DNA of 64,000 bases, from assembly GCF_030815145.1 (NCBI RefSeq), contig NZ_JAUSWJ010000001.1, positions 3,834,501 to 3,898,500 on the forward strand, written 5' to 3'. Origin of the DNA: Kaistia geumhonensis. GTDB lineage: Bacteria; Pseudomonadota; Alphaproteobacteria; Rhizobiales; Kaistiaceae. The notes beneath the pieces are model-generated. The model saw only the letters and a list, made by a program, of their open reading frames with translations. It had not been told where the DNA came from and ran no database searches. Below, in pieces: positions 1-64,000 of this stretch. Position numbers and translations under genes: made by a program. The number at the start of each line of letters is the position of its first letter. Positions within the stretch are counted from its first letter, which is position 1.

Positions 1-283
1 CGGCTTCGACGCCGTCTGGGACGGGCGTTTCGCCGTCACGATCGCCGGCGCGCCGCCCGGCGCCCGGCTTGGGGCGCTCGGCGTGGACGGACGCCGCGCC
101 GTCCGCGGCTGTATCGTCGATGCGCTGCCGCTCGCGCTCGCGGCGACTCCGGCGCTGATCGGACCCGAAGGCATCATCGCCGCCCCGCTCGCGGGGGTGG
201 CGCCACCCGACGGAATTTCCTTCACCACACGCTCCATCGTGAAGGATCGACTGCTTGATCGGAGCCGAAGCGATGATCTATGA
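1..283 (+). CDS. tilS: tRNA(Ile)-lysidine synthase, C-terminal end (partial)
   Basis: The frame is open from the left edge (frame 2) and stops with TGA at 281-283, so only about the last 93 residues are present. The fragment contains WDGRF and a GPEGIIAAPL stretch, which resembles the C-terminal domain of alphaproteobacterial TilS. TilS modifies the wobble C of tRNA-Ile(CAU) to lysidine. The catalytic SGGxDS domain lies outside the window. The assignment also rests on context: tilS commonly sits directly before ftsH in Hyphomicrobiales, as here with a 136-nt gap. Confidence 0.7.
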   Translation, partial: GFDAVWDGRFAVTIAGAPPGARLGALGVDGRRAVRGCIVDALPLALAATPALIGPEGIIAAPLAGVAPPDGISFTTRSIVKDRLLDRSRSDDL

Positions 284-419
284 CCGGCCGCCTCAACCAT
301 TCGGGCATTTATTGCCGGGGCCGGACGCGGCCTCGTCTTGGCTTCATCGGCCCGTCCACCTATCTTAGCCGATGACGAGCGGCGCGGCAGCGCGGCTCAC
401 CGCCCTTGAAGGGATTTCT

Positions 420-2342
<1,923 letters not shown>

Positions 2343-2367
2343 TCCAAGGTCTTTCGCAGAATTCAGG

Positions 2368-2392
2368 GGGCGGCCTTCGGGCCGCCCTTTTT
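2368..2392 (+). terminator. Rho-independent terminator after ftsH
   Basis: Eight-base-pair stem GGGCGGCC / GGCCGCCC with a TTCG tetraloop, followed by TTTTT. It starts 26 nt after the ftsH stop codon. Confidence 0.9.
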
Positions 2393-2502
2393 CATTGCGA
2401 GGTCTGCCAGGGGCGATTGTTGCGGTCGCTCATGAATTTTGAACCCTCTTGGCCTAGGTTACGGACTATGAACATCCGCGCGCGACAAGACGGATCATTG
2501 TG

Positions 2503-3849
2503 ATGGCCAGGAAACTCTTCGGAACCGACGGCATCCGCGGCAAGGCGAACACCTTTCCGATCACGCCGCAGATGGCACTGCAGGTCGGCATCGCCACCGG
2601 CATCGCCTTCCGCAACGGCAAGCATCGGCACCGGGTCGTCATCGGCAAGGATACTCGGCTGTCCGGCTACATGATCGAGCCGGCGCTCACCGCCGGCTTC
2701 ACGGCCGCCGGGATGGACGTCTTCCTGCTCGGGCCGATGCCGACGCCGGCCGTCGCCATGCTGACGCGCTCGATGCGCGCCGATCTCGGCGTGATGATCT
2801 CCGCCTCGCACAATCCCTTCGAGGACAACGGCATCAAGCTGTTCGGTCCCGACGGGTACAAGCTCTCCGACGAGGCCGAGGCGCGGATCGAGGCACTGAT
2901 CGAGGAGGACCTTTCCGACCGGCTGGCCGGACCTTCGGATCTCGGCCGCGCCAGACGGATCGACGGCATGCGCGACCGCTATATCGAATTCGCCAAGCGG
3001 ACCATGCCGAAGGCATATGACCTGACGGGCCTCAGGATCGTCATCGACTGCGCCAACGGCGCCGCCTATCGCGTGGCGCCCGAGGCGCTATGGGAGCTCG
3101 GTGCCGAGGTGATCGCCATCGGCACGGATCCCGACGGCTACAACATCAACCGCGACGTTGGCTCGACGGCGCCGGCCGCCCTGCGCGCCAAGGTGCACGA
3201 GGTCCGCGCCGATATCGGCATCGCGCTCGATGGCGACGCCGACCGCGTGATCATCGTCGACGAGCGCGGCGAGGTCGTCGACGGCGACCAGTTGATGGCG
3301 GTCGTCGCCGCGTCCTGGGCCGAGGCGGGGCGGCTGTCGAAGCCCGGCATCGTCGCGACCATCATGTCCAATCTCGGCCTCGAGCGGTATCTCGGCGGCC
3401 TCGGCCTGTCGCTCGACCGCACCAAGGTCGGTGACCGCTATGTCGTCGAGCGCATGCGCTCGGGCGGCTTCAATGTCGGCGGCGAGCAGTCGGGCCATCT
3501 CATCCTCTCGGACTTCTCGACGACCGGCGACGGCCTCGTCTCCGCCTTGCAGATCCTCGCGGTGGTACGCCAGACCGGCAAGCCGGTCAGCGAGGTGTGC
3601 CGCCGCTTCGATCCTGTGCCTCAGATCCTCAAGAATGTCCGCTTCGGCGGCGGCAAGCCGCTCGACACCGCGAGCGTCAAGGCGGCGATCGCCGAGGGCG
3701 AGGCGCGCCTCAACGGCTCCGGCCGGCTCGTCATCCGCCCCTCCGGCACCGAGCCGCTGATCCGTGTCATGGCGGAAGGCGACGATGAACGCGTCGTCGA
3801 GGCCGTGGTCGACGATATCTGCGTCGCGCTGAAGCAGGTCGCGGCCTAA
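2503..3849 (+). CDS. glmM: Phosphoglucosamine mutase GlmM
   Basis: 448 residues. GlmM converts glucosamine-6-phosphate to glucosamine-1-phosphate in the cytoplasmic route to UDP-GlcNAc for peptidoglycan and LPS. The N-terminus [11 protein letters not shown] is the family signature. The phosphoserine loop SASHNP places the catalytic Ser at residue 102, the position known in E. coli GlmM. The metal-binding GDADR loop and the C-terminal RPSGTEPL phosphate-binding loop are present. A GTG directly precedes the ATG at 2503; I chose the ATG because MARK fits the family start. The neighbour ftsH is a common partner of glmM in bacteria. Confidence 0.97.
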
Positions 3850-3867
3850 GCGGAGCGCGAGTGAGGC

Positions 3868-4230
3868 TCAGTCTCTGGTATCGGCATGGGCGAGAATATT
3901 GACCAGCCGCCCGAAAGGGTCGCGCACATAGAGCCGGCGCACGCCCCAGCGTTCGCTGACAGGGCCATACTCGATCGGGATGCCGGCCGCCGACAGGGCG
4001 CCGAGAACGGCGTCGAGATCGTCGACCTCGATCGAGAGGTCGGGGACCGGTGTTCCGGAGCCGCCTTCCTCTGCGAAACTCACCTCCGGTCGTGATGAGC
4101 CGGCGCCCGCAAAAGTGACGATCCAGCCATGGTCCATGACGATCTCCATCCCGAGGATGTCGCCATAGAAGGCCATCGCCTCAGAGGGGCGCACGGGTCC
4201 GATATTGGCGACGATCCGCTTGACGGTCAT
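3868..4230 (-). CDS. VOC-family (glyoxalase/bleomycin-resistance-like) protein
   Basis: 120 residues with the vicinal oxygen chelate fold pattern: an opening betaalpha unit ending in FYGDILGM, then SIEVDDLDAVLGALSAAGI and the closing RRLYVRDPFGRLVNI. VOC proteins range from metal-dependent dioxygenases and glyoxalases to antibiotic-binding proteins; nothing here fixes a substrate. The start at 4230 is preceded by GGAGAG, better than an ATG four codons upstream. It is convergent with glmM (18 nt apart) and has no obvious operon partner. Confidence 0.8.
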   Translation of the reverse strand: MTVKRIVANIGPVRPSEAMAFYGDILGMEIVMDHGWIVTFAGAGSSRPEVSFAEEGGSGTPVPDLSIEVDDLDAVLGALSAAGIPIEYGPVSERWGVRRLYVRDPFGRLVNILAHADTRD

Positions 4231-4314
4231 GCCTCTCTCCACGTTCGGTACCGCAGGAACAGCCGTGCTCCGCGGGACTGATGCAACGTCGAATGCGCAA
4301 CGGCTCCGGAAGGT

Positions 4315-4878
4315 TCAAAAGCTCGGCGGCGTGCAGGCCGAGACGAGCTCGAGTTCGCCCTCGCCGATATTGCGGAAGGCATGCGGCTTGCGGCTGTCGA
4401 AGAAATAGGCGTCGCCCGGGCCGAGTTCGTAGCGGGCGCCGGCGACTTCGAGCAGCATGCGGCCGCGGATGACGAGGCCGGCTTCCTCGCCCTGATGGGA
4501 AAGCATCGCCTTGCCGCTTTCGGCGCCCGGCCGATAGCGCTCGTGGATCATCTGCAGCGAGCGTCCCTCGAGATTGGCGCCGACCTGGCGGAACGAGATC
4601 GGGCCGCCGGCGATCTCCTTCAGGTCCTCGGCGCGGAAGACCACCTGCTCGCGCTCGGCCTCGGGATCGGCGAAGAACTCGGCGAGGCCGATCGGGATTC
4701 CGGTGAGGATCTGACGGAGCCCCGAGACCGACGGGCTGATGCGGTTCGCCTCCACCATCGAGACCGTGGCGTTGGAAACGCCGGCGCGCTTGGCGAGCGC
4801 CCGCTGCGACAGCCCCTCGCGCAGGCGCAGCGCCCGCAGTCGCGCGCCGACGTCGATTTCGAAATGCGAGGCGTTCAT
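4315..4878 (-). CDS. XRE-family regulator with C-terminal cupin domain
   Basis: 187 residues. The N-terminal helix-turn-helix (about residues 10-65; LSQRALAKRAGVSNATVSMVE) is followed by a cupin barrel (about 105-180; LVIRGRMLLEVAGARYELGPGDAYFFDSRKPHAFRN split over the fold). This is the PuuR-like architecture, in which the cupin senses a small amine or amino-acid metabolite. It is transcribed away from the aminotransferase gene, with 123 nt between the two starts and a palindrome next to its own start codon. I infer it controls the adjacent amino-acid/pyrimidine catabolic run. The same reading frame stays open far upstream (to 7728), but that part is antisense to real genes. Confidence 0.85.
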   Translation of the reverse strand: MNASHFEIDVGARLRALRLREGLSQRALAKRAGVSNATVSMVEANRISPSVSGLRQILTGIPIGLAEFFADPEAEREQVVFRAEDLKEIAGGPISFRQVGANLEGRSLQMIHERYRPGAESGKAMLSHQGEEAGLVIRGRMLLEVAGARYELGPGDAYFFDSRKPHAFRNIGEGELELVSACTPPSF

Positions 4879-4879
4879 G

Positions 4880-4897
4880 TGTTCAAGATATAGAACA
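4880..4897. promoter_or_regulatory. Palindromic operator candidate (TGTTC-N8-GAACA)
   Basis: Inverted repeat with 5-bp arms TGTTC and GAACA and an AT-rich 8-nt centre. It starts one base upstream of the XRE-cupin start codon, inside the divergent region shared with the aminotransferase gene. The position suits autorepression and possibly control of the divergent operon. No binding data; the call is inference from symmetry and location. Confidence 0.45.
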
Positions 4898-5001
4898 GTC
4901 TTAACGCCCGCAACGAATTGACCACCCTCGGGGGCGGGAATACGTTCAGGAAAATGACCGGTCTCGCCTTCGCAGACCGTCGCTCCGGAGACCCTTCCAT
5001 C

Positions 5002-6324
5002 ATGACCGCCCCGCTTCGTCCGAACAATCTCGAAGCCTTCTGGATGCCGTTCACGGCCAACCGGCAGTTCAAGCAGGCGCCGCGCCTGCTCGTCGGCGCG
5101 AAGGGCATGTATTACACCGACGCCGACGGTCGCGAGATCCTGGACGGCACCGCCGGCCTCTGGTGCGTCAACGCCGGTCATGCGCGGGAGAAGATCGTCG
5201 AGGCGGTCTCGAGCCAGGTCGCCGAGCTCGACTATGCGCCGGCCTTCCAGATGGGCCATCCGAAGGCGTTCGAGCTGGCCTCGCGCCTCGCCAACATGAT
5301 GCCTTCGCCGCTCGACCATGTGTTCTTCACCAATTCGGGCTCGGAATCGGTCGACACGGCGCTGAAGATCGCGCTCGCCTATCACCGGGCACGCGGCAAG
5401 GGCACGAAGTTCCGCCTTCTGGGACGCGAGCGCGGCTATCACGGCGTCGGCTTCGGCGGCATCTCGGTCGGCGGCATTTCCGGCAACCGCAAGACCTTCG
5501 GCACGCTGCTGACCGGCGTCGACCATATCCGCCACACGCACGATCTCGCCCGCAACGCCTTCTCGCGCGGCGAGCCGGAATATGGCGCCGAGTTCGCCGA
5601 CGATCTGGAGAAGGTCATCGCGCTGCATGACGCGTCGAACATCGCGGCGCTGATCGTCGAGCCCGTCGCCGGATCCACCGGCGTCCTCATCCCGCCGAAG
5701 GGCTATCTGAAGCGGCTGCGCGAGATCTGCGACAAGCACGACATCCTGCTGATCTTCGACGAGGTCATCACCGGCTTCGGCCGCCTCGGCACGCCGTTTG
5801 CCGTCGACCATTTCGACGTCATCCCGGACATGGTCTGCACGGCCAAGGGCATCACCTCGGGCGTCATCCCGATGGGCGCCGTCTTCGCCTCGAAAAAGAT
5901 CTACGACGCCTTCATGGACGCGCCCGAGAACACGATCGAGCTGTTCCACGGCTACACCTATTCGGCGCATCCGGTCGCCTGCGCCGCCGCGCTCGCCACG
6001 CTCGACGTTTATGCCGAAGAGGGGCTGCTGACCCGCGCCGCCGAGCTCGCCTCCTACTGGGAGGATGCGCTGCACGGCATGAAGGGCCTGCCGCATGTCA
6101 TCGACATCCGCAATCTCGGCCTCGTCGGCGCCATCGAGCTGGAGCCGATCGCCGGCGCGCCGACCAAGCGCGCCTTCTCGGCCTTCCTCAAGGCCTTCGA
6201 GCGGAACCTGATGATCCGCACCACCGGCGACATCATCGCGCTCTCGCCGCCGCTCATCATCGAGAAGGCCGAGATCGACCGCATCTTCGAGACGCTCGCA
6301 GGCGTGCTCCGGGACATCGACTGA
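5002..6324 (+). CDS. Omega-amino acid:pyruvate aminotransferase (beta-alanine type)
   Basis: 440 residues, class III PLP aminotransferase. The N-terminal FWMPFTANRQFK and GRE..DGTAGLWC signatures are typical of beta-alanine/omega-amino acid:pyruvate transaminases. The PLP lysine is in TAKGITSGVIPMGA (K282), and the FDEVITGFGRLG motif that holds the pyridine-binding Asp is intact. The expected reaction is beta-alanine + pyruvate to malonate semialdehyde + alanine. I chose the ATG at 5002 (CGGAGAC upstream) over an in-frame ATG at 4918 that would run through the divergent intergenic region. The next gene encodes the semialdehyde dehydrogenase that would use its product. Confidence 0.9.
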   Translation: MTAPLRPNNLEAFWMPFTANRQFKQAPRLLVGAKGMYYTDADGREILDGTAGLWCVNAGHAREKIVEAVSSQVAELDYAPAFQMGHPKAFELASRLANMMPSPLDHVFFTNSGSESVDTALKIALAYHRARGKGTKFRLLGRERGYHGVGFGGISVGGISGNRKTFGTLLTGVDHIRHTHDLARNAFSRGEPEYGAEFADDLEKVIALHDASNIAALIVEPVAGSTGVLIPPKGYLKRLREICDKHDILLIFDEVITGFGRLGTPFAVDHFDVIPDMVCTAKGITSGVIPMGAVFASKKIYDAFMDAPENTIELFHGYTYSAHPVACAAALATLDVYAEEGLLTRAAELASYWEDALHGMKGLPHVIDIRNLGLVGAIELEPIAGAPTKRAFSAFLKAFERNLMIRTTGDIIALSPPLIIEKAEIDRIFETLAGVLRDID

Positions 6325-6345
6325 GATCAGGATCGGGAGGACGCC

Positions 6346-7839
6346 ATGCAGGTGATCGACAATCTCGTCGGCGGCAAGAAGCAGCGCTCGGCTTCGACGC
6401 GCAATGCGCCAGTGTTCAACCCCGCCACCGGCGAGCAGACGGCGGAACTGCCGCTCTCGACGGCGGTCGAGCTCGACGCAGCGGTCGCGGTCGCCAAGGC
6501 GGCGCAGGTCGCCTGGGGCGACACGCCGCCGCTGAAGCGGGCGCGCGTCATGTTCCGCTTCAAGGACCTGCTGGAGCAGAACGCCGACCGCATCGCGCGC
6601 GCCATCTCGGCCGAGCACGGCAAGACGCATGACGACGCGCTCGGCGAGGTCCAGCGTGGGCTCGAGGTCGTCGAGTTCGCCTGCGGCATCCCGCATCTTC
6701 TCAAGGGCGAGTATTCGAAGAATGTCGGCCCGGCGATCGACAGCTATTCCGATCGCCAGCCGCTCGGCGTCGTCGCCGGCATCACGCCGTTCAACTTCCC
6801 CTGCATGGTGCCGCTCTGGATGTATCCGGTGGCGATCGCCTGCGGCAACGCCTTCATCCTGAAGCCGTCCGAGAAGGATCCCGGCGCCGCGATGCTGGTC
6901 GCCGAACTGCTGCACGAGGCGGGCCTGCCCGCGGGCCTCCTCAATGTCGTGCATGGCGACAAGGAGATCGTCGACGCGATCCTCGCCCATCCCGATATCA
7001 AGGCGGTGAGCTTCGTCGGCTCGACGCCGATCGCCTCCTATGTCTATGCGACGGGCACCGCCAACGGGAAGCGAGTCCAGGCGCTGGGCGGCGCGAAGAA
7101 CCACATGGTCATCATGCCCGACGCCGACATGGACAAGGCGGCGGACGCGCTGATGGGCGCCGGCTACGGCTCGGCCGGCGAGCGCTGCATGGCGGTCTCG
7201 GTCGCGGTGCCGATCGGCGAGAAGACGGCGGATTCGCTGATCGAGGCGCTGGCGCCGCGCGTCCGCGCGTTGAAGATCGGCCCGGCGACGGACCGCGAGG
7301 CCGAGATGGGGCCGCTCGTCACCAAGCAGCATCTCGACAAGGTCTCGGGCTATATCGACAAGGGCGTCGCCGAGGGCGCGAAGCTCGTCGTCGACGGCCG
7401 CGGCTTCAAGCTGCAGGGCTACGAGGGCGGCTACTTCATCGGTGGCACGCTTTTTGATCATGTGGACAAGGAAATGACGATCTACCGCGAGGAGATCTTC
7501 GGTCCTGTCCTCTCGGTGCTGCGCGCCGGGTCCTATGACGAGGCAGTCAGGCTGATCAATGCCCATGAATTCGGCAACGGCACCGCGATCTTTACCCGCG
7601 ACGGCGACGCCGCGCGTTCCTTCGCGGACAAGATCGAGGCCGGCATGGTCGGCATCAACGTGCCGATCCCGGTCCCGGTCGCCTATCATTCCTTCGGCGG
7701 CTGGAAGCGGTCGATCTTCGGCGACCACGCCATCTACGGGCCCGAGGGCGTGCGCTTCTATACGCGCATCAAGACGATCACCAGCCGCTGGCCGGACGGC
7801 ATCAAGTCGGGCGCGGTGTTCAACTTCCCGACGATGTGA
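6346..7839 (+). CDS. mmsA: CoA-acylating methylmalonate/malonate-semialdehyde dehydrogenase
   Basis: 497 residues of the aldehyde dehydrogenase superfamily. GSAGERCMAVSV holds the catalytic Cys (C281), and the region PFNFPCMVPLWM is diagnostic for the CoA-dependent MmsA/IolA branch. It oxidises malonate semialdehyde (or methylmalonate semialdehyde) with NAD and CoA to acetyl-CoA (or propionyl-CoA) plus CO2. It lies 21 nt after the aminotransferase with GGGAGGA before the ATG, so the two are probably cotranscribed. In this setting the substrate is most likely malonate semialdehyde from beta-alanine, although a role in valine or inositol breakdown cannot be excluded. Confidence 0.93.
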   Translation: MQVIDNLVGGKKQRSASTRNAPVFNPATGEQTAELPLSTAVELDAAVAVAKAAQVAWGDTPPLKRARVMFRFKDLLEQNADRIARAISAEHGKTHDDALGEVQRGLEVVEFACGIPHLLKGEYSKNVGPAIDSYSDRQPLGVVAGITPFNFPCMVPLWMYPVAIACGNAFILKPSEKDPGAAMLVAELLHEAGLPAGLLNVVHGDKEIVDAILAHPDIKAVSFVGSTPIASYVYATGTANGKRVQALGGAKNHMVIMPDADMDKAADALMGAGYGSAGERCMAVSVAVPIGEKTADSLIEALAPRVRALKIGPATDREAEMGPLVTKQHLDKVSGYIDKGVAEGAKLVVDGRGFKLQGYEGGYFIGGTLFDHVDKEMTIYREEIFGPVLSVLRAGSYDEAVRLINAHEFGNGTAIFTRDGDAARSFADKIEAGMVGINVPIPVPVAYHSFGGWKRSIFGDHAIYGPEGVRFYTRIKTITSRWPDGIKSGAVFNFPTM

Positions 7840-7890
7840 GGGCTAGCCGACCTTTCACCACCTGTCGGCCTCGGGCTTCGCCCCGGGGCT

Positions 7891-7922
7891 CCGGTCTTTC
7901 CCTGCCGCAGATGGGAGACCGG
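7891..7922. repeat. Inverted repeat between mmsA and the amidohydrolase gene
   Basis: Arms CCGGTCT and AGACCGG enclose an 18-nt loop in the 142-nt gap between mmsA and the next gene. No T-tract follows, so it is at best an intercistronic hairpin. The rest of the gap shows nothing recognisable. Confidence 0.35.
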
Positions 7923-7981
7923 ATTGCCGGGGCGCTCCCGGCAGTGACACAGTGCCCTTACCGATCGAAGGACTGAAGACG

Positions 7982-9232
7982 ATGACCGCCCCCACCGACA
8001 ATCTCCGCATCAATGGCGAGCGCCTCTGGGACAGCCTGATGGAGATGGCGAAGATCGGGCCGGGGGTGAGAGGCGGCAACAACCGCCAGACGCTCACCGA
8101 CGCCGATGCCGAGGGGCGGGCGCTGTTCCAGTCCTGGTGCGAAGCGGCCGGGATGACGATGGGCGTCGACAGGATGGGGACCATGTTCGCAACGCGTCCC
8201 GGCACCGATCCCGACGCGCTGCCCGTCTATGTCGGCTCGCATCTCGACACGCAGCCGACCGGCGGCAAGTTCGACGGCGTGCTCGGCGTGCTCGGCGCGC
8301 TGGAACTGGTGCGCACGCTCAACGATCTCGGCGTCCGCACGAAGCATCCGATCGTCGTCACCAACTGGGCCAACGAGGAAGGCGCCCGCTTCGCCCCGGC
8401 GATGCTGGCCTCCGGCGTCTTCGCCGGGCAGCTGACGCTCGACTATGCCTATGGCCGCAAGGATCCCGAGGGCAAGACCTATGGCGAGGAGCTGAAGCGC
8501 ATCGGTTGGCTCGGCGACGAAGAGGTCGGCGCGCGCAAGATGCACGCCTATTTCGAGTATCACATCGAGCAGGGCCCGATCCTCGAGGCTGAACAGAAGT
8601 CGATCGGTGTCGTCACGCACTGCCAGGGCCTGTGGTGGCTGGAGGTGACGCTGACCGGCAAGGAGGCGCATACCGGTTCGACGCCGATGGCCATGCGGGT
8701 CAATGCCGGCCTCGCCATGGCGCGCATCATCGAGCGCGTCCAGGCGATCGCGATGGAGAACCAGCCGGGCGCCGTCGGCGGCGTCGGGCAGGTGTACTTC
8801 TCGCCCAATTCGCGCAACGTCCTGCCCGGCAAGGTCGTGTTCACGATCGATATCCGCAGTCCCGACCGCGAGAAGCTGGACGGCATGCGCGCCGTGATCG
8901 AGGCCGAGGCGCCGCTGATCGCCGCCGAACTCGGCGTCGGCTGCTCGATCGAGCCGGTCGGCCATTTCGATCCAGTCACATTCGATCCTGCGCTGGTCGG
9001 CCGTGTGCGCTCGGCGGCCGAGCGGCTCGGCTACAGCCACATGGACATCATCTCCGGCGCCGGACACGATGCCTGCTGGGCGGCGAAGGTCGCGCCCGCG
9101 ACGATGGTCATGTGCCCCTGCGTGGACGGGCTTTCACACAACGAGGACGAGGCCATCACGCCCGAATGGGCGGCGGCCGGCGCGGACGTGCTGCTGCATG
9201 CCGTGCTGGAGACGGCAGAGATCGTCGGCTGA
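7982..9232 (+). CDS. Zn-dependent hydrolase, N-carbamoyl-beta-alanine amidohydrolase type
   Basis: 416 residues of the M20 metallopeptidase-like amidohydrolase family. Metal-binding segments are visible as GSHLDTQPTGGKFDGVLG, NEEGARFAP and GAGHDACWAA near the C-terminus, with a dimerisation domain (about 215-330) containing GKEAHTGSTPM. Family members hydrolyse N-carbamoyl-beta-alanine, allantoate or N-carbamoyl L-amino acids. The adjacent dihydropyrimidinase and beta-alanine transaminase favour beta-ureidopropionase, giving beta-alanine, CO2 and ammonia. The start at 7982 is preceded by GAAGGAC; an ATG 30 nt earlier lacks support. Confidence 0.88.
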   Translation: MTAPTDNLRINGERLWDSLMEMAKIGPGVRGGNNRQTLTDADAEGRALFQSWCEAAGMTMGVDRMGTMFATRPGTDPDALPVYVGSHLDTQPTGGKFDGVLGVLGALELVRTLNDLGVRTKHPIVVTNWANEEGARFAPAMLASGVFAGQLTLDYAYGRKDPEGKTYGEELKRIGWLGDEEVGARKMHAYFEYHIEQGPILEAEQKSIGVVTHCQGLWWLEVTLTGKEAHTGSTPMAMRVNAGLAMARIIERVQAIAMENQPGAVGGVGQVYFSPNSRNVLPGKVVFTIDIRSPDREKLDGMRAVIEAEAPLIAAELGVGCSIEPVGHFDPVTFDPALVGRVRSAAERLGYSHMDIISGAGHDACWAAKVAPATMVMCPCVDGLSHNEDEAITPEWAAAGADVLLHAVLETAEIVG

Positions 9233-9265
9233 ACGCGAGCGGAACAGAGAGAACGAGGGATCATC

Positions 9266-10723
9266 ATGTCGACGGTCATCAAGGGCGGCACCATCGTCGC
9301 AGCGGATCGCACCTACGAGGCGGACATCCTCATTGAGGGCGAGACGATCAAGGCGATCGGCGAGGGGCTTTCCGGCGACACGGTGCTGGATGCGGGCGGC
9401 GCCTATGTGATGCCGGGCGGAATCGACCCGCACACCCATCTCGAAATGCCCTTCATGGGCACCACGACGGCGGAGACCTGGGAGAGCGGGACCTTCGCCG
9501 GGCTCTCGGGCGGCACGACCATGGTCGTCGACTTCGTCATTCCCGGCGCCGACGGCATGGTGGCGGCGCTCGACGAATGGTCGGAGCGGGCCGCGCGCCA
9601 GGCCTCGGGCGACTATTCCTTCCATGTCGCGATCACCGGCTGGTCGGAGAAGCATTTCGACGAAATGGCGACCGTGGTGTCGCGCGGCGTCAACACCTTC
9701 AAGCATTTCATGGCCTACAAGGGTGCGCTGATGGTGAACGACGACGAGATGTTCGCCTCGTTCCAGCGCTGCGCCGCCCTTGGCGCGCTGCCGCTCGTCC
9801 ATGCCGAGAACGGCGACATCGTCGCGGCGCTTCAGCAGAAATATATGGCCGAGGGCAAGACGGGGCCGGAGAGCCACGCCTATTCCCGCCCGCCCGAGGT
9901 GGAAGGCGAGGCCACGAATCGCGCGATCATGATCGCCGATGCCGCCGGCGTGCCGGTCTATATCGTGCACACCTCCTGCGAGCAGGCGCATGAGGCGATC
10001 CGCCGGGCGCGGCAGAAGGGGATGCGCGTCTATGGCGAGCCGCTGGTGCAGCATCTCGTCCTCGACGAGCGCGACTATTTCAACCAGAACTGGGAGTATT
10101 CGGCGCAGCGCGTGATGTCGCCGCCCTTCCGGGACAAGGTCCATCAGGACAGCCTCTGGGCCGGCCTCGCCGCCGGGTCGCTTCAGGTGGTCGCCACCGA
10201 CCATGCCGCCTTCACAACCGAGCAGAAGCGCTTCGGCCTCGGCGATTTCCGCAAGATCCCGAACGGCACCGGCGGTCTCGAGGACCGCATGCCCGTGCTC
10301 TGGACGCGGGGCGTCGAGACGGGCCGTCTGACGCCGAACGAGTTCGTCGCCGTCACGTCGACCAATATCGCGCAGATCCTCAACATCTATCCGCGCAAGG
10401 GCGCCATCATGCCGGGCTCGGACGCCGACCTCGTCGTCTGGGATCCGAAGCTCTCCAAGACGATCTCGGCCGCCAACCAGAAGTCGATCATCGACTACAA
10501 CGTCTTCGAGGGCGTCGAGGTGCGCGGCCTGCCGCGCTACACGCTGTCGCGCGGCGACGTCGTCTGGTCTGACGGCCAGAACTCGGGTCCGCAGCCGGGC
10601 CGCGGCAAGTTCATTTCCCGCAAGCCCTTCCCGGCCGTGAACCGTGCGCTCTCCACCTGGAAGGAACTGACGGCGCCCCGCGCGGTGACCCGTTCGCCCG
10701 AACATATGCCGATCGGCGTCTGA
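9266..10723 (+). CDS. hydA: Dihydropyrimidinase (D-hydantoinase family)
   Basis: 485 residues of the cyclic amidohydrolase superfamily. The binuclear metal centre is visible: DPHTHLEMPFMG, the carbamylated lysine in FKHFMAYKG (K152), HAENGD, VHTSCEQAH and ATDHAAF. The enzyme opens dihydrouracil/dihydrothymine (and hydantoins) to N-carbamoyl-beta-amino acids, the substrate of the amidohydrolase encoded immediately upstream (33-nt gap). GAGGGATC precedes the ATG. No dihydropyrimidine dehydrogenase (PreT/PreA) gene is in the window. Confidence 0.93.
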   Translation: MSTVIKGGTIVAADRTYEADILIEGETIKAIGEGLSGDTVLDAGGAYVMPGGIDPHTHLEMPFMGTTTAETWESGTFAGLSGGTTMVVDFVIPGADGMVAALDEWSERAARQASGDYSFHVAITGWSEKHFDEMATVVSRGVNTFKHFMAYKGALMVNDDEMFASFQRCAALGALPLVHAENGDIVAALQQKYMAEGKTGPESHAYSRPPEVEGEATNRAIMIADAAGVPVYIVHTSCEQAHEAIRRARQKGMRVYGEPLVQHLVLDERDYFNQNWEYSAQRVMSPPFRDKVHQDSLWAGLAAGSLQVVATDHAAFTTEQKRFGLGDFRKIPNGTGGLEDRMPVLWTRGVETGRLTPNEFVAVTSTNIAQILNIYPRKGAIMPGSDADLVVWDPKLSKTISAANQKSIIDYNVFEGVEVRGLPRYTLSRGDVVWSDGQNSGPQPGRGKFISRKPFPAVNRALSTWKELTAPRAVTRSPEHMPIGV

Positions 10724-10731
10724 GGAACCGC

Positions 10732-11547
10732 ATGCGCGCCGGGGAGGAGCAAGGCGCGAAGGCGGAGGCAGCGGCGGCGATCGAGATCGCCGGCCTGTCC
10801 CTCGTCTTCGCCACCAATGACGGGCCGGTCCAGGCCCTCAGCGACATCAATCTCGAGGTGAAGCGCGGCGAGTTCGTCTCCTTCATCGGCCCGTCGGGCT
10901 GCGGCAAGACCACGCTGCTGCGCGTCATCGCCGATCTCGAGCAGCCGACGGGCGGCTCCATCACCGTCAACGGCGTGTCGCCCGAGGAGGCCCGGCTCGC
11001 GCGGGCCTATGGCTATGTCTTCCAGGCGGCGGCGCTCTATCCCTGGCGCACCATCGCGAAGAACATCGCGTTGCCGCTGGAGATCATGGGCCTCAGCAAG
11101 GCGGAGCGCGACAAGCGCATCGCCGACAATCTGGCGTTGGTCGATCTTTCCGGCTTCGAGCGCAAGTTCCCCTGGCAGCTCTCGGGCGGCATGCAGCAGC
11201 GCGCCTCGATCGCCCGCGCGCTGGCGGTTGAGCCCGATCTTCTCCTGATGGACGAACCCTTCGGGGCGCTCGACGAGATCGTGCGCGACCATCTCAACGA
11301 GAAACTGCTGCGACTTTGGGACCGGACGCAGAAGACGGTCGTCTTCGTCACCCACTCGATCCCCGAGGCGGTGTTCCTCTCAACCAAGATCGTGGTCATG
11401 TCGCCGCGACCGGGACGCGTCACCGACATCATCGAATGCGGCTTCCCGCGCGACCGCACGCTCGATATCCGCGAAACGCCGGAATTCCTCGAAGTGGCGG
11501 CCCGCGTTCGCGCCGGCCTCAGGGCGGGACATTCCTATGAGGACTGA
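10732..11547 (+). CDS. ABC transporter ATP-binding protein (SsuB/TauB/ThiZ-like)
   Basis: 271 residues. Walker A GPSGCGKTT, Q-loop region, signature LSGGMQQRA, Walker B LLLMDEPFGALDE and the switch His in FVTHSIPEAV are all present. The family energises importers for nitrate, sulfonates, taurine and pyrimidine precursors. The start lies 8 nt after the dihydropyrimidinase stop, and the end overlaps the first permease start by 11 nt, so it belongs to the catabolic operon. Import of a pyrimidine or related catabolite is inferred from that linkage. Confidence 0.92.
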   Translation: MRAGEEQGAKAEAAAAIEIAGLSLVFATNDGPVQALSDINLEVKRGEFVSFIGPSGCGKTTLLRVIADLEQPTGGSITVNGVSPEEARLARAYGYVFQAAALYPWRTIAKNIALPLEIMGLSKAERDKRIADNLALVDLSGFERKFPWQLSGGMQQRASIARALAVEPDLLLMDEPFGALDEIVRDHLNEKLLRLWDRTQKTVVFVTHSIPEAVFLSTKIVVMSPRPGRVTDIIECGFPRDRTLDIRETPEFLEVAARVRAGLRAGHSYED

Positions 11548-12544
11548 GGCGGCGATCGCATCGGCGGAAGCGAGGGGCGTCCGCCCCCCCGGCGACGTCG
11601 GGGGTCCGCTCATGAGCGCGGCTGCACCCGCCATGCGCGCGCCGCAGAAGCCCGGCGGCAAGCTGGTGCCGGTGCTGACCGTGGCGGCGGCAATCGTCCT
11701 CGTCTGGTATGTGGCGGCGGTGTTCATGAACGCCGGACTCGCGCGTGATGCCGCGGCGCGGGCCGACAAGGTGCTGACGGGCACCGAACTCGTCGTCGCC
11801 ACCTATTCCATGGAGCGCCCGCTGCTGCCGGCGCCGCACCAGATCGTCGCCGAGGTGTGGAAATCGACCGTCGGCACGCCGGTGACATCCAAGAGGAGCC
11901 TCGTCTATCACGCCTGGGTGACGCTCTCGGCGACGCTCGCCGGCTTCCTCTCCGGCACGCTGCTCGGCCTCGTCCTCGCCGCGGCGATCGTCCATGTGCC
12001 GAGCCTCGACCGCAGCCTGATGCCGTGGATCATCGCCTCGCAGACCGTGCCCATCGTCGCCATCGCGCCGATGATCGTGGTCGTGGGCTACAACCTCATG
12101 AACGGACAGATGGGCCTCTCGCCGGACGCCTCGCGCTTCATGGCCAAGGCGCTGATCTCGACCTATCTCTCCTTCTTCCCGGTCGCGGTCGGGCTCGTGA
12201 AGGGGCTGCGCTCGCCCGACACGATCCTCGTCGATCTGATGCGGACCTACTCCGCCAATCGCTGGCAAACCTTCTGGAAGCTGCGGTTGCCGGCGGCGCT
12301 GCCCTTCCTGTTCGCGTCCATGCAGGTCGCCATCGCCATCAGCCTCGTTGGCGCCATCGTCGGCGAATTGCCGACCGGCGCCTCGGCCGGCATCGGCGCG
12401 CGGCTGCTCGCGGGCTCCTATTACGGGCAGACGGTGCAGATCTGGTCGGCGCTCGTCGCCGCCTCGATCCTCGCCGCGCTGCTCGTCTGGATGGTCAATC
12501 TCGGCGGCACCGCCGTCGTGAAGCGCATGGGGCTGATGCGATGA
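11537..12544 (+). CDS. ABC transporter permease 1 of the pyrimidine-cluster importer
   Basis: 335 residues with a hydrophobic N-terminal segment (about 45-65), a periplasmic insertion, then five further membrane segments and the inner-membrane component motif EAA-like stretch (TYSANRWQTFWKLRLPAALP) that docks the ATPase. BPD_transp_1 family, related to SsuC/ThiX permeases. The N-terminus is longer than usual because of a hydrophilic leader of about 35 residues; an internal ATG at 11612 would remove most of it. It overlaps the ATPase gene upstream and the second permease downstream (ATGA). Confidence 0.88.
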   Translation: MRTEAAIASAEARGVRPPGDVGGPLMSAAAPAMRAPQKPGGKLVPVLTVAAAIVLVWYVAAVFMNAGLARDAAARADKVLTGTELVVATYSMERPLLPAPHQIVAEVWKSTVGTPVTSKRSLVYHAWVTLSATLAGFLSGTLLGLVLAAAIVHVPSLDRSLMPWIIASQTVPIVAIAPMIVVVGYNLMNGQMGLSPDASRFMAKALISTYLSFFPVAVGLVKGLRSPDTILVDLMRTYSANRWQTFWKLRLPAALPFLFASMQVAIAISLVGAIVGELPTGASAGIGARLLAGSYYGQTVQIWSALVAASILAALLVWMVNLGGTAVVKRMGLMR

Positions 12545-13668
12545 CCCGTGCGCGTGGCCATATCCAGCCCTGGATCGCGCTCGCCGGGCTGATCGGCATG
12601 GCGGTGCTGCCGCTCGACGCCGCCGATCCGTCGCTGCGGCTGACCGGCCTCGGGCTCCCCGGGCTTGCGGTGCTTGCGCTCGTCGCATTGGCGATCGTCG
12701 CGGCGATCCGCATGAGCCGGAGCGTCGCCGCTGCTGTCCTGCTGGCGCTCGCGGCGCATGGCGGGGCGGCGCTGGCGATCGATCTTCTGCCGCGTCTCGC
12801 CGGCCATGCCGGCAGCGGTTTCTGGATGCTGGTCGGAACATCCTGGCTGCTCGCCTGGGCACTCGTCACCGAACTCACCGAATGGCCGGTCCGCAAGGGG
12901 ATCGGCGGCTTCCTGCTCTCGCTGGTCATCCCGCTCCTGTTCGGCGCCTGGCTGCTGATCCTCTGGCAGATCGTCGTGGTCGTGTTCCAGGTGCCCTTCG
13001 TGCTGATCCCGCCGCCTTCGGCGATTGGCGCGCGCATCGCCTCGTCGCTGCCGATCCTTGCGGCGGACTTCAACCAGACCTTCCTCAAGGCCGTGATCGC
13101 CGGCTACGCGATCGGATGCGGCTCGGGCTTCCTCGTCGCGATCCTCGTCGACCGCGTCTCGTTCCTGAAGCGCGGCCTGCTGCCGATCGGCAATCTCGTC
13201 TCGGCGCTGCCGATTGTCGGCGTGGCACCGATCATGGTGATGTGGTTCGGCTTCGACTGGCCGTCCAAGGCGGCGGTCGTTGTCGTCTCGACCTTCTTCC
13301 CGATGCTCGTCAACACGGTCGTTGGGCTCTCGGCCTCGCAGCCGATCAGCCGCGACCTGATGCGCACCTATGCCGCTTCCTACTGGCAGACGCTGTTCAA
13401 GCTGCGCCTCCCGGAAGCACTGCCGTTCATCTTCAACGCACTCAAGATCAATTCGACTCTCGCCCTGATCGCGGCCATAGTTGCCGAATTCTTCGGCACG
13501 CCGATCGTGGGCATGGGCTTCCGCATCTCAACCGAAGTCGGGCGCATGAACATCGACATGGTGTGGGCGGAAATCGCGGTGGCGGCGCTGGCCGGCTCCG
13601 CGTTCTACGGCGTGGTGGCGCTCATCGAGCGGGCCGCCACTTTCTGGCATCCGTCCTTCCGCACCTAG
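12541..13668 (+). CDS. ABC transporter permease 2 of the pyrimidine-cluster importer
   Basis: 375 residues. The N-terminal third carries about four extra hydrophobic segments (residues 1-130) before a standard BPD_transp_1 permease domain whose cytoplasmic EAA-like loop (TYAASYWQTLFKLRLPEALP) closely matches that of permease 1. The two permeases therefore probably form a heterodimer, each engaging the shared ATPase. The start overlaps the previous stop in ATGA, which implies translational coupling. Confidence 0.88.
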   Translation: MTRARGHIQPWIALAGLIGMAVLPLDAADPSLRLTGLGLPGLAVLALVALAIVAAIRMSRSVAAAVLLALAAHGGAALAIDLLPRLAGHAGSGFWMLVGTSWLLAWALVTELTEWPVRKGIGGFLLSLVIPLLFGAWLLILWQIVVVVFQVPFVLIPPPSAIGARIASSLPILAADFNQTFLKAVIAGYAIGCGSGFLVAILVDRVSFLKRGLLPIGNLVSALPIVGVAPIMVMWFGFDWPSKAAVVVVSTFFPMLVNTVVGLSASQPISRDLMRTYAASYWQTLFKLRLPEALPFIFNALKINSTLALIAAIVAEFFGTPIVGMGFRISTEVGRMNIDMVWAEIAVAALAGSAFYGVVALIERAATFWHPSFRT

Positions 13669-13702
13669 GGACGGAAACGAAAACCCGACGGAGGGGTCGA
13701 CA

Positions 13703-14695
13703 ATGAAGAAGTGGATGATCGGCGCGTTGGCGGCAGCCGCCAGCCTGACGATGAGCGCTCCGGCCTTCGCGGCCGATCCGCTGACGCTGCAGCTGAAATG
13801 GGTCACGCAGGCACAGTTCGCCGGCTATCTGGTCGCCAAGGAAAAGGGCTTCTACGACGAAGAGAATCTCGACGTCACGATCAAGCCGGGCGGTCCCGAC
13901 GTCTCGCCCGTGCAGGTGATCGCCGCCGGCGGCGCCGACGTGATCGTCAACTGGATGGCCGATGCGCTCGCCTCGCGCGAGAAGGGCGTCAAGCTCGTGA
14001 ACATCGCGCAGCCCTTCAAGGGCTCGGGCCTGCTGCTCGTCTGCCGCAAGGACAGCGGCATCGCCTCGCCGGCCGATTTCAAGGGCCACACGCTCGGCGT
14101 CTGGTTCTATGGCAACGAATATCCGTTCATGGCCTGGATGAACAAGCTGGGCTACAAGACCGAGGGCGGGCCGGACGGCGTCACCGTTCTGAAGCAGGCC
14201 TTCAACGTCGATCCGATCGTCCAGAAGCAGGCCGACTGCATCTCGGCGATGACCTACAACGAATATGGCCAGATCCTCGATGCCGGCCTGAAGCCTGAAG
14301 ACCTCGTCGTCTTCAACTATCGCGACCAGGGCGTCGGCATGCTGGAGGATGGTCTCTACGTCCTCGAGGACAAGCTCGCCGACCCGGCTTTCGTCGACAA
14401 GCTGGCGCGCTTCGTGAAGGCGTCGGAAAAGGGCTGGCAGTATGCCCGCGAGAACCCCGACGAGGCAGCGCAGATCACCGTCGATGCCGACGAGTCCGGC
14501 TCGCAGACGCTCGAGCACCAGAAATACATGATCGGCGAGGTGAACAAGCTGACCGCCGGCACGTCCGGCGCCCTCGACCCGGCCGACTACAAGCAGACCG
14601 TCGGAACGCTGCTCTCCGCCGGCGGCGTCATCTCCAAGGAGCCGGACGCGGCGGCGACCTCGACGGTCGTCACCGACAAGGCGGGACTGAAGTAA
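13703..14695 (+). CDS. NMT1/THI5-like ABC substrate-binding protein
   Basis: 330 residues with a clear Sec signal peptide (KKW then a hydrophobic stretch, cleavage after AFA at about residue 22), so periplasmic. The mature start LTLQLKWVTQAQFAGYLVAKEKGFY is the NMT1/THI5-like binding-protein signature shared with ThiY-type pyrimidine-precursor receptors. GGAGGGG precedes the ATG. It closes the importer operon, 34 nt after permease 2 and before a strong terminator. The ligand is inferred to be a pyrimidine-like compound; the fold also serves other small ligands. Confidence 0.88.
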   Translation: MKKWMIGALAAAASLTMSAPAFAADPLTLQLKWVTQAQFAGYLVAKEKGFYDEENLDVTIKPGGPDVSPVQVIAAGGADVIVNWMADALASREKGVKLVNIAQPFKGSGLLLVCRKDSGIASPADFKGHTLGVWFYGNEYPFMAWMNKLGYKTEGGPDGVTVLKQAFNVDPIVQKQADCISAMTYNEYGQILDAGLKPEDLVVFNYRDQGVGMLEDGLYVLEDKLADPAFVDKLARFVKASEKGWQYARENPDEAAQITVDADESGSQTLEHQKYMIGEVNKLTAGTSGALDPADYKQTVGTLLSAGGVISKEPDAAATSTVVTDKAGLK

Positions 14696-14720
14696 GACTC
14701 ACGCCCGCATAGAGACTCCG

Positions 14721-14753
14721 TCGGGCGCCCCTGGGCGCCCGATTGCGTTTTTT
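14721..14753 (+). terminator. Rho-independent terminator after the pyrimidine-catabolism/importer operon
   Basis: Nine-base-pair stem TCGGGCGCC / GGCGCCCGA with loop CCTG, followed by TTGCGTTTTTT. It lies 25 nt after the binding-protein gene. Confidence 0.88.
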
Positions 14754-14780
14754 GGGGCAGGCCGAGCTCTTCCCGCGTCC

Positions 14781-14812
14781 GTCATGCCCGGATCTCGCCC
14801 CGGGCATCCGCG
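14781..14812. repeat. Degenerate copy of a GTCATGCCCGG-type intergenic repeat
   Basis: GTCATGCCCGG, a short spacer, then CCCCGGGCATCCGCG. This matches, with changes, the left half of the larger palindromic element at 36786-36874. It sits between the terminator at 14721 and the 3' end of the DUF2087 gene. Related GC-rich palindromes are common between genes in Hyphomicrobiales. Confidence 0.6.
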
Positions 14813-14817
14813 TATCG

Positions 14818-15369
14818 CTAGACAGCAGCGATGCGCGCCGAAAGCTGCCGGATGAGCGCGAGCGCATCGGGTGGCGGTTGCCGCTCGATGCGGCGGTAGT
14901 CGCGCCCGTCGGGAGTGCGGACGAGCAGCCCCATGTCCACGAGTTCGCGTCGGAGCAGGGCATGATCGCCGAATGAATGGCGATCCGCGAGGAAGCCCTT
15001 TACCGCGGCGTCGTCGAGGCTGACACCCGCTGGAAACATGCTCCAGATCGCCCAGAGGGCGAGGATCTGGTGGCTACGCCGCGACGGCCAGCGGATCAGG
15101 CGGCCGGCATCGTCGAAATGGCCGAAGACGCGTGCGACGAGAGCCGCGTCTGCCTGTGGTGCCGCGAGCGGCGCTGCGCCGCCAACGGGTGCCTCCGCCG
15201 GCGCATGGGCGCGGAGTTGCTGGAAGTTTCGATAGCCGGCCGAGCGGGCGAGCATGTTGAGCAGTTCGACATGGGTCGGCGCACCGTCATGGGTTTCGAT
15301 CTGCTTTCGCAGCGACTTCGCGAATGTCGAGACATCGCCGACGGGGAGCGCAATGGGAGTTCGGGTCAT
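14818..15369 (-). CDS. DUF2087 domain-containing protein
   Basis: 183 residues. The C-terminal half (about residues 85-165) has the DUF2087 pattern: GRLIRWPSRRSHQILALWAIWS, then FGDHALLRRELVDMGLLVRTPDGRDYRRIE. The domain resembles a winged-helix fold and is often attached to regulators. The N-terminal part (PTHVELLNMLARSAGYRNFQQLRAH) looks like a short helical module found with this domain in other proteins. GAGGA lies 8 nt before the ATG at 15369. No biochemical function is established. The 182 nt upstream, up to the FAD oxidoreductase, show nothing else. Confidence 0.8.
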   Translation of the reverse strand: MTRTPIALPVGDVSTFAKSLRKQIETHDGAPTHVELLNMLARSAGYRNFQQLRAHAPAEAPVGGAAPLAAPQADAALVARVFGHFDDAGRLIRWPSRRSHQILALWAIWSMFPAGVSLDDAAVKGFLADRHSFGDHALLRRELVDMGLLVRTPDGRDYRRIERQPPPDALALIRQLSARIAAV

Positions 15370-15551
15370 GACCAATCCTCATTGTGCCGATCCAGAGGGA
15401 TTGTCGTGGTCACCGTCTTCGACCCGGCACGAGGGCTGGTGTCGTTGTCTTCGATCGCGGCAGGTTTAGCTTCCCCTCGCGGGGACGGTGACGCCTGGGT
15501 GAACTGCTGACCCTGACCCGCCTATAATCCGCGCGTCGCGATCCCGCAACT

Positions 15552-16730
15552 CTAGACGATGTTCTTCTCGATCAGCGGCCGGCCTTCGAGGATGCGCCCA
15601 TAGCCGAGCGGTGACAGATCGAGGCTTGTGTAGCGGCCGTCGACGGCGAGTTCGGCGAGGCCGCGGCCGACGGCGGGGGCCTGTTGCAGGCCATGGCCGG
15701 AGAAGCCGTTCGCGACCAGGACGTTGTCGAAGGTCGGCAGGCGGCCGATGATCGCATTGTGATCGAAGAGGTTCATGTCGTAATGGCCGGCCCAGGCCCG
15801 CGCCGGGCGGATCGCCTCGAAGGCCGGCACACGGGCGGCGAGCACCGGCCAGATCACGTCCTCGAAGAGATCCCAGTCGACATCGAAGTCCCGCGCATCG
15901 CCCTCCTCATCGCGCGGCGGGGCGGTCCCGGTGAGGAAGAGCTCGCCCTCCGGCCGGCAATAGACGCCTGAGGGGTCGATCAGCATCGGGAAACCGGGCA
16001 GGCGGTCGCGGCAGGAAAAGGTGAAGATGCAGCGCTTCCTCGCCGCGACGGGCAGGGGAATGCCAAGCGGCGCGAGAAGATCGCGCGTGCCGGTACCCGC
16101 GGCGACGATCACGGTGCCGGCCGTAATCTCGCTGCCATCGGCGAGGCGCACGCCCACAGCCCGGCCGTTCGCGTGGCGGATCGCGGCGACGTCGGCCGAC
16201 AAGGTCTCGACGCCGAGCGACTTCGCCTTGGCGCGCAGCGCCTGCATCAGTCCGTAGCCGTCGAACCAACCCTCGCCGGTGGCGCCGAAACCGGCTGCGA
16301 CGATGTCGTCCAGATCCAGGTAGGGGAAGCGCTCGCCGATCTCGTCCGGCGAGAAGAGCGCGATATCCGCCCCGAGCGAGGCCTGCAGCGCGTGGTTCTC
16401 CGTGAGGACGGGCAGGCCCGCGGCGGTGGCGAGAAAGAGATAGCCGCCCTCGACGAGGCTGATCGAGGGGCGGTCGGCGCCGACCGCCAGCGTCTCGCCG
16501 ATCCGCCTCAGGAACTCGATGCCGTAGAGCGAGATCGCGATATTGGTCGGATCGGAGAACTGCTGGCGGATGGAGGCGGCGGACAGCGCGCTCGCGGCAA
16601 AGGCGAAGGACGGATCCTTCTCGACGAGCAGCACGCGGCCGGAAAAAGCTGGATGCGCGGCGATGTGATAGGCGGCCGAGGCGCCATGCACGGCGCCGCC
16701 GACGATGACGACGTCAAAGGCGCGCGACAT
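15552..16730 (-). CDS. FAD-dependent oxidoreductase, DAO family
   Basis: 392 residues. The N-terminal FAD-binding betaalphabeta motif is VVIVGGAVHGASAAYHIA (residues 7-24), followed by the DAO fold with a C-terminal NGFSGHGLQQAPAVGRGLAEL flavin-contact segment. Members oxidise amino acids, sarcosine-like N-methyl amino acids or opines. The gene follows an Lrp-type regulator in the same direction, near alanine dehydrogenase, so an amino acid or imino-acid substrate is the likely theme. The ATG at 16730 is preceded by GGAGATCATC; a longer open frame upstream overlaps the Lrp gene and is not credible. Confidence 0.85.
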   Translation of the reverse strand: MSRAFDVVIVGGAVHGASAAYHIAAHPAFSGRVLLVEKDPSFAFAASALSAASIRQQFSDPTNIAISLYGIEFLRRIGETLAVGADRPSISLVEGGYLFLATAAGLPVLTENHALQASLGADIALFSPDEIGERFPYLDLDDIVAAGFGATGEGWFDGYGLMQALRAKAKSLGVETLSADVAAIRHANGRAVGVRLADGSEITAGTVIVAAGTGTRDLLAPLGIPLPVAARKRCIFTFSCRDRLPGFPMLIDPSGVYCRPEGELFLTGTAPPRDEEGDARDFDVDWDLFEDVIWPVLAARVPAFEAIRPARAWAGHYDMNLFDHNAIIGRLPTFDNVLVANGFSGHGLQQAPAVGRGLAELAVDGRYTSLDLSPLGYGRILEGRPLIEKNIV

Positions 16731-16806
16731 GATGATCTCCAGCAATAGGACGGGCGCGACCTTGCCACGGGCCTCGAAACCCGTCGATGCGGCGTAGCAA
16801 CTCCTC

Positions 16807-17268
16807 TCACCCGATCGGCACGAGCGGCCGCTCGATCGCCTCGCGGAGCGCGAACTTCGACTCGATGCGCGCGACGCCCGGCAGATGGCCGAGCACATTG
16901 GCGTGCAGCCGCTCGAAATCCGGCAGGTCGCGCGCCACGATCCTCAGCAGATAGTCGCTCGATCCGGACATCAGGTGCAGCGACAGGATGTTGGGGCATC
17001 GACGCGCCGCGGCCTCGAAGGCCTTCAGGGCCTCGTCGTTCTGGCGGTCGAGCGAGATTTCGACGAAGGCCGTGATGCCGAGGCCGAGCGCGTTCGGATC
17101 GAGCACGGCGCGATAGCCGGTGATGATCCTCTCGGTCTCCAGGCGCTGCAGGCGGCGCGTCGCGGCGGAGGGCGAAAGGGCGATGCGCTCGGCGAGTTCC
17201 ACCGCCGTCAGGCGCCCATCCCGGGCGAGCGCCGCGAGCATCCGCCGGTCGAATTCATCGATCTGCAT
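16807..17268 (-). CDS. Lrp/AsnC-family transcriptional regulator
   Basis: 153 residues. The N-terminal winged helix (about 1-60; DEFDRRMLAALARDGRLTAVELAERIALSPSAATRRLQRLE) joins a C-terminal RAM ligand-binding domain that includes the HLMSGSSDYLLRIVARDL turn. Such regulators sense amino acids. It is divergent from alanine dehydrogenase (137 nt between starts) and precedes the FAD oxidoreductase by 76 nt. By analogy with other Lrp-ald pairs, it probably activates ald in response to alanine and may also govern the oxidoreductase gene. That link is inferred from arrangement. Confidence 0.9.
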   Translation of the reverse strand: MQIDEFDRRMLAALARDGRLTAVELAERIALSPSAATRRLQRLETERIITGYRAVLDPNALGLGITAFVEISLDRQNDEALKAFEAAARRCPNILSLHLMSGSSDYLLRIVARDLPDFERLHANVLGHLPGVARIESKFALREAIERPLVPIG

Positions 17269-17405
17269 GATTCATGCGCCCCGATCATCCGATACGGAGA
17301 TTACGTGCGGAAGGTCCACGAAGGAAGCATGGAAAAGCACGAAAATCGCTTCGAGCCGGCGATATCGTGCTGCATCCAAAAAATCGCTGCAGGGAAACAG
17401 TCATC

Positions 17406-18524
17406 ATGCTGGTCGGCGTTCCGAGGGAAATCAAGAACAACGAGTTCCGTGTCGGCCTGACGCCGGCAGCCGTGCGCGAATATGTGGCGCGTGGCCACGA
17501 GGTATTGGTCGAGACCGGCGCCGGGCTCGGCATCGACGCCGATGACGCGGCCTATGTCGCCGCCGGCGCAAACATCGCGTCCTCCGCCGCCGAGGTCTTT
17601 TCCAGGGCCGGCATGATCGTGAAGGTCAAGGAGCCGCAGCCGTCGGAATGGACGCAGTTCCGTCCGGGCCAGATCCTCTTCACCTATCTGCATCTCGCGC
17701 CCGATCCGGCGCAGGCGCGCGGGCTGATGGAATCAGGCGTCACCGCCGTCGCCTACGAGACCGTCACCGATGCGCATGGCGGGCTGCCGCTTCTCGCACC
17801 CATGAGCGAAGTGGCGGGCCGGCTGTCGATTCAGGCCGCGGCGACCGCGTTGCAGAAGCCGAATGGCGGCCGCGGCATCCTGCTCGGCGGCGTGCCGGGC
17901 GTGGCGCCGGCCAAGGTCGTCGTCATTGGTGGCGGCGTCGTCGGCATGCATGCCGCGCGCATGGCGGCCGGCCTCGGCGCCGAAGTCACGGTGCTCGACC
18001 GTTCCGTGCCGCGGCTGCGCGAGCTCGACGAGCTCTTCGCCGGCCGGGTGCGCACCCGTTACTCCACCATCGATGCGCTTGAGAGCGAGGTGCTCGCGGC
18101 CGATGCCGTCATCGGCGCCGTGCTCATTCCCGGTGCGGCGGCGCCGAAGCTCGTCTCGCGTGCCATGCTCGGCAAGATGAAACGCGGCGCGGTGATGGTC
18201 GATGTCGCGATCGACCAGGGCGGCTGCTTCGAGACCTCGCATGCCACGACCCATGCCGATCCGACCTATGTCGTCGACGGCGTGATCCACTACTGCGTGG
18301 CCAACATGCCCGGCGCCGTGGCGCTCACCTCGAGCCACGCGCTCAACCACGCGACACTGCCCTTCGGGCTCGCCCTGGCGGGCGAGGGCCTCGCCGCGCT
18401 CGCCCGCGATCCGCATCTTCGGAACGGGCTCAACGTGCATCGCGGCCGCATCACGCATCGCGCCGTCGCCGAGGCGCTCGGCGAGAGCTTTGCCGATCCG
18501 GATGCGGGCGGCATTGCCGCCTGA
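17406..18524 (+). CDS. ald: Alanine dehydrogenase
   Basis: 372 residues, the usual length. It catalyses NAD-dependent interconversion of L-alanine with pyruvate plus ammonia in the cytoplasm. The start [20 protein letters not shown] is diagnostic. Catalytic K75 (VKVKEPQ) and H96 (YLHLAPD) match the known K74/H95 pair, and the Rossmann motif [13 protein letters not shown] is present. The open frame extends upstream to 17274, but family alignment and the divergent Lrp promoter place the start at 17406. It could recycle the alanine made by the omega-amino acid transaminase encoded 12 kb away. Confidence 0.96.
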
Positions 18525-18531
18525 CGCCGCG

Positions 18532-20052
18532 TCAGTTGCCGGCGCAGCCGCGAAGGGGCGCCGGCAGGGTCGTCATGTTGGCGGCGAGGACGAAGAAGGT
18601 CGCCCGCCCGAATGCCCAGCTGCACACTGTGCGGCCCGCCACGGCTTCGGGCGGCGGCGTAGCATCGCCATCGAATGCGAGGACATAGGCATTCGGCGTC
18701 TCGCGCGACCACTGCCAGATGATGCCTGGCGGTTCGATCGGGGGAAGGGGCGCACGAAGCGTTGGCGCCATGTTCGCCGGCAGATAGCGGCGGAGCGTGG
18801 CCTCGTAGAAGGGCATGTTCGTCAGGATTTCGGCGTGGCCGAGATCATTCGCCGCGATGAAATCCGCCGGGCGCCGCCAGTTGAACCGGGTGTCCGAGAT
18901 CGAGGCATCGAGCGTCTGGAGCGCCATCGCGCCCGCCAGCGCGGCGAGCATCGCCGCCGCTGGCAGCCGGAAGCGGCCGGCCGCGAGAAGTTGCGCGCTG
19001 GCGAATGACGCCAGCAGAATCGCAGGCGGAAGGATCCCGAGCAGATAGCGGCCCGCGGTTACCGTGAAGGACCCGATCACCACGAAGCCGAGGGCAGTTG
19101 TGACCACGGTTGCCGTGACATAGCGGATGGCGGTGTTCTTCCGCCCGAGCCATGCGCCCGTGACGATCAAGGCGACAAATCCGAGAGACGGGACGATCTC
19201 CCAGCCGGCGGGGAGAAAGACGTTGGCGTCCTGGCGAACGAGAAGACCGAAGATCTCGTTCCAGGCTTCAACGAGGCGCCTGCCGGGGCTCATGCCGAGC
19301 TGCCACTTCATCAGCCCCCGCGACCCTTGAGCTGCTGCCATCACGTTGGGGATCAGCGCCAGCGCTGCGAGCCCGATCGCAACCCAGGTCACGATGAGAT
19401 GTCGGAGCACGAGCCTGCGCTCAGGACGCCCGCGAGCCATGGACCCGGCTGCGAGAAGCCCCGCATGCAGCGCGGCCACCGAGACGATTCCGGCAGGAAT
19501 GACGAGCGCCGCTCCCACGCAGCCGATCGTTGCGACCAGACCGGGCCGGCCCTGCTCGATGCGCCCCGCGATGATCCTCAGATGGGCGGCGGTCGCGATC
19601 GCCAGGAAGAGCAGCATGAGCGCATAGGGCCGGGCTTCCTGGGCGTAAAAGAAGAGGAGCGGAACAAGGGCGAACAGCACGGCCGTCGCCACCGCCGCGA
19701 TGCGCCCGCCGATCGAAAGGGCGATGACGGTGAAAACGGCTGCCGCACCTGCCTCGAACAGCGCAGAAGGCAGGCGCATCAGTGCGTCGCTGGCATGGGC
19801 GAGGCCGAGGCCCTTGAGCAGCAGGAAGTAAGTCGGGAAATGGCCGGCGCCCAACCGGTCGGCGACGAGGGCGGGAACATCCATGTCGACGGCTTGAGCT
19901 GTCAACGTCTCGTCGCCCCAGAAAGCCTGTCGTCCCAGCGTCGGCAGCGAGATGGCGAGGTTCATCAGAAAGGCTGTCATCGCAAAGGTGAGCGGCGCGC
20001 TGCCGGCCGGCGAGAGCCGGCGCGACGTCTTCCCCTCGATGATCACGGCCAT
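18532..20052 (-). CDS. Membrane glycosyltransferase, GT39/ArnT-like (GT-C fold)
   Basis: 506 residues with about ten hydrophobic segments. The first periplasmic loop has FWGDE, the acidic catalytic motif of GT-C polyprenyl-phosphate sugar transferases, and FFYAQEARPYALMLL follows, also typical. A soluble tail of about 110 residues is at the C-terminus. Such enzymes move sugars from a lipid carrier to envelope glycans, lipids or proteins; the acceptor is unknown. The ATG at 20052 has GGAGG 8 nt upstream. It is convergent with ald (7 nt apart) and divergent from cysQ. Confidence 0.8.
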   Translation of the reverse strand: MAVIIEGKTSRRLSPAGSAPLTFAMTAFLMNLAISLPTLGRQAFWGDETLTAQAVDMDVPALVADRLGAGHFPTYFLLLKGLGLAHASDALMRLPSALFEAGAAAVFTVIALSIGGRIAAVATAVLFALVPLLFFYAQEARPYALMLLFLAIATAAHLRIIAGRIEQGRPGLVATIGCVGAALVIPAGIVSVAALHAGLLAAGSMARGRPERRLVLRHLIVTWVAIGLAALALIPNVMAAAQGSRGLMKWQLGMSPGRRLVEAWNEIFGLLVRQDANVFLPAGWEIVPSLGFVALIVTGAWLGRKNTAIRYVTATVVTTALGFVVIGSFTVTAGRYLLGILPPAILLASFASAQLLAAGRFRLPAAAMLAALAGAMALQTLDASISDTRFNWRRPADFIAANDLGHAEILTNMPFYEATLRRYLPANMAPTLRAPLPPIEPPGIIWQWSRETPNAYVLAFDGDATPPPEAVAGRTVCSWAFGRATFFVLAANMTTLPAPLRGCAGN

Positions 20053-20198
20053 CGCTCGCCTCCCGCGAATCCCCCGCACGATTGTTGTGTCTGGTGGCGA
20101 CCGGCGCTAGTAGCTGCTGCCTCGCCGGCTCGCAATGCCGGCTTCGTTCCGGCGATGCCGGTGGACCGCGCATGGGCGCTCAGAGCGATGGGTTCGTC

Positions 20199-21017
20199 AT
20201 GACGACCGCCTCCCCGAGAAGATCCGACGTCGCGCTTGCCGAGGCGCTCGTGCCGACCGTGCTCGCGGCAGGCGCCGCCGTCATGGAGATTTATCGCCGC
20301 GATTTCGCCGTCGAGACCAAGGGCGATGCCTCGCCTGTCACCGAGGCCGACAAGCTGGCCGAGGCGATCATCCTCGCCGACCTCGCCCGCCTGGCCCCGG
20401 AGATTCCCGTCGTCGCCGAGGAATCCTGCGCGGCGGGCGTCATTCCCGACGTGGCCGACGCGTTCTTCCTCGTCGATCCGGTGGACGGGACGCGCGAGTT
20501 CATCCAGCGCAACGGCGATTTCACGGTCAATGTCGCACTGGTGCGAGGCGGCGTTCCCGTGGTCGGCCTCGTGCTGGCGCCGGCCCGCTCGCGCCTCTTC
20601 CTCGGCGTCGTCGGGGAGGGGGCCGCGATGCTGACGATCGAGGACGGACGTGTGATCGGCCGTGTCGCCATCGAGGCGGTGCAGGCGGCCGACGGTTCCC
20701 CGCGCATCATCGCCAGCCGTTCCCATCGCACGCCGGAGACCGATGCCTTCATCGCCGGCCATCCCGGCGCCTCGATCGTCGCGGCCGGCTCTTCGCTCAA
20801 ATTCTGCCTGATGGCGGCGGGGGAGGCCGATCTCTATCCCCGCCTCGGCCCCACCATGCAGTGGGACACCGCCGCCGGCGACGCGGTCCTGCGCGCGGCC
20901 GGCGGCATGGTGACTGATATGGACGGCCGGCCGCTCTCATACGGGCCGAACGGCGCGGCCGGCACGGCCGCCTATGCCAATCCATGGTTCCTGGCCCGCG
21001 GGGCGGACAAAGCCTAA
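20199..21017 (+). CDS. cysQ: 3'(2'),5'-bisphosphate nucleotidase CysQ
   Basis: 272 residues of the inositol-monophosphatase superfamily. It removes the 3' phosphate from PAP (and PAPS), recycling the by-product of sulfotransfer and PAPS reduction. Metal-binding motifs are VAEES (E of motif 1), DPVDGTREFIQR and the later WDTAAGDAVLRAAGG. The start at 20199 was chosen because upstream codons are low in family similarity. It precedes cysD and cysNC on the same strand, so the three probably form a PAPS production and clean-up set. Confidence 0.92.
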   Translation: MTTASPRRSDVALAEALVPTVLAAGAAVMEIYRRDFAVETKGDASPVTEADKLAEAIILADLARLAPEIPVVAEESCAAGVIPDVADAFFLVDPVDGTREFIQRNGDFTVNVALVRGGVPVVGLVLAPARSRLFLGVVGEGAAMLTIEDGRVIGRVAIEAVQAADGSPRIIASRSHRTPETDAFIAGHPGASIVAAGSSLKFCLMAAGEADLYPRLGPTMQWDTAAGDAVLRAAGGMVTDMDGRPLSYGPNGAAGTAAYANPWFLARGADKA

Positions 21018-21170
21018 GACGATCAAGTTCATCGTGTTAGTGGAAATCGGGTTCCACCGAAACGCCCCGTCGCGCCAAGCGGAGTGGCGATCCGGCCGAT
21101 AAACGCGACGCCCGTGCTTGAGAGCGACCTCCTGCGAAGACTAGTTTTCTTCTCGCAAGGAGCTCGCCTT

Positions 21171-22079
21171 ATGTCGTCCCCGCTGAAGCCGCATCTTCGC
21201 CGCCTCGAGGCCGAGGCCATCTTCATCATGCGCGAGGTGGTGGCGAATTTCACCAAGCCGGTGATGCTCTATTCGATCGGCAAGGATTCGTCGGTCATGC
21301 TGCATCTGGCGATGAAGGCCTTTCATCCTGCGCGGCCGCCCTTTCCACTGTTGCACATCGATACGACGTGGAAGTTTCGCGAGATGATCTCGTTTCGCGA
21401 CGAGACGGCGCGCCGGCTCGGGCTCGATCTCATCGTTCATACCAATGAGGACGGTCGCGCGGCGGGCATCAATCCGTTCGATCACGGTTCGTCCAACTAT
21501 ACCCAGGTGATGAAGACCGAGGCGCTGAAGCAGGCGCTCGGGGCCGGCGGCTATGACGCGGCCTTCGGCGGGGCCCGGCGCGACGAGGAAAAGAGCCGCG
21601 CCAAGGAGCGGGTATTCTCGTTCCGCACCGGCAGCCATGGCTGGGACCCGAAGAACCAGCGTCCCGAACTCTGGTCGCTCTACAACACCCGCATCGCGCC
21701 GGGGGAGTCGATCCGCGTGTTCCCGCTCTCCAACTGGACCGAGCTCGACATCTGGGAATACATCCTCGCCGAGAACATCCCGATCGTGCCGCTCTATCTC
21801 TCCGCCGAGCGGCCGGTCGTCACGCGCTCCGGCCAGCTCATCATGGCGGACGACGCGCGCATGCGCCTGCTGCCGGGCGAGGTGCCGCAGAAGCGGCGCG
21901 TCCGCTTCCGTACGCTCGGCTGCTACCCGCTGACCGCCGCGGTCGAGTCGGAGGCCGATACGGTCGAGGACATCGTCGCCGAGATGCTGCTGGCAACGAC
22001 CTCCGAGCGGCAGGGGCGGCTGATCGACCACGACGAGTCCGGTTCGATGGAAAAGAAGAAGCGCGAGGGATATTTCTGA
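21171..22079 (+). CDS. cysD: Sulfate adenylyltransferase subunit 2 (CysD/NodP)
   Basis: 302 residues, ATP-pyrophosphatase (PP-loop) family. It forms adenosine 5'-phosphosulfate from sulfate and ATP with the GTPase subunit CysN. The PP-loop [13 protein letters not shown] and the conserved [14 protein letters not shown] segment are intact. AAGGAG (21157-21162) sits 8 nt before the ATG at 21171, which rules out the longer frame from 21084. The stop overlaps the next ATG by one base (TGATG), so CysD and CysNC are translationally coupled. Confidence 0.97.
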
Positions 22080-23995
22080 TGGCCGAGCCGCTCACCCTCG
22101 CGCCCGAGGCGGTTCGTTCCGCGCGCAGCCTCGCCCTCGGCGATGCCGACAAGAGCCTCCTGCGTTTCATCACCTGCGGCAGCGTCGACGACGGCAAGTC
22201 GACGCTGATCGGCCGCCTGCTCTACGATTCCAAGCGTCTCTTCGAGGACCAGATCGCTGCGCTCGAGAAGGACTCGCGCCGCTTCGGCACGGTCGGCGAC
22301 GACATGGACCTCGCGCTGCTGGTCGACGGGCTCGAGGCCGAGCGCGAGCAGGGCATCACGATCGACGTCGCCTATCGCTTCTTCGCCACCGAGAAGCGCA
22401 AGTTCATCGTCGCCGATACGCCGGGCCACGAGCAGTACACGCGCAACATGGCGACCGGCGCCTCGACGGCCGATCTCGCGGTGCTGCTGATCGACGCGCG
22501 CAAGGGCATCCTGCCGCAGACGCGCCGGCATGCGACGATCGCCTCGCTGCTCGGCATCCGCCATGTCGTGCTCGCCATCAACAAGATCGATCTCGTCGGC
22601 TTCGACCGTTCCGTCTATGACGCGATCGTCGCGGCCTTCGACGCCGATGCCGGCAACTACACCTTTTCGAGCCGCGTCGCGATCCCGATCTCGGCTCGCT
22701 TCGGCGACAATGTCAGCAGCCAGAGCCCGGCAATGCCGTGGTATCGCGGTCCGACGCTGATCGAGCATCTGGAGGGCGTCGAACTCGCCGCCGACGGCGC
22801 GGCCGCAAAGCCGCTTCGCTTTCCTGTGCAATGGGTGAACCGGCCCGATCTCAGCTTCCGCGGCTATGCCGGCACGATCGCCGCCGGTGCGGTGCGGTGC
22901 GGCGACGAGGTCGTCGTGGCGCGGACCGGCCAGGCGGCGCGCGTGGAGCGCATCGTCACCCATGACGGCGATCTCGCGAGCGCGGAGGCGGAGGCCGCTG
23001 TGACCCTGACGCTCGACCGCGAGATCGACGTGTCGCGCGGCGATCTGCTGGTGCCGTCCGATGCACGTCCGGAAGTCGCCGATCAGTTCGCGGCTCATCT
23101 CATCTGGATGGCCGACGAGCCGATGCTGCCCGGCCGACCCTATCTCATGAAGATCGGCACCCGCATCGTGGGCGCCGCCGTGACCGAGCTCAAGCACCGC
23201 GTCGAGATGGATACGCTGAAGCCGCTCGCCGCCAAGACGCTGGCGCTCAACGATATCGGCTTCGCCAACCTCTCGACCGCCGAGCCGATCGCCTTCGACG
23301 CCTATGACGACAACCGCACCACCGGCGCGTTCATCCTCATCGATCGGTTCACCAACCAGACCGTCGCCGCGGGCCTGATCCGCTTCGGCCTGCGCCGCGC
23401 GACCAATATCCACCGACAGGCGCTCGCGGTCGACAAGGCGTCGCGCGCCGGTGCCAAGGGCCAGAAGCCGGCCGTGCTCTGGTTCACGGGCCTCTCCGGT
23501 GCCGGCAAGTCGACCATCGCCAATCTCGTCGAGCAGAAACTGCATCTCGCCGGGCGACATACCTATCTGCTCGATGGCGACAATGTCCGCCACGGCCTCA
23601 ACCGCGACCTCGGCTTCACCGATGCCGACCGGGTCGAGAACATCCGCCGCGTCGCCGAGACGGCGAAGCTGTTCGTCGATGCCGGCCTCATCGTGCTCGC
23701 CTCCTTCATCTCGCCCTTCCGGTCGGAGCGCCAACTGGCACGCGATCTCGTCGAGGCGGGGGAGTTCGTCGAGATCTTCGTCGACACGCCGCTTGAGACA
23801 GCCGAGGCGCGCGATCCGAAGGGCCTCTACCGCAAGGCGCGCGAGGGCAAGATCAGGAATTTCACCGGTATCGACAGCCCCTACGAGCGACCGGAAGATC
23901 CCGAGCTGCGCCTGTCCGCCGAGGACGGCGACGCCGAAGCTCAGGCCGACCGCGTCGTCGCCTATCTCGTCGCGCGCGGTATCGTCCCGCGGTGA
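22079..23995 (+). CDS. cysNC: Bifunctional sulfate adenylyltransferase subunit 1 / APS kinase (CysNC, NodQ-type)
   Basis: 638 residues. The N-terminal EF-Tu-like GTPase (about 1-450) has GSVDDGKST (34-42), [11 protein letters not shown] and NKIDL, and drives APS synthesis with CysD. The C-terminal APS kinase domain (about 460-638) has Walker [10 protein letters not shown] (471-479) and makes PAPS from APS. This fusion is the NodQ architecture common in rhizobia, where PAPS can feed sulfation as well as reduction. No PAPS reductase (cysH) or sulfotransferase gene is in the window. Confidence 0.97.
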
Positions 23996-24069
23996 GGGCC
24001 GCTCTCGTGGTCCCTTAACTTCATCCCCGCCCGCCGGCATGCTACCGTCGGTAGACAGGCGGGGCGGAT

Positions 24070-25011
24070 ATGTACGAGACCAACCGGACGGACCCGATCG
24101 AGGAAGGCCTGTTCAATACGCTCCTGCACGGGCTGTTCGATTTCAGCCCGCTGGCCATCTGCGTCTCGACGACCGACTCCGAGGCCTCGCGGTATGTGAA
24201 GGTCAACGACGCGTATCTGAGGCTCGTCGGCCGCAGTCGGGAGTTTCTGGACGCTCGGCCGATGCAGTCGGCAGGGGCCGTCATCGACGATGCACGGCGA
24301 GCGCGCCGGCAGAAGCTGCTGGCGACGGTGGGCCGCTACGAGCTGGAGGAGGTGGAGATCCGGCGCGCCGATGGCGTGATCCTCTCCACACTCATCTCGG
24401 CCCAGCGATTCGTGGCCGACGGGCGTGCCTTCGATATCGAGATGATCATCGACGTGACCGAGCGCAAGCGCGCCGAGGCGGCGCTGTGGCGTCTCGCGCA
24501 TATCGACAGCCTGACGGGCCTTCCGAATCGCGGTCATTTCATCGACGCCCTCACCGCGGCGGTGGCGCAGCGCAGCGGGGGCGTACTCGCCCTCGCGATC
24601 ATCGACATCGATTTCTTCAAGCAGATCAACGACAATCTCGGTCATCTGACCGGCGACGGCGTGCTGGTCGAGGCCGCCTCGCGCCTTCATGGCGCAGTTG
24701 GCCAGGCGGGCATGGTCGGCCGGCTCGGCGGCGACGAGTTCGCCGTTCTCGTCCACGATGCTGCCGATCGCCGCGCGGTGCACCGGCTTTTCGACGAGGT
24801 CGGCGCCGTCATCAACAATGGAGCGCCGCTGCTGGCCGAAGCCGGCGGCCTCCGGTCGACGGTGACGATCGGATTCGCCTTCATGCCGGACGACGCCGGC
24901 GACGCCGACGGTCTGATGCGCGCCGCCGATATCGCCCTTTATCGCGGAAAGCGGGGCGGGCGCGCCGCGGTGGTGGCGTTCAGGCCCGAAATGGAGCCAC
25001 GCTCTTCCTGA
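24070..25011 (+). CDS. PAS-GGDEF diguanylate cyclase
   Basis: 313 residues, soluble. An N-terminal PAS domain (about 15-135, with NDAYLRLVGRSREFL) joins a GGDEF domain (about 140-305). The active-site motif RLGGDEF is intact, as is LTGLPNR at the domain start, so c-di-GMP synthesis is likely. No RxxD inhibitory site is evident before GGDEF. The PAS signal is unknown and there is no transmembrane segment. It follows cysNC by 74 nt and is convergent with the next gene (7 nt), so it is probably a single-gene unit. Confidence 0.9.
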   Translation: MYETNRTDPIEEGLFNTLLHGLFDFSPLAICVSTTDSEASRYVKVNDAYLRLVGRSREFLDARPMQSAGAVIDDARRARRQKLLATVGRYELEEVEIRRADGVILSTLISAQRFVADGRAFDIEMIIDVTERKRAEAALWRLAHIDSLTGLPNRGHFIDALTAAVAQRSGGVLALAIIDIDFFKQINDNLGHLTGDGVLVEAASRLHGAVGQAGMVGRLGGDEFAVLVHDAADRRAVHRLFDEVGAVINNGAPLLAEAGGLRSTVTIGFAFMPDDAGDADGLMRAADIALYRGKRGGRAAVVAFRPEMEPRSS

Positions 25012-25018
25012 GCGCGCC

Positions 25019-26248
25019 TCAGGGGAGGACGTCGATCGTCACCGAACGGATGTCGGCCGCGGTTCCGTCGCCGGGAATTCCGGGCTCGATCAGGAGCGAG
25101 TCGCCCTCCGCGCCCGTTCGTTCCGCGGGTACGGTCCAGTCGAGGACAAGCGCCTGGAAATCGTCGGTGAGCTTCTGGTCGGACCAGGGGCTGAGGCGCC
25201 GTCCGTTCTGATAGGCGAAGCGCAGTGCATCCGCAGGATCGTCCGGTGCCGCGCGGGCGACGACGAGAATGCGGACATGCTTGCCGGCAATCCGCTGATA
25301 AACGCCGGGACCGACGCGCAGCCGCGCGCCGTTGGAATTGGCGGACGAGGAGATGCGCACCGAGCCGCCATTCGGATAGCCGTCGAAGCGGACGGGATTG
25401 TCGGCGGTGCTGCGGAACATGCCGGGATCGCTGCCGTCGAACAGGATGAGACTCTCCGCGACGGGCCCGGAGGCCTCGGGAGAACCCGCGGCGAGAGGGG
25501 CGGCGGGCTGCAGCGCAGGATTGGCCGTTCCGACGGCCGGCTCCGTTGCGGTCGGGGCGGGCTCGGAAGGTGCCTCGGCCGAAGCGGCGCCGGGCGCGCC
25601 CGGCGACGGCGGTTCGCTTTCGGCAGCCGGCTCGGCCGGCGTCGCCGCTGCTGGTGAATCGCTGGCGGGCGAGGCCATGGGCTCAGCCGGTCGCGGCTCG
25701 GCTTCGACGGCCGGGGCCGCCGCAGCGGGCGGCGCCTCCGCCATCTGCTGGCGCGACGGCTCGCGGGCGAGATAAACGAGAAACGCCGCGCCGGCCGCGA
25801 CGATCACGAGCGCGAGGACCACGGCCGCGATCCGCCCCATCGCGGAGGCGGGCGCAATCGCCGGCGTTTCCTCGACGCCATCGTCACGGACGTCGAGCTC
25901 GCCATCGTCGAGTTCGAACGGACCCTCGTCGGGCTCCTCGTCGACGAATTCCTCTTCGCCCGCTTCGTACTCGTCCGTGAAGTCGGATGCGGCGGGGGAG
26001 TCCGGCGCTGGGGCCGGCACTGCGGCCGGTGCGGGCGGCGCGGCATATTCCGCCTCGAGCCGGCGTATGATGGTATCGAGCTCGTCGATCTTGCCCTCGA
26101 TCTCGGCCGCGCTGAGCGGTGGCTCGTAGACCGCGAGCAGCCGCATCATCTGGGAGCGGACATCGCCGAATGCGCGGCGTCGTCCCTCGCGGTCCGATGG
26201 ATCGAGCTCGGCGACCGCGCGCCGGAGGACGGTTTCGAGATGGGTCAT
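25019..26248 (-). CDS. Unknown one-TM protein with Pro/Ala/Glu-rich linkers (N-domain shared with the gene at 39976)
   Basis: 409 residues; function not recognised. Residues 1-68 form a helical domain (VLRRAVAELD ... PPLSAAEIEGKIDELDTIIRRLEAEYA). An acidic stretch (about 95-125) leads to a single TM segment (about 137-160), then a Pro/Ala/Glu-rich linker (about 165-270) and a globular C-terminal domain (about 275-409) that looks periplasmic. The N-terminal domain aligns with that of the 611-residue protein at 39976, including VL-RAV, PPL--AEI and IRR-E. It lies between the GGDEF gene and ppk2 (same strand as ppk2). Confidence 0.8.
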   Translation of the reverse strand: MTHLETVLRRAVAELDPSDREGRRRAFGDVRSQMMRLLAVYEPPLSAAEIEGKIDELDTIIRRLEAEYAAPPAPAAVPAPAPDSPAASDFTDEYEAGEEEFVDEEPDEGPFELDDGELDVRDDGVEETPAIAPASAMGRIAAVVLALVIVAAGAAFLVYLAREPSRQQMAEAPPAAAAPAVEAEPRPAEPMASPASDSPAAATPAEPAAESEPPSPGAPGAASAEAPSEPAPTATEPAVGTANPALQPAAPLAAGSPEASGPVAESLILFDGSDPGMFRSTADNPVRFDGYPNGGSVRISSSANSNGARLRVGPGVYQRIAGKHVRILVVARAAPDDPADALRFAYQNGRRLSPWSDQKLTDDFQALVLDWTVPAERTGAEGDSLLIEPGIPGDGTAADIRSVTIDVLP

Positions 26249-26317
26249 GATTCGACCGCGGACCCTATGCCATCCGCTCCTTCGTGGCGAGCCGGCCGGG
26301 ATGCCCCGCCGACGGCG

Positions 26318-27340
26318 TCATTTTCTCGACAGGATCGACGGCCCGAGGCCGAGAATGCGAGGATCGGGCTTGTCGACGACCTTCGCGTCGCGGCCGGGAT
26401 AGTCGACGCTGGCGAGCACCTGGCGGATGATGGCGAGGCGGGCGCGCCGCTTGTCGTTGGCGAGCACGACGGTCCAGGGCGCATGCTCGGCGTGGCAGGC
26501 ATCCAGCATCTCGTCGCGGGCCTTCGTGTAGTCGTCCCAGCGGTCCAGCGCGGCATAATCGATCGGTGACAGCTTCCAGATCTTCAGCGGATTGTGGCGC
26601 CGCTCGTGGAAGCGCTTCATCTGCGTCTCCCGGCCGATATCGAGCCAGAACTTGAAGAGAATAAGGCCGGACTCGACGAGCAGGCCCTCGAAGCGGGGCA
26701 CCTGCTTCAGGAAGGCCTTGTGTTCCGCGGGCGTGCAGAAGCCCATCACCTTCTCGACACCGGCGCGATTGTACCAGGAGCGGTCGAAGGTCACGATCTC
26801 GCCGGCGGTCGGCATCTCCGCGACATAACGCTGGAAATACCATTGCCCCGCCTCGGTTTCGGTCGGCTTCGGCAACGCGACGTCGCGGGCATGGCGGGGA
26901 TTGAGATATTGCCGGAAGGCGAAGATCGCGCCGCCCTTGCCGGCGGCGTCGCGTCCCTCGAAGACGAGCACCAGCTTGAGACCGGCGGTCTGGACATGGT
27001 GTTGCAGCTTGACGAGCTCGATCTGAAGCGTCTCCAGCTCTTTGTCGTAGTCCTCGCTCTTCATCGTCTTGTCGTAGGGATAGCCGCCGGATTTCAGCGC
27101 CTTCTTGTCGACCCAGTCCGGCAGGACGGGATCGTCGAGATCGAAGCGGCCGTGGCTGGTTTCGATCGGCGCGGCGTCCTCGGTCGGCTCCAGCTGCGGC
27201 GGCAGCGTGTCGGCGCGCGGACGAGGCCCGGTCGCGCCACCGCCCTCCATCTCTTGCGCCGGCGCGTCGATCGTGGCCGGAGCGGCGTTCTCCTTGCCGG
27301 CTTCCTTGCGCTTGCCGCTCTTCCGGTCGCCTTTCGACAT
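26318..27340 (-). CDS. ppk2: Polyphosphate kinase 2
   Basis: 340 residues, PPK2 family. It moves phosphate between polyphosphate and nucleoside diphosphates in the cytoplasm. Walker A is [10 protein letters not shown] (128-137, K135), and the Walker B/lid motif DRSWYNR starts at D186. The first 65 residues are a charged, low-complexity extension. An antisense-free start at 27340 is preceded by AGGAAGAAG. It is divergent from phoR (about 100 nt between starts), which links polyphosphate metabolism to the phosphate regulon. Direct PhoB control is possible but not shown. Confidence 0.93.
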
Positions 27341-27441
27341 CGCTTCTTCCTCCCGGCTTTTCCGAAGCCGCGGATTCTGTCACAGACGTCACGTGTTTGT
27401 CCCGCATCACATGCGAAGCTCGTCGCTTGGGCGATAGGCGC

Positions 27442-28791
27442 ATGGTCGGTCTGGAAAGCGACATGGCGGACGAGGCGGCAGAAGCGAAGCAGTCGAGCGT
27501 CGGAGGGTTCTTCGCCCGCCTGGCGGCCGGCCGCATGCTGCTCATCGGCCTTGCCGGCATCCTCGCGCTGCTCGTTTTCACCGAGGCGGCCACGCTGACA
27601 TCCGCAGCGCTGATCTTTTTCTCGGTCGCGCTGATGCTGGGCGCCCTGCCGCTCGCTGTGGCCTCGTCCGCCGACAGGCCGTCGATCCGCCGCCTCGCGC
27701 AGCGCGCGCCGCCTTCGGTGTGGCCGGAGACCAGCCTCAAAAGGATGGCGGATGCTCTGCCGGAGCCCTGCATCATTCTCGATCGGCGTGGCTATGTGCG
27801 CTACCAGAACCGCCTCGCCGAGAACGCCTTTCCCATCCGGCCCGGCGATCCGCTGACCTTCCGCCTGCGCGCGCCCGACCTCGTCGCCGCCTATGAGCGC
27901 GTCGCGGCGGGGGGGCGGGCCGAACGCCTGGAATTCGCCGAGCGCGTTCCGACCGAACGCTGGTACGACGCGTGGTTCGCGCCGGTCGAGGCGCGGGAAG
28001 GGGAGGGCCGCGGCGGCTTCGTCATCCTGCTCTTTTCCGACAAGACCGAGCAGCGGCGCAGCGAGAAGATCCGCGTCGACTTCGTCGCGAACGCCAGTCA
28101 CGAATTGCGCACGCCGCTCGCCTCGCTCGCCGGCTTCATCGAGACGCTGCAGGGACCCGCCCGCGACGACGCGGCGGCGCGCCAGCGGTTCCTCGGCATC
28201 ATGCACGAGCAGGCGACGCGGATGAGCCGCCTCATCGACGACCTCCTGTCGCTTTCGCGCATCGAGATGAAGGCGCATATGCGGCCCGAGGCGCCGGTCG
28301 ATCTGGTGCCGGTGCTCTCCGGCGTCGTCGCGGCGATGGAGCCGCTGGCGCGCGAGCAGCAGGTGGCGATCGAGAGCGCCTTGACGGAGGCTCCGGTGAT
28401 CGTCGCCGGCGACCGTGACGAACTGGTGCAGGTCTTCCAGAACCTCGTCGAGAATGCCTGCAAATATGGTCGCTCCGGCGGGCGGGTCCTCGTTGAGATG
28501 ACGCCGCCGGCGGGCGAGGAAGGACCGCGCGTGACGGTCCGCGATTTCGGTCCCGGCATCTCCGCCGAGCACTTGCCGCGCCTGACGGAGCGGTTCTATC
28601 GTGCCTCGGAAGGTGGCGGCTCGACCCGGGGAACGGGTCTCGGGCTCGCGATCGTGAAGCACATTCTCAACCGGCATCGCGCCCGTCTCCTGATCGAGAG
28701 CCAGCCGGGACAAGGCGCCGCGTTCAGTGTCGAGTTCCCGGCCCAGCGACGCGCGCCGGATTTCGATCAATCCGTCAAAAGCGAAAAATGA
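27442..28791 (+). CDS. phoR: Phosphate-regulon sensor histidine kinase PhoR
   Basis: About 449 residues from ATG 27442; an alternative ATG at 27463 (after GGAAAG) would remove 7 residues. Two membrane segments (about 22-60) are followed by a PAS domain (about 95-205), HisKA with VANASHELRTPLASL (H220), and a HATPase domain with NLVENACKYG, DFGPGIS and GTGLGLAIVKH. No large periplasmic sensor domain is present, as usual for PhoR, which senses through PstSCAB-PhoU. It heads the run phoR-pstSCAB-phoU-phoB. Confidence 0.93.
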   Translation: MVGLESDMADEAAEAKQSSVGGFFARLAAGRMLLIGLAGILALLVFTEAATLTSAALIFFSVALMLGALPLAVASSADRPSIRRLAQRAPPSVWPETSLKRMADALPEPCIILDRRGYVRYQNRLAENAFPIRPGDPLTFRLRAPDLVAAYERVAAGGRAERLEFAERVPTERWYDAWFAPVEAREGEGRGGFVILLFSDKTEQRRSEKIRVDFVANASHELRTPLASLAGFIETLQGPARDDAAARQRFLGIMHEQATRMSRLIDDLLSLSRIEMKAHMRPEAPVDLVPVLSGVVAAMEPLAREQQVAIESALTEAPVIVAGDRDELVQVFQNLVENACKYGRSGGRVLVEMTPPAGEEGPRVTVRDFGPGISAEHLPRLTERFYRASEGGGSTRGTGLGLAIVKHILNRHRARLLIESQPGQGAAFSVEFPAQRRAPDFDQSVKSEK

Positions 28792-28803
28792 CAAAGGCTT
28801 ACG

Positions 28804-28832
28804 CTGTCATAAAAGCGTATTGCGCCTGTCAT
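28804..28832 (+). promoter_or_regulatory. PhoB-type site (Pho box) upstream of pstS
   Basis: Two exact CTGTCAT elements at 28804-28810 and 28826-28832, spaced 22 bp, that is two 11-bp turns. The 11-mers CTGTCATAAAA and CTGTCATAGAA flank a degenerate middle unit. PhoB binds 11-bp direct repeats of the form CTGTCAT plus four A/T-rich bases. The site lies about 100 nt before the pstS start, just after phoR. Confidence 0.75.
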
Positions 28833-28933
28833 AGAACCATTACCTGCGAACTCTAGGGTCCGGCCTGCGCCCGGATGTTGCGGTGCGGAAACCGCTCGGG
28901 CTCAGAACAATGACTCCACCAGGGAGATGGTCA

Positions 28934-29986
28934 GTGAAACTCACGAACATCGCAATTGCGGCCGGCCTCGCCGTCGCCGCTTTCGGCATCGGCCCCGCGG
29001 CCGCCGTCGATATCTCGGGGGCCGGCGCGACCTTCCCCTATCCGATCTACGCCAAGTGGGCCGACGCCTATAAGAAGGAAACGGGCGACAGCCTCAACTA
29101 CCAGTCGATCGGCTCCGGCGGCGGCATCAAGCAGATCCAGGCCCGCACGGTCACCTTCGGCGCCACTGACGCGCCGCTGAAGCCCGAGCAGCTCGAGAAG
29201 GACGGCCTCGTCCAGTTCCCGACCGTGATCGGCGGCGTCGTGCCGGTGATCAACGTTCCGGGCATCAAGGCGGGCGAGCTCGTGCTCGACGGCCAGACCC
29301 TCGCCGACATCTTCCAGGGCAAGATCACCAAGTGGGACGACGAGGCGATCAAGAAGCTCAACGCCGGCCTGACCCTGCCTTCGTCGGCGATCGCCGTCGT
29401 GCACCGTTCGGACGGCTCGGGCACCAGCTTCGTCTTCACGACCTATCTGTCGCAGGCCTCGAAGGCCTGGGCCGATGAGGTCGGTGCCGCGACCGCCGTC
29501 GAATGGCCGACCGGCCTCGGCGCCAAGGGCAACGAAGGTGTCGCCGCCAGCGTGACGCAGACGTCCGGCTCGATCGGCTATGTCGAATATGCCTTCGCTG
29601 CCCAGAACGGCATCCCCTATGCCAAGCTCATCAACCGCGACGGCCAGACGGTCGCCCCGGAGGCGGCGAACTTCGCGGCTGCCGCGGAGAGCGTGGACTG
29701 GGCCAATACCCCCGGCTACTACGTGATCCTGACCAACGAGCCCGGCGCCAAGTCCTGGCCGATCACCGCCGCCACCTTCATCCTGATCCCCAAGCAGCCG
29801 AAGGATGACGCCGCTGCCGCCGCCGCGCTGAAGTTCTTCAGCTGGGCCTATGCCAAGGGCGACCAGATGGCGGACGAGCTCCACTACATCCCGCTGCCCG
29901 ACAGCGTCGTCGAGAATATCAAGGCGACCTGGGCCAAGGACGTGATGGGCGCCGACGGCAAGCCGCTCTACGTCGAGACGAAGTAA
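28934..29986 (+). CDS. pstS: Phosphate ABC transporter periplasmic binding protein PstS
   Basis: 350 residues with a Sec signal peptide (KLTNIAIAAGLAVAAFGIGPAAA). The mature part begins with DISGAGATFPYPIYAKWADAYKK and contains the phosphate-binding segments SGAGATFP, SGGGIKQIQ and RSDGSGTSFVFTTYLS. The start is GTG at 28934 with AGGGAG 7 nt upstream; the longer ATG frame from 28883 would add a non-signal extension. First gene after the Pho box; a hairpin after its stop may keep its mRNA level above that of the permease genes. Confidence 0.96.
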   Translation: MKLTNIAIAAGLAVAAFGIGPAAAVDISGAGATFPYPIYAKWADAYKKETGDSLNYQSIGSGGGIKQIQARTVTFGATDAPLKPEQLEKDGLVQFPTVIGGVVPVINVPGIKAGELVLDGQTLADIFQGKITKWDDEAIKKLNAGLTLPSSAIAVVHRSDGSGTSFVFTTYLSQASKAWADEVGAATAVEWPTGLGAKGNEGVAASVTQTSGSIGYVEYAFAAQNGIPYAKLINRDGQTVAPEAANFAAAAESVDWANTPGYYVILTNEPGAKSWPITAATFILIPKQPKDDAAAAAALKFFSWAYAKGDQMADELHYIPLPDSVVENIKATWAKDVMGADGKPLYVETK

Positions 29987-29999
29987 TCCGTCACCAGGC

Positions 30000-30024
30000 G
30001 GGGGAGGGGCGTCGCCTCTCCCCC
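30000..30024 (+). other. Intercistronic hairpin between pstS and pstC
   Basis: Ten-base-pair stem (arms GGGGGAGGGG and CCTCTCCCCC, one G-U pair) with a 5-nt loop and no T-tract. It starts 13 nt after the pstS stop. Such hairpins after binding-protein genes often stabilise the upstream message or attenuate the downstream part. Confidence 0.6.
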
Positions 30025-30068
30025 AACCTCTGACACCGTGGACCCCGGGCTAGGGTCGGGAGATCGTG

Positions 30069-31061
30069 ATGGCGGACGCAGTCATGGCCGGCGTGCAAGG
30101 CGCTGAGATCGGTAACCAGAAGCTTGGTCGTCTTGCGCGGATGCGCATGGCCGATCGCACCTTTCACGGGCTCACCCTCGCGGCGGCGCTGACCGTGCTG
30201 TTGCTGCTCGGCGGCGTCATCTTCTCGCTCGTCTGGGGTTCGGTTCCGGCCTTCTCGACCTTCGGCCTCGGCTTCCTGACGACGCAGCGCTGGAACCCGG
30301 TCACGGAGATCTTCGGTGCGCTGGCGCCGATCTACGGCACCATCGTGACCTCGATCATCGCGCTCCTGATCGCCGTCCCGGTCGGCATCGGCATCGCCAT
30401 CTTCCTGACCGAGCTCTGCCCGCCCTGGCTGAAGCGGCCGATCGGCGTCTGCATCGAGTTGCTCGCCGGCATCCCTTCGATCATCTACGGCATCTGGGGT
30501 CTGTTCGTGTTCGCGCCCTTCTTCCAGGCGACCGTGCAGCCCTTCCTGATCTGGGTGTTCGGGCCGATCCCGATCCTCTCCGACATCTTCGCCGGCCCGC
30601 CCTACGGCATCGGCGTGCTGACCGCCGGCATCATCCTCGCGATCATGGTGCTGCCCTTCATCACCTCGATCACCCGCGACGTGTTCGACACGGTGCCGCC
30701 GGTGCTGAAGGAGGCGACCTACGGGCTCGGCTGCACCACCAGCGAAGTGGTGACCAAGGTCGTGCTGCCCTATTCGCGGGTCGGCGTGATCGGCGGCATC
30801 ATGCTCGGCCTCGGCCGCGCGCTCGGTGAAACCATGGCGGTCACCTTCGTCATCGGCAACACGCACAAGATCTCGTCCTCGATCCTCGCGCCCGGCACGA
30901 CGATCTCGGCCTCGATCGCCAACGAATTCACCGAGGCGACCGGCGAGCTCTACACCTCCTCGCTGATCGCGCTCGGCCTCATCCTGTTCGTCATCACCTT
31001 CTTCGTGCTCGCGGCGGCGCGGCTGCTGCTGCTGCGCATGAACGTCAAGGCCGGCAACTGA
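30069..31061 (+). CDS. pstC: Phosphate ABC transporter permease PstC
   Basis: 330 residues with six membrane segments. The PstC pattern is visible in [34 protein letters not shown] and the cytoplasmic ATPase-docking loop around [21 protein letters not shown]. The ATG at 30069 follows an in-frame GTG by one codon; GGGAG lies 7 nt upstream. It pairs with PstA in the inner membrane and is energised by PstB. Confidence 0.95.
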
Positions 31062-31072
31062 GGCAAGAGATC

Positions 31073-31954
31073 ATGGCAACGCTCGGAAATTCCGCCGTCT
31101 CCACGCCGATGGCGCAGGCGCTCTATCGCCGCCGCCGCCGCGGCAACGGCATCCTGCTGTCGCTCTCGCTCGCGGCGACGGTGTTCGGCCTCGTCTGGCT
31201 GGCGCTCATCCTGGTCGGCCTGCTCTGGCAGGGCTTCTCTGGCCTGTCGCTCGTGATCTTCACCGAGACGACTCCGCCGCCCGGCGCGACCGGCGGCCTC
31301 ATCAACGCCATCTACGGCTCGATCGTGATGACGGTGATCGGCGTCGTGATCGGTACGCCGATCGGCATCTGCGCCGGCACCTACATGGCCGAGTACGGCC
31401 GCCACAACCAGCTGACCAATGTCGTGCGCTTCATCAACGACATCCTGCTGGCAGCGCCGTCGATCGTCATCGGCCTCTTCGTCTACGAGGTCGTGGTGGC
31501 GCCGATGGGTCACTTCTCGGCCATGGCCGGCTCGCTGGCCCTCGCCATCCTCGTCATCCCGGTCGTCGTGCGTACCACCGAGGACATGCTGAACCTCGTG
31601 CCGAACACGATGCGCGAGGCGACGGCCGCCCTCGGCCTGCCGCGCTCCGTGATGATCCAGAAGGTCGCCTACCGCGCCGCCATGTCGGGCATCGTGACGG
31701 GCGTGCTCCTGGCCATCGCCCGCGTGATGGGCGAGACGGCTCCGCTGCTGTTCACGGCGCTCAACAACCAGTTCTGGAGCACCAACCTGAACGCGCCGAT
31801 GGCGAGCCTGCCGGTGACGATCTTCCAGTTCGCCCTCAGCCCCTATCCCGAATGGCAGAAGCTGGCCTGGACCGGTGCGCTGCTCATCACCTTGACCGTG
31901 CTCGCGCTCAACATCGTCGCGCGTGCCTTCCTTAGCCCGAGGACGTCGAAATGA
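31073..31954 (+). CDS. pstA: Phosphate ABC transporter permease PstA
   Basis: 293 residues with six membrane segments. [31 protein letters not shown] and the docking loop [20 protein letters not shown] are typical. It starts 11 nt after pstC, and its end overlaps pstB by ATGA, which suggests coupled translation of permease and ATPase. Confidence 0.95.
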
Positions 31955-32733
31955 CCGTGTCCACGCTCCAGAACACGCTGCCCGAGAAGATCTCGATCAA
32001 GAACCTGAAGTTCTTCTACGGCGACAACCTCGCGCTGAAGTCGATCAACCTGCCGCTCTACGAGAAGAAGGTCACCGCCTTCATCGGCCCGTCGGGCTGC
32101 GGCAAGTCCACGCTGCTGCGCGTCCTGAACCGCATGTACGACCTCTATCCGAAGCAGCGCGCCGAGGGCGAGGTTCTGTTCGACGGCGGCAACATCCTCG
32201 CCCCGGGCCAGGATCTCAACCTGCTGCGCGCCCGCATCGGCATGGTCTTCCAGAAGCCGACGCCGTTCCCGATGTCGATCTACGACAACATCGCCTTCGG
32301 CGTCCGCCTCTACGAGAATCTGTCGCGCTCCGAGATGGACGAGCGCGTCGAGGCGGCGCTGACGCGCGGAGCCCTCTGGAACGAGGTCAAGGACAAGCTC
32401 TCCTCGAGCGGCCTCAGCCTCTCGGGCGGCCAGCAGCAGCGCCTCTGCATCGCCCGCTCGATCGCGGTGCGGCCCGAGGTCGTGCTGTTCGACGAGCCCT
32501 GCTCGGCGCTCGACCCGATCTCGACCTCGAAGATCGAGGAACTGATCGACGAGCTGACCGCCGACTACACGATCGCCATCGTGACGCACAACATGCAGCA
32601 GGCGGCGCGCGTCTCCGACTACACCGCGTTCATGTATCTCGGCGAGTTGATCGAATTCGACGAGACGTCGAAGATCTTCACGGCCCCGGGCGACAAGCGC
32701 ACCCAGGACTACATCACCGGACGCTTCGGCTGA
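31951..32733 (+). CDS. pstB: Phosphate ABC transporter ATP-binding protein PstB
   Basis: 260 residues. Walker [10 protein letters not shown], signature [14 protein letters not shown], Walker [14 protein letters not shown] and the switch His in [14 protein letters not shown] are intact. [16 protein letters not shown] is diagnostic for PstB. It energises high-affinity phosphate uptake through PstCA and is needed for PhoR signalling. Confidence 0.97.
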
Positions 32734-32755
32734 GCCCCACGGCCAGGAGGACGAC

Positions 32756-33472
32756 ATGTCGGAACACATCGTTTCCCGCTACGACGACGAACTCAAGGAC
32801 GTGCAGCGCCGCATCGCGGAGATGGGCGGCATGGCCGAGCGGCTGGTCGATCTCTCCGTGCGGGCGCTGACGCGGCTGGACGTGACGATGGCCAACGCGG
32901 TCATCGCCGACGATCGCCGCCTCGACCAGGTGCAGCGCGAGACGGAAGAGCTGGCGATCATGATCATCGCCCGCCGCCAGCCGATGGCGCTCGACCTGCG
33001 CGAGGTGATCGGCGCCATGCGCATCTCGAACGACCTCGAGCGCATCGGCGATCTGGCCAAGAACATCGCCAAGCGCGTCCTCGCGCTCGACGGGCAGTTC
33101 CAGTCGAAGCGCTTCATCACCGGCGTCGAGCACATGGCCGAGCTGTCGCTCGCCCAGCTCAAGGACGTCCTCGACGCCTATGCCTCGCGCGACGTCAACC
33201 AGGCCTTCGAGGTCTGGCGCCGCGACGCCGACATCGACAGCATGTACACCTCGCTGTTCCGCGAACTCCTCACCTACATGATGGAGGATCCGCGCAACAT
33301 TTCGCTGTGCACGCATCTGCTCTTCTGCGCCAAGAACATCGAGCGCATCGGCGACCACGCGACCAACATCGCCGAGACCGTGCACTATGTGGTGACCGGC
33401 GAGTCGCTGACGCAGGACCGGCCGAAGCAGGACGAATCGAGCGTGACCAAGGTCTCCTACGACGCCGCCTGA
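32756..33472 (+). CDS. phoU: Phosphate signalling accessory protein PhoU
   Basis: 238 residues, two PhoU repeats of three helices. Each repeat carries the metal-binding E-x-x-R-x-x-D-H/L type segment: ISNDLERIGDLAKNIA in the first and FCAKNIERIGDHATNIAE in the second. PhoU links the Pst transporter to PhoR and holds the regulon off when phosphate is plentiful. AGGAGGA precedes the ATG. Gaps to pstB and phoB are 22 nt each. Confidence 0.96.
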   Translation: MSEHIVSRYDDELKDVQRRIAEMGGMAERLVDLSVRALTRLDVTMANAVIADDRRLDQVQRETEELAIMIIARRQPMALDLREVIGAMRISNDLERIGDLAKNIAKRVLALDGQFQSKRFITGVEHMAELSLAQLKDVLDAYASRDVNQAFEVWRRDADIDSMYTSLFRELLTYMMEDPRNISLCTHLLFCAKNIERIGDHATNIAETVHYVVTGESLTQDRPKQDESSVTKVSYDAA

Positions 33473-33494
33473 CCGGGCCTGAAGGGACATCGCG

Positions 33495-34199
33495 ATGACC
33501 CCCCGCGTGATGATCGTGGAGGACGAGGAAGCGCTCGCCCTCCTGCTCCGCTACAATCTCGAGGCCGAGGGCTACAGCGTCGAGGCCGTGCCGCGCGGCG
33601 ACGACGCCGAGACGCGGCTCAAGGAGACGACGCCTGATCTCCTGCTGCTCGACTGGATGCTGCCCGGCATTTCGGGCATCGAGCTCTGCCGCCGCCTGCG
33701 CGCACGCGAGACGACCCGCACGCTGCCGATCATCATGCTCACCGCCCGCGGCGAGGAGCAGGAGCGGATCCGCGGCCTTGCGACCGGGGCCGACGACTAT
33801 GTCGTTAAGCCGTTCTCGGTGCCTGAACTCATGGCCCGCGTGCGCGCCATCCTGCGCCGTTCGCGGCCGGAGGTGATCGCCTCGCTGCTTCGGGCCGGCG
33901 ACATCGAGCTCGACCGCGAGACGCACCGCGTCCGCCGCTCGGGCCGCGAATTGCGGCTCGGTCCGACGGAATTCCGGCTGCTCGAGTTCCTCATGAAGAG
34001 CCCCGGCCGCGTCTTCTCGCGCGAGCAATTGCTCGACGGCGTCTGGGGCCGCGACGTCTATGTCGACGAGCGCACGGTCGACGTGCATATCGGCCGGCTG
34101 CGCAAGGCGGTCAATCGCGGCCGCGTCAAGGATCCGATCCGCACGGTGCGCGGCTCCGGCTATGCCTTCGACGACCAGTTTGCCGGTGCCGCAAACTGA
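33495..34199 (+). CDS. phoB: Phosphate-regulon response regulator PhoB
   Basis: 234 residues. The receiver domain (1-120) has the acidic pair E9/D10, phospho-acceptor D53 (LLLLDWMLPG), and the conserved Lys in VVKPFSVPEL. An OmpR-type winged-helix DNA-binding domain follows (about 130-228; GRVFSREQLLDGVWG and VDERTVDVHIGRLRKAV). It is the last gene of the operon, and the Pho box before pstS would make its expression autoregulated. A strong hairpin follows 31 nt downstream. Confidence 0.96.
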   Translation: MTPRVMIVEDEEALALLLRYNLEAEGYSVEAVPRGDDAETRLKETTPDLLLLDWMLPGISGIELCRRLRARETTRTLPIIMLTARGEEQERIRGLATGADDYVVKPFSVPELMARVRAILRRSRPEVIASLLRAGDIELDRETHRVRRSGRELRLGPTEFRLLEFLMKSPGRVFSREQLLDGVWGRDVYVDERTVDVHIGRLRKAVNRGRVKDPIRTVRGSGYAFDDQFAGAAN

Positions 34200-34230
34200 T
34201 CGGCCGCCTTACCGAACTTCAGCATGATTG

Positions 34231-34270
34231 ACGGCCGGAGCGGGCGCGCGAGCCCCGCTCCGGCCGTTTC
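34231..34270 (+). terminator. Terminator after phoB
   Basis: Fourteen-base-pair inverted repeat (ACGGCCGGAGCGGG / CCCGCTCCGGCCGT) with a 9-nt loop and a short TTTC tail. It closes the phosphate operon. Confidence 0.75.
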
Positions 34271-34365
34271 GCTGTTGCGGCAACCCCTTCTTCGCAAAGA
34301 GAAAGCGGCCGGCTCTCGGCCGTTAACGAAGAAGTAACGTAAACAATCGTGGTTAAGTGACGTAG

Positions 34366-34380
34366 TTAATCTGTTCTTAA
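34366..34380. promoter_or_regulatory. CtrA-type site TTAA-N7-TTAA upstream of the OMP gene
   Basis: Exact TTAA, seven bases, TTAA, the core of the alphaproteobacterial CtrA recognition motif. It sits 83 nt before the OMP start codon in an AT-rich stretch of a 263-nt intergenic region that contains several more TTAA and GTTAAC tetramers. In this GC-rich sequence the match is unlikely to be common. Binding is not shown. Confidence 0.5.
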
Positions 34381-34462
34381 ACGTTCCCCGGCAAAGTCGG
34401 CTGCGACGGATTCAGATTGATCGGGCGATGTCTCGGTCCAGCCTTCGATCGGGGAGACTTCG

Positions 34463-35218
34463 ATGGGTTACGTGAAGACCTTAACGCTCGCTGCCGTGGT
34501 CGGGGCGGGCATCGCCGCCGCGGGCGCCGCCCACGCGGCCGACCTTCCGGAGCCCTATGTGGAGCCCGCGCCCGTCATCGCGACGGGCGGCTGGTATCTG
34601 CGCGGCGATATCGGCTACAAGTGGTACAATAATCCCGACATCAGCTTCGTCACGCCAAGCTATGTCGACAACTGGAGCAACAACTCGCTCGACAATACCG
34701 GCCTCATCGGTATCGGCGCCGGTTATCGCTTCAACGACCACTTCCGCGTCGACGGCACGATCGACTACGAATTCCAGTCGGGCTCCTACGGGCAGGGCTA
34801 TTGCGGCGGCTGTGGCGAGCTCTACGGCATCGATCACACCGTCGAGACTGCGGACATCGCCGCCTGGACCTTCCTCGTCAACGGCTATGTCGATGTCGGC
34901 ACCTGGTCGGGCTTCACGCCCTATGTCGGCGCCGGTATCGGTACGTCCTACCTTCAGACCTCGAATGTCGCCTTCGTCAATCCGGACGGCAATTCGGGCT
35001 ATTGGGACGGCGGCAGCCAGTGGAACTTCGCCTATGCCCTCATGGCCGGCGTGTCCTATGCCTTCTCGCCCAACATGTCGGTCGACCTCAACTATCGCTA
35101 TCTCAATCTCGGCGACGCGGTCTCGGGCTATATCCCGGCCGGCGGCGGCGGCGTGATCAATTACGACAACATCTCGGCCAACGAAGTCCGTCTCGGCCTG
35201 CGCTACAACTTCTATTGA
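34463..35218 (+). CDS. Outer-membrane beta-barrel protein (Omp25/Opa-like porin family)
   Basis: 251 residues. A signal peptide (MGYVKTLTLAAVVGAGIAAAGAAHA) precedes a barrel of alternating strands: GGWYLRGDIGYKWY, GLIGIGAGYRFNDHFRVDG, FTPYVGAGIGTSY, and a terminal NEVRLGLRYNFY ending in an aromatic, as barrel proteins do for BAM recognition. It belongs to the 8-stranded OMP family abundant in Brucella and other Hyphomicrobiales. A Cys-x-x-Cys pair (CGGC) in one loop is unusual for this family. GGGGAG precedes the start; a CtrA-type site lies upstream and a terminator downstream. Confidence 0.88.
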   Translation: MGYVKTLTLAAVVGAGIAAAGAAHAADLPEPYVEPAPVIATGGWYLRGDIGYKWYNNPDISFVTPSYVDNWSNNSLDNTGLIGIGAGYRFNDHFRVDGTIDYEFQSGSYGQGYCGGCGELYGIDHTVETADIAAWTFLVNGYVDVGTWSGFTPYVGAGIGTSYLQTSNVAFVNPDGNSGYWDGGSQWNFAYALMAGVSYAFSPNMSVDLNYRYLNLGDAVSGYIPAGGGGVINYDNISANEVRLGLRYNFY

Positions 35219-35257
35219 GAGCGCTATCCGGGAGAGGCTTTCTCCGGACATGATCGA

Positions 35258-35288
35258 GGGCGCGTCACCGCGAGGGGCGCGCCCTTTT
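35258..35288 (+). terminator. Terminator after the OMP gene
   Basis: Seven-base-pair stem GGGCGCG / CGCGCCC followed by TTTTCC, 40 nt after the OMP stop. The 252 nt from here to the serC leader (35289-35540) contain no credible gene. Confidence 0.75.
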
Positions 35289-35540
35289 CCTTTGCGGCCC
35301 AGGGCCCGAACTCGGCCAGGAGTGGATTGGCGTTCGGCCATCTTCGTCAGGCCCGAAGGCGTAGGTGTAGCGACGCCATTTCGGCGTCGAGGGCGACCCG
35401 CGGGGGAGGGCCCGCTTCGCCTGCTTCTTGCCCTCTCATCGTTTCCTCGCACGCAGACCCCTGTCCCTTTGAGTCCGGAGCGTCGCGGCGCAGAAACGCC
35501 GCGTTGACTTCCCTCATCGCCGCGCGTAACAGCGACGGCG

Positions 35541-35585
35541 GGACACGCCTCCCCAACGAGGCGCTGCTATCTGAGAGGGTAGATC
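35541..35585 (+). promoter_or_regulatory. Structured serC leader, candidate serC RNA motif
   Basis: Two consecutive hairpins end three bases before the serC ATG. Hairpin 1 has stem CGCCTC / GAGGCG and loop CCCAAC (35546-35563). Hairpin 2 has stem CTATC / GGTAG and loop TGAGAG (35567-35582). The ribosome binding sequence GAGAGG falls in the loop and 3' arm of hairpin 2, so folding would directly affect translation. A conserved serC RNA motif upstream of serC is described for alphaproteobacteria. Position and layout agree, but I cannot align it to the family model here. Confidence 0.6.
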
Positions 35586-36761
<1,176 letters not shown>

Positions 36762-36785
36762 CTTCATCGCGTTCATCATCCTTTC

Positions 36786-36874
36786 CGTCATGCCCGGGCT
36801 TGTCCCGGGCATCCACGACTTCCCCTCGGGGAGGCAGGAAGACGTGGATGGCCGGGACGAGCCCGGCCATGACG
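36786..36874. repeat. Large palindromic intergenic repeat between serC and serA
   Basis: Two inverted copies of an element beginning CGTCATGCCCGGGCTTGTCC face each other across a short GC-rich centre (CCTCGGGGAGG). Each half is itself a hairpin (CCCGGG/CCCGGG). A degenerate single half-copy is at 14781-14812. Such GTCATGCCCGG elements are dispersed in many Hyphomicrobiales genomes. In the transcript this would form a strong structure between serC and serA. Confidence 0.8.
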
Positions 36875-36897
36875 ATGCCTGAAAAAGGTCAAGCACC

Positions 36898-38484
36898 ATG
36901 GCACCGCGCGTTCTCATTTCTGACAAGCTTTCCAAGTCCGCCGTCCAGATCTTCAAGGATCGCGGCGTCGAGGTCGACTATCTGCCCGATCTCGGCAAGG
37001 ACAAGGAGAAGCTGCTCGAGATCATCGGCAATTATGACGGTCTCGCGATCCGCTCCAATACCAAGGTGACCGAGAAGGTCATCGCGGCGGCGGGCAATCT
37101 GCGCGTCATCGGCCGGGCCGGCATCGGCGTCGACAATGTCGACATTCCGGCTGCGACGGCGAAGGGCATCATCGTGATGAACACGCCCTTCGGCAATTCC
37201 ATCACTACCGCAGAGCATGCCATCGCGATGATGTTCGCGCTCGCCCGCCAGATCCCGGAGGCGAATGCCTCGACGCTGGCCGGCAAGTGGGAAAAGAACC
37301 GTTTCATGGGCGTCGAGGTGACCGGCAAGACGCTCGGCATCATCGGCTGCGGCAATATCGGCTCGATCGTCGCCGACCGCGCCGTCGGGCTGAAGATGCG
37401 CGTCATCGCCTTCGATCCGTTCCTGTCCGACGAGCGCGCCCTGACTCTCGGCGTCGAGAAGGTCGATCTCGAGACTCTGTTCCGCCGCTCCGACTTCATC
37501 ACGCTGCACACGCCGCTGATCGACAAGACCCGGGGCATCATCGACGCCAAGGCGATCGCGCAGATGAAGGACGGCGTGCGCATCGTCAATTGCGCGCGTG
37601 GCGGTCTCGTCGTGGAGGCCGATCTGGCCGAGGCGCTGAAGAGCGGCAAGGTCGCGGGTGCTGCCTTCGACGTGTTCGTCGAGGAGCCGGCGACGGACAA
37701 CGTTCTCTTCCACGCGCCGAATTTCATCGCGACGCCGCATCTTGGCGCCTCCACGACCGAGGCGCAGGAGAACGTCGCGCTGCAGGTCGCCGAGCAGATG
37801 GCCGACTATCTCACCAAGGGTGCCGTCTCCAACGCGCTCAACATGCCGTCCATCACGGCCGAAGAGGCGCCGCGGCTGACGCCCTTCGTCAAGCTCGCCG
37901 AGCAGCTCGGCTCCTTCGCGGGCCAGCTCACCGACACCGGCATCCAGGGCATCCGCCTCGAATATGAGGGCGATGTCGCCGGGCTGAACGTCAAGGCGCT
38001 GACGGCGGCCGCGCTCGCGGCCATCCTGCGCCCGCAGCTGCAGACGGTGAACATGGTCTCCGCCCCGGCGATCGCGCGCGAGCGCGGCATCGCTGTCGAG
38101 GAGGTTCGCCGCGAACAGCAGGGCGCCTACGAGAACTATATCCGCCTGACGGTCCTCACCGAGAAGCAGGAGCGCTCGGTCGCGGGGACGGTCTTCGCCG
38201 ACAGCCGGCCGCGCATCATCCAGATCAAGGGCATCAACATGGAGGCCGAGCTCGGCCGCCACATGCTCTACATCACCAACCGCGACAAGCCGGGCTTCAT
38301 CGGCCGTTTCGCGAGCCTGCTCGGGGCCGAGGGCATCAACATCGCCACCTTCAATCTCGGCCGAAAGGCGGCTGGCGAGGACGCCATCGCGCTCGTCGAG
38401 GTGGACGAGGCGATCTCGGACGCGGTGATCGACCGCGTCGCGGCGCTGGAAGGCGTTGTGCAGGCGAAGCGGCTCTCCTTCTGA
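36898..38484 (+). CDS. serA: D-3-phosphoglycerate dehydrogenase SerA
   Basis: 528 residues, the long type with an extra domain. The catalytic/NAD-binding part (1-315) has GRAGIGVDNVD, the Rossmann motif LGIIGCGNIGSIVADRA and the active His in TPHLGAS. Next comes an allosteric substrate-binding domain (about 320-450) and a C-terminal ACT domain (about 455-528; YITNRDKPGFIGRFASLLGAEGINIATFNLGR) that binds serine for feedback inhibition. It catalyses the first step of serine synthesis and follows serC. Confidence 0.97.
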   Translation: MAPRVLISDKLSKSAVQIFKDRGVEVDYLPDLGKDKEKLLEIIGNYDGLAIRSNTKVTEKVIAAAGNLRVIGRAGIGVDNVDIPAATAKGIIVMNTPFGNSITTAEHAIAMMFALARQIPEANASTLAGKWEKNRFMGVEVTGKTLGIIGCGNIGSIVADRAVGLKMRVIAFDPFLSDERALTLGVEKVDLETLFRRSDFITLHTPLIDKTRGIIDAKAIAQMKDGVRIVNCARGGLVVEADLAEALKSGKVAGAAFDVFVEEPATDNVLFHAPNFIATPHLGASTTEAQENVALQVAEQMADYLTKGAVSNALNMPSITAEEAPRLTPFVKLAEQLGSFAGQLTDTGIQGIRLEYEGDVAGLNVKALTAAALAAILRPQLQTVNMVSAPAIARERGIAVEEVRREQQGAYENYIRLTVLTEKQERSVAGTVFADSRPRIIQIKGINMEAELGRHMLYITNRDKPGFIGRFASLLGAEGINIATFNLGRKAAGEDAIALVEVDEAISDAVIDRVAALEGVVQAKRLSF

Positions 38485-38549
38485 GCAATCCGCCTCAATT
38501 TGCGGCGGGGCTCGCATGGTCCCGCCGGAATCGATATAGTCCGCGCGCT

Positions 38550-38576
38550 CTCGCCCCGGTCCCGTGCCGGGGCGAG
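38550..38576 (+). terminator. Perfect hairpin between serA and purA
   Basis: Ten-base-pair perfect stem CTCGCCCCGG / CCGGGGCGAG with a 7-nt loop, 66 nt after serA and 54 nt before purA. No T-run follows, so it may be a weak terminator or part of the purA leader. Confidence 0.5.
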
Positions 38577-38630
38577 GCTTGTGAGGATATCCCGTAACGC
38601 GCCCGGAAGGGGCGCCGAGAGGCCGTTTCA

Positions 38631-39923
<1,293 letters not shown>

Positions 39924-39975
39924 ACGCGGCGGCCATCGGCGACCCTCCGGACGCACCGCTTGGCAGAATGGAACG

Positions 39976-41811
39976 ATGACCGACTATTACGCGGTACTGA
40001 AAAGGGCTGTCGGCGGACTGGAGCACGAATCCGTCGATGTGCGCCGCTCCATCTACGACAAGGCGCGGGCGGCGCTGCTGGGGCAATTGAAGGCGATCAC
40101 GCCTCCACTCGGCACGGCCGAGATCTCGCGCCAGCGGCTCGAGCTCGAGGAAGCCATCCGACGCGTCGAGCGCGAGGCGGCCGTGACCGCGGCCGGCCCG
40201 TCGCCTGCTCGCGCCCGTGCCGCCGCCGCCGCCGCCGAGGCGATGGCCGCGCAGGTCATGCGTTCGCCGGAGGAGGACGTCTCGGAGGAGGGGGCTCATC
40301 CCGCGCCGGCCGCCGTCCCGCAGCGCCCCGCCCCGCGCGCGACGCCGGTTCCGCCGGACTTCCGGCCAGGCCTCTCCGCCGCCGAGCGCACCGCGCCGCC
40401 GATCCGCGCCGCCTCTCCCGAGTCGCCCCGCGCCGACGTTTCGCCGAGGATCGATCCGGAAGATGCGCCGCGCCGCCCCCTTGGCCGGGGCCCGCGCCAG
40501 GAGCCGGTACGACAGGAGCCGACGCTCCAGAATGCCGCGCGACAGGATTTCGCCGCGGAAGAACTCCCGCATCAGGAGCCCGTCTTCGAGACCGGACGCC
40601 GGCGCGAACCTGGATTCGATCCCGCTCGCGACAGGCCCGATGCGCCGCGCCACGCGGAAGCCGAGGACATCGTCGCGCCGGTGGCCGCAGAGGAGCGGTC
40701 CGAGTGGCCCGACGACAGCCTCGACGAGGAACAGCTCGTCGCCGATGAGCCGGTCGAGCGCCGCCCGCGCCGCGAGAAGCGGCCGCGCGCCGCTCAGGCC
40801 GCTGCTTCCGTCGAGAAGTCTCGGTCCTCGCGACTGCCCGCCATCATCATCGGCGTGCTCGTGCTCCTCATGGTTGGCGGCATCGCCGCGCTCGGCTGGT
40901 CGCAGCGCGCCCGTGTCAACGACGTGATCGGCGACCTGATTTCGACCGACAAGGGCGCCGCGCCCTCGGCCGAGGCACCGTCCGAATCCGGCAGCCCGAA
41001 GAACGCCGACCGTCTCGGCGATGCTCCGGCCGAGGATGTCGTGCCGCGGTCTGTCCGGACCATCACCGCGACGCCGCCGGCCGAGGGCACCGAGCCCGAC
41101 CCGCTTGCCGGCGTCATGCAGCCGGACAGCGGCGCGCCCGCCGCCGACGCGGCGCCGGACGCCACGGAGCCGACGGCGCCGCTTCCCGGCACCGACGGGC
41201 CGGTTACGCTGCCCGGCGCCACGGCGCCGCAAAGCGACGCCGCTCCGGCGACGACTCAGAGCACCTCGCCCGGCGACGACCTCGTGGCGCAGAAGGCGAT
41301 TCTCTACGAGCAGCCGCTGAACGGCGCCACCAGCGTCACGGCCCTCAGCGCCAGTGTCGTCTGGAAGTTCGAGCCCGACACGCCGAACGGTCCCGAGATC
41401 GTGGCCACGGCGACCGTCCCGGAGCGCGACCTCAAGGTTACGGTGAATTTCCGGAAGAATACCGATACCGCCCTGCCGGCCAGCCATCTCGTCGAAGTCA
41501 TCGTCGATACGCCCGCCGGTTTCCCCGGCGGTGGTATCAAGGCGGTTCCGGCCCTCGTGATGAAGCCGACCGAGGAATCGCGCGGCCAGCCGCTCGACGG
41601 TGCCGCCGCCAAGGTCGCGGACGGCTATTTCTGGATCGCCTTCGCGAATGACGGCCCGACGATGCAGCAGAACATCGCGCTGCTGCGCGAGCGCAACTGG
41701 ATCGACATCCCGATCGTCTACGACAACGACCAGCGCGCCATCCTGACGCTCGAGAAGGGAACGCCCGGCCAGCGGGTGTTCGACAAGGCCTTCGCCGCCT
41801 GGGGCAACTGA
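39976..41811 (+). CDS. Unknown one-TM protein with low-complexity cytoplasmic region (N-domain shared with the gene at 25019)
   Basis: 611 residues; no known function. The N-terminal helical domain (about 1-68; VLKRAVGGLE ... PPLGTAEISRQRLELEEAIRRVERE) is homologous to that of the 409-residue protein encoded at 25019-26248. A long Pro/Arg/Glu-rich region follows (about 70-285). A single TM segment (about 292-312) leads to a Pro/Ala/Thr-rich linker and a C-terminal domain (about 440-611) with predicted beta structure that should be periplasmic. The start at 39976 is the first ATG that gives the shared N-terminus. It follows purA by 52 nt and is convergent with nothing; a hairpin follows. Confidence 0.85.
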   Translation: MTDYYAVLKRAVGGLEHESVDVRRSIYDKARAALLGQLKAITPPLGTAEISRQRLELEEAIRRVEREAAVTAAGPSPARARAAAAAAEAMAAQVMRSPEEDVSEEGAHPAPAAVPQRPAPRATPVPPDFRPGLSAAERTAPPIRAASPESPRADVSPRIDPEDAPRRPLGRGPRQEPVRQEPTLQNAARQDFAAEELPHQEPVFETGRRREPGFDPARDRPDAPRHAEAEDIVAPVAAEERSEWPDDSLDEEQLVADEPVERRPRREKRPRAAQAAASVEKSRSSRLPAIIIGVLVLLMVGGIAALGWSQRARVNDVIGDLISTDKGAAPSAEAPSESGSPKNADRLGDAPAEDVVPRSVRTITATPPAEGTEPDPLAGVMQPDSGAPAADAAPDATEPTAPLPGTDGPVTLPGATAPQSDAAPATTQSTSPGDDLVAQKAILYEQPLNGATSVTALSASVVWKFEPDTPNGPEIVATATVPERDLKVTVNFRKNTDTALPASHLVEVIVDTPAGFPGGGIKAVPALVMKPTEESRGQPLDGAAAKVADGYFWIAFANDGPTMQQNIALLRERNWIDIPIVYDNDQRAILTLEKGTPGQRVFDKAFAAWGN

Positions 41812-41822
41812 CGAGGCGCTCG

Positions 41823-41850
41823 CCGTGCGGTTCTGAAAGGACCCGCACGG
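41823..41850 (+). terminator. Hairpin after the unknown one-TM gene
   Basis: Eight-base-pair stem CCGTGCGG / CCGCACGG with a 12-nt loop, 11 nt after the stop codon. There is no clear T-tract, so termination is likely but not certain. It separates this gene from the TPP riboswitch. Confidence 0.5.
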
Positions 41851-41903
41851 TCGGCGCTGCGCGGCTCTTGCGCCACCGGCTGCCTTCGTCCATCCTCACG
41901 TCA

Positions 41904-41993
41904 TTCCGAGGGGTGTTCGCCGACGCGAGCTGAGATGGCCTGGGGCCGAACCCTTAGAACCTGATCCGGGTCATGCCGGCGAAGGGACGGGAA
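41904..41993 (+). ncRNA. TPP riboswitch (THI element)
   Basis: All core elements are in order: closing stem TTCCG / CGGGAA, GGGGTG, the CTGAGA pyrimidine-sensing box (41930-41935), the ACCCTTAGAACCTGATC segment (41950-41966) and the closing GGCGAAGGGA. TPP binding normally switches off thiamin synthesis or transport genes. The downstream gene encodes a ThiX-type permease, as expected. An ATG at 41973 lies inside this element and should not be taken as the translation start. Confidence 0.95.
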
Positions 41994-42053
41994 GGCTTCA
42001 GCCAGACGGCTCGTTCGCATCCGCATGGTCCGGTCTCTTTGGGGATCGGCCGC

Positions 42054-42842
42054 TTGGCTTTCGCACGACAACTGCCAACTGTTCTGCCATCGCTCCTGCG
42101 CGGCCTCGCGATCGCGGCTGCGCTCGTCGCGCTCTGGCAGGCGGTCGTGGTGATCTTCGCGCCGCCGCCCTTCATGCTGCCGCCGCCGGCACGGGTCTGG
42201 CAGGCGCTCGTCAATCGTCCCGAACTCTGGCTTCGCGACGCGCCGACGACGCTCGCCGAGTCGGTCATCGGGCTCGTCGCCGGTGCCGTTACCGGCGTGC
42301 TGCTCGCCCTGCTGATGTTGCGCCTGCCGCTGCTCGGCCGCGTGCTGATGCCGGTCCTCGTGGTGACGCAGGCCTTTCCCGTCTTCGCGATCGCGCCGCT
42401 GCTCGTCCTCTGGTTCGGATTCGGCATCGGGTCCAAGATCGTCATGGCGACGATCGCCATCTTCTTTCCGGTCGCGTCGGCCTTTCATGACGGGCTGACG
42501 AGGACCGACGAAAGCCTGCTCGATCTCGGCCGGCTCTATCGCGCAGGACGCGGCCAGGAACTCCTGCTGCTGCGCTTGCCTTCTGCGCTGCCCGCGCTCG
42601 CCTCGGGACTGCGCGTCGCCGCCGTCTATGCGCCGGTCGGCGCGCTGATCGGCGAATGGGTCGGCGCATCGGCGGGGCTCGGCTATGCGATGCTCATGGC
42701 CAATGGCCGCGCGCAGACGGATGTCGTCTTCGCCGCGCTGGCGCTGCTCGCCGCCATGGCGCTGCTGCTGCGCGCCGCCGTCGTCGCTCTCACCCGCCAC
42801 ATCGCGCCCTGGGCGCCGGAAACACAGGTCTCGTTCCGATGA
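42054..42842 (+). CDS. thiX: ABC transporter permease, ThiX-like (HMP/thiamin-precursor uptake)
   Basis: About 262 residues if translation begins at TTG 42054 (GGGGATC upstream); the open frame continues to an ATG at 41973 that lies within the TPP riboswitch, so the exact start is uncertain. Six membrane segments and the docking-loop region LGRLYRAGRGQELLLLRLPSALP identify a BPD_transp_1 permease of the SsuC/ThiX group. Control by a TPP riboswitch and the following ThiY-type receptor indicate uptake of hydroxymethylpyrimidine or a related thiamin precursor. Confidence 0.85.
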   Translation: MAFARQLPTVLPSLLRGLAIAAALVALWQAVVVIFAPPPFMLPPPARVWQALVNRPELWLRDAPTTLAESVIGLVAGAVTGVLLALLMLRLPLLGRVLMPVLVVTQAFPVFAIAPLLVLWFGFGIGSKIVMATIAIFFPVASAFHDGLTRTDESLLDLGRLYRAGRGQELLLLRLPSALPALASGLRVAAVYAPVGALIGEWVGASAGLGYAMLMANGRAQTDVVFAALALLAAMALLLRAAVVALTRHIAPWAPETQVSFR

Positions 42843-42853
42843 GGAGATATTCG

Positions 42854-43798
42854 ATGAATGCCGCCTTGAGGCGCGCCGCGCTGGCGCTCGCGCTCGTTCT
42901 TTCCGCCGCCGAGGCGCATGCCGCCGACAAGCTGACGGTGCTGCTGGACTGGTTCGTCAATCCCGACCATGCGCCGCTGGTCATCGCCAAGGAGAAGGGG
43001 CTCTTCGCCTCCCGCGATCTCGACGTCGAGCTGGTCGCGCCCTCGGATGCCAGCGCGCCGCCGCGGCTGGTCGCCGCCGGCCAGGCCGACATCGCCGTCA
43101 CCTATCAGCCCGACCTGATGCTGAACGTGAAGGAGAGCCTGCCGTTGACCCGCGTCGGCACGCTGATCGAGACTCCGCTCAATTGCCTGATCGTACTCAA
43201 GGACGGGCCGATCAAAACCCTCGCCGACCTCAAGGGCAGGAAGGTCAGCTATTCGGTCGCCAGCCTGCAGGAGGCCTATATCGGCGCCATTCTCGGCTCG
43301 GCCGGTCTCACGGCCAAGGATGTCGAGATGGTCAACGTCAACTTCAACCTGACCACGGCGCTGATGTCGGGACAGGTCGATGCGGTCATCGACGGCTATC
43401 GTAATTTCGAGCTGACCCAGCTCGCGATCGAGGGCAAGCCCGGCATCGCCTTCTATCCGGAGGAGCACGGCGTGCCGCCTTATGACGAGCTGATCTATGT
43501 GACGAAGACCGACCGCGCCAAGGACCCGGCCGTCGCGCGCTTCGTCGCCGCGGTCGAGGAGGCAACGATCTTCATGACCAATCATCCCGAGGAGGCGTGG
43601 CAGATCTTCGTCAAGGCGCATCCCGATCTCGACGACCGGCTGAACCGTACGGCCTTCTCCGATACGCTGCCGCGCTTCGCCAAGCGCCCGGCGGCGCTGG
43701 ATCCCGGCCGCTACGACCGGTTCGCCGCCTTCCTGAAGGAGCGCGGACTGATCGACACGATCCCGCCCGTCGAGAGCTACGCCATCGCGCCTCGGTGA
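42854..43798 (+). CDS. thiY: ABC transporter binding protein, ThiY-like (thiamin pyrimidine precursor)
   Basis: 314 residues with a signal peptide (NAALRRAALALALVLSAAEAHA). The mature start LTVLLDWFVNPDHAPLVIAKEKGLF is the hallmark of ThiY/NMT1 receptors for HMP-type pyrimidines. AGGAG lies 7 nt before the ATG at 42854; a nearer-in-frame ATG at 42839 overlaps the permease stop. The gene ends 3 nt from the convergent cyclase gene. No ThiZ-type ATPase gene accompanies thiX and thiY. Confidence 0.9.
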   Translation: MNAALRRAALALALVLSAAEAHAADKLTVLLDWFVNPDHAPLVIAKEKGLFASRDLDVELVAPSDASAPPRLVAAGQADIAVTYQPDLMLNVKESLPLTRVGTLIETPLNCLIVLKDGPIKTLADLKGRKVSYSVASLQEAYIGAILGSAGLTAKDVEMVNVNFNLTTALMSGQVDAVIDGYRNFELTQLAIEGKPGIAFYPEEHGVPPYDELIYVTKTDRAKDPAVARFVAAVEEATIFMTNHPEEAWQIFVKAHPDLDDRLNRTAFSDTLPRFAKRPAALDPGRYDRFAAFLKERGLIDTIPPVESYAIAPR

Positions 43799-43801
43799 GC
43801 G

Positions 43802-45613
43802 CTAGCCCTCGGGCAGTCCGGCGAGGCGGAGGCCCTCGAGATAGCGGTCGAGGTCGGCGCCGCCGAGATTGTGGACGGCGCGCCTGACCTCGGCGATTGT
43901 CATGCCGGGACGGTCGTTCAACAGCCTCGAGACGGCGGCGCGCGCCTGCGCGAGGTCGCCGCCGAGTGCGGCCGACGTCGCGAGCAGGCGATAGGCCCAG
44001 ATCATGCCGGGGCGGGCGTCGATCGCCTGGCGCGCCTCGCGCGCCGCCTGGGCATAGTCGCCGAGCAGGAACAGGCAGGTCGCCATGCCCGCATAGGCAT
44101 TGAAACGGATCGGGTCGTCGGGACTGATGAGGATCGCGCGCCGGAGGCTGGCGAGACCCTCGCGCGGCTCGCCGGAATAGGCCTGGATGAAGCCGAGTCG
44201 CGTCCAGGCCCAGGCGAGTGTCGGATCGAGTGCCAGCGCCCGCTCGATGAACACGCGGGCGCGCGACTGGTCGACGCTCAGGATCGAATGCGTGGCGCCG
44301 ATCATCGTATAGACGAGCGCGTCGGGCTCGCCGGCTTCCGCCGCCTTCTCGGCCAGCGCCAGGGCCAGCTGCTTGTCCCGCTCGACATCGTCCGACCAGA
44401 GATAGGTGACCTCCTGACTGAGGCACCAGGCCTTGAGCCCGAGCGCCTGGCCCGAGCGGGGGTCCGAGGCCAGCGCTTCGTCGAGCAGGCGCAGCGCGAT
44501 GGCGTTGTCCTCGCGACGATGCGCCCAGAAGTGGGGCATCGCCTTCAGCACGAGGTCATGCGCGCGGATATGGTCGCCGTCCTTGCGCCGGGCGCGCTCG
44601 ATCTCGGCGCTGCGAATGGCGGAATGCAGCGCGCCTGCGATCTGCATCGCCACCTCGTCCTGCAGGGCGAAGGGATCGTCGAGCGTCCCCTCCGTCCGGC
44701 CCGACCACAGATGCGTCCCCGTCCCGGCGTCGATCAGCTGCGCCGTGACGCGCAGTCGCGCCCCGGCCCGCCGCACGCTTCCCTCGACGACGTAGCGTAC
44801 GCCGAGGTCGCGGGAGAGGGTGCGGATATCGGCCGCGCGGCCCTTGTACTGGAAGGCGGAATTGCGCGCGATGACGCGTACGGATCGAACATGCGCCAGG
44901 GTTGCGGTCGTCTCCTCGGCGATGCCGTCGGCGATGCTGTCGCAACTGCGGTCTGACGAGATGTCGTCGAAGGGCAGCACGACGATCAGCGGCCGCTGGT
45001 CCTCCTGCGGCTCGGCCGCGATGCCTGGAAGCGCCAGGACGCCCGGCGTCAGCATCTGGTTCTGCGTCGGCTGGACATCCGGGAGCGTGCGGCCCGGCGG
45101 CACCCAGAACCAGGCCTCGACCGGGTAGGGGACGCTGCGCAGCATCAGGAAGCCGACCGGCTTGAAGGCAGAGGCCGGCTCCCCGAGAAGCTGCCAGCGG
45201 ACGGAATGGGTGATCGCGATGCCACCGGGCGGAGCTGCCGCCTGGAGCCGCATCGCAAAACCGATGGCTGCGCCGAAGCGATCGTCGTCCGAGAGGATGA
45301 CATCGGCGAGAACAACCGCCGCCCGGACCTCGATCTTCGGCCGGTCCGGCGCCGCGTTGCGCTCGGCCATGGCGGTCTGGAACGCCATGCACCACTCGAT
45401 CGCATCGAGGACGCTGGGAAATTCCACGAGTCCGCCATCGCCCATCATCTTGATGATGTGGGCACCGAACTTGATGAGCGTCGGCCGGACGAGAGTCTTG
45501 TAGATCGCACGCATCTCGCGAAGCGTGCCGAGTTCGTCCTGCTGGACGAGCTCCGAATATCCGACCATGTCCAGCGCGGCGATCACCGTGAGCCGACGAC
45601 GCGGGCGCGCCAT
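43802..45613 (-). CDS. Class III adenylate/guanylate cyclase with TPR region
   Basis: 603 residues. The N-terminal cyclase domain (about 5-165) has LDMVGYSELVQQD and the metal-binding MMGDGGLVEFPS, with IRVRAAV-like elements represented by EVRAAVVLADV. A middle part (about 205-330; LIVVLPFDDISSDRSCDSIADGIAEE) is the domain often found between such cyclases and TPRs. About six TPR-like repeats fill 340-600. This architecture is common in Hyphomicrobiales, where some members are active cyclases and others are not. No transmembrane segment is evident. It is convergent with thiY. Confidence 0.88.
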   Translation of the reverse strand: MARPRRRLTVIAALDMVGYSELVQQDELGTLREMRAIYKTLVRPTLIKFGAHIIKMMGDGGLVEFPSVLDAIEWCMAFQTAMAERNAAPDRPKIEVRAAVVLADVILSDDDRFGAAIGFAMRLQAAAPPGGIAITHSVRWQLLGEPASAFKPVGFLMLRSVPYPVEAWFWVPPGRTLPDVQPTQNQMLTPGVLALPGIAAEPQEDQRPLIVVLPFDDISSDRSCDSIADGIAEETTATLAHVRSVRVIARNSAFQYKGRAADIRTLSRDLGVRYVVEGSVRRAGARLRVTAQLIDAGTGTHLWSGRTEGTLDDPFALQDEVAMQIAGALHSAIRSAEIERARRKDGDHIRAHDLVLKAMPHFWAHRREDNAIALRLLDEALASDPRSGQALGLKAWCLSQEVTYLWSDDVERDKQLALALAEKAAEAGEPDALVYTMIGATHSILSVDQSRARVFIERALALDPTLAWAWTRLGFIQAYSGEPREGLASLRRAILISPDDPIRFNAYAGMATCLFLLGDYAQAAREARQAIDARPGMIWAYRLLATSAALGGDLAQARAAVSRLLNDRPGMTIAEVRRAVHNLGGADLDRYLEGLRLAGLPEG

Positions 45614-45725
45614 GATCCGTTTCCGATTTTCGCGGGAGCGGACTGTGACTCATGTGTCGCAACAGGACAAGCGCGACCGGGGTCGATTTCAAGCCCGATC
45701 ACGGAGATGTCAGACAGGTTAACGG

Positions 45726-46646
45726 CTAGGCGCCGGCTGCCTCCAGTTCGTCGTCGCCGCCATGGCCGCGCTCGAGTTCGCGCGCGCCGCGCTTGACGGC
45801 CTTCTGCACCTTCTCGAAGGCGCGCACCTCGATCTGGCGGACGCGCTCGCGGCTGACGCCGAACTCGCTCGACAATTCCTCGAGCGTGATCGGCTCCTCG
45901 GCGAGGCGGCGCGCCTCGAAGATGCGGCGTTCGCGGTCGTTGAGCACGCCCATGGCGTCCTTCAGGAGCTTGCGGCGGTTGTCCGCCTCCTCCTGATTGG
46001 CGAGCACGGTCTCCTGGTCTTCACTGTCGTCGACCAGCCAGTCCTGCCACTCGCCGCCCTCGGCATCGGCGCGCAGCGGCGCGTTCAGCGAGGTGTCGCC
46101 GCCGAGTCGGCGATTCATCGAGATGACGTCCTCATTGGTGACGCCGAGCTTGGTCGCGATCTGCTGAACCTGGTCCGGGCGAAGATCGCCCTCGTCGAGC
46201 GCCTGGATCTGGCTCTTCATCTTGCGAAGGTTGAAGAACAGGCGCTTCTGGTTCGCCGTGGTGCCCATCTTCACGAGGCTCCACGAGCGCAGGATGTATT
46301 CCTGGATCGAGGCCTTGATCCACCACATGGCATAGGTCGCGAGGCGGAAGCCCTTTTCGGGCTCGAACCGCTTCACAGCCTGCATGAGGCCGACATTCCC
46401 TTCCGAGATTACTTCGCCGATCGGAAGGCCGTAGCCGCGATAGCCCATGGCGATCTTGGCCACGAGACGCAGATGGCTCGTCACCAGCCGATGGGCGGCG
46501 TTCCTGTCGTCATGCTCCCGATAAGCCTTGGCGAGCATGTATTCCTCGTCGGGGGCGAGCATCGGAAAGCGCCGGATCTCGTCGAGATAGCGCGAAAGAC
46601 CGGCCTCGCCCGAGGCGATGACCGGCAGAGAAGCTTTGGCAGCCAT
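45726..46646 (-). CDS. rpoH: RNA polymerase heat-shock sigma factor RpoH
   Basis: 306 residues. Sigma-70 region 2 carries SEGNVGLMQAVKRFEPEKGFRLATYAMWWIKASIQEYILRSWSLVK in pieces (the RpoH box QKRLFFNLRK follows at about 138), and region 4.2 ends with LSSEFGVSRERVRQIEVRAFEKVQ. The QRKLFFNLR-type RpoH box is diagnostic for sigma-32. GGAAAGGGGG precedes the ATG at 46646; an upstream in-frame extension to 46703 is not needed. Many Hyphomicrobiales have two or more RpoH paralogs, so this could be rpoH1 or rpoH2. Confidence 0.95.
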   Translation of the reverse strand: MAAKASLPVIASGEAGLSRYLDEIRRFPMLAPDEEYMLAKAYREHDDRNAAHRLVTSHLRLVAKIAMGYRGYGLPIGEVISEGNVGLMQAVKRFEPEKGFRLATYAMWWIKASIQEYILRSWSLVKMGTTANQKRLFFNLRKMKSQIQALDEGDLRPDQVQQIATKLGVTNEDVISMNRRLGGDTSLNAPLRADAEGGEWQDWLVDDSEDQETVLANQEEADNRRKLLKDAMGVLNDRERRIFEARRLAEEPITLEELSSEFGVSRERVRQIEVRAFEKVQKAVKRGARELERGHGGDDELEAAGA

Positions 46647-46767
46647 GAAGACCCCCTTTCCTTGTCGGCGTCGCCTCCAGGCCGACGCCGAATGCGGCCG
46701 CAACGGCCCGCATGGTCCTATATGGGGATCAAATCCAGCGAAAACAGGGCTGTTCCGCCCCGATTCA

Positions 46768-47790
46768 TCACAACGCCTTGAAGCCCTCGATGAGTTCCGC
46801 GAGATCTTCAGGCGGCTCTGACTCGAAGCGCAGCGTCTCGCCGGTCAGCGGATGTTCGAAGCCGAGCAGCCAGGCATGCAGCGCCTGGCGCTGGAAACCG
46901 CCCACCTCGTCCCCGAGCGGCTCCGGCAGGCGGTGCACCTTGGTCTGGAAGCCCTTGCCGTAGTCGGGATCGCCGATGAGCGGATGGCCGAGCGCGGCCA
47001 TGTGGACGCGGATCTGGTGCGTGCGGCCTGTCTCGAGCCGAAGGTCGACGAGGCTGGCGATCGGCGCGCTCGCCGGGCCGTAGCTCTCCTCCACCGTGTA
47101 ATGCGTGATCGCCTCCTTGCCGCCCTGCTTGACGATCGCCATGCGCTGGCGGTTCGTCGGCGAGCGGCCGAGCGGAGCGTCGACGAGGCCATAGGGGAGG
47201 GAGGGCACGCCCCACACGAGTGCGAGATAGCCGCGCTCGAGGGGGCCGGTGCGGCCATGATCGGCGAACTGTGCGGCGAGGCCCTGATGGGCGCGGTCGG
47301 TCTTGGCGACGACGATCAGCCCCGAAGTTCCCTTGTCGAGGCGGTGAACGATGCCGGGCCGCTTCACGCCGCCGATGCCGGAGAGGCTGTCGCCGCAATG
47401 GGCGATCAGCGCGTTCACCAGCGTACCGGTCCAGTTGCCGGCGCCTGGATGCACCACAAGGCCTGCCGGCTTGTCGATCACGATCAGGGCTTCGTCCTCG
47501 AAGACGATGTCGAGCGGGATGTCCTCGCCCTCGGGCTCGGCCGGCTCCGCCTCCGGCACCGACAGCTGGACGACGTCGCCCGAATTGACCGGCTTTTTCG
47601 CCTCGACTATGGTCGCGCCGCCGATGGCGACATGGCCGCTCTCGATCAATGCCTTGATGCGGCTGCGGCTCAGCGTGTCGATCCGGGACGCGAGCCACGC
47701 ATCGAGGCGCCTGCCCGCCGCCTCCGGCTCGACCACGAGGTCGACGATTTCCTCGCCGTCATCCTGGCCGTCGTCCTGAAGGTCGTTCAT
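46768..47790 (-). CDS. rluD: Ribosomal large subunit pseudouridine synthase, RluD family
   Basis: 340 residues. An N-terminal S4 RNA-binding domain (about 17-80; RRLDAWLASRIDTLSRSRIKALIESGHV) precedes the pseudouridine synthase domain (about 90-320). The catalytic Asp is in VHRLDKGTSGLIVVAK, and RLETGRTHQIRVHMAALGHPLIGD is also conserved. It modifies uridines in helix 69 of 23S rRNA. It lies upstream of rpoH on the same strand (121-nt gap), a common pairing in Hyphomicrobiales. Its start codon overlaps, on the opposite strand, that of the next gene. Confidence 0.95.
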   Translation of the reverse strand: MNDLQDDGQDDGEEIVDLVVEPEAAGRRLDAWLASRIDTLSRSRIKALIESGHVAIGGATIVEAKKPVNSGDVVQLSVPEAEPAEPEGEDIPLDIVFEDEALIVIDKPAGLVVHPGAGNWTGTLVNALIAHCGDSLSGIGGVKRPGIVHRLDKGTSGLIVVAKTDRAHQGLAAQFADHGRTGPLERGYLALVWGVPSLPYGLVDAPLGRSPTNRQRMAIVKQGGKEAITHYTVEESYGPASAPIASLVDLRLETGRTHQIRVHMAALGHPLIGDPDYGKGFQTKVHRLPEPLGDEVGGFQRQALHAWLLGFEHPLTGETLRFESEPPEDLAELIEGFKAL

Positions 47791-48208
47791 GCTTCGCGCT
47801 TCTTCCCGTCACGTGTCCATGCCGCGCCGTCCGCTCGACGACGACGATGATGCCGACGAGGTCCCGCTCGATCCGGCGGTCGAGCGCATCCGCCAGCGGC
47901 TGAAGCGCCTCATCGTCATTTCGAGCGCCACGCTCCTGGTGGGGCTCGGCGCCGTGCTCGTCGCCGTCATCTACAAGATCGGCCGCGCCGAGGACAAGGC
48001 CGTGCTCGCGACACAGTCGGGCGAGGCGGTGATCACCGGCGCGCTTCCGGCCGGGGCAACGTTGCTCGCAACCGCTCTCGACGGGCGGCTGATGGCATTG
48101 ACCTTCTCGGAGGCGGGCAGTCTTCGCGTCGTCGTCGTCGATCTCTCGACCGGCGCCGTCGTCCGCCGTGCCCGCCTCTCCGAGGCGCCTCCGGTCAGCG
48201 CGCAGTGA
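47789..48208 (+). CDS. DUF6476-type membrane protein
   Basis: 139 residues from ATG 47789 (GAAGG upstream), or 129 from ATG 47819. An acidic N-terminus (LDDDDDADEVPLDP) leads to one TM segment (about 40-62) and a C-terminal domain with the pattern LPAGATLLATALDGRLMALTF ... VVVVDLSTGAVVRRARL. Small proteins of this type lie head to head with rluD in many Hyphomicrobiales and are annotated DUF6476. No function is known. If the first ATG is used, it and rluD share the palindrome CATG as their start codons. Confidence 0.75.
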   Translation: MLRASSRHVSMPRRPLDDDDDADEVPLDPAVERIRQRLKRLIVISSATLLVGLGAVLVAVIYKIGRAEDKAVLATQSGEAVITGALPAGATLLATALDGRLMALTFSEAGSLRVVVVDLSTGAVVRRARLSEAPPVSAQ

Positions 48209-48292
48209 AGTTGTCCACTGCGGCGTGACGCATGTGCTTGCCAAGCGCGGGCGCGTTCGCTATATCGCGGGTCGTCGCCATCGGCGGCCCGC

Positions 48293-48367
48293 GCGCCCAT
48301 CGTCTAGCGGTCAGGACGTCGCCCTCTCACGGCGAAAACCGGGGTTCGATTCCCCGTGGGCGCGCCA
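48293..48367 (+). tRNA. tRNA-Glu (anticodon CTC)
   Basis: A 75-nt cloverleaf with CCA encoded. The acceptor stem is GCGCCCA / TGGGCGC with discriminator G. The anticodon arm TCGCC-CTCTCAC-GGCGA gives anticodon CTC, reading GAG. The T arm has GGTTCGATTCC. No integrase or repeated 3' end is seen nearby. Confidence 0.96.
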
Positions 48368-48397
48368 AAACTTTGTCGATATTTGTTGAAGTTTGTT

Positions 48398-48421
48398 CCA
48401 GTTCTGTCGCTGCAGAACTGG
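48398..48421 (+). terminator. Perfect hairpin downstream of tRNA-Glu
   Basis: Nine-base-pair stem CCAGTTCTG / CAGAACTGG with a 6-nt loop, 30 nt after the tRNA. No T-run follows. It may be a processing signal or a factor-assisted terminator. The remainder up to 48560 shows nothing recognisable. Confidence 0.5.
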
Positions 48422-48560
48422 CGGCCTGCGCATGCAGGTGCAGCCTCCCGCGACCCCGCGACCCCGCGAACGGCCCTTCGGGCAGCGGCCGCCAGCCGGT
48501 CGTGACGGACCGGTTGCCGGGCGCCCCAGCCTGACTGTCGCGACCGAGCGGCGGTTCGGC

Positions 48561-48785
48561 CTATCGGGCGGCGGCGGGCTTTGCCTTGGCTGCGGCGCGG
48601 CGCGGCTTCTTCACCGGAGGCGGCGCGGCGGCTTCCTGAGCCAGGCGGGCGGCCTTGAGGCGCGCCGTCTTGGCGACGCGGGCCGCGGTTTCCTCGGCCA
48701 TGATCGCCTGGGCGATCTCGGTGGTCTGGTCCGCCTTGACGATCGCCTTGGGGCGGAACAGCTCGGCGGTTGCCTTCTTCGACAT
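48561..48785 (-). CDS. Small basic hypothetical protein
   Basis: 74 residues. A conserved-looking N-terminal half (SKKATAELFRPKAIVKADQ, ending in ...TTEIAQAIMAEE) is followed by a Lys/Arg/Ala-rich tail (KKPRRAAAKAKPAAAR) resembling nucleic-acid-binding tails. GAGGAGACC before the ATG at 48785 is a good ribosome binding site. I do not recognise a family. It lies between tRNA-Glu and the cold-shock gene. Confidence 0.65.
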   Translation of the reverse strand: MSKKATAELFRPKAIVKADQTTEIAQAIMAEETAARVAKTARLKAARLAQEAAAPPPVKKPRRAAAKAKPAAAR

Positions 48786-48889
48786 GACTGGTCTCCTCAA
48801 AAGCAAAAACGGCCGGGCAAGCCCGACCGTTTCAACGGCTTCAGATCAGCGCCAGTACATCCGTGGTCGCGATCGAAGCGCTATCTCGT

Positions 48890-49099
48890 TCAGGCGGCGC
48901 TGAGATTCTCGGCGGCCTGCTTACCCGAGCGGGCGTCGCGCACGAGGTCGAAGCTGATCTTCTGACCCTCGACGAGGCTGCGCATGCCGGCACGCTCGAC
49001 AGCCGTGGCATGCACGAACACGTCCGGCTGGCCGCCGCCCTGCTCGATGAAACCAAAACCCTTGGCCGTATTGAAAAACTTCACTGTTCCGGTAGCCAT
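48890..49099 (-). CDS. Cold-shock domain protein (CspA family)
   Basis: 69 residues, one cold-shock domain. RNP-1 is KGFGFIEQ and RNP-2 is VFVHATAV, both single-stranded nucleic-acid-binding motifs. Such proteins act as RNA chaperones. The leader to the likely promoter at about 49240 is near 140 nt, long as usual for cold-shock genes. The family has many paralogs per rhizobial genome, so I give no symbol. Confidence 0.95.
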   Translation of the reverse strand: MATGTVKFFNTAKGFGFIEQGGGQPDVFVHATAVERAGMRSLVEGQKISFDLVRDARSGKQAAENLSAA

Positions 49100-49236
49100 G
49101 ACGATATCCTTTCAAATCGACACAGTTGATCATCACCCCGTCTCGCGACCGGGCGGCTCAGCTCACGAATTTGGAAAAGAAGATCGGCAAAGGCTCGAAG
49201 GCCGTAGCAATGTTCGTCAACAAGTTCGACTTCCCA

Positions 49237-49265
49237 CATATAGGCGAAGTGGAACGTGAAAACAA
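49237..49265 (-). promoter_or_regulatory. Candidate promoter of the cold-shock gene
   Basis: On the minus strand, TTGTTT, 17 nt, then TATATG. The predicted start of transcription gives a leader of about 130 nt before the cold-shock ATG. The region 49100-49441 otherwise contains no gene. Confidence 0.35.
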
Positions 49266-49441
49266 TGCACTCCGGCGCAATAGGGAAAATAACATCGCCT
49301 GATGCCGGAAAAAGTTCCCGCAGCGTTGAATTATCGTGCCCAGGCGCGCATCCTCGAAACACCGTCGGCAGGCGATCATCGAGGCGCCGGCGGCTGAGAG
49401 TCACGCTCGGCTCCCGCCTTGCCAAAGGAGAGGAGCGGAAC

Positions 49442-49705
49442 TTGCCAGCAATCCTGAAGCCCAATCCCGGCCTCTATGAAGACGGCGAGCTCGTGGCGAT
49501 GGCCGTCCTGCTCGAGTCGCTCTGCGAAGAGATCCTGCTCCGGCGCGGACCAGCCGCGATCGATGTCGACGAACTGAGAACCGGCATCGCCGAGATCATC
49601 CTCCGCCTGCAACGGTCTGCGATCCAGGAGCCCGTGTCACTGCGGGATGCCGTCCTCCGCGAGGTCGGCCTTCGCAAGGATACGGACGGGACCCTGGCGG
49701 CCTGA
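49442..49705 (+). CDS. Small hypothetical protein
   Basis: 87 residues if begun at TTG 49442, which is preceded by a strong AAAGGAGAGGAG. The composition is balanced and helical (AVLLESLCEEILLRRG, DVDELRTGIAEIILRLQRSA). The frame is open further upstream, but that part overlaps the cold-shock promoter and is Arg-rich, so I do not include it. No family recognised; possibly a small regulatory or adaptor protein. Confidence 0.5.
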   Translation: MPAILKPNPGLYEDGELVAMAVLLESLCEEILLRRGPAAIDVDELRTGIAEIILRLQRSAIQEPVSLRDAVLREVGLRKDTDGTLAA

Positions 49706-49868
49706 TTCCGCCGCAGCCGAGCCAGATGTTCTGTCTCATTCGGCATTCACTCCGACGGCACAGGCGGTCCCTCGGATGCGGTCCGTTCGGAGAATTTAGG
49801 GAAACAATCGCGTCCGAAGCGCTTGAGAGGTGGGAAACCTTTCTCAGTCTGCGCGGGGACGCATCCCA

Positions 49869-50099
49869 ATGTCGGACGACGAGCTTCACAGGCTGCTCGC
49901 GCAGGCTCTCATCGAACTGGCCGAGGGGAGCACGTCTTCCTACGAACTGCTGGCGCTCGCCCGCCGGCTCAATCCCGACACGCCGCAGTCGGCGCTGCGC
50001 CAGGCGATGCTGCTCGCCGCCTCGGAGACGTCGGCCTCATCACCCGAAAGCGGCGAACTGCTCCGTTCGACTGCGTTCTGGCTCGACCCCGACGATTGA
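49869..50099 (+). CDS. Small hypothetical protein
   Basis: 76 residues: SDDELHRLLAQALIELAEG, then RLNPDTPQSALRQAMLLAASE, a mostly helical acidic protein ending in LDPDD. The start at 49869 was chosen because residues before it are not protein-like. Only a weak ribosome binding site is visible. It ends 26 nt from the stop of the convergent histidine kinase gene. No known family. Confidence 0.45.
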   Translation: MSDDELHRLLAQALIELAEGSTSSYELLALARRLNPDTPQSALRQAMLLAASETSASSPESGELLRSTAFWLDPDD

Positions 50100-50124
50100 C
50101 CGGTGCCGTAGCCCAGCTGTTCGA

Positions 50125-53100
50125 TCACGCGGATCGCTGGCTGGCGCGCGCTGACGGTCCCTCGCCGACCACGCTGGCGAGGATCGCGACCAACTGAGCC
50201 TCCGTGAAGGGCTTCGAGAGGCGCGGAAGCCCAGGGTCGCCGCCATCCGGAAGCTCGGCATAGCCGGTCGAGAGGATGATCGGCAGGCCCGGATAATCCC
50301 GGCGCAACTGTTCGGCGAGCTGGGCTCCGCTCATCTGGGGCATCGCGTGGTCGGTCACGACGAGATCGACGCGGTCCCCGGCCAGCAGCGCCAGCGCTTC
50401 CATTCCGGATTGAGCCTCGACGACGCGATGGCCGAGGTCTTCCAGCATGGCGACGGTGTTCATGCGCACGAGGGCGTCGTCGTCTACGACCAGAACGGAG
50501 AGGCTCATCGGCGGTGCGGCCTCGGCGACCGGTGCAACCGGAGCCGTCTCCACGCCCGCCGGGCAGACGGCCACCGGCAGCCAGATTTCGGCAGTCGTTC
50601 CGCGGCCGGGCTCGCTGTGCAGTGCCAGCCGGCCACCCGATTGCTGGGCGAGGCCATGCACCATCGACAGGCCGAGCCCGGTGCCTTTGCCGACGCCTTT
50701 CGTCGTGAAGAAGGGCTCCCGCGCGCGCCGCAACGTCTCGGCGTCCATGCCCTCGCCGGTGTCGCTGACAGAGAGGCGCACATAGCGTCCGGGCGCGAGC
50801 TCCGGGTCTTCGGAGATGATCTCTTCCGATGCGGAAACGCGGATCGTGCCCTGCTCATGCATGGCGTCGCGCGCGTTGACGGCGATGTTGAGCAGCGCCG
50901 TCTCGAGCTGGTTGGGGTCTGTCTGGACCGTCGGCAACGCTGCGGGGAAATCCGTCTCGATGGCGATCATCGGCCCGAGCGAGCGTTGCAGCAACTCTGC
51001 CATGCCGTCGAAAAGCCGAGCGATGTCGACCGGGGCGATCTGCAGTTCCTGGCGCCGCGCGAAGGCCAGCATGCGCGACGTGAGGGCCCCGCCGCGCCGC
51101 GCGCCTTCCATGGCGTTGTCGATGAGGCGGCGCAGCTGCGGATCGGCGGGAATCCGCTTGCCGAGCAGTTCGAGGCTGCCCATCACTGCCATCAGCAGGT
51201 TGTTGAAGTCATGAGCGATGCCGCCGGTGAGCTGGCCGATCGCCTCCATCTTCTGGGCCTGCAAGAGCGCCGCCTCGGTCTGCTGGCGCACGGCGATCTC
51301 GGCGGCGACCCGCGCCTCCAGCGTTTCGTTGAGGGCCCTCAGCTGCTCCTCTGCCTTGGCGCGCTGGCGGTTCTCCTGCTCCACGGTCTGGAAAAGACGG
51401 GCATTGTCGATCGCCACCGCAGCCTGCCCGGCGATGCCGACGAGCAGCTTCTCGTGCTCCTCGAAGAAGCGGTCCGGCTCCGGATGGCCGAACAGAAGGC
51501 CGCCGATCACCTCGCCGGTCCGCGAGACGACAGGCACAGCGAGATAGCTCCGCACCGGGAGATGTCCATGCGGCATGCCGAGGAAGCCGGAGTTGAGGCC
51601 ATATTCGGGATGCTTCAAGACATCCCCGGCACGGATGATGCCCTTGCCTTCGAAGGTCGGATGGAAGAGCGGCGTGTTCCGCGGCATCGGGAAACTGTCG
51701 AAATGGCTGCGATCGACGCCCGACAGCGAATAGAGGCGGTAGCGCTCGCCCGCCTCGTCGATGACGTTGTAGAAGAAGGCGCCGAACTGCGCGCCGGTCA
51801 GGGCGACGCCGGCATCGGTGACCGTCTGGACGATCTTCTCGGGATCGAGCTCGGCGGCGATGGCCGCGCCGCTCGAATTGAGGATCTCGAGGCGCCGCCG
51901 CTCCTTGTGCTGCACCGCCTCGGCTTGCCTCTGCTCGCTGACGTCGACATTGACGCCGATCATTCCGACGAACTCGCCTTCGACTGAAAAACGCGGCCGG
52001 GCGTCGGTGAGAAGCGTCCGCCAGGCGCCGTCGGCGCGGCGATACCGCGCCTCGGCCGTGAAGCGGGTGCGCGTGCGCATGCCCTCCTCGAAGGGGCCGG
52101 CGAGCGCCTCGCGATCCTCGGGATGAACCGTCGTCGACCAGTCGAAATCGGACAAATCGTCGGGCGTTCCCCAAAACTCGCGCTGCGCGCGGTTCAGGTA
52201 GATGCAGCGGCCGTCCTGATCGCCCATCCAGAGCATGACCGGGGCGCTCTCGGCCACGAGGCGGAAGCGCGCCTCGCTCTCCTCCAGCGCCTTGCGGGCG
52301 ATCACCTGCTCGGTGACGTCGGTGCCCTGGACATAAATGCCGGCGAGCGCGCCGGACCGGTCGCGGACGGGCTGATAGATATAGTCGAGATAGTGCAGTT
52401 CGGGGGCCGCACCCGCCGCGCTCTCCAGCCAGACCGGCGCAGTCATGCCGGAGATGGCGCTCCCGCTCTCATAGACCCGGTCGAGCAATTCGAGGAAGCC
52501 TTGGCCGACCACTTCCGGCAGCGCTTCGATCACCGGCTTGCCGATGATGTCGCGATTGCCGACGAGGCGCAGATAAGCCTGGTTCGCCATGGTGAAGACG
52601 TGGTCCGGACCCTCGAGCAGGGCAGAGAATCCGGGCGTCTGCTCGACCATCATGCGCAGACGCTCGGCCTCGCCGCGCAGCCAGCGCTCGGCCGCCACCT
52701 TGTCCGTCGTCTCCACGACGATGGCGATGACGCCGAGCGGGTGACCGTCCTCGTCGAGAACGGGCGAATAGTCTAGGTTCATCCAGACCTGTTCGGGTCG
52801 GCCGTTGCGGTAGAGCGTCAGCTCCTGATCGGCGTAGCTGAGCGTCTCGCCGCGGCCAAACACGGTTCGCACGACATTGTCGTTGAAATCGGCGACCTCG
52901 ATCCAGCCCTCGCGCACCTTGGAGCCGAGCAGGGCGGGATGGCGGGCGCCGGCGAAGACCGAATAGGCGTCGTTGTAGATCATGACGCCGTCCTCGCCCC
53001 AGAGCGTGACGATAGGCACCGGAGAACGGAGGATCATGGCGACGGTGCTGATGATGCCCTGCGGCCAGCGCTCGATCGCTCCAAGCGATGTCCGTTCCCA

Positions 53101-53184
53101 GGCGAAAGCGGCGATCAGCCGGCCCATCTCGCCGCCTTCCCGCAGGAAGGCCGGTCCGATCGACCCGACCCCGTCGTTCAGCAT
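50125..53184 (-). CDS. Hybrid sensor histidine kinase (PAS-PAS-PAS-GAF-HisKA-HATPase-REC)
   Basis: 1019 residues, soluble. Three PAS-type domains (about 15-390, including TPGFSALLEGPDHVFTMANQAYLRLVG and DQDGRCIYLNRAQREFWG) and a GAF domain (about 410-590) precede HisKA with GGIAHDFNNLL (H658), a HATPase domain with VGKGTGLGLSMVHG, and a C-terminal receiver with phospho-acceptor D945 (LVVTDHAMPQMSG). The HDFNN type of H-box belongs to the HWE/HisKA group often linked to general stress or light signalling. The start at ATG 53184 is chosen over a TTG at 53262 that would run into the terminator of the DUF1127 transcript. No output regulator is adjacent. Confidence 0.9.
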   Translation of the reverse strand: MLNDGVGSIGPAFLREGGEMGRLIAAFAWERTSLGAIERWPQGIISTVAMILRSPVPIVTLWGEDGVMIYNDAYSVFAGARHPALLGSKVREGWIEVADFNDNVVRTVFGRGETLSYADQELTLYRNGRPEQVWMNLDYSPVLDEDGHPLGVIAIVVETTDKVAAERWLRGEAERLRMMVEQTPGFSALLEGPDHVFTMANQAYLRLVGNRDIIGKPVIEALPEVVGQGFLELLDRVYESGSAISGMTAPVWLESAAGAAPELHYLDYIYQPVRDRSGALAGIYVQGTDVTEQVIARKALEESEARFRLVAESAPVMLWMGDQDGRCIYLNRAQREFWGTPDDLSDFDWSTTVHPEDREALAGPFEEGMRTRTRFTAEARYRRADGAWRTLLTDARPRFSVEGEFVGMIGVNVDVSEQRQAEAVQHKERRRLEILNSSGAAIAAELDPEKIVQTVTDAGVALTGAQFGAFFYNVIDEAGERYRLYSLSGVDRSHFDSFPMPRNTPLFHPTFEGKGIIRAGDVLKHPEYGLNSGFLGMPHGHLPVRSYLAVPVVSRTGEVIGGLLFGHPEPDRFFEEHEKLLVGIAGQAAVAIDNARLFQTVEQENRQRAKAEEQLRALNETLEARVAAEIAVRQQTEAALLQAQKMEAIGQLTGGIAHDFNNLLMAVMGSLELLGKRIPADPQLRRLIDNAMEGARRGGALTSRMLAFARRQELQIAPVDIARLFDGMAELLQRSLGPMIAIETDFPAALPTVQTDPNQLETALLNIAVNARDAMHEQGTIRVSASEEIISEDPELAPGRYVRLSVSDTGEGMDAETLRRAREPFFTTKGVGKGTGLGLSMVHGLAQQSGGRLALHSEPGRGTTAEIWLPVAVCPAGVETAPVAPVAEAAPPMSLSVLVVDDDALVRMNTVAMLEDLGHRVVEAQSGMEALALLAGDRVDLVVTDHAMPQMSGAQLAEQLRRDYPGLPIILSTGYAELPDGGDPGLPRLSKPFTEAQLVAILASVVGEGPSARASQRSA

Positions 53185-53260
53185 GTCGCAAGTCCCCACG
53201 CAATTCCGCGAGGGCTTCAATGCCGGAAACCGGGTCGAAGTTCCATCGAAGGTCGCGGAC

Positions 53261-53381
53261 AAAAAAGAAAACGCCCGCCGGGGAGGAGATCGGCGGGCGT
53301 CTTCACGTCAGCGGCGCAGCGGGGAGGAGGTCGCCTGCCGCCTTTATCGCGGACGGGGGAGGACCGTCCGGCGAAGCTCTC
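53261..53381 (-). ncRNA. CcsR/cuckoo-type triple-hairpin sRNA downstream of DUF1127 (copy A)
   Basis: Directly after the DUF1127 stop, the minus strand forms three hairpins. H1: stem CGGACG / CGTCCG, loop GTCCTCCCC (53350-53370). H2: stem of 8 bp with an internal loop, apical loop ACCTCCTCCC (53311-53341). H3: stem CGCCCGCC / GGCGGGCG, loop with CTCCTCCCC, and a U-tract (53261-53299), which also serves as terminator. C-rich anti-Shine-Dalgarno-like loops next to a DUF1127 gene define the cuckoo/CcsR sRNAs of Rhodobacter and rhizobia, which are processed from the mRNA. Family membership is inferred from this architecture. Confidence 0.75.
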
Positions 53382-53528
53382 TCAGTAACCGGCGGCGCGA
53401 CGGGCGACGTGGTCGATGTCGCCGCGCTGGATCCCCATGTCGGCCAGCTCCCGGTTGTTCAACCTGACCAGCTCACCATAGGTTTCCTTGTACTTCCGCC
53501 AGTTCTTGAAGTTCTTGACGATGTTCAT
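53382..53528 (-). CDS. DUF1127 (YjiS-like) small protein, copy A
   Basis: 48 residues: an N-terminal amphipathic helix (NIVKNFKNWRKYKETY) and the DUF1127 core RLNNRELADMGIQRGDIDHVARRAA. AAGGGTG lies 7 nt before the ATG. In Rhodobacter sphaeroides the DUF1127 protein CcaF1, whose mRNA carries the CcsR RNAs, binds RNA and affects sRNA maturation; the same role here is inferred from the shared downstream hairpins. A homologous gene lies at 59495 on the other strand. Confidence 0.9.
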   Translation of the reverse strand: MNIVKNFKNWRKYKETYGELVRLNNRELADMGIQRGDIDHVARRAAGY

Positions 53529-53681
53529 TTCGGCACCCTTGCTTTGATTTCAAGGGGCGGTCCCGTTTTCGTCCGTCCGTCCCTGTCGAGACAAGAGATA
53601 GGCGCCTTCCGACTCTCCGAGCAGGGCCGATTTGGTCAAGGCTGGCTTGCATCTGGTGCATGGCAGCACGAGAAACCCCAA

Positions 53682-53702
53682 CCATATTGCAATGCAATAT
53701 GG
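53682..53702. repeat. Near-perfect 21-bp palindrome upstream of DUF1127 copy A
   Basis: Arms CCATATTGCA and TGCAATATGG around a single central A. It lies 26 nt after the stop of the universal stress gene and about 154 nt before the DUF1127 start, both on the minus strand. It is much more AT-rich than its surroundings and lacks a U-tract, so an operator is more likely than a terminator. No matching regulator is identified. Confidence 0.7.
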
Positions 53703-53727
53703 CGGCCGATGCCGATGCGCGGCCCTG

Positions 53728-54540
53728 CTAGGCTGGAATGGCGAGGACGGGGCAGGGCGCCTGCCGCATCACCCGCTCGGTATGCGTGCCGCGCAACATG
53801 TCGAGCAGGCTGTCGTGGCGGCGCGTCGGCATGGCGACGAGGTCGGCGCTGCCGGCATGGGCGAGGATCGTCTCGATCAGCGGGCCGGAGGCGAGCCGGA
53901 CCGGAGCCCAGCCTTCGCCGCTCGGCGTCGGAATGCGCGGCGCGCGTTCGCCGACATGCAGCAGTTCGACGGCGTCGTCCGCGAGACCGAGCGCGCTGGA
54001 GAGCCGTGCCACGACGTTGAGCGCATGGCCGGCCGGCGGCTGATCGGCGATCGGCATCAGGATGTGCTGGAGCGACAGCGCGCCGGTCGCCGGATCGGCG
54101 AAGCCTGGCCTGTCGAGCGGAACGAAGAGCACCGGCACCTCGGTCTCGGCGGCGATCCGTTCGGAGATCGATCCATGCAGAACCCGGTCGAGCCCCTCGC
54201 GGGCATGCGAGCCGAGCACGAGGAGATCGGCCGCATGGGCCGAGAGGAATCGCTCCACGCCGCTCGCCGGGTCGTGGTCGCGGATATCGACCTTGGAGAC
54301 GAGGACGCCGCTATCGCGGTCGACCGTCTCGCGCGGTGCGTCGGCGGCGATGAGCCCCCAGCCGGCGAGAGTTTCGCGGACGGCCGGAAAATGCCCGGCT
54401 TCGTCGCCGCGGCCCTGGACGTGCAGGACCTGGAACTCTGCCTTCAGCGCCACGGCGAGGGCCAGCGCATGCACGAAAGCGGGTCGGCTCGCGAGCGAGA
54501 AATCGGTTGTGTGGGCGATGCGATAGCGTGGTCCGGTCAT
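53728..54540 (-). CDS. Tandem universal stress protein (UspA family)
   Basis: 270 residues, two Usp domains. The first (about 1-145) has HTTDFSLASRPAFVHALALA and LLVLGSHAREGLDRVLHGSISERI; the ATP-binding-type glycine motif is G-x2-(SH)AREG-x9-G(S/T). The second (about 155-270) ends with GTHTERVMRQAPCPVLAIP. Such proteins accumulate in stress and starvation. The start at 54540 is supported by the conserved N-terminal strand. It precedes the palindrome and DUF1127 copy A on the same strand. Confidence 0.9.
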   Translation of the reverse strand: MTGPRYRIAHTTDFSLASRPAFVHALALAVALKAEFQVLHVQGRGDEAGHFPAVRETLAGWGLIAADAPRETVDRDSGVLVSKVDIRDHDPASGVERFLSAHAADLLVLGSHAREGLDRVLHGSISERIAAETEVPVLFVPLDRPGFADPATGALSLQHILMPIADQPPAGHALNVVARLSSALGLADDAVELLHVGERAPRIPTPSGEGWAPVRLASGPLIETILAHAGSADLVAMPTRRHDSLLDMLRGTHTERVMRQAPCPVLAIPA

Positions 54541-54616
54541 GGTCCGGTCGGGCTCCCCAGCCTTGGATACGACTGAGGGAGATTAGCGGTTTCGGAGCGC
54601 CGCGTCGTGATCAGGA

Positions 54617-55156
54617 TCAGTTCGCGGCGTCCTCCCGCGCGATCGTGGCGAGCGCCGCTTCGAGTTCCGCGTCGATATCGCCGTCGAGATCGATACGGAT
54701 GACGTCCTCGTCGTCGCCCGGACGCTCAAGGGTCGCCAGTTGGCTCTCGAGCAGCGAGGCGGGCATGAAATGACCCTTGCGCGTCTTCATGCGCTCGGCG
54801 AGCAGTGCATGCGAGCCGTCGAGGAAAACGAAGCTGGTCCGCCGCGCGACGCCGGAGGTCAGGATCGCGCGATAGCTGCGCTTCAGTGACGAGCAGGCGG
54901 CGACGACGCCAGACGGCGCGTCGTCCGCTTCTGCCAGTCGCGTCGCGATGGCCTTCAGCCAGGGCAGGCGGTCGTCGTCATTGAGCGGCGTGCCGGCCGA
55001 CATCTTGGCGACGTTCTCCGGTGGATGCAGCTTGTCGCCTTCGATGAAGGGGGCGCCAAAATGGGCGGCGAGCCGTTCGCCGACCGTCGTCTTGCCCGAG
55101 CCGGACACGCCCATGACGATGAGGTTTCGCTTCAGAACAGGTGTCGTGCCGGTCAT
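54617..55156 (-). CDS. gntK: Gluconokinase
   Basis: 179 residues. It phosphorylates gluconate to 6-phosphogluconate. Walker A is GVSGSGKTTVGERLA (about 16-30), and FIEGDKLHPPENVAKMSAGTPLNDDDRLPWL and CSSLKRSYR are gluconokinase signatures. It is on the same strand as its neighbours usp and the lipid kinase gene, without an evident functional link. Confidence 0.92.
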   Translation of the reverse strand: MTGTTPVLKRNLIVMGVSGSGKTTVGERLAAHFGAPFIEGDKLHPPENVAKMSAGTPLNDDDRLPWLKAIATRLAEADDAPSGVVAACSSLKRSYRAILTSGVARRTSFVFLDGSHALLAERMKTRKGHFMPASLLESQLATLERPGDDEDVIRIDLDGDIDAELEAALATIAREDAAN

Positions 55157-55219
55157 GCGATCCGCCGTGTCGGGTTGTTGTCCTGCCTAGATCGTCCGGA
55201 TCGCATGGCGGCGCAAGCC

Positions 55220-56137
55220 TCACGCCGCGACGACAGCCGCGCCCTGGCCGACATGGAGAGCGAGCGCGCCGGGCCGGCAGGTGGCGCGGAAGCGGCGTGC
55301 GCGCATCGGTTCGCCGTCGAGATTGACGGACAGCTCCTTGTCCGAGCGATATTCGAACCAGGGACCGCGCGCCCGCACGACCATGGTCTCGATCGCCGTC
55401 ATCCCCTGCATCAGGATCGAGCCGAGCGCATCAAGGCGCGCCTCCGCCGCGATCTCGGGCACGATCATGAGATCGAGCAGCCCGTCGTCGAGCATCGCGT
55501 CGGGGCAGAGCGCGATGCCGCCGCCCGCCTGCCTTCCATTGCCGATCGCGAGAGCGAGGAAGGATCCTTCCCACGAAAAGTCTTCGCCAATGATCCGCCC
55601 GGTATTGGCCGAGAGTTCGCTGAAGCGCGAGACACCTGTCAGCACATAGGCGAGCCCACCCATGCGGCGCTTGAGGTCGGGGTCGGTCTCGACCGTCACG
55701 CGCGAACCGAAGCCACCCGTCAGCAGATTGATGAAGAGGCGCGCGTCGACGAAGCCGACATCGATTGGCCGCACCGGCGCCGTCGCGGCGAGGCGGAGCG
55801 CGGCGGTCGTGTCCTCGGCGGGGATGGCGGCGGACCGGGCGAAGTCGTTGGCGGTGCCGAGCGGTAGCACGGCAAAGCCGCAGCCGGGCGGCGGGTCGGC
55901 GGCGAGCGCGGCGCCGAAGACCTCGTTGACGGTGCCGTCCCCGCCACCCGCGACAATGGTGTCGACCAAACCGGCTTTCGCGTCCGCCACCGCTTCTGCC
56001 GCCATCCGCGACGCGTCGCCCGACTCGAAGGTGACGCGCACGCTCACGACATGGCCGTCGGCACGCACCGCGCCGATCGCCTCGCGAACGCGCTGTTCCC
56101 GCGCCACCTTGCCATGCAGAATCAGGCGTAGCCTCAT
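55220..56137 (-). CDS. YegS/diacylglycerol-kinase-like lipid kinase
   Basis: 305 residues. The catalytic motif GGGDGTVNEV (about 67-76) and LPLGTANDFARS are signatures of the DAGK/YegS family, which phosphorylate lipids or related alcohols with ATP. The C-terminal part (VNLDGEPM) completes the active site. GAAGGGAACC lies before the ATG at 56137. The next gene upstream ends 12 nt away on the same strand, so the two may be cotranscribed. Confidence 0.9.
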   Translation of the reverse strand: MRLRLILHGKVAREQRVREAIGAVRADGHVVSVRVTFESGDASRMAAEAVADAKAGLVDTIVAGGGDGTVNEVFGAALAADPPPGCGFAVLPLGTANDFARSAAIPAEDTTAALRLAATAPVRPIDVGFVDARLFINLLTGGFGSRVTVETDPDLKRRMGGLAYVLTGVSRFSELSANTGRIIGEDFSWEGSFLALAIGNGRQAGGGIALCPDAMLDDGLLDLMIVPEIAAEARLDALGSILMQGMTAIETMVVRARGPWFEYRSDKELSVNLDGEPMRARRFRATCRPGALALHVGQGAAVVAA

Positions 56138-56148
56138 CGCGGTTCCCT

Positions 56149-57705
56149 TCAATGCGGGCCGGTGATGAAATCGGCCGCCCGCTCGGCGATCATCAGTGTC
56201 GGCGCCATCGTGCCGCAACTCGGAATGACCGGGATGACGGAGGCGTCGGCGATGCGCAACCCCTCGATGCCGCGGACACGGAGCTCCGGATCGACCACAG
56301 CCTCGTCGTCCGTTCCCATCCTGCAGGTGCCGCAGGTGTGGAAATAGGTCGTGCATGTGGTCCGGATGAAGTCGACCGTTTCGGCGCGGTCGAGGCGCCG
56401 CCCCGGCGCGAGATAGCTCGCGAACAGCTTGGCAAAGGCCGAGGTCTCCACGAGGTCCATCGCGAAATCCACCGCCGTCACCAGCGCCTCGAGATCGTCG
56501 GGATGCGACAGGAAGTTCGGCTGGATTTCCATCCGTCCTCCGGGGCCCGATTCAAGCAGGCGGAGATGGCCCTTGCTGCGCGATTCCATCAGGCCAGGCG
56601 CGATCGCGAAGACATCTCCCGTGAGGTCGTAGTCGGCGGCGAGTTCGGGAACGGCGCTTGCGCGCTGGAAGCAGATGGCGGTGAGATCGGGCCGAGCGAG
56701 GCCCGGCCGGCTCCTCCAGTTGATGACGCTGCCGCCGCCGTTGTCCCTGATGGGACCCAGCGGCGCCCGGGCCCGGAAGTTCACCGCCCTGATCATCGGA
56801 TGGTCCTGCAGATTGGCACCGACGCCGTGCAGGTCCGCGACAGTGTCGATACCGAGTCTGCCGAGCGCGGCGGAATTGCCGATGCCCGAGAGCAGGAGCA
56901 GCCGCGGCGTATCGATCGCCCCGAGCGACAGGATGACCTCGACCCGCGCGGCCGTCTCCGTCACGCGGTCGCCGACGAGATGATGCACGCCGGTGCAGCG
57001 GCCGTGCGCGAAGGTGAGCCGGAGAGCGAGGGAGCGGGTGAGGACTGTAAGGTTCGCAAGCGGCCTGCCGGCGTGGAGATAGCCGGTCGCCGCGCTCCAG
57101 CGCCGACCGCCCGACTGGGTCAGATTGGCCAGCGCCGCGCCTTCGTTGCTGGCGCCGTTCGGGTCGTCGATGATCGGTATGCCGAGTTCGGCGGCGCCCT
57201 CGATCATGGCCCAGGCCAGCGGATGCGGGTCGCGGCTGCGCTCGATCCTCATCGGGCCGTCAGCGCCGCGCAGGCTGGTCTCGCCGTCCTCCCAGTCCTC
57301 GATGCGGCGGAAGAAGGGGAGGCACGCGTCGAACGACCAGCCGGTCGCGCCGGCGGCCGCCCAGGCGTCGTAGTCGGCGGCGTGGCCGCGATACCAGTGC
57401 AGTGCGCCGGTCGAGGACGAGCCGCCGAGCACCCGGCCGCGCGGCAGGGCCATGGTCCGGCCGTTGACGAGGCTGGTCGCGGCATATTCGTAGCCCCAGT
57501 CGAGGCTGCCGTTGCAGAACGCCACCCAGCGGGCGGGATCGGCGATCCCGTCGAAGCCCTCGTCGTCGGGCCCGGCTTCAATGACGAGAACCGTCGCGCT
57601 GCTCCGCTCGGCGAGGCGGCGGGCCACGGCCGAGCCGGCGGTGCCCCCGCCGACGACGATATAGTCGTAGGAGGGGAGGAGCGCGGGCGGTGTCGATGCC
57701 GTCAT
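56149..57705 (-). CDS. GMC-family FAD oxidoreductase
   Basis: 518 residues. The N-terminal FAD motif is DYIVVGGGTAGSAVARRLAE (about 13-32), and the GMC signatures RGRVLGGSSSTGALHWYRG and EVILSLGAIDTPRLLLLSGIG are intact. The first catalytic residue is present in YFHTCGTCRMG. The second catalytic position, His or Asn in GMC enzymes (as in NTNAPT), is Gly here (GTMAPTLMIAE). It may oxidise an alcohol (choline-, glucose- or alcohol-dehydrogenase-like), or it may be altered in mechanism. No electron acceptor gene is adjacent. Confidence 0.85.
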   Translation of the reverse strand: MTASTPPALLPSYDYIVVGGGTAGSAVARRLAERSSATVLVIEAGPDDEGFDGIADPARWVAFCNGSLDWGYEYAATSLVNGRTMALPRGRVLGGSSSTGALHWYRGHAADYDAWAAAGATGWSFDACLPFFRRIEDWEDGETSLRGADGPMRIERSRDPHPLAWAMIEGAAELGIPIIDDPNGASNEGAALANLTQSGGRRWSAATGYLHAGRPLANLTVLTRSLALRLTFAHGRCTGVHHLVGDRVTETAARVEVILSLGAIDTPRLLLLSGIGNSAALGRLGIDTVADLHGVGANLQDHPMIRAVNFRARAPLGPIRDNGGGSVINWRSRPGLARPDLTAICFQRASAVPELAADYDLTGDVFAIAPGLMESRSKGHLRLLESGPGGRMEIQPNFLSHPDDLEALVTAVDFAMDLVETSAFAKLFASYLAPGRRLDRAETVDFIRTTCTTYFHTCGTCRMGTDDEAVVDPELRVRGIEGLRIADASVIPVIPSCGTMAPTLMIAERAADFITGPH

Positions 57706-57927
57706 CGGCCGCGTCCGTTGCGGCGGTCGCCATTGCATCGGCCTGCGCACGAAAAATCGATCTGCGGATGCGGTGATCCGCGCCCGAATCCAATCTGTTG
57801 CATGGATGCCCCCGCCGCGACTGATCTGTGTATGCACGAACAATCGCAGGGGCGTTGCGCATCGCCTAGTACGAAATTAGGAGCGGGTTGACGCAGCGGT
57901 GGAGAGCGTGCGTGCCGCCGGCGAGAA

Positions 57928-58743
57928 TCAGCGGAAACCGGCTCCGCCAGCCGCCAGAAGGGCGCGGAAGCGACCGGGCGTCAGGCCGTAGCGCCCCTTG
58001 AAGGCGCGGGTCAGATGGCTCTGGTCGGAGAAGCCTGTCTCTGCGGCGACATCGGCCAGAGCCTCGCCGCGGGCGATCCGTCGATGGGCGACAGCGAGGC
58101 GGCGGCCCACGAGATATCGATGCGGCGAGGTGCCGACGAAGGCACGGAAATGGCGCGCCGTTTCGAAGCGGTCGAGGCCCGACACGCGCTCGATGTCCTC
58201 GGAGGCGATCGGCCGGTCGAACTCGGCATCGATCAGCGCCTTGACCCGCCGCATGCGGGCGAGCGGCTTCGACCGGTCGGCCGGTGCGAGGCCGGCCCGG
58301 CGCGCTAGGCGTCCAGCGCAATCGGCGAGGAAGCCGTCTACCGCGAGCGGATCGGCCGGCTCCGGGAAGGAAGCGAAAAACTCGTCGATAAGCGTCGCGA
58401 GAACCGCATCCTCCGCGACCGCCTCGCCGACGAAGGGCAACGGTCCCCGGCCACCGAGCGCCGCGAGAACGCGGTCCGGGTCGAGATAGACCATGCGGTA
58501 GAGGAACCCGTCCGGCGTCGCCGAGCGGCCGTCATGCCATTCGTCGGGATGCAGCACCATGCACTGGCCGCGGGCGCTGATCCGGCCGGCACCGCGATAG
58601 CGGAAGCCTTGTGCGCCCAAAAGCGTCGCGCCGACCGCATAGGTCTCGTGGCGGTGCAGGTCATAGGCATGGCCGCCGAACCTCGCCAGCAGGCGCTGCA
58701 CGCCGCGCTGGGGCGGCTCGGTGGAGATGAAGTCGTCGGGCAT
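57928..58743 (-). CDS. AraC-family regulator with N-terminal cupin
   Basis: 271 residues from ATG 58743; a GTG at 58752 is an alternative. The N-terminal AraC-binding-type cupin (about 20-105; HRHETYAVGATLLG) and the C-terminal double helix-turn-helix (about 165-262; VSGLDRFETARHFRAFVGTSPHRYLVGRRL then AETGFSDQSHLTRAFKGRYGLTPGRFR) are clear. It is divergent from the DUF2000 gene, with 52 nt between starts, and is probably its regulator. Confidence 0.92.
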   Translation of the reverse strand: MPDDFISTEPPQRGVQRLLARFGGHAYDLHRHETYAVGATLLGAQGFRYRGAGRISARGQCMVLHPDEWHDGRSATPDGFLYRMVYLDPDRVLAALGGRGPLPFVGEAVAEDAVLATLIDEFFASFPEPADPLAVDGFLADCAGRLARRAGLAPADRSKPLARMRRVKALIDAEFDRPIASEDIERVSGLDRFETARHFRAFVGTSPHRYLVGRRLAVAHRRIARGEALADVAAETGFSDQSHLTRAFKGRYGLTPGRFRALLAAGGAGFR

Positions 58744-58795
58744 CGGACGCACGATCGTTCAAGACGGTGTCGGGCATTGATCCTAGGTTCTCGGC

Positions 58796-59206
58796 ATGCT
58801 TTACGCCACCAAGACCGCCCTCGTGATCCTCGACGACCTCCTGCCCTGGCAGAAGGTCAACATCGCCGCCTTCCTCGCCGGAGGGCTCGTGAACCGGCAT
58901 CCCGATATCATCGGCGAGCCCTATCGCGATGCCTCCGGCCAGGCCTACACCGCGCTCATCCGCGAGCCGGTCTTCGTCTTCGGCGCGGACGGCGCCGGCC
59001 TCGCACGCACGCATGGCCGGGCGCTCTCCCGCGGGCTCGATATCGCACTTTATATCCGCGAGATGTTTTCGACCTCGAACGACGCCGACAATCGCGCCGC
59101 CGTCGCCGCGGTCTCGGGCGCCGGCCTCGATCTCGTCGGTATCGGGCTTCATGCCGAGCGCAAGATCGTCGACAAGGTGACGGCCGGCCTCAAATTCATG
59201 GGCTGA
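58796..59206 (+). CDS. DUF2000 family protein
   Basis: 136 residues: KTALVILDDLLPWQKVNIAAFLAGGLVNRHPDIIGEPY ... VFGADGAGLARTHGRALSRGLDIALYIREMFSTSND, a pattern matching DUF2000, whose structure resembles peptidyl-tRNA hydrolase II. No function is established. The ATG at 58796 is near the divergent AraC start, supporting joint regulation. The 288 nt after its stop, to DUF1127 copy B, hold no credible gene. Confidence 0.85.
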   Translation: MLYATKTALVILDDLLPWQKVNIAAFLAGGLVNRHPDIIGEPYRDASGQAYTALIREPVFVFGADGAGLARTHGRALSRGLDIALYIREMFSTSNDADNRAAVAAVSGAGLDLVGIGLHAERKIVDKVTAGLKFMG

Positions 59207-59494
59207 GCCTGATCCGGAGCTTTGCGCTGACGCCTTTGGCGATGCCAGCCGGGCGGCAGCATTGGCTGCTCTTCGCGCCTCGGCTTGGCCAATTCGGGCG
59301 ACGATGCGGCATCAGCACCCCGAATATGGCTGTTGTGCGGCGCAACATAGTGCGGGCTTGTGGTTTTGCTCTGCACAAACCGCAGCCCTGCCATGAGCAA
59401 AGGACGAGTGCTCATCCTCCCTTGAGCGGTCTACATTCCTGACATCGAAAGCGCGCTGGCAGTGGTCGGCGCCTCGATGAGAAGGACGACGACA

Positions 59495-59647
59495 ATGGCT
59501 AATGGCATCATTGCTTCCTACAAGGGCTGGGTGAAGTTTCGCCAGACCTGCAATGAGCTCAATCGGCTGACGAACCGTGAGCTCGCCGACCTCGGAATCG
59601 AGCGTTCGGAAATCGCGAAGGTCGCCAAGCGGTCGGCCGCCTACTGA
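59495..59647 (+). CDS. DUF1127 (YjiS-like) small protein, copy B
   Basis: 50 residues: ANGIIASYKGWVKFRQTCNEL then the core NRLTNRELADLGIERSEIAKVAKRSAAY. It shares the RELADLGI / RxxI core with copy A at 53382. AAGGACG lies 9 nt before the ATG; an upstream ATG at 59462 adds 11 residues without support. Followed by the triple-hairpin sRNA region. The role in RNA binding is inferred from CcaF1 of Rhodobacter. Confidence 0.9.
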   Translation: MANGIIASYKGWVKFRQTCNELNRLTNRELADLGIERSEIAKVAKRSAAY

Positions 59648-59775
59648 GTTTCAGGAATTCGCCGGGAACGAACCTCCTCCCTCGTTTCCCGCGATCGGCG
59701 AGCGGCCGACCTCCTCCCCGGCCCCTCGCCAGTACAAGAGAACGCCCGCCGACCTCCTCCCCGGCGGGCGTTTTC
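59648..59775 (+). ncRNA. CcsR/cuckoo-type triple-hairpin sRNA downstream of DUF1127 (copy B)
   Basis: Three consecutive hairpins. H1 (59664-59690): GGGAACGA / TCGTTTCCC with a one-base bulge, loop ACCTCCTCCC. H2 (59697-59730): GGCGAG and GGCC paired with GGCC and CTCGCC, loop GACCTCCTCCCC. H3 (59743-59770): CGCCCGCC / GGCGGGCG, loop GACCTCCTCCCC, followed by TTTTCTTTT. H3 is nearly identical to that of copy A. The repeated CCTCCTCCC in loops is the defining trait of the cuckoo/CcsR RNAs. Confidence 0.78.
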
Positions 59776-59783
59776 TTTTGTGC

Positions 59784-60695
59784 TCAGTCGGACGGCCCGC
59801 CGCGCACATAGGCTCCGAGCGCCTCGGCGAGATGATCGAAGACGAGCCGCATGCGGCGGACGGATTTCAGGTCCTCGTGCATCGCGAGCCATGTCTCGAG
59901 ACCGATCTCGAAATCGTCCGGCAGCACGCGCACAAGCGACGGGTCGCGCTCGCCGATCCTGACCTGGCACACGCCGATCCCGAAGCCGGCCCGCACCGCC
60001 TGCAGACCTGCGACGTCGCTGTCGGTTCTCAGCGTGAAGGCGGACCGATCCGGGATGACGCCCTGCCGCTGCGCCGCCCGCACGCTCGGCGTTTCCGTGT
60101 CGAACCCGATCAGGACATGGCCCCGAAGGGCATCGCGGTTCTCCGGTGTGCCGTTCCGCTCCAGATAATCGCGCCGGGCGAAGAAGCCGAGTGCGATGCG
60201 GCCGATATGCCGTTGCAGCAGCGCCCCCTGGACCGGCGTCGTCATGCGCACGGCGATATCCGCCTCGCGGCGCAGCAGGTCCTCGCTTCGGTTTGAGACG
60301 ACGAGTTCGATCGCGATGCGCGGATGCAGCCGATTGAACGCGGCCAGTATCGGCGGCAGCACCTCCGTCCCGACGATCTCGCTCGCCGTGATCCGCACAC
60401 TGCCGCGCTCCTCGGCCGCCTCGCCCGTAGCGGTGCGCCGCAGCGCTTCGGCGGCCAGCGCCATCGCCTCTGCATGGGGGCGGAGCTCAAGCGCGGCATC
60501 GGTCGGATCGAGCCCCGTCTGGCTGCGCGTGAACAGCACGATGCCAAGCTGCTGTTCCAGCTCGGCGACATGGCGGCCGAGCGTCGGCTGAGTCAGCCGG
60601 AGCCTACGCGCTGCCGCCGAGAGGCTGCCCTCGTCGAGAACGGCGAGGAAAGAGCGGCAGAGATCCCAGGACAGCGCCATCATGCGATAATGCAT
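59784..60695 (-). CDS. LysR-family transcriptional regulator
   Basis: 303 residues. The N-terminal HTH (SFLAVLDEGSLSAAARRLRLTQPTLGRHVAELEQQLG) is followed by a substrate-binding effector domain. The start may be the ATG at 60695 or the paired ATGs at 60683/60680. It is divergent from the NAD-dependent epimerase gene (82 nt between starts), and by the usual LysR arrangement it probably controls that gene. Its stop is 10 nt from the end of the copy B terminator. Confidence 0.92.
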   Translation of the reverse strand: MHYRMMALSWDLCRSFLAVLDEGSLSAAARRLRLTQPTLGRHVAELEQQLGIVLFTRSQTGLDPTDAALELRPHAEAMALAAEALRRTATGEAAEERGSVRITASEIVGTEVLPPILAAFNRLHPRIAIELVVSNRSEDLLRREADIAVRMTTPVQGALLQRHIGRIALGFFARRDYLERNGTPENRDALRGHVLIGFDTETPSVRAAQRQGVIPDRSAFTLRTDSDVAGLQAVRAGFGIGVCQVRIGERDPSLVRVLPDDFEIGLETWLAMHEDLKSVRRMRLVFDHLAEALGAYVRGGPSD

Positions 60696-60777
60696 GGCGA
60701 CTATGGGTGTTTCAACAATTTTGGCAGAGCCGGCCGATCGCTAGCTTCCAACTGTCGGAAAGAACAGGAGAGATGCG

Positions 60778-61746
60778 ATGAACACGGAATCTGTGGCGCT
60801 GGTGATCGGGGCGACCGGCGGTATCGGCGGCGAAGTCGCCCGCACGCTCGCGGCGCGCGGCTGGACGGTGCGAGCGCTTGCCCGCGATGTCGGTGCCGCG
60901 CAGAAGCGCTGGCGTGGCCCGCCGCTCGACTGGCGGCAGGGCGACGCAATGAACCCCTCCGACGTGAGCGAGGCGGCGGAGGGCGCGTCGATCGTCTTTC
61001 ACGGCGCCAATCCGCCGGGCTATCGCAATTGGGCCGGCCTCGCGCTGCCGATGCTGGACAGCACCATCGCCGCGGCGCGCGCGGCTGGAGCACGGATCGT
61101 CTTTCCAGGTACGCTCTACAACTACGGGCCCGATACGTTTCCGCTCATCGCCGAGACGGCGGCGCAGCGACCGCTGACGCGCAAGGGGCGGATCCGCGCC
61201 GAGATGGAGCGGCGGCTGGAGGGAGCCTCAAAGACTGTCCCCGTCCTCATCGTCCGGGCCGGCGACTTCTTCGGACCCAGCGTCGGCAACAGCTGGTTCG
61301 GCCAGGGCATCGTGAAGCCGGGCCGCCCGGTGACGGCGGTGACCTATCCCGGCGGGCCCGATGCCGGCCATGCCTTCGCCTATCTGCCCGATCTCGCCGA
61401 GACATTCGCCGCGCTGATCGACCGGGCCGACGAACTGCCCGCCTTTGCCCGCTTCCACTTCGCCGGGCACGACTTCGCGCGTGGCATCGAGATCGCTGAA
61501 CGCGTGCGTGTGGTCGCGGGGCGGCCGGACCTGCCGATCCGGCGCTTCCCATGGTGGGCGGTCACCCTTGCGTCGCCCGTCGTCGAGAAGTTCCGCGAGC
61601 TTCTGGAGATGCGCTATCTCTGGCGCGAGACCGTCCGGCTCGACAATCGCAGCCTCGTCGCCTTTCTCGGACGCGAGCCGCACACCGAGACGGACGAAGC
61701 CCTGCGTGCGACCCTTATGGGTCTCGGCTGCCTTGCCTCGACTTGA
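60778..61746 (+). CDS. NAD(P)-dependent epimerase/dehydratase-like protein (extended SDR)
   Basis: 322 residues. The Rossmann motif is ALVIGATGGIGGEVARTLAARG (about 8-29), and the SDR catalytic Tyr is in TLYNYGPDTFP, but the usual YxxxK spacing is not seen (the following Lys is farther). It resembles atypical extended SDRs, such as saccharopine- or NmrA-like NAD-binding sensors. ACAGGAGAG precedes the ATG. It is divergent from a LysR gene. Confidence 0.8.
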   Translation: MNTESVALVIGATGGIGGEVARTLAARGWTVRALARDVGAAQKRWRGPPLDWRQGDAMNPSDVSEAAEGASIVFHGANPPGYRNWAGLALPMLDSTIAAARAAGARIVFPGTLYNYGPDTFPLIAETAAQRPLTRKGRIRAEMERRLEGASKTVPVLIVRAGDFFGPSVGNSWFGQGIVKPGRPVTAVTYPGGPDAGHAFAYLPDLAETFAALIDRADELPAFARFHFAGHDFARGIEIAERVRVVAGRPDLPIRRFPWWAVTLASPVVEKFRELLEMRYLWRETVRLDNRSLVAFLGREPHTETDEALRATLMGLGCLAST

Positions 61747-61750
61747 GCGA

Positions 61751-62920
61751 TCAGGGCAAAGGATAGCGCTGCTGCAAGGCGCGGATGCGCGCTGCAAGCC
61801 CCATCGGCGCCTCGCCCTTGACCGGCACGACCTCAATGGCAGGCTCCACGGCAGGCGAGGCGGGGGTCTTCGCTGCCGGCTCGACTGGCACGGGCGCGGG
61901 CGCCTCTATCGTTTTCGGCGCCTCCTCGCGGGCGAGCTTCGCCACAGCCGCGCCGATATCGAGCAGGGACTGCCGAAGCGCGCTGCTGTCCGCCGCGGGC
62001 GGCGATGCGCCGCCGCGGGCAGCGAGGCGCGCGTCCGTCTCCAGCGCTGCGATGCGCGCGAGAAGCGCCTGCCGGTCGTCATGGGCGGGCGCGGCGGTCG
62101 GGGGAGGCAGGGTGGCGGCAGGCGTCCCGGCGAGGCGGGCCTCCAGCATCGCGATCTTGTCGTTCGCCGCGGCAAGCTCGGCGCGCAGCGCATCGGAAGC
62201 CGCGTGCGCGGCCTTCAACTCGGCATCGAGCGCCCGGCGGGCCGCGGCGCCGGCTGCGATCTCGCCGAGCGCGGCCTCGCGGCGCATCTGCTCGCCGGCA
62301 AGTGTCGCGCGCAATTCCGCAAGCGCCGCCCCTGCAGCCCCGGCCTCCGAGGCCTGTCGGCCGGCGGCGCGGATCTGGTCGCGGAGATTGGCGAGCTCGG
62401 TCTCGCGCGCGACCACTTCGAGCTTCTGCGCCTCACGCTCCGCCACGACGGCTTCGAGCTGCCGGCGTGCCGCGTCGAGGCGTGCTTCCATGTCCTGCAT
62501 CCGCTTCTCCGCCGTCCTGCCGGCCTCATCGGCTTCGCCGAGCCGTCGCTCGCGCTCGGCGAGGGTTGTCAGGAGTTGGCCCCGTTCGTTCTCGAGACGG
62601 CCCATGCCGTCGGCGGCCAGAGACTGCTCCGCCGAGAGATGGGCGATGAGCGCCCGCTTCTCGCCGAGCTCGACCTCGCGGCCGGCGACCCGCTTCTCCA
62701 GCTTCTCGATCGTGGTTTCGAGCCGGCGCGTCGACAGCGCGAAATCCGCCCTCAACTGGTCGCGGTCGGCGGCGATCTCGGCCGGCGTCATCGGCAGCGT
62801 CATCTCGATGTCGCGACGCGTGAGGCGGACGGCGCGCCGCCAGAAGGGCGGCAGGACGATCAGCGCGGCGAGCCCCGTCGCGAGGCCCCCCAGCGCAACA
62901 TACATCGCCGCTTCGATCAC
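61751..62920 (-). CDS. Membrane-anchored long coiled-coil protein of unknown function
   Basis: 389 residues. One N-terminal TM segment (about 5-25; MYVALGGLATGLAALIVLPPFW) is followed by a basic patch (RRAVRLTRRDIEMTLPMTPAEIAADRDQLRADFALSTRRLE in parts) and a coiled coil over about residues 55-270 rich in Glu, Arg and Ala heptads. A Pro-rich linker leads to a short C-terminal helix (LAARIRALQQRYPLP). The layout suggests an envelope or cell-shape scaffold, but I do not recognise a named family. Confidence 0.8.
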   Translation of the reverse strand: MIEAAMYVALGGLATGLAALIVLPPFWRRAVRLTRRDIEMTLPMTPAEIAADRDQLRADFALSTRRLETTIEKLEKRVAGREVELGEKRALIAHLSAEQSLAADGMGRLENERGQLLTTLAERERRLGEADEAGRTAEKRMQDMEARLDAARRQLEAVVAEREAQKLEVVARETELANLRDQIRAAGRQASEAGAAGAALAELRATLAGEQMRREAALGEIAAGAAARRALDAELKAAHAASDALRAELAAANDKIAMLEARLAGTPAATLPPPTAAPAHDDRQALLARIAALETDARLAARGGASPPAADSSALRQSLLDIGAAVAKLAREEAPKTIEAPAPVPVEPAAKTPASPAVEPAIEVVPVKGEAPMGLAARIRALQQRYPLP

Positions 62921-63051
62921 GCCTTGCTCCGCATCGCGCCCGTCCGGCCATCCGCCTTTCTCCGCATTGGCATTGCCGCGGCGGCGAGTCCAGCCGTGTT
63001 CATCCTAGAGCGAGGTTATCTCCGGAGCGTGAAGACCCGCGAAACCGCGGA

Positions 63052-63642
63052 TCAGAAGGGGTTCCAGGTTTGCTTGTCGGTGAACTTCAGATAGCCGACG
63101 CTGATGCCGAGCCGCGCGCCGACACCCGAGATGATCGGCACGACGAAGATGTTGTTGCGAGATAGAACGGTCGCTCCGACGCCGCCGACCAGATAGGCCG
63201 AGCCGTTGACCCCGACGAAACGGTCGTACATCGCGTTCACCGAGGGCAGGTTGTAGACGAGCATCATGACCTTGGAGCCGTCGCCGCCGAAATCCCAGCC
63301 TATCGACGGACCCTGGAAATAGACCGGGTGCTTGCCGGCATTCTTCGTATAGAGCGTACCTTGGCCGTAGCGGACGCCGGCGATGAGCGCTCCGCTGCCC
63401 TGCTCGCCGAGCACGTAGCCGTTGGGCTGGCCATATTGCGACATCGAGTGTTCGACGACCGATGCGAGCCCGCCGGAGACCTCGCCGAAGAAGGCGCCGC
63501 CCGTCTTGACGATCTCGTCGACGGAATAGTGCTCGCCATCCTGGGTCTGGGCCGATGCCGGAGCAGCGGCGGCGCCGGCCACGAGGATCGCCAGCCCGAC
63601 GAGGGTGGCAAGGAGGCGCAGGAAGGACGCGGGACGGGTCAT
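63052..63642 (-). CDS. eipA: DUF1134 periplasmic protein (EipA-type envelope integrity protein)
   Basis: 196 residues with a Sec signal peptide (MTRPASFLRLLATLVGLAILVAGAAAAPASA). The mature part contains the DUF1134 pattern: VDEIVKTGGAFFGEVSGGLASVVE, YGQGTLYTKNAGKHPVYFQGPSIGWDFGGDGSKVMMLVYNL and a glycine-rich end. The Brucella homolog EipA is a periplasmic protein needed for envelope integrity. GAGGTGAA lies before the ATG. It is divergent from chpT. Confidence 0.88.
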   Translation of the reverse strand: MTRPASFLRLLATLVGLAILVAGAAAAPASAQTQDGEHYSVDEIVKTGGAFFGEVSGGLASVVEHSMSQYGQPNGYVLGEQGSGALIAGVRYGQGTLYTKNAGKHPVYFQGPSIGWDFGGDGSKVMMLVYNLPSVNAMYDRFVGVNGSAYLVGGVGATVLSRNNIFVVPIISGVGARLGISVGYLKFTDKQTWNPF

Positions 63643-63856
63643 CGCATTCACCTCATCGAGACGGTCGCGCGCATCGGGCGAAGCGCGGGAGTGAGCCTGC
63701 CCAATGACGGGGCCGCCGACAAGCAGTGGCTGAAAAAAGCGGCTCAATCGCGGCGCCGCCCGCGACGCGGCGCGGTTGGCATCTCCGGCTTCGCGGTGTA
63801 TCCCCTGTCCCTCAGCGCCGCGCGCGCGATTCGGTTGCGGAGACGGGGGATCGACG

Positions 63857-64000
63857 ATGTCTGAGGCGGCAGAAATCGAGGCGCTCGATCTCGCGGCGCT
63901 GCTGTGCAGCCGTGTCTGCCATGACATCATTTCCCCGGTCGGCGCCATCAACAACGGCCTCGAGGTTCTCGACGAGGAGAACAACGAGGAGATGAAGGCC
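63857..64000 (+). CDS. chpT: Histidine phosphotransferase ChpT (partial, N-terminal end)
   Basis: The first 48 codons run off the right edge. LDLAALLCSRVCHDIISPVGAINNGLEVLDEE is the ChpT signature, with the phosphorylated His in RVCHDIISP. ChpT passes phosphate from the CckA kinase to CtrA and CpdR in the cell-cycle phosphorelay of alphaproteobacteria. GGGGGA precedes the ATG. Confidence 0.92.
   Translation, partial: MSEAAEIEALDLAALLCSRVCHDIISPVGAINNGLEVLDEENNEEMKA

Follow-up and report, generated by a model that had tools for sequence, protein, structure and literature searches.

In the genome of Kaistia geumhonensis, a gene for a DUF1127 protein runs directly into three hairpins with C-rich loops, which raises the questions of which family of RNAs these hairpins belong to, what switches them on, and on which mRNAs they act. 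Loci that combine a short DUF1127 gene with anti-Shine-Dalgarno (anti-SD) hairpin RNAs are known as CIN1 loci and are described as frequent in alphaproteobacteria; in the same account, ccaF1 of Rhodobacter is co-transcribed with the RNAs CcsR1-4, CcaF1 and RNase E take part in maturation, and ccaF1-CcsR has an RpoHI/RpoHII promoter (PMC10253847). The NfeR1 RNA of S. meliloti possesses three redundant loops, whose anti-SD sequences silence ntrB; it is reported to be activated by LsrB via TGCA-N6-GCAT at -72 to -60 and to be repressed by NtrC (PMC10746234). DUF1127 proteins have been described as RNA-binding in one species and as protein-binding in others (PMC12501420); further literature sources were PMC3927594, PMC12218461 and PMC11975290. 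An earlier note on this DNA, made from the letters alone, took the locus for an mRNA-derived CcsR system of the Rhodobacter type. Here we analyze the window (the whole stretch of 64,000 nucleotides), the complete genome, and related genomes of the genus and the order.

The DUF1127 gene and its 3' RNA

The locus, referred to as copy A, comprises the following elements:

53382-53528, minus strand: DUF1127 small protein gene, 48 aa (Pfam PF06568)
53261-53381, minus strand: three-hairpin ar14-type RNA, the presumed 3' end of the DUF1127 transcript (ar14 score, fold, covariation)
53347-53374, minus strand: hairpin 1, with the shortened loop UCCUCCC at 53357-53363
53310-53342, minus strand: hairpin 2, with the loop ACCUCCUCCC at 53322-53331
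53261-53304, minus strand: hairpin 3, terminator-like, with the loop AUCUCCUCCC at 53281-53290 and a U-rich tail after it

A Pfam profile search gave 44.6 bits for the coding sequence against PF06568 (cut-off 23.3), which bears out the 48-residue DUF1127 gene that had been noticed in 53261-53528 (minus strand). The hairpins had been said to abut the gene without a gap, and the ar14 match indeed begins 2 nt past the stop codon. The fold of 53261-53381 (minus strand) has a predicted energy of -58.8 kcal/mol with z -3.61, and none of 200 shuffled sequences was equally stable, in agreement with the three hairpins and the terminal U-tract proposed earlier. The accompanying claim that every loop is C-rich and anti-Shine-Dalgarno-like stands insofar as all three are C-rich, but they are unequal, with loop 1 shortened; because the full CCTCCTCCC is limited to loop 2, the loops of copy A are similar and not identical. 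The same short loop 1 is found in the putative copy A orthologues of the genomes G001, G007 and G141, and it is therefore an inherited variant and no sequencing slip. A simple terminator scan returned no match at copy A; the scan admits loops of up to 8 nucleotides, and the loop of hairpin 3 has 10. Copy A is flanked by genes for a universal stress protein (53728-54540, minus strand) and a PAS/GAF hybrid histidine kinase (50125-53262, minus strand).

Against the Rfam family ar14 (RF02344), copy A scores 55.4 bits (E 2.5e-9), which is 3.4 bits under the cut-off of 58.8, and a search at the gathering thresholds finds copy B, a second locus of the window, and misses copy A, which surfaces if an E-value threshold is used. 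Among its putative orthologues, those in G001 (61.7 bits) and G007 (61.9) pass the ar14 cut-off, and that in G141 (55.2) remains below it. The earlier note had suggested scoring 53261-53381 against the cuckoo/CcsR covariance model; with CcsR1 (RF02791), copy A reaches 31.8 bits (E 7.1e-6), well under the cut-off of 65.3, copy B reaches 32.0, and ar14 fits far better.

Other RNA matches above cut-off in the window include a TPP riboswitch (41899-42004, plus strand), a serC leader (35536-35587, plus strand), a COG3860 RNA (15458-15513, minus strand) and an ar35 sRNA (48802-48907, minus strand; 46.2 bits, cut-off 45). The last of these overlaps the final part of a short reading frame (48890-49099, minus strand), which we take to encode a protein resembling cold-shock proteins, and is possibly another 3'-end-derived RNA.

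Paralogous copies and covariation of the stems

The second locus of the window, copy B, comprises:

59495-59647, plus strand: DUF1127 gene, 50 aa (Pfam PF06568, 50.9 bits)
59654-59776, plus strand: ar14 RNA with three ACCUCCUCCC loops (78.1 bits, passing the ar14 cut-off; fold)
59372-59394, plus strand: LysR/LsrB-like box with one mismatch to the published box

The whole-genome ar14 search yielded four matches (55.4-78.1 bits, next best 20.9), the two further copies scoring 69.3 and 62.5 bits, both above the cut-off. Six DUF1127 genes exceed the Pfam cut-off in the genome, four of which lie directly 5' of the four ar14 RNAs, and neither such hairpins nor the upstream box described below were found at the remaining two. 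In 14 Kaistia genomes there are 43 ar14 matches at E<=1e-5, 42 of them behind a DUF1127 stop codon; these 42 correspond to 39 loci plus three of the four in G141. The distance from the stop codon to the RNA is 2-34 nt in the 39 loci, and all 39 folds exhibit three loops with a C-rich motif, as judged by a loose motif test. The 39 loci are the strong Kaistia matches among 48 ar14 matches listed; the counts leave out three DUF1127-linked matches in G019, five weak matches (31.6-36.3 bits) that lack a DUF1127 gene, and one weak match at a contig edge (G006:C106). One weak match, L074 (G001:C4:1192640-1192735; 36.3 bits), carries CTCCTCCC in two loops; its upstream side revealed no DUF1127 gene. 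On contig C130 of G019 (L029, 863-2560) there are four tandem DUF1127 genes; behind three of them lies an RNA that has CCTCC loops and a weak ar14 score (31.7-45.6 bits).

Between this genome (G000) and G141, 6 of the 49 codons of the copy A gene show a synonymous difference and none a non-synonymous one, and the copy A genes of G001 and G007 are 5 synonymous and no non-synonymous codons apart. The comparison of G000 with G001 gives 15 synonymous and 13 non-synonymous differences, that with G007 gives 13 and 13, and over all copy A pairs other than G000-G141 and G001-G007 the range is 10-15 and 13. For the G141 counterparts of copies B and D, there are 1/1 and 3/1 synonymous/non-synonymous differences, respectively.

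The three-hairpin structure is supported by covariation of its stems. In the alignment of 39 homologues, 98.4% of the pairing cells can pair, and 15 of the 27 predicted pairs exhibit compensated changes on both sides. The covariation score is 0.267, compared to 0.133 in shuffled alignments (none of 500 reaches it) and 0.034-0.116 in slid controls, and in the number of further pair types the alignment does not exceed the shuffles (93/500); since the 39 aligned sequences are related, these shuffle fractions should not be read as probabilities.

A conserved upstream element and its probable link to LsrB/VtlR

A simple sigma-70 scan found no standard promoter at copy A. The following elements were identified upstream of its gene:

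53638-53660, minus strand: LysR/LsrB-like box TGCACCAGATGCAAGCCAGCCTT, which departs from the published GCAT-N3-TG-N3-T at two positions
53682-53702, minus strand: second upstream dyad CCATATTGCATTGCAATATGG, which reads TGC-N3-GCA in the consensus of the 39 loci (anchored alignment)
53596-53601, minus strand: -10-like CTATCT, at a spacing from the box common to the 39 loci

In an upstream alignment of the 39 loci anchored on TGC-N2-TGC, all 39 share TGC-N2-TGC[AG]-N6-GCA, after which come letters resembling C[A/T]G-[C/G]CATG. At a common spacing downstream of this box there is TGCTC and then the -10-like CTA, and further upstream there is a second TGC-N3-GCA, again in 39/39 loci. As a fixed pattern, the box occurs in all 39 upstream stretches and in none of the 39 downstream ones, and within the window at copies A and B only; the reverse-complemented upstream stretches match in 19/39 because the box is partly palindromic, and if one mismatch is allowed, the genus-derived box matches 36 of 117 control stretches. 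Exact sites of this pattern in the complete genome number four, and all of them lie upstream of the genes of the four operons; a single further site has one mismatch and 29 sites have two, as compared to 18 sites with up to two mismatches for the reversed control. The recovery of the four operons is circular, since the pattern was built from these loci, but the scarcity of other exact sites is not.

The consensus proposed for LsrB/VtlR is GCAT-N3-TG-N3-T (PMC7486931, PMC8844928). Mismatches to it number zero in 11 of the 39 loci, one in 11 and two in 17 (including copy A), and the exact TGCA-N6-GCAT is present in 6/39. With a start site ~12 nt past the C of the -10-like element, predicted at about 53589 for copy A, the box would lie at about -72 to -60.

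The genome encodes a LysR-type regulator directly behind trxB, which matches PDB 9hh1 over its full length (423.8 bits, next best 114.1). The 9HH1 entry is LsrB of A. tumefaciens, and lsrB-trxB is reported to be a constant operon across the Rhizobiales; judged by its sequence, the gene beside trxB is the LsrB orthologue. The search for AbcR (ar15) as a route to LsrB reached 25.4 bits (cut-off 40) and was abandoned, the trxB neighbourhood serving instead. The genes atu1667 of A. tumefaciens and bab1_0914 and bab2_0512 of B. abortus encode DUF1127 proteins. These small genes have been found to be directly activated by VtlR/LsrB, and atu1667 has been also called a putative sRNA (PMC7486931).

Apparent loss of the reading frame and loci outside the genus

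In one Kaistia relative, G141, the loss of the DUF1127 frame is seen:

G141:C3:138152-138273 (L126 / L058): orthologue of copy C, reading frame lost; box, -10 and three hairpins kept

At this locus ~200 nt with the entire DUF1127 frame are missing, the end of the upstream neighbour gene is kept, and the box lies 100 nt from the first loop, compared to 297-349 nt in all 39 linked loci. In unlinked loci of other families with an exact box, this distance is 86-120 nt in 8/10 cases; the shortened spacing and the missing frame therefore imply that a linked copy has acquired the stand-alone layout of NfeR1. Copy C of G141 thus appears to have lost the DUF1127 frame and kept the RNA, in a single metagenome-assembled genome in which an assembly error is possible.

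A scan of the order for three CCTCCTCC motifs spaced 20-50 nt apart gave matches, some of them of low complexity, in 31 of 199 genomes. A reversed-pattern control was dropped as uninformative, as CCTCCTCC is identical when read backwards. Thirty-two of the loci so found were examined, several of them from close relatives and hence not independent; the low-complexity L045 and L048, G130:C1:2155000, G208:C1:1884879, the places in G184 and G200:C22 were left out. Sixteen loci have a same-strand DUF1127 gene within ~200 nt upstream and 16 do not. The composite TGC-N7-GCAT-N3-TG-N3-T occurs upstream of 9/16 linked and 10/16 unlinked loci, and downstream of none (0/16 in both). The published box alone was found upstream of 10/16 in either group, and downstream of 0 linked and 3 unlinked loci, and the genus pattern upstream of 6/16 linked and 10/16 unlinked loci (downstream 2/16 and 1/16), rising with one mismatch to 13/16 and 12/16 (controls 12/48 and 7/48). 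A similar element is therefore present in both states, though not at every locus. On contig C11 of G191 (L077, 1280-1560, reverse strand), eight CCTCCTCC motifs form an array behind a single DUF1127 gene.

Tentatively, and with rather more doubt than belief, we propose that the LsrB-type promoter and the anti-SD hairpin RNA constitute the conserved unit, into which the DUF1127 frame is separably inserted. Stand-alone NfeR1-type RNAs and DUF1127-linked RNAs would then be two states of one element, and losing or gaining the frame would convert one state into the other. On this view, the GAAGGA-like ribosome-binding sites of the DUF1127 genes would escape the RNA they carry.

Proposed mode of action and its alternatives

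In our main reading, to which we assign a probability of roughly 0.7, the genome contains four paralogous operons, each giving rise to an LsrB/VtlR-type-activated DUF1127 mRNA that ends in an NfeR1/ar14-like RNA blocking other mRNAs. A LysR regulator of the LsrB/VtlR type would switch on each short mRNA, comprising the frame for the DUF1127 micro-protein and the three-hairpin NfeR1/ar14-like 3' end. This 3' end, either intact or cut off by processing, would expose up to three CCUCC loops that imitate the anti-Shine-Dalgarno sequence of 16S rRNA; by pairing with the purine-rich ribosome-binding sites on other mRNAs, the loops would block translation, and hairpin 3 would double as the transcription end. 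The predicted pairing energies are -9.5 to -11.8 kcal/mol for the start region of ntrB (with an assumed start codon) and -3.5 to -8.7 kcal/mol for the four own DUF1127 start regions, and by this weaker pairing the carrier gene would be spared. As strong ribosome-binding sites are common, the calculated ntrB pairing says no more than that a target like that of NfeR1 is conceivable.

According to the explanation closest to the earlier note, the locus is an RpoH-driven stress operon of the Rhodobacter CcsR type, whose hairpin RNAs are matured by RNase E together with a CcaF1-like DUF1127 protein. We consider this unlikely, even though the gene order and the loop motif are alike, the co-transcription of ccaF1 with CcsR1-4 and the role of CcaF1 in maturation are documented (PMC10253847), and CcsR1 does give a weak score: its cut-off is missed, ar14 is a far better fit, and the element conserved upstream resembles a LysR box. 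Besides, the RNA of copy C in G141 persists without an adjacent DUF1127 gene, so that a partner in cis is unnecessary there, although other copies could supply the protein in trans. An RNase E-like motif between the stop codon and stem 1 (36/39 loci) was rejected as evidence, being so short and loose that it is often expected by chance.

It appears about equally improbable that the hairpins are a mere terminator and an mRNA-protecting 3' UTR with no regulation in trans. Hairpin 3, with its U-tail, does look like an intrinsic terminator, but it is preceded by two more hairpins whose stems covary, which is why we set the terminator-only reading aside; moreover, the loops remain C-rich, the same loops are also present where no DUF1127 gene adjoins the RNA, and ar14 members are described as trans-acting in S. 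meliloti (PMC10746234). That the C-rich loops act in cis, as feedback on the ribosome-binding site of the DUF1127 frame with which they share a transcript, is scarcely credible given the weak pairing with the own start regions compared to that with ntrB.

Implications of the proposed LsrB-activated, NfeR1-like reading

Both the association of DUF1127 genes with RNAs (CIN1 locus, PMC10253847) and the direct activation of small-protein genes by VtlR (PMC7486931) are already known. In the open-licence literature searched, outside which the original cuckoo, CcaF1 and CcsR papers lie, we found neither an operon of an NfeR1-type RNA, a DUF1127 gene and an LsrB box nor a case of frame loss, and within the same scope, from which key papers are absent, no paper naming both NfeR1 and DUF1127. 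Our results suggest that the regulon of LsrB/VtlR and the loci of the CIN1/cuckoo type may be one subject, with one regulator, one mRNA and two products. Kaistia carries the unit in three or four parallel copies, and in one natural case the frame is gone and the RNA kept, so the roles of the protein and the RNA are separable.

Comparison with known systems

With ar14/NfeR1 (RF02344; SmelA075-type three-hairpin RNA) the Kaistia RNA shares three hairpins, loops of the CCUCCUCCC type (in copy A, UCCUCCC in loop 1 and AUCUCCUCCC in loop 3) and variable stems, as well as an LsrB-box-type promoter element at similar spacing. However, descriptions of NfeR1 have it as an sRNA that stands alone and possesses a promoter of its own, whereas the Kaistia RNA lies 3' of a DUF1127 frame; a sigma-70 promoter and an LsrB box adjoining the RNA itself were not found at copy A, the box being located upstream of the DUF1127 gene. 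Copy A also differs in its sub-threshold Rfam score and shortened loop 1. The VtlR/LsrB-activated small-protein genes are likewise small genes, and their control by LsrB/VtlR is of the type proposed for the Kaistia loci.

Rhodobacter ccaF1-CcsR1-4 is likewise a DUF1127 gene followed by an RNA cluster with CCUCCUCCC loops. Four RNAs and an RpoHI/RpoHII promoter are described there, whereas copy A has one three-hairpin unit, a LysR-box-like upstream element and a CcsR1 score far under the cut-off. In the comparison drawn by the earlier note, gene order and loops thus hold; what fails is the CcsR1 model, the RNA count and, judging by the upstream elements observed, the promoter type. What stands of that note is the arrangement of the CIN1 locus with its cuckoo RNA, i.e. 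a short DUF1127 gene directly 5' of anti-SD-like hairpins, which copy A possesses and from which no decisive difference is apparent in the descriptions available. The Kaistia locus is accordingly read as a further case of the known arrangement of DUF1127 gene and anti-Shine-Dalgarno RNA, and copy A is probably an LsrB-activated mRNA with an NfeR1-like 3' end, rather than a copy of the RpoH-driven CcsR system of Rhodobacter.
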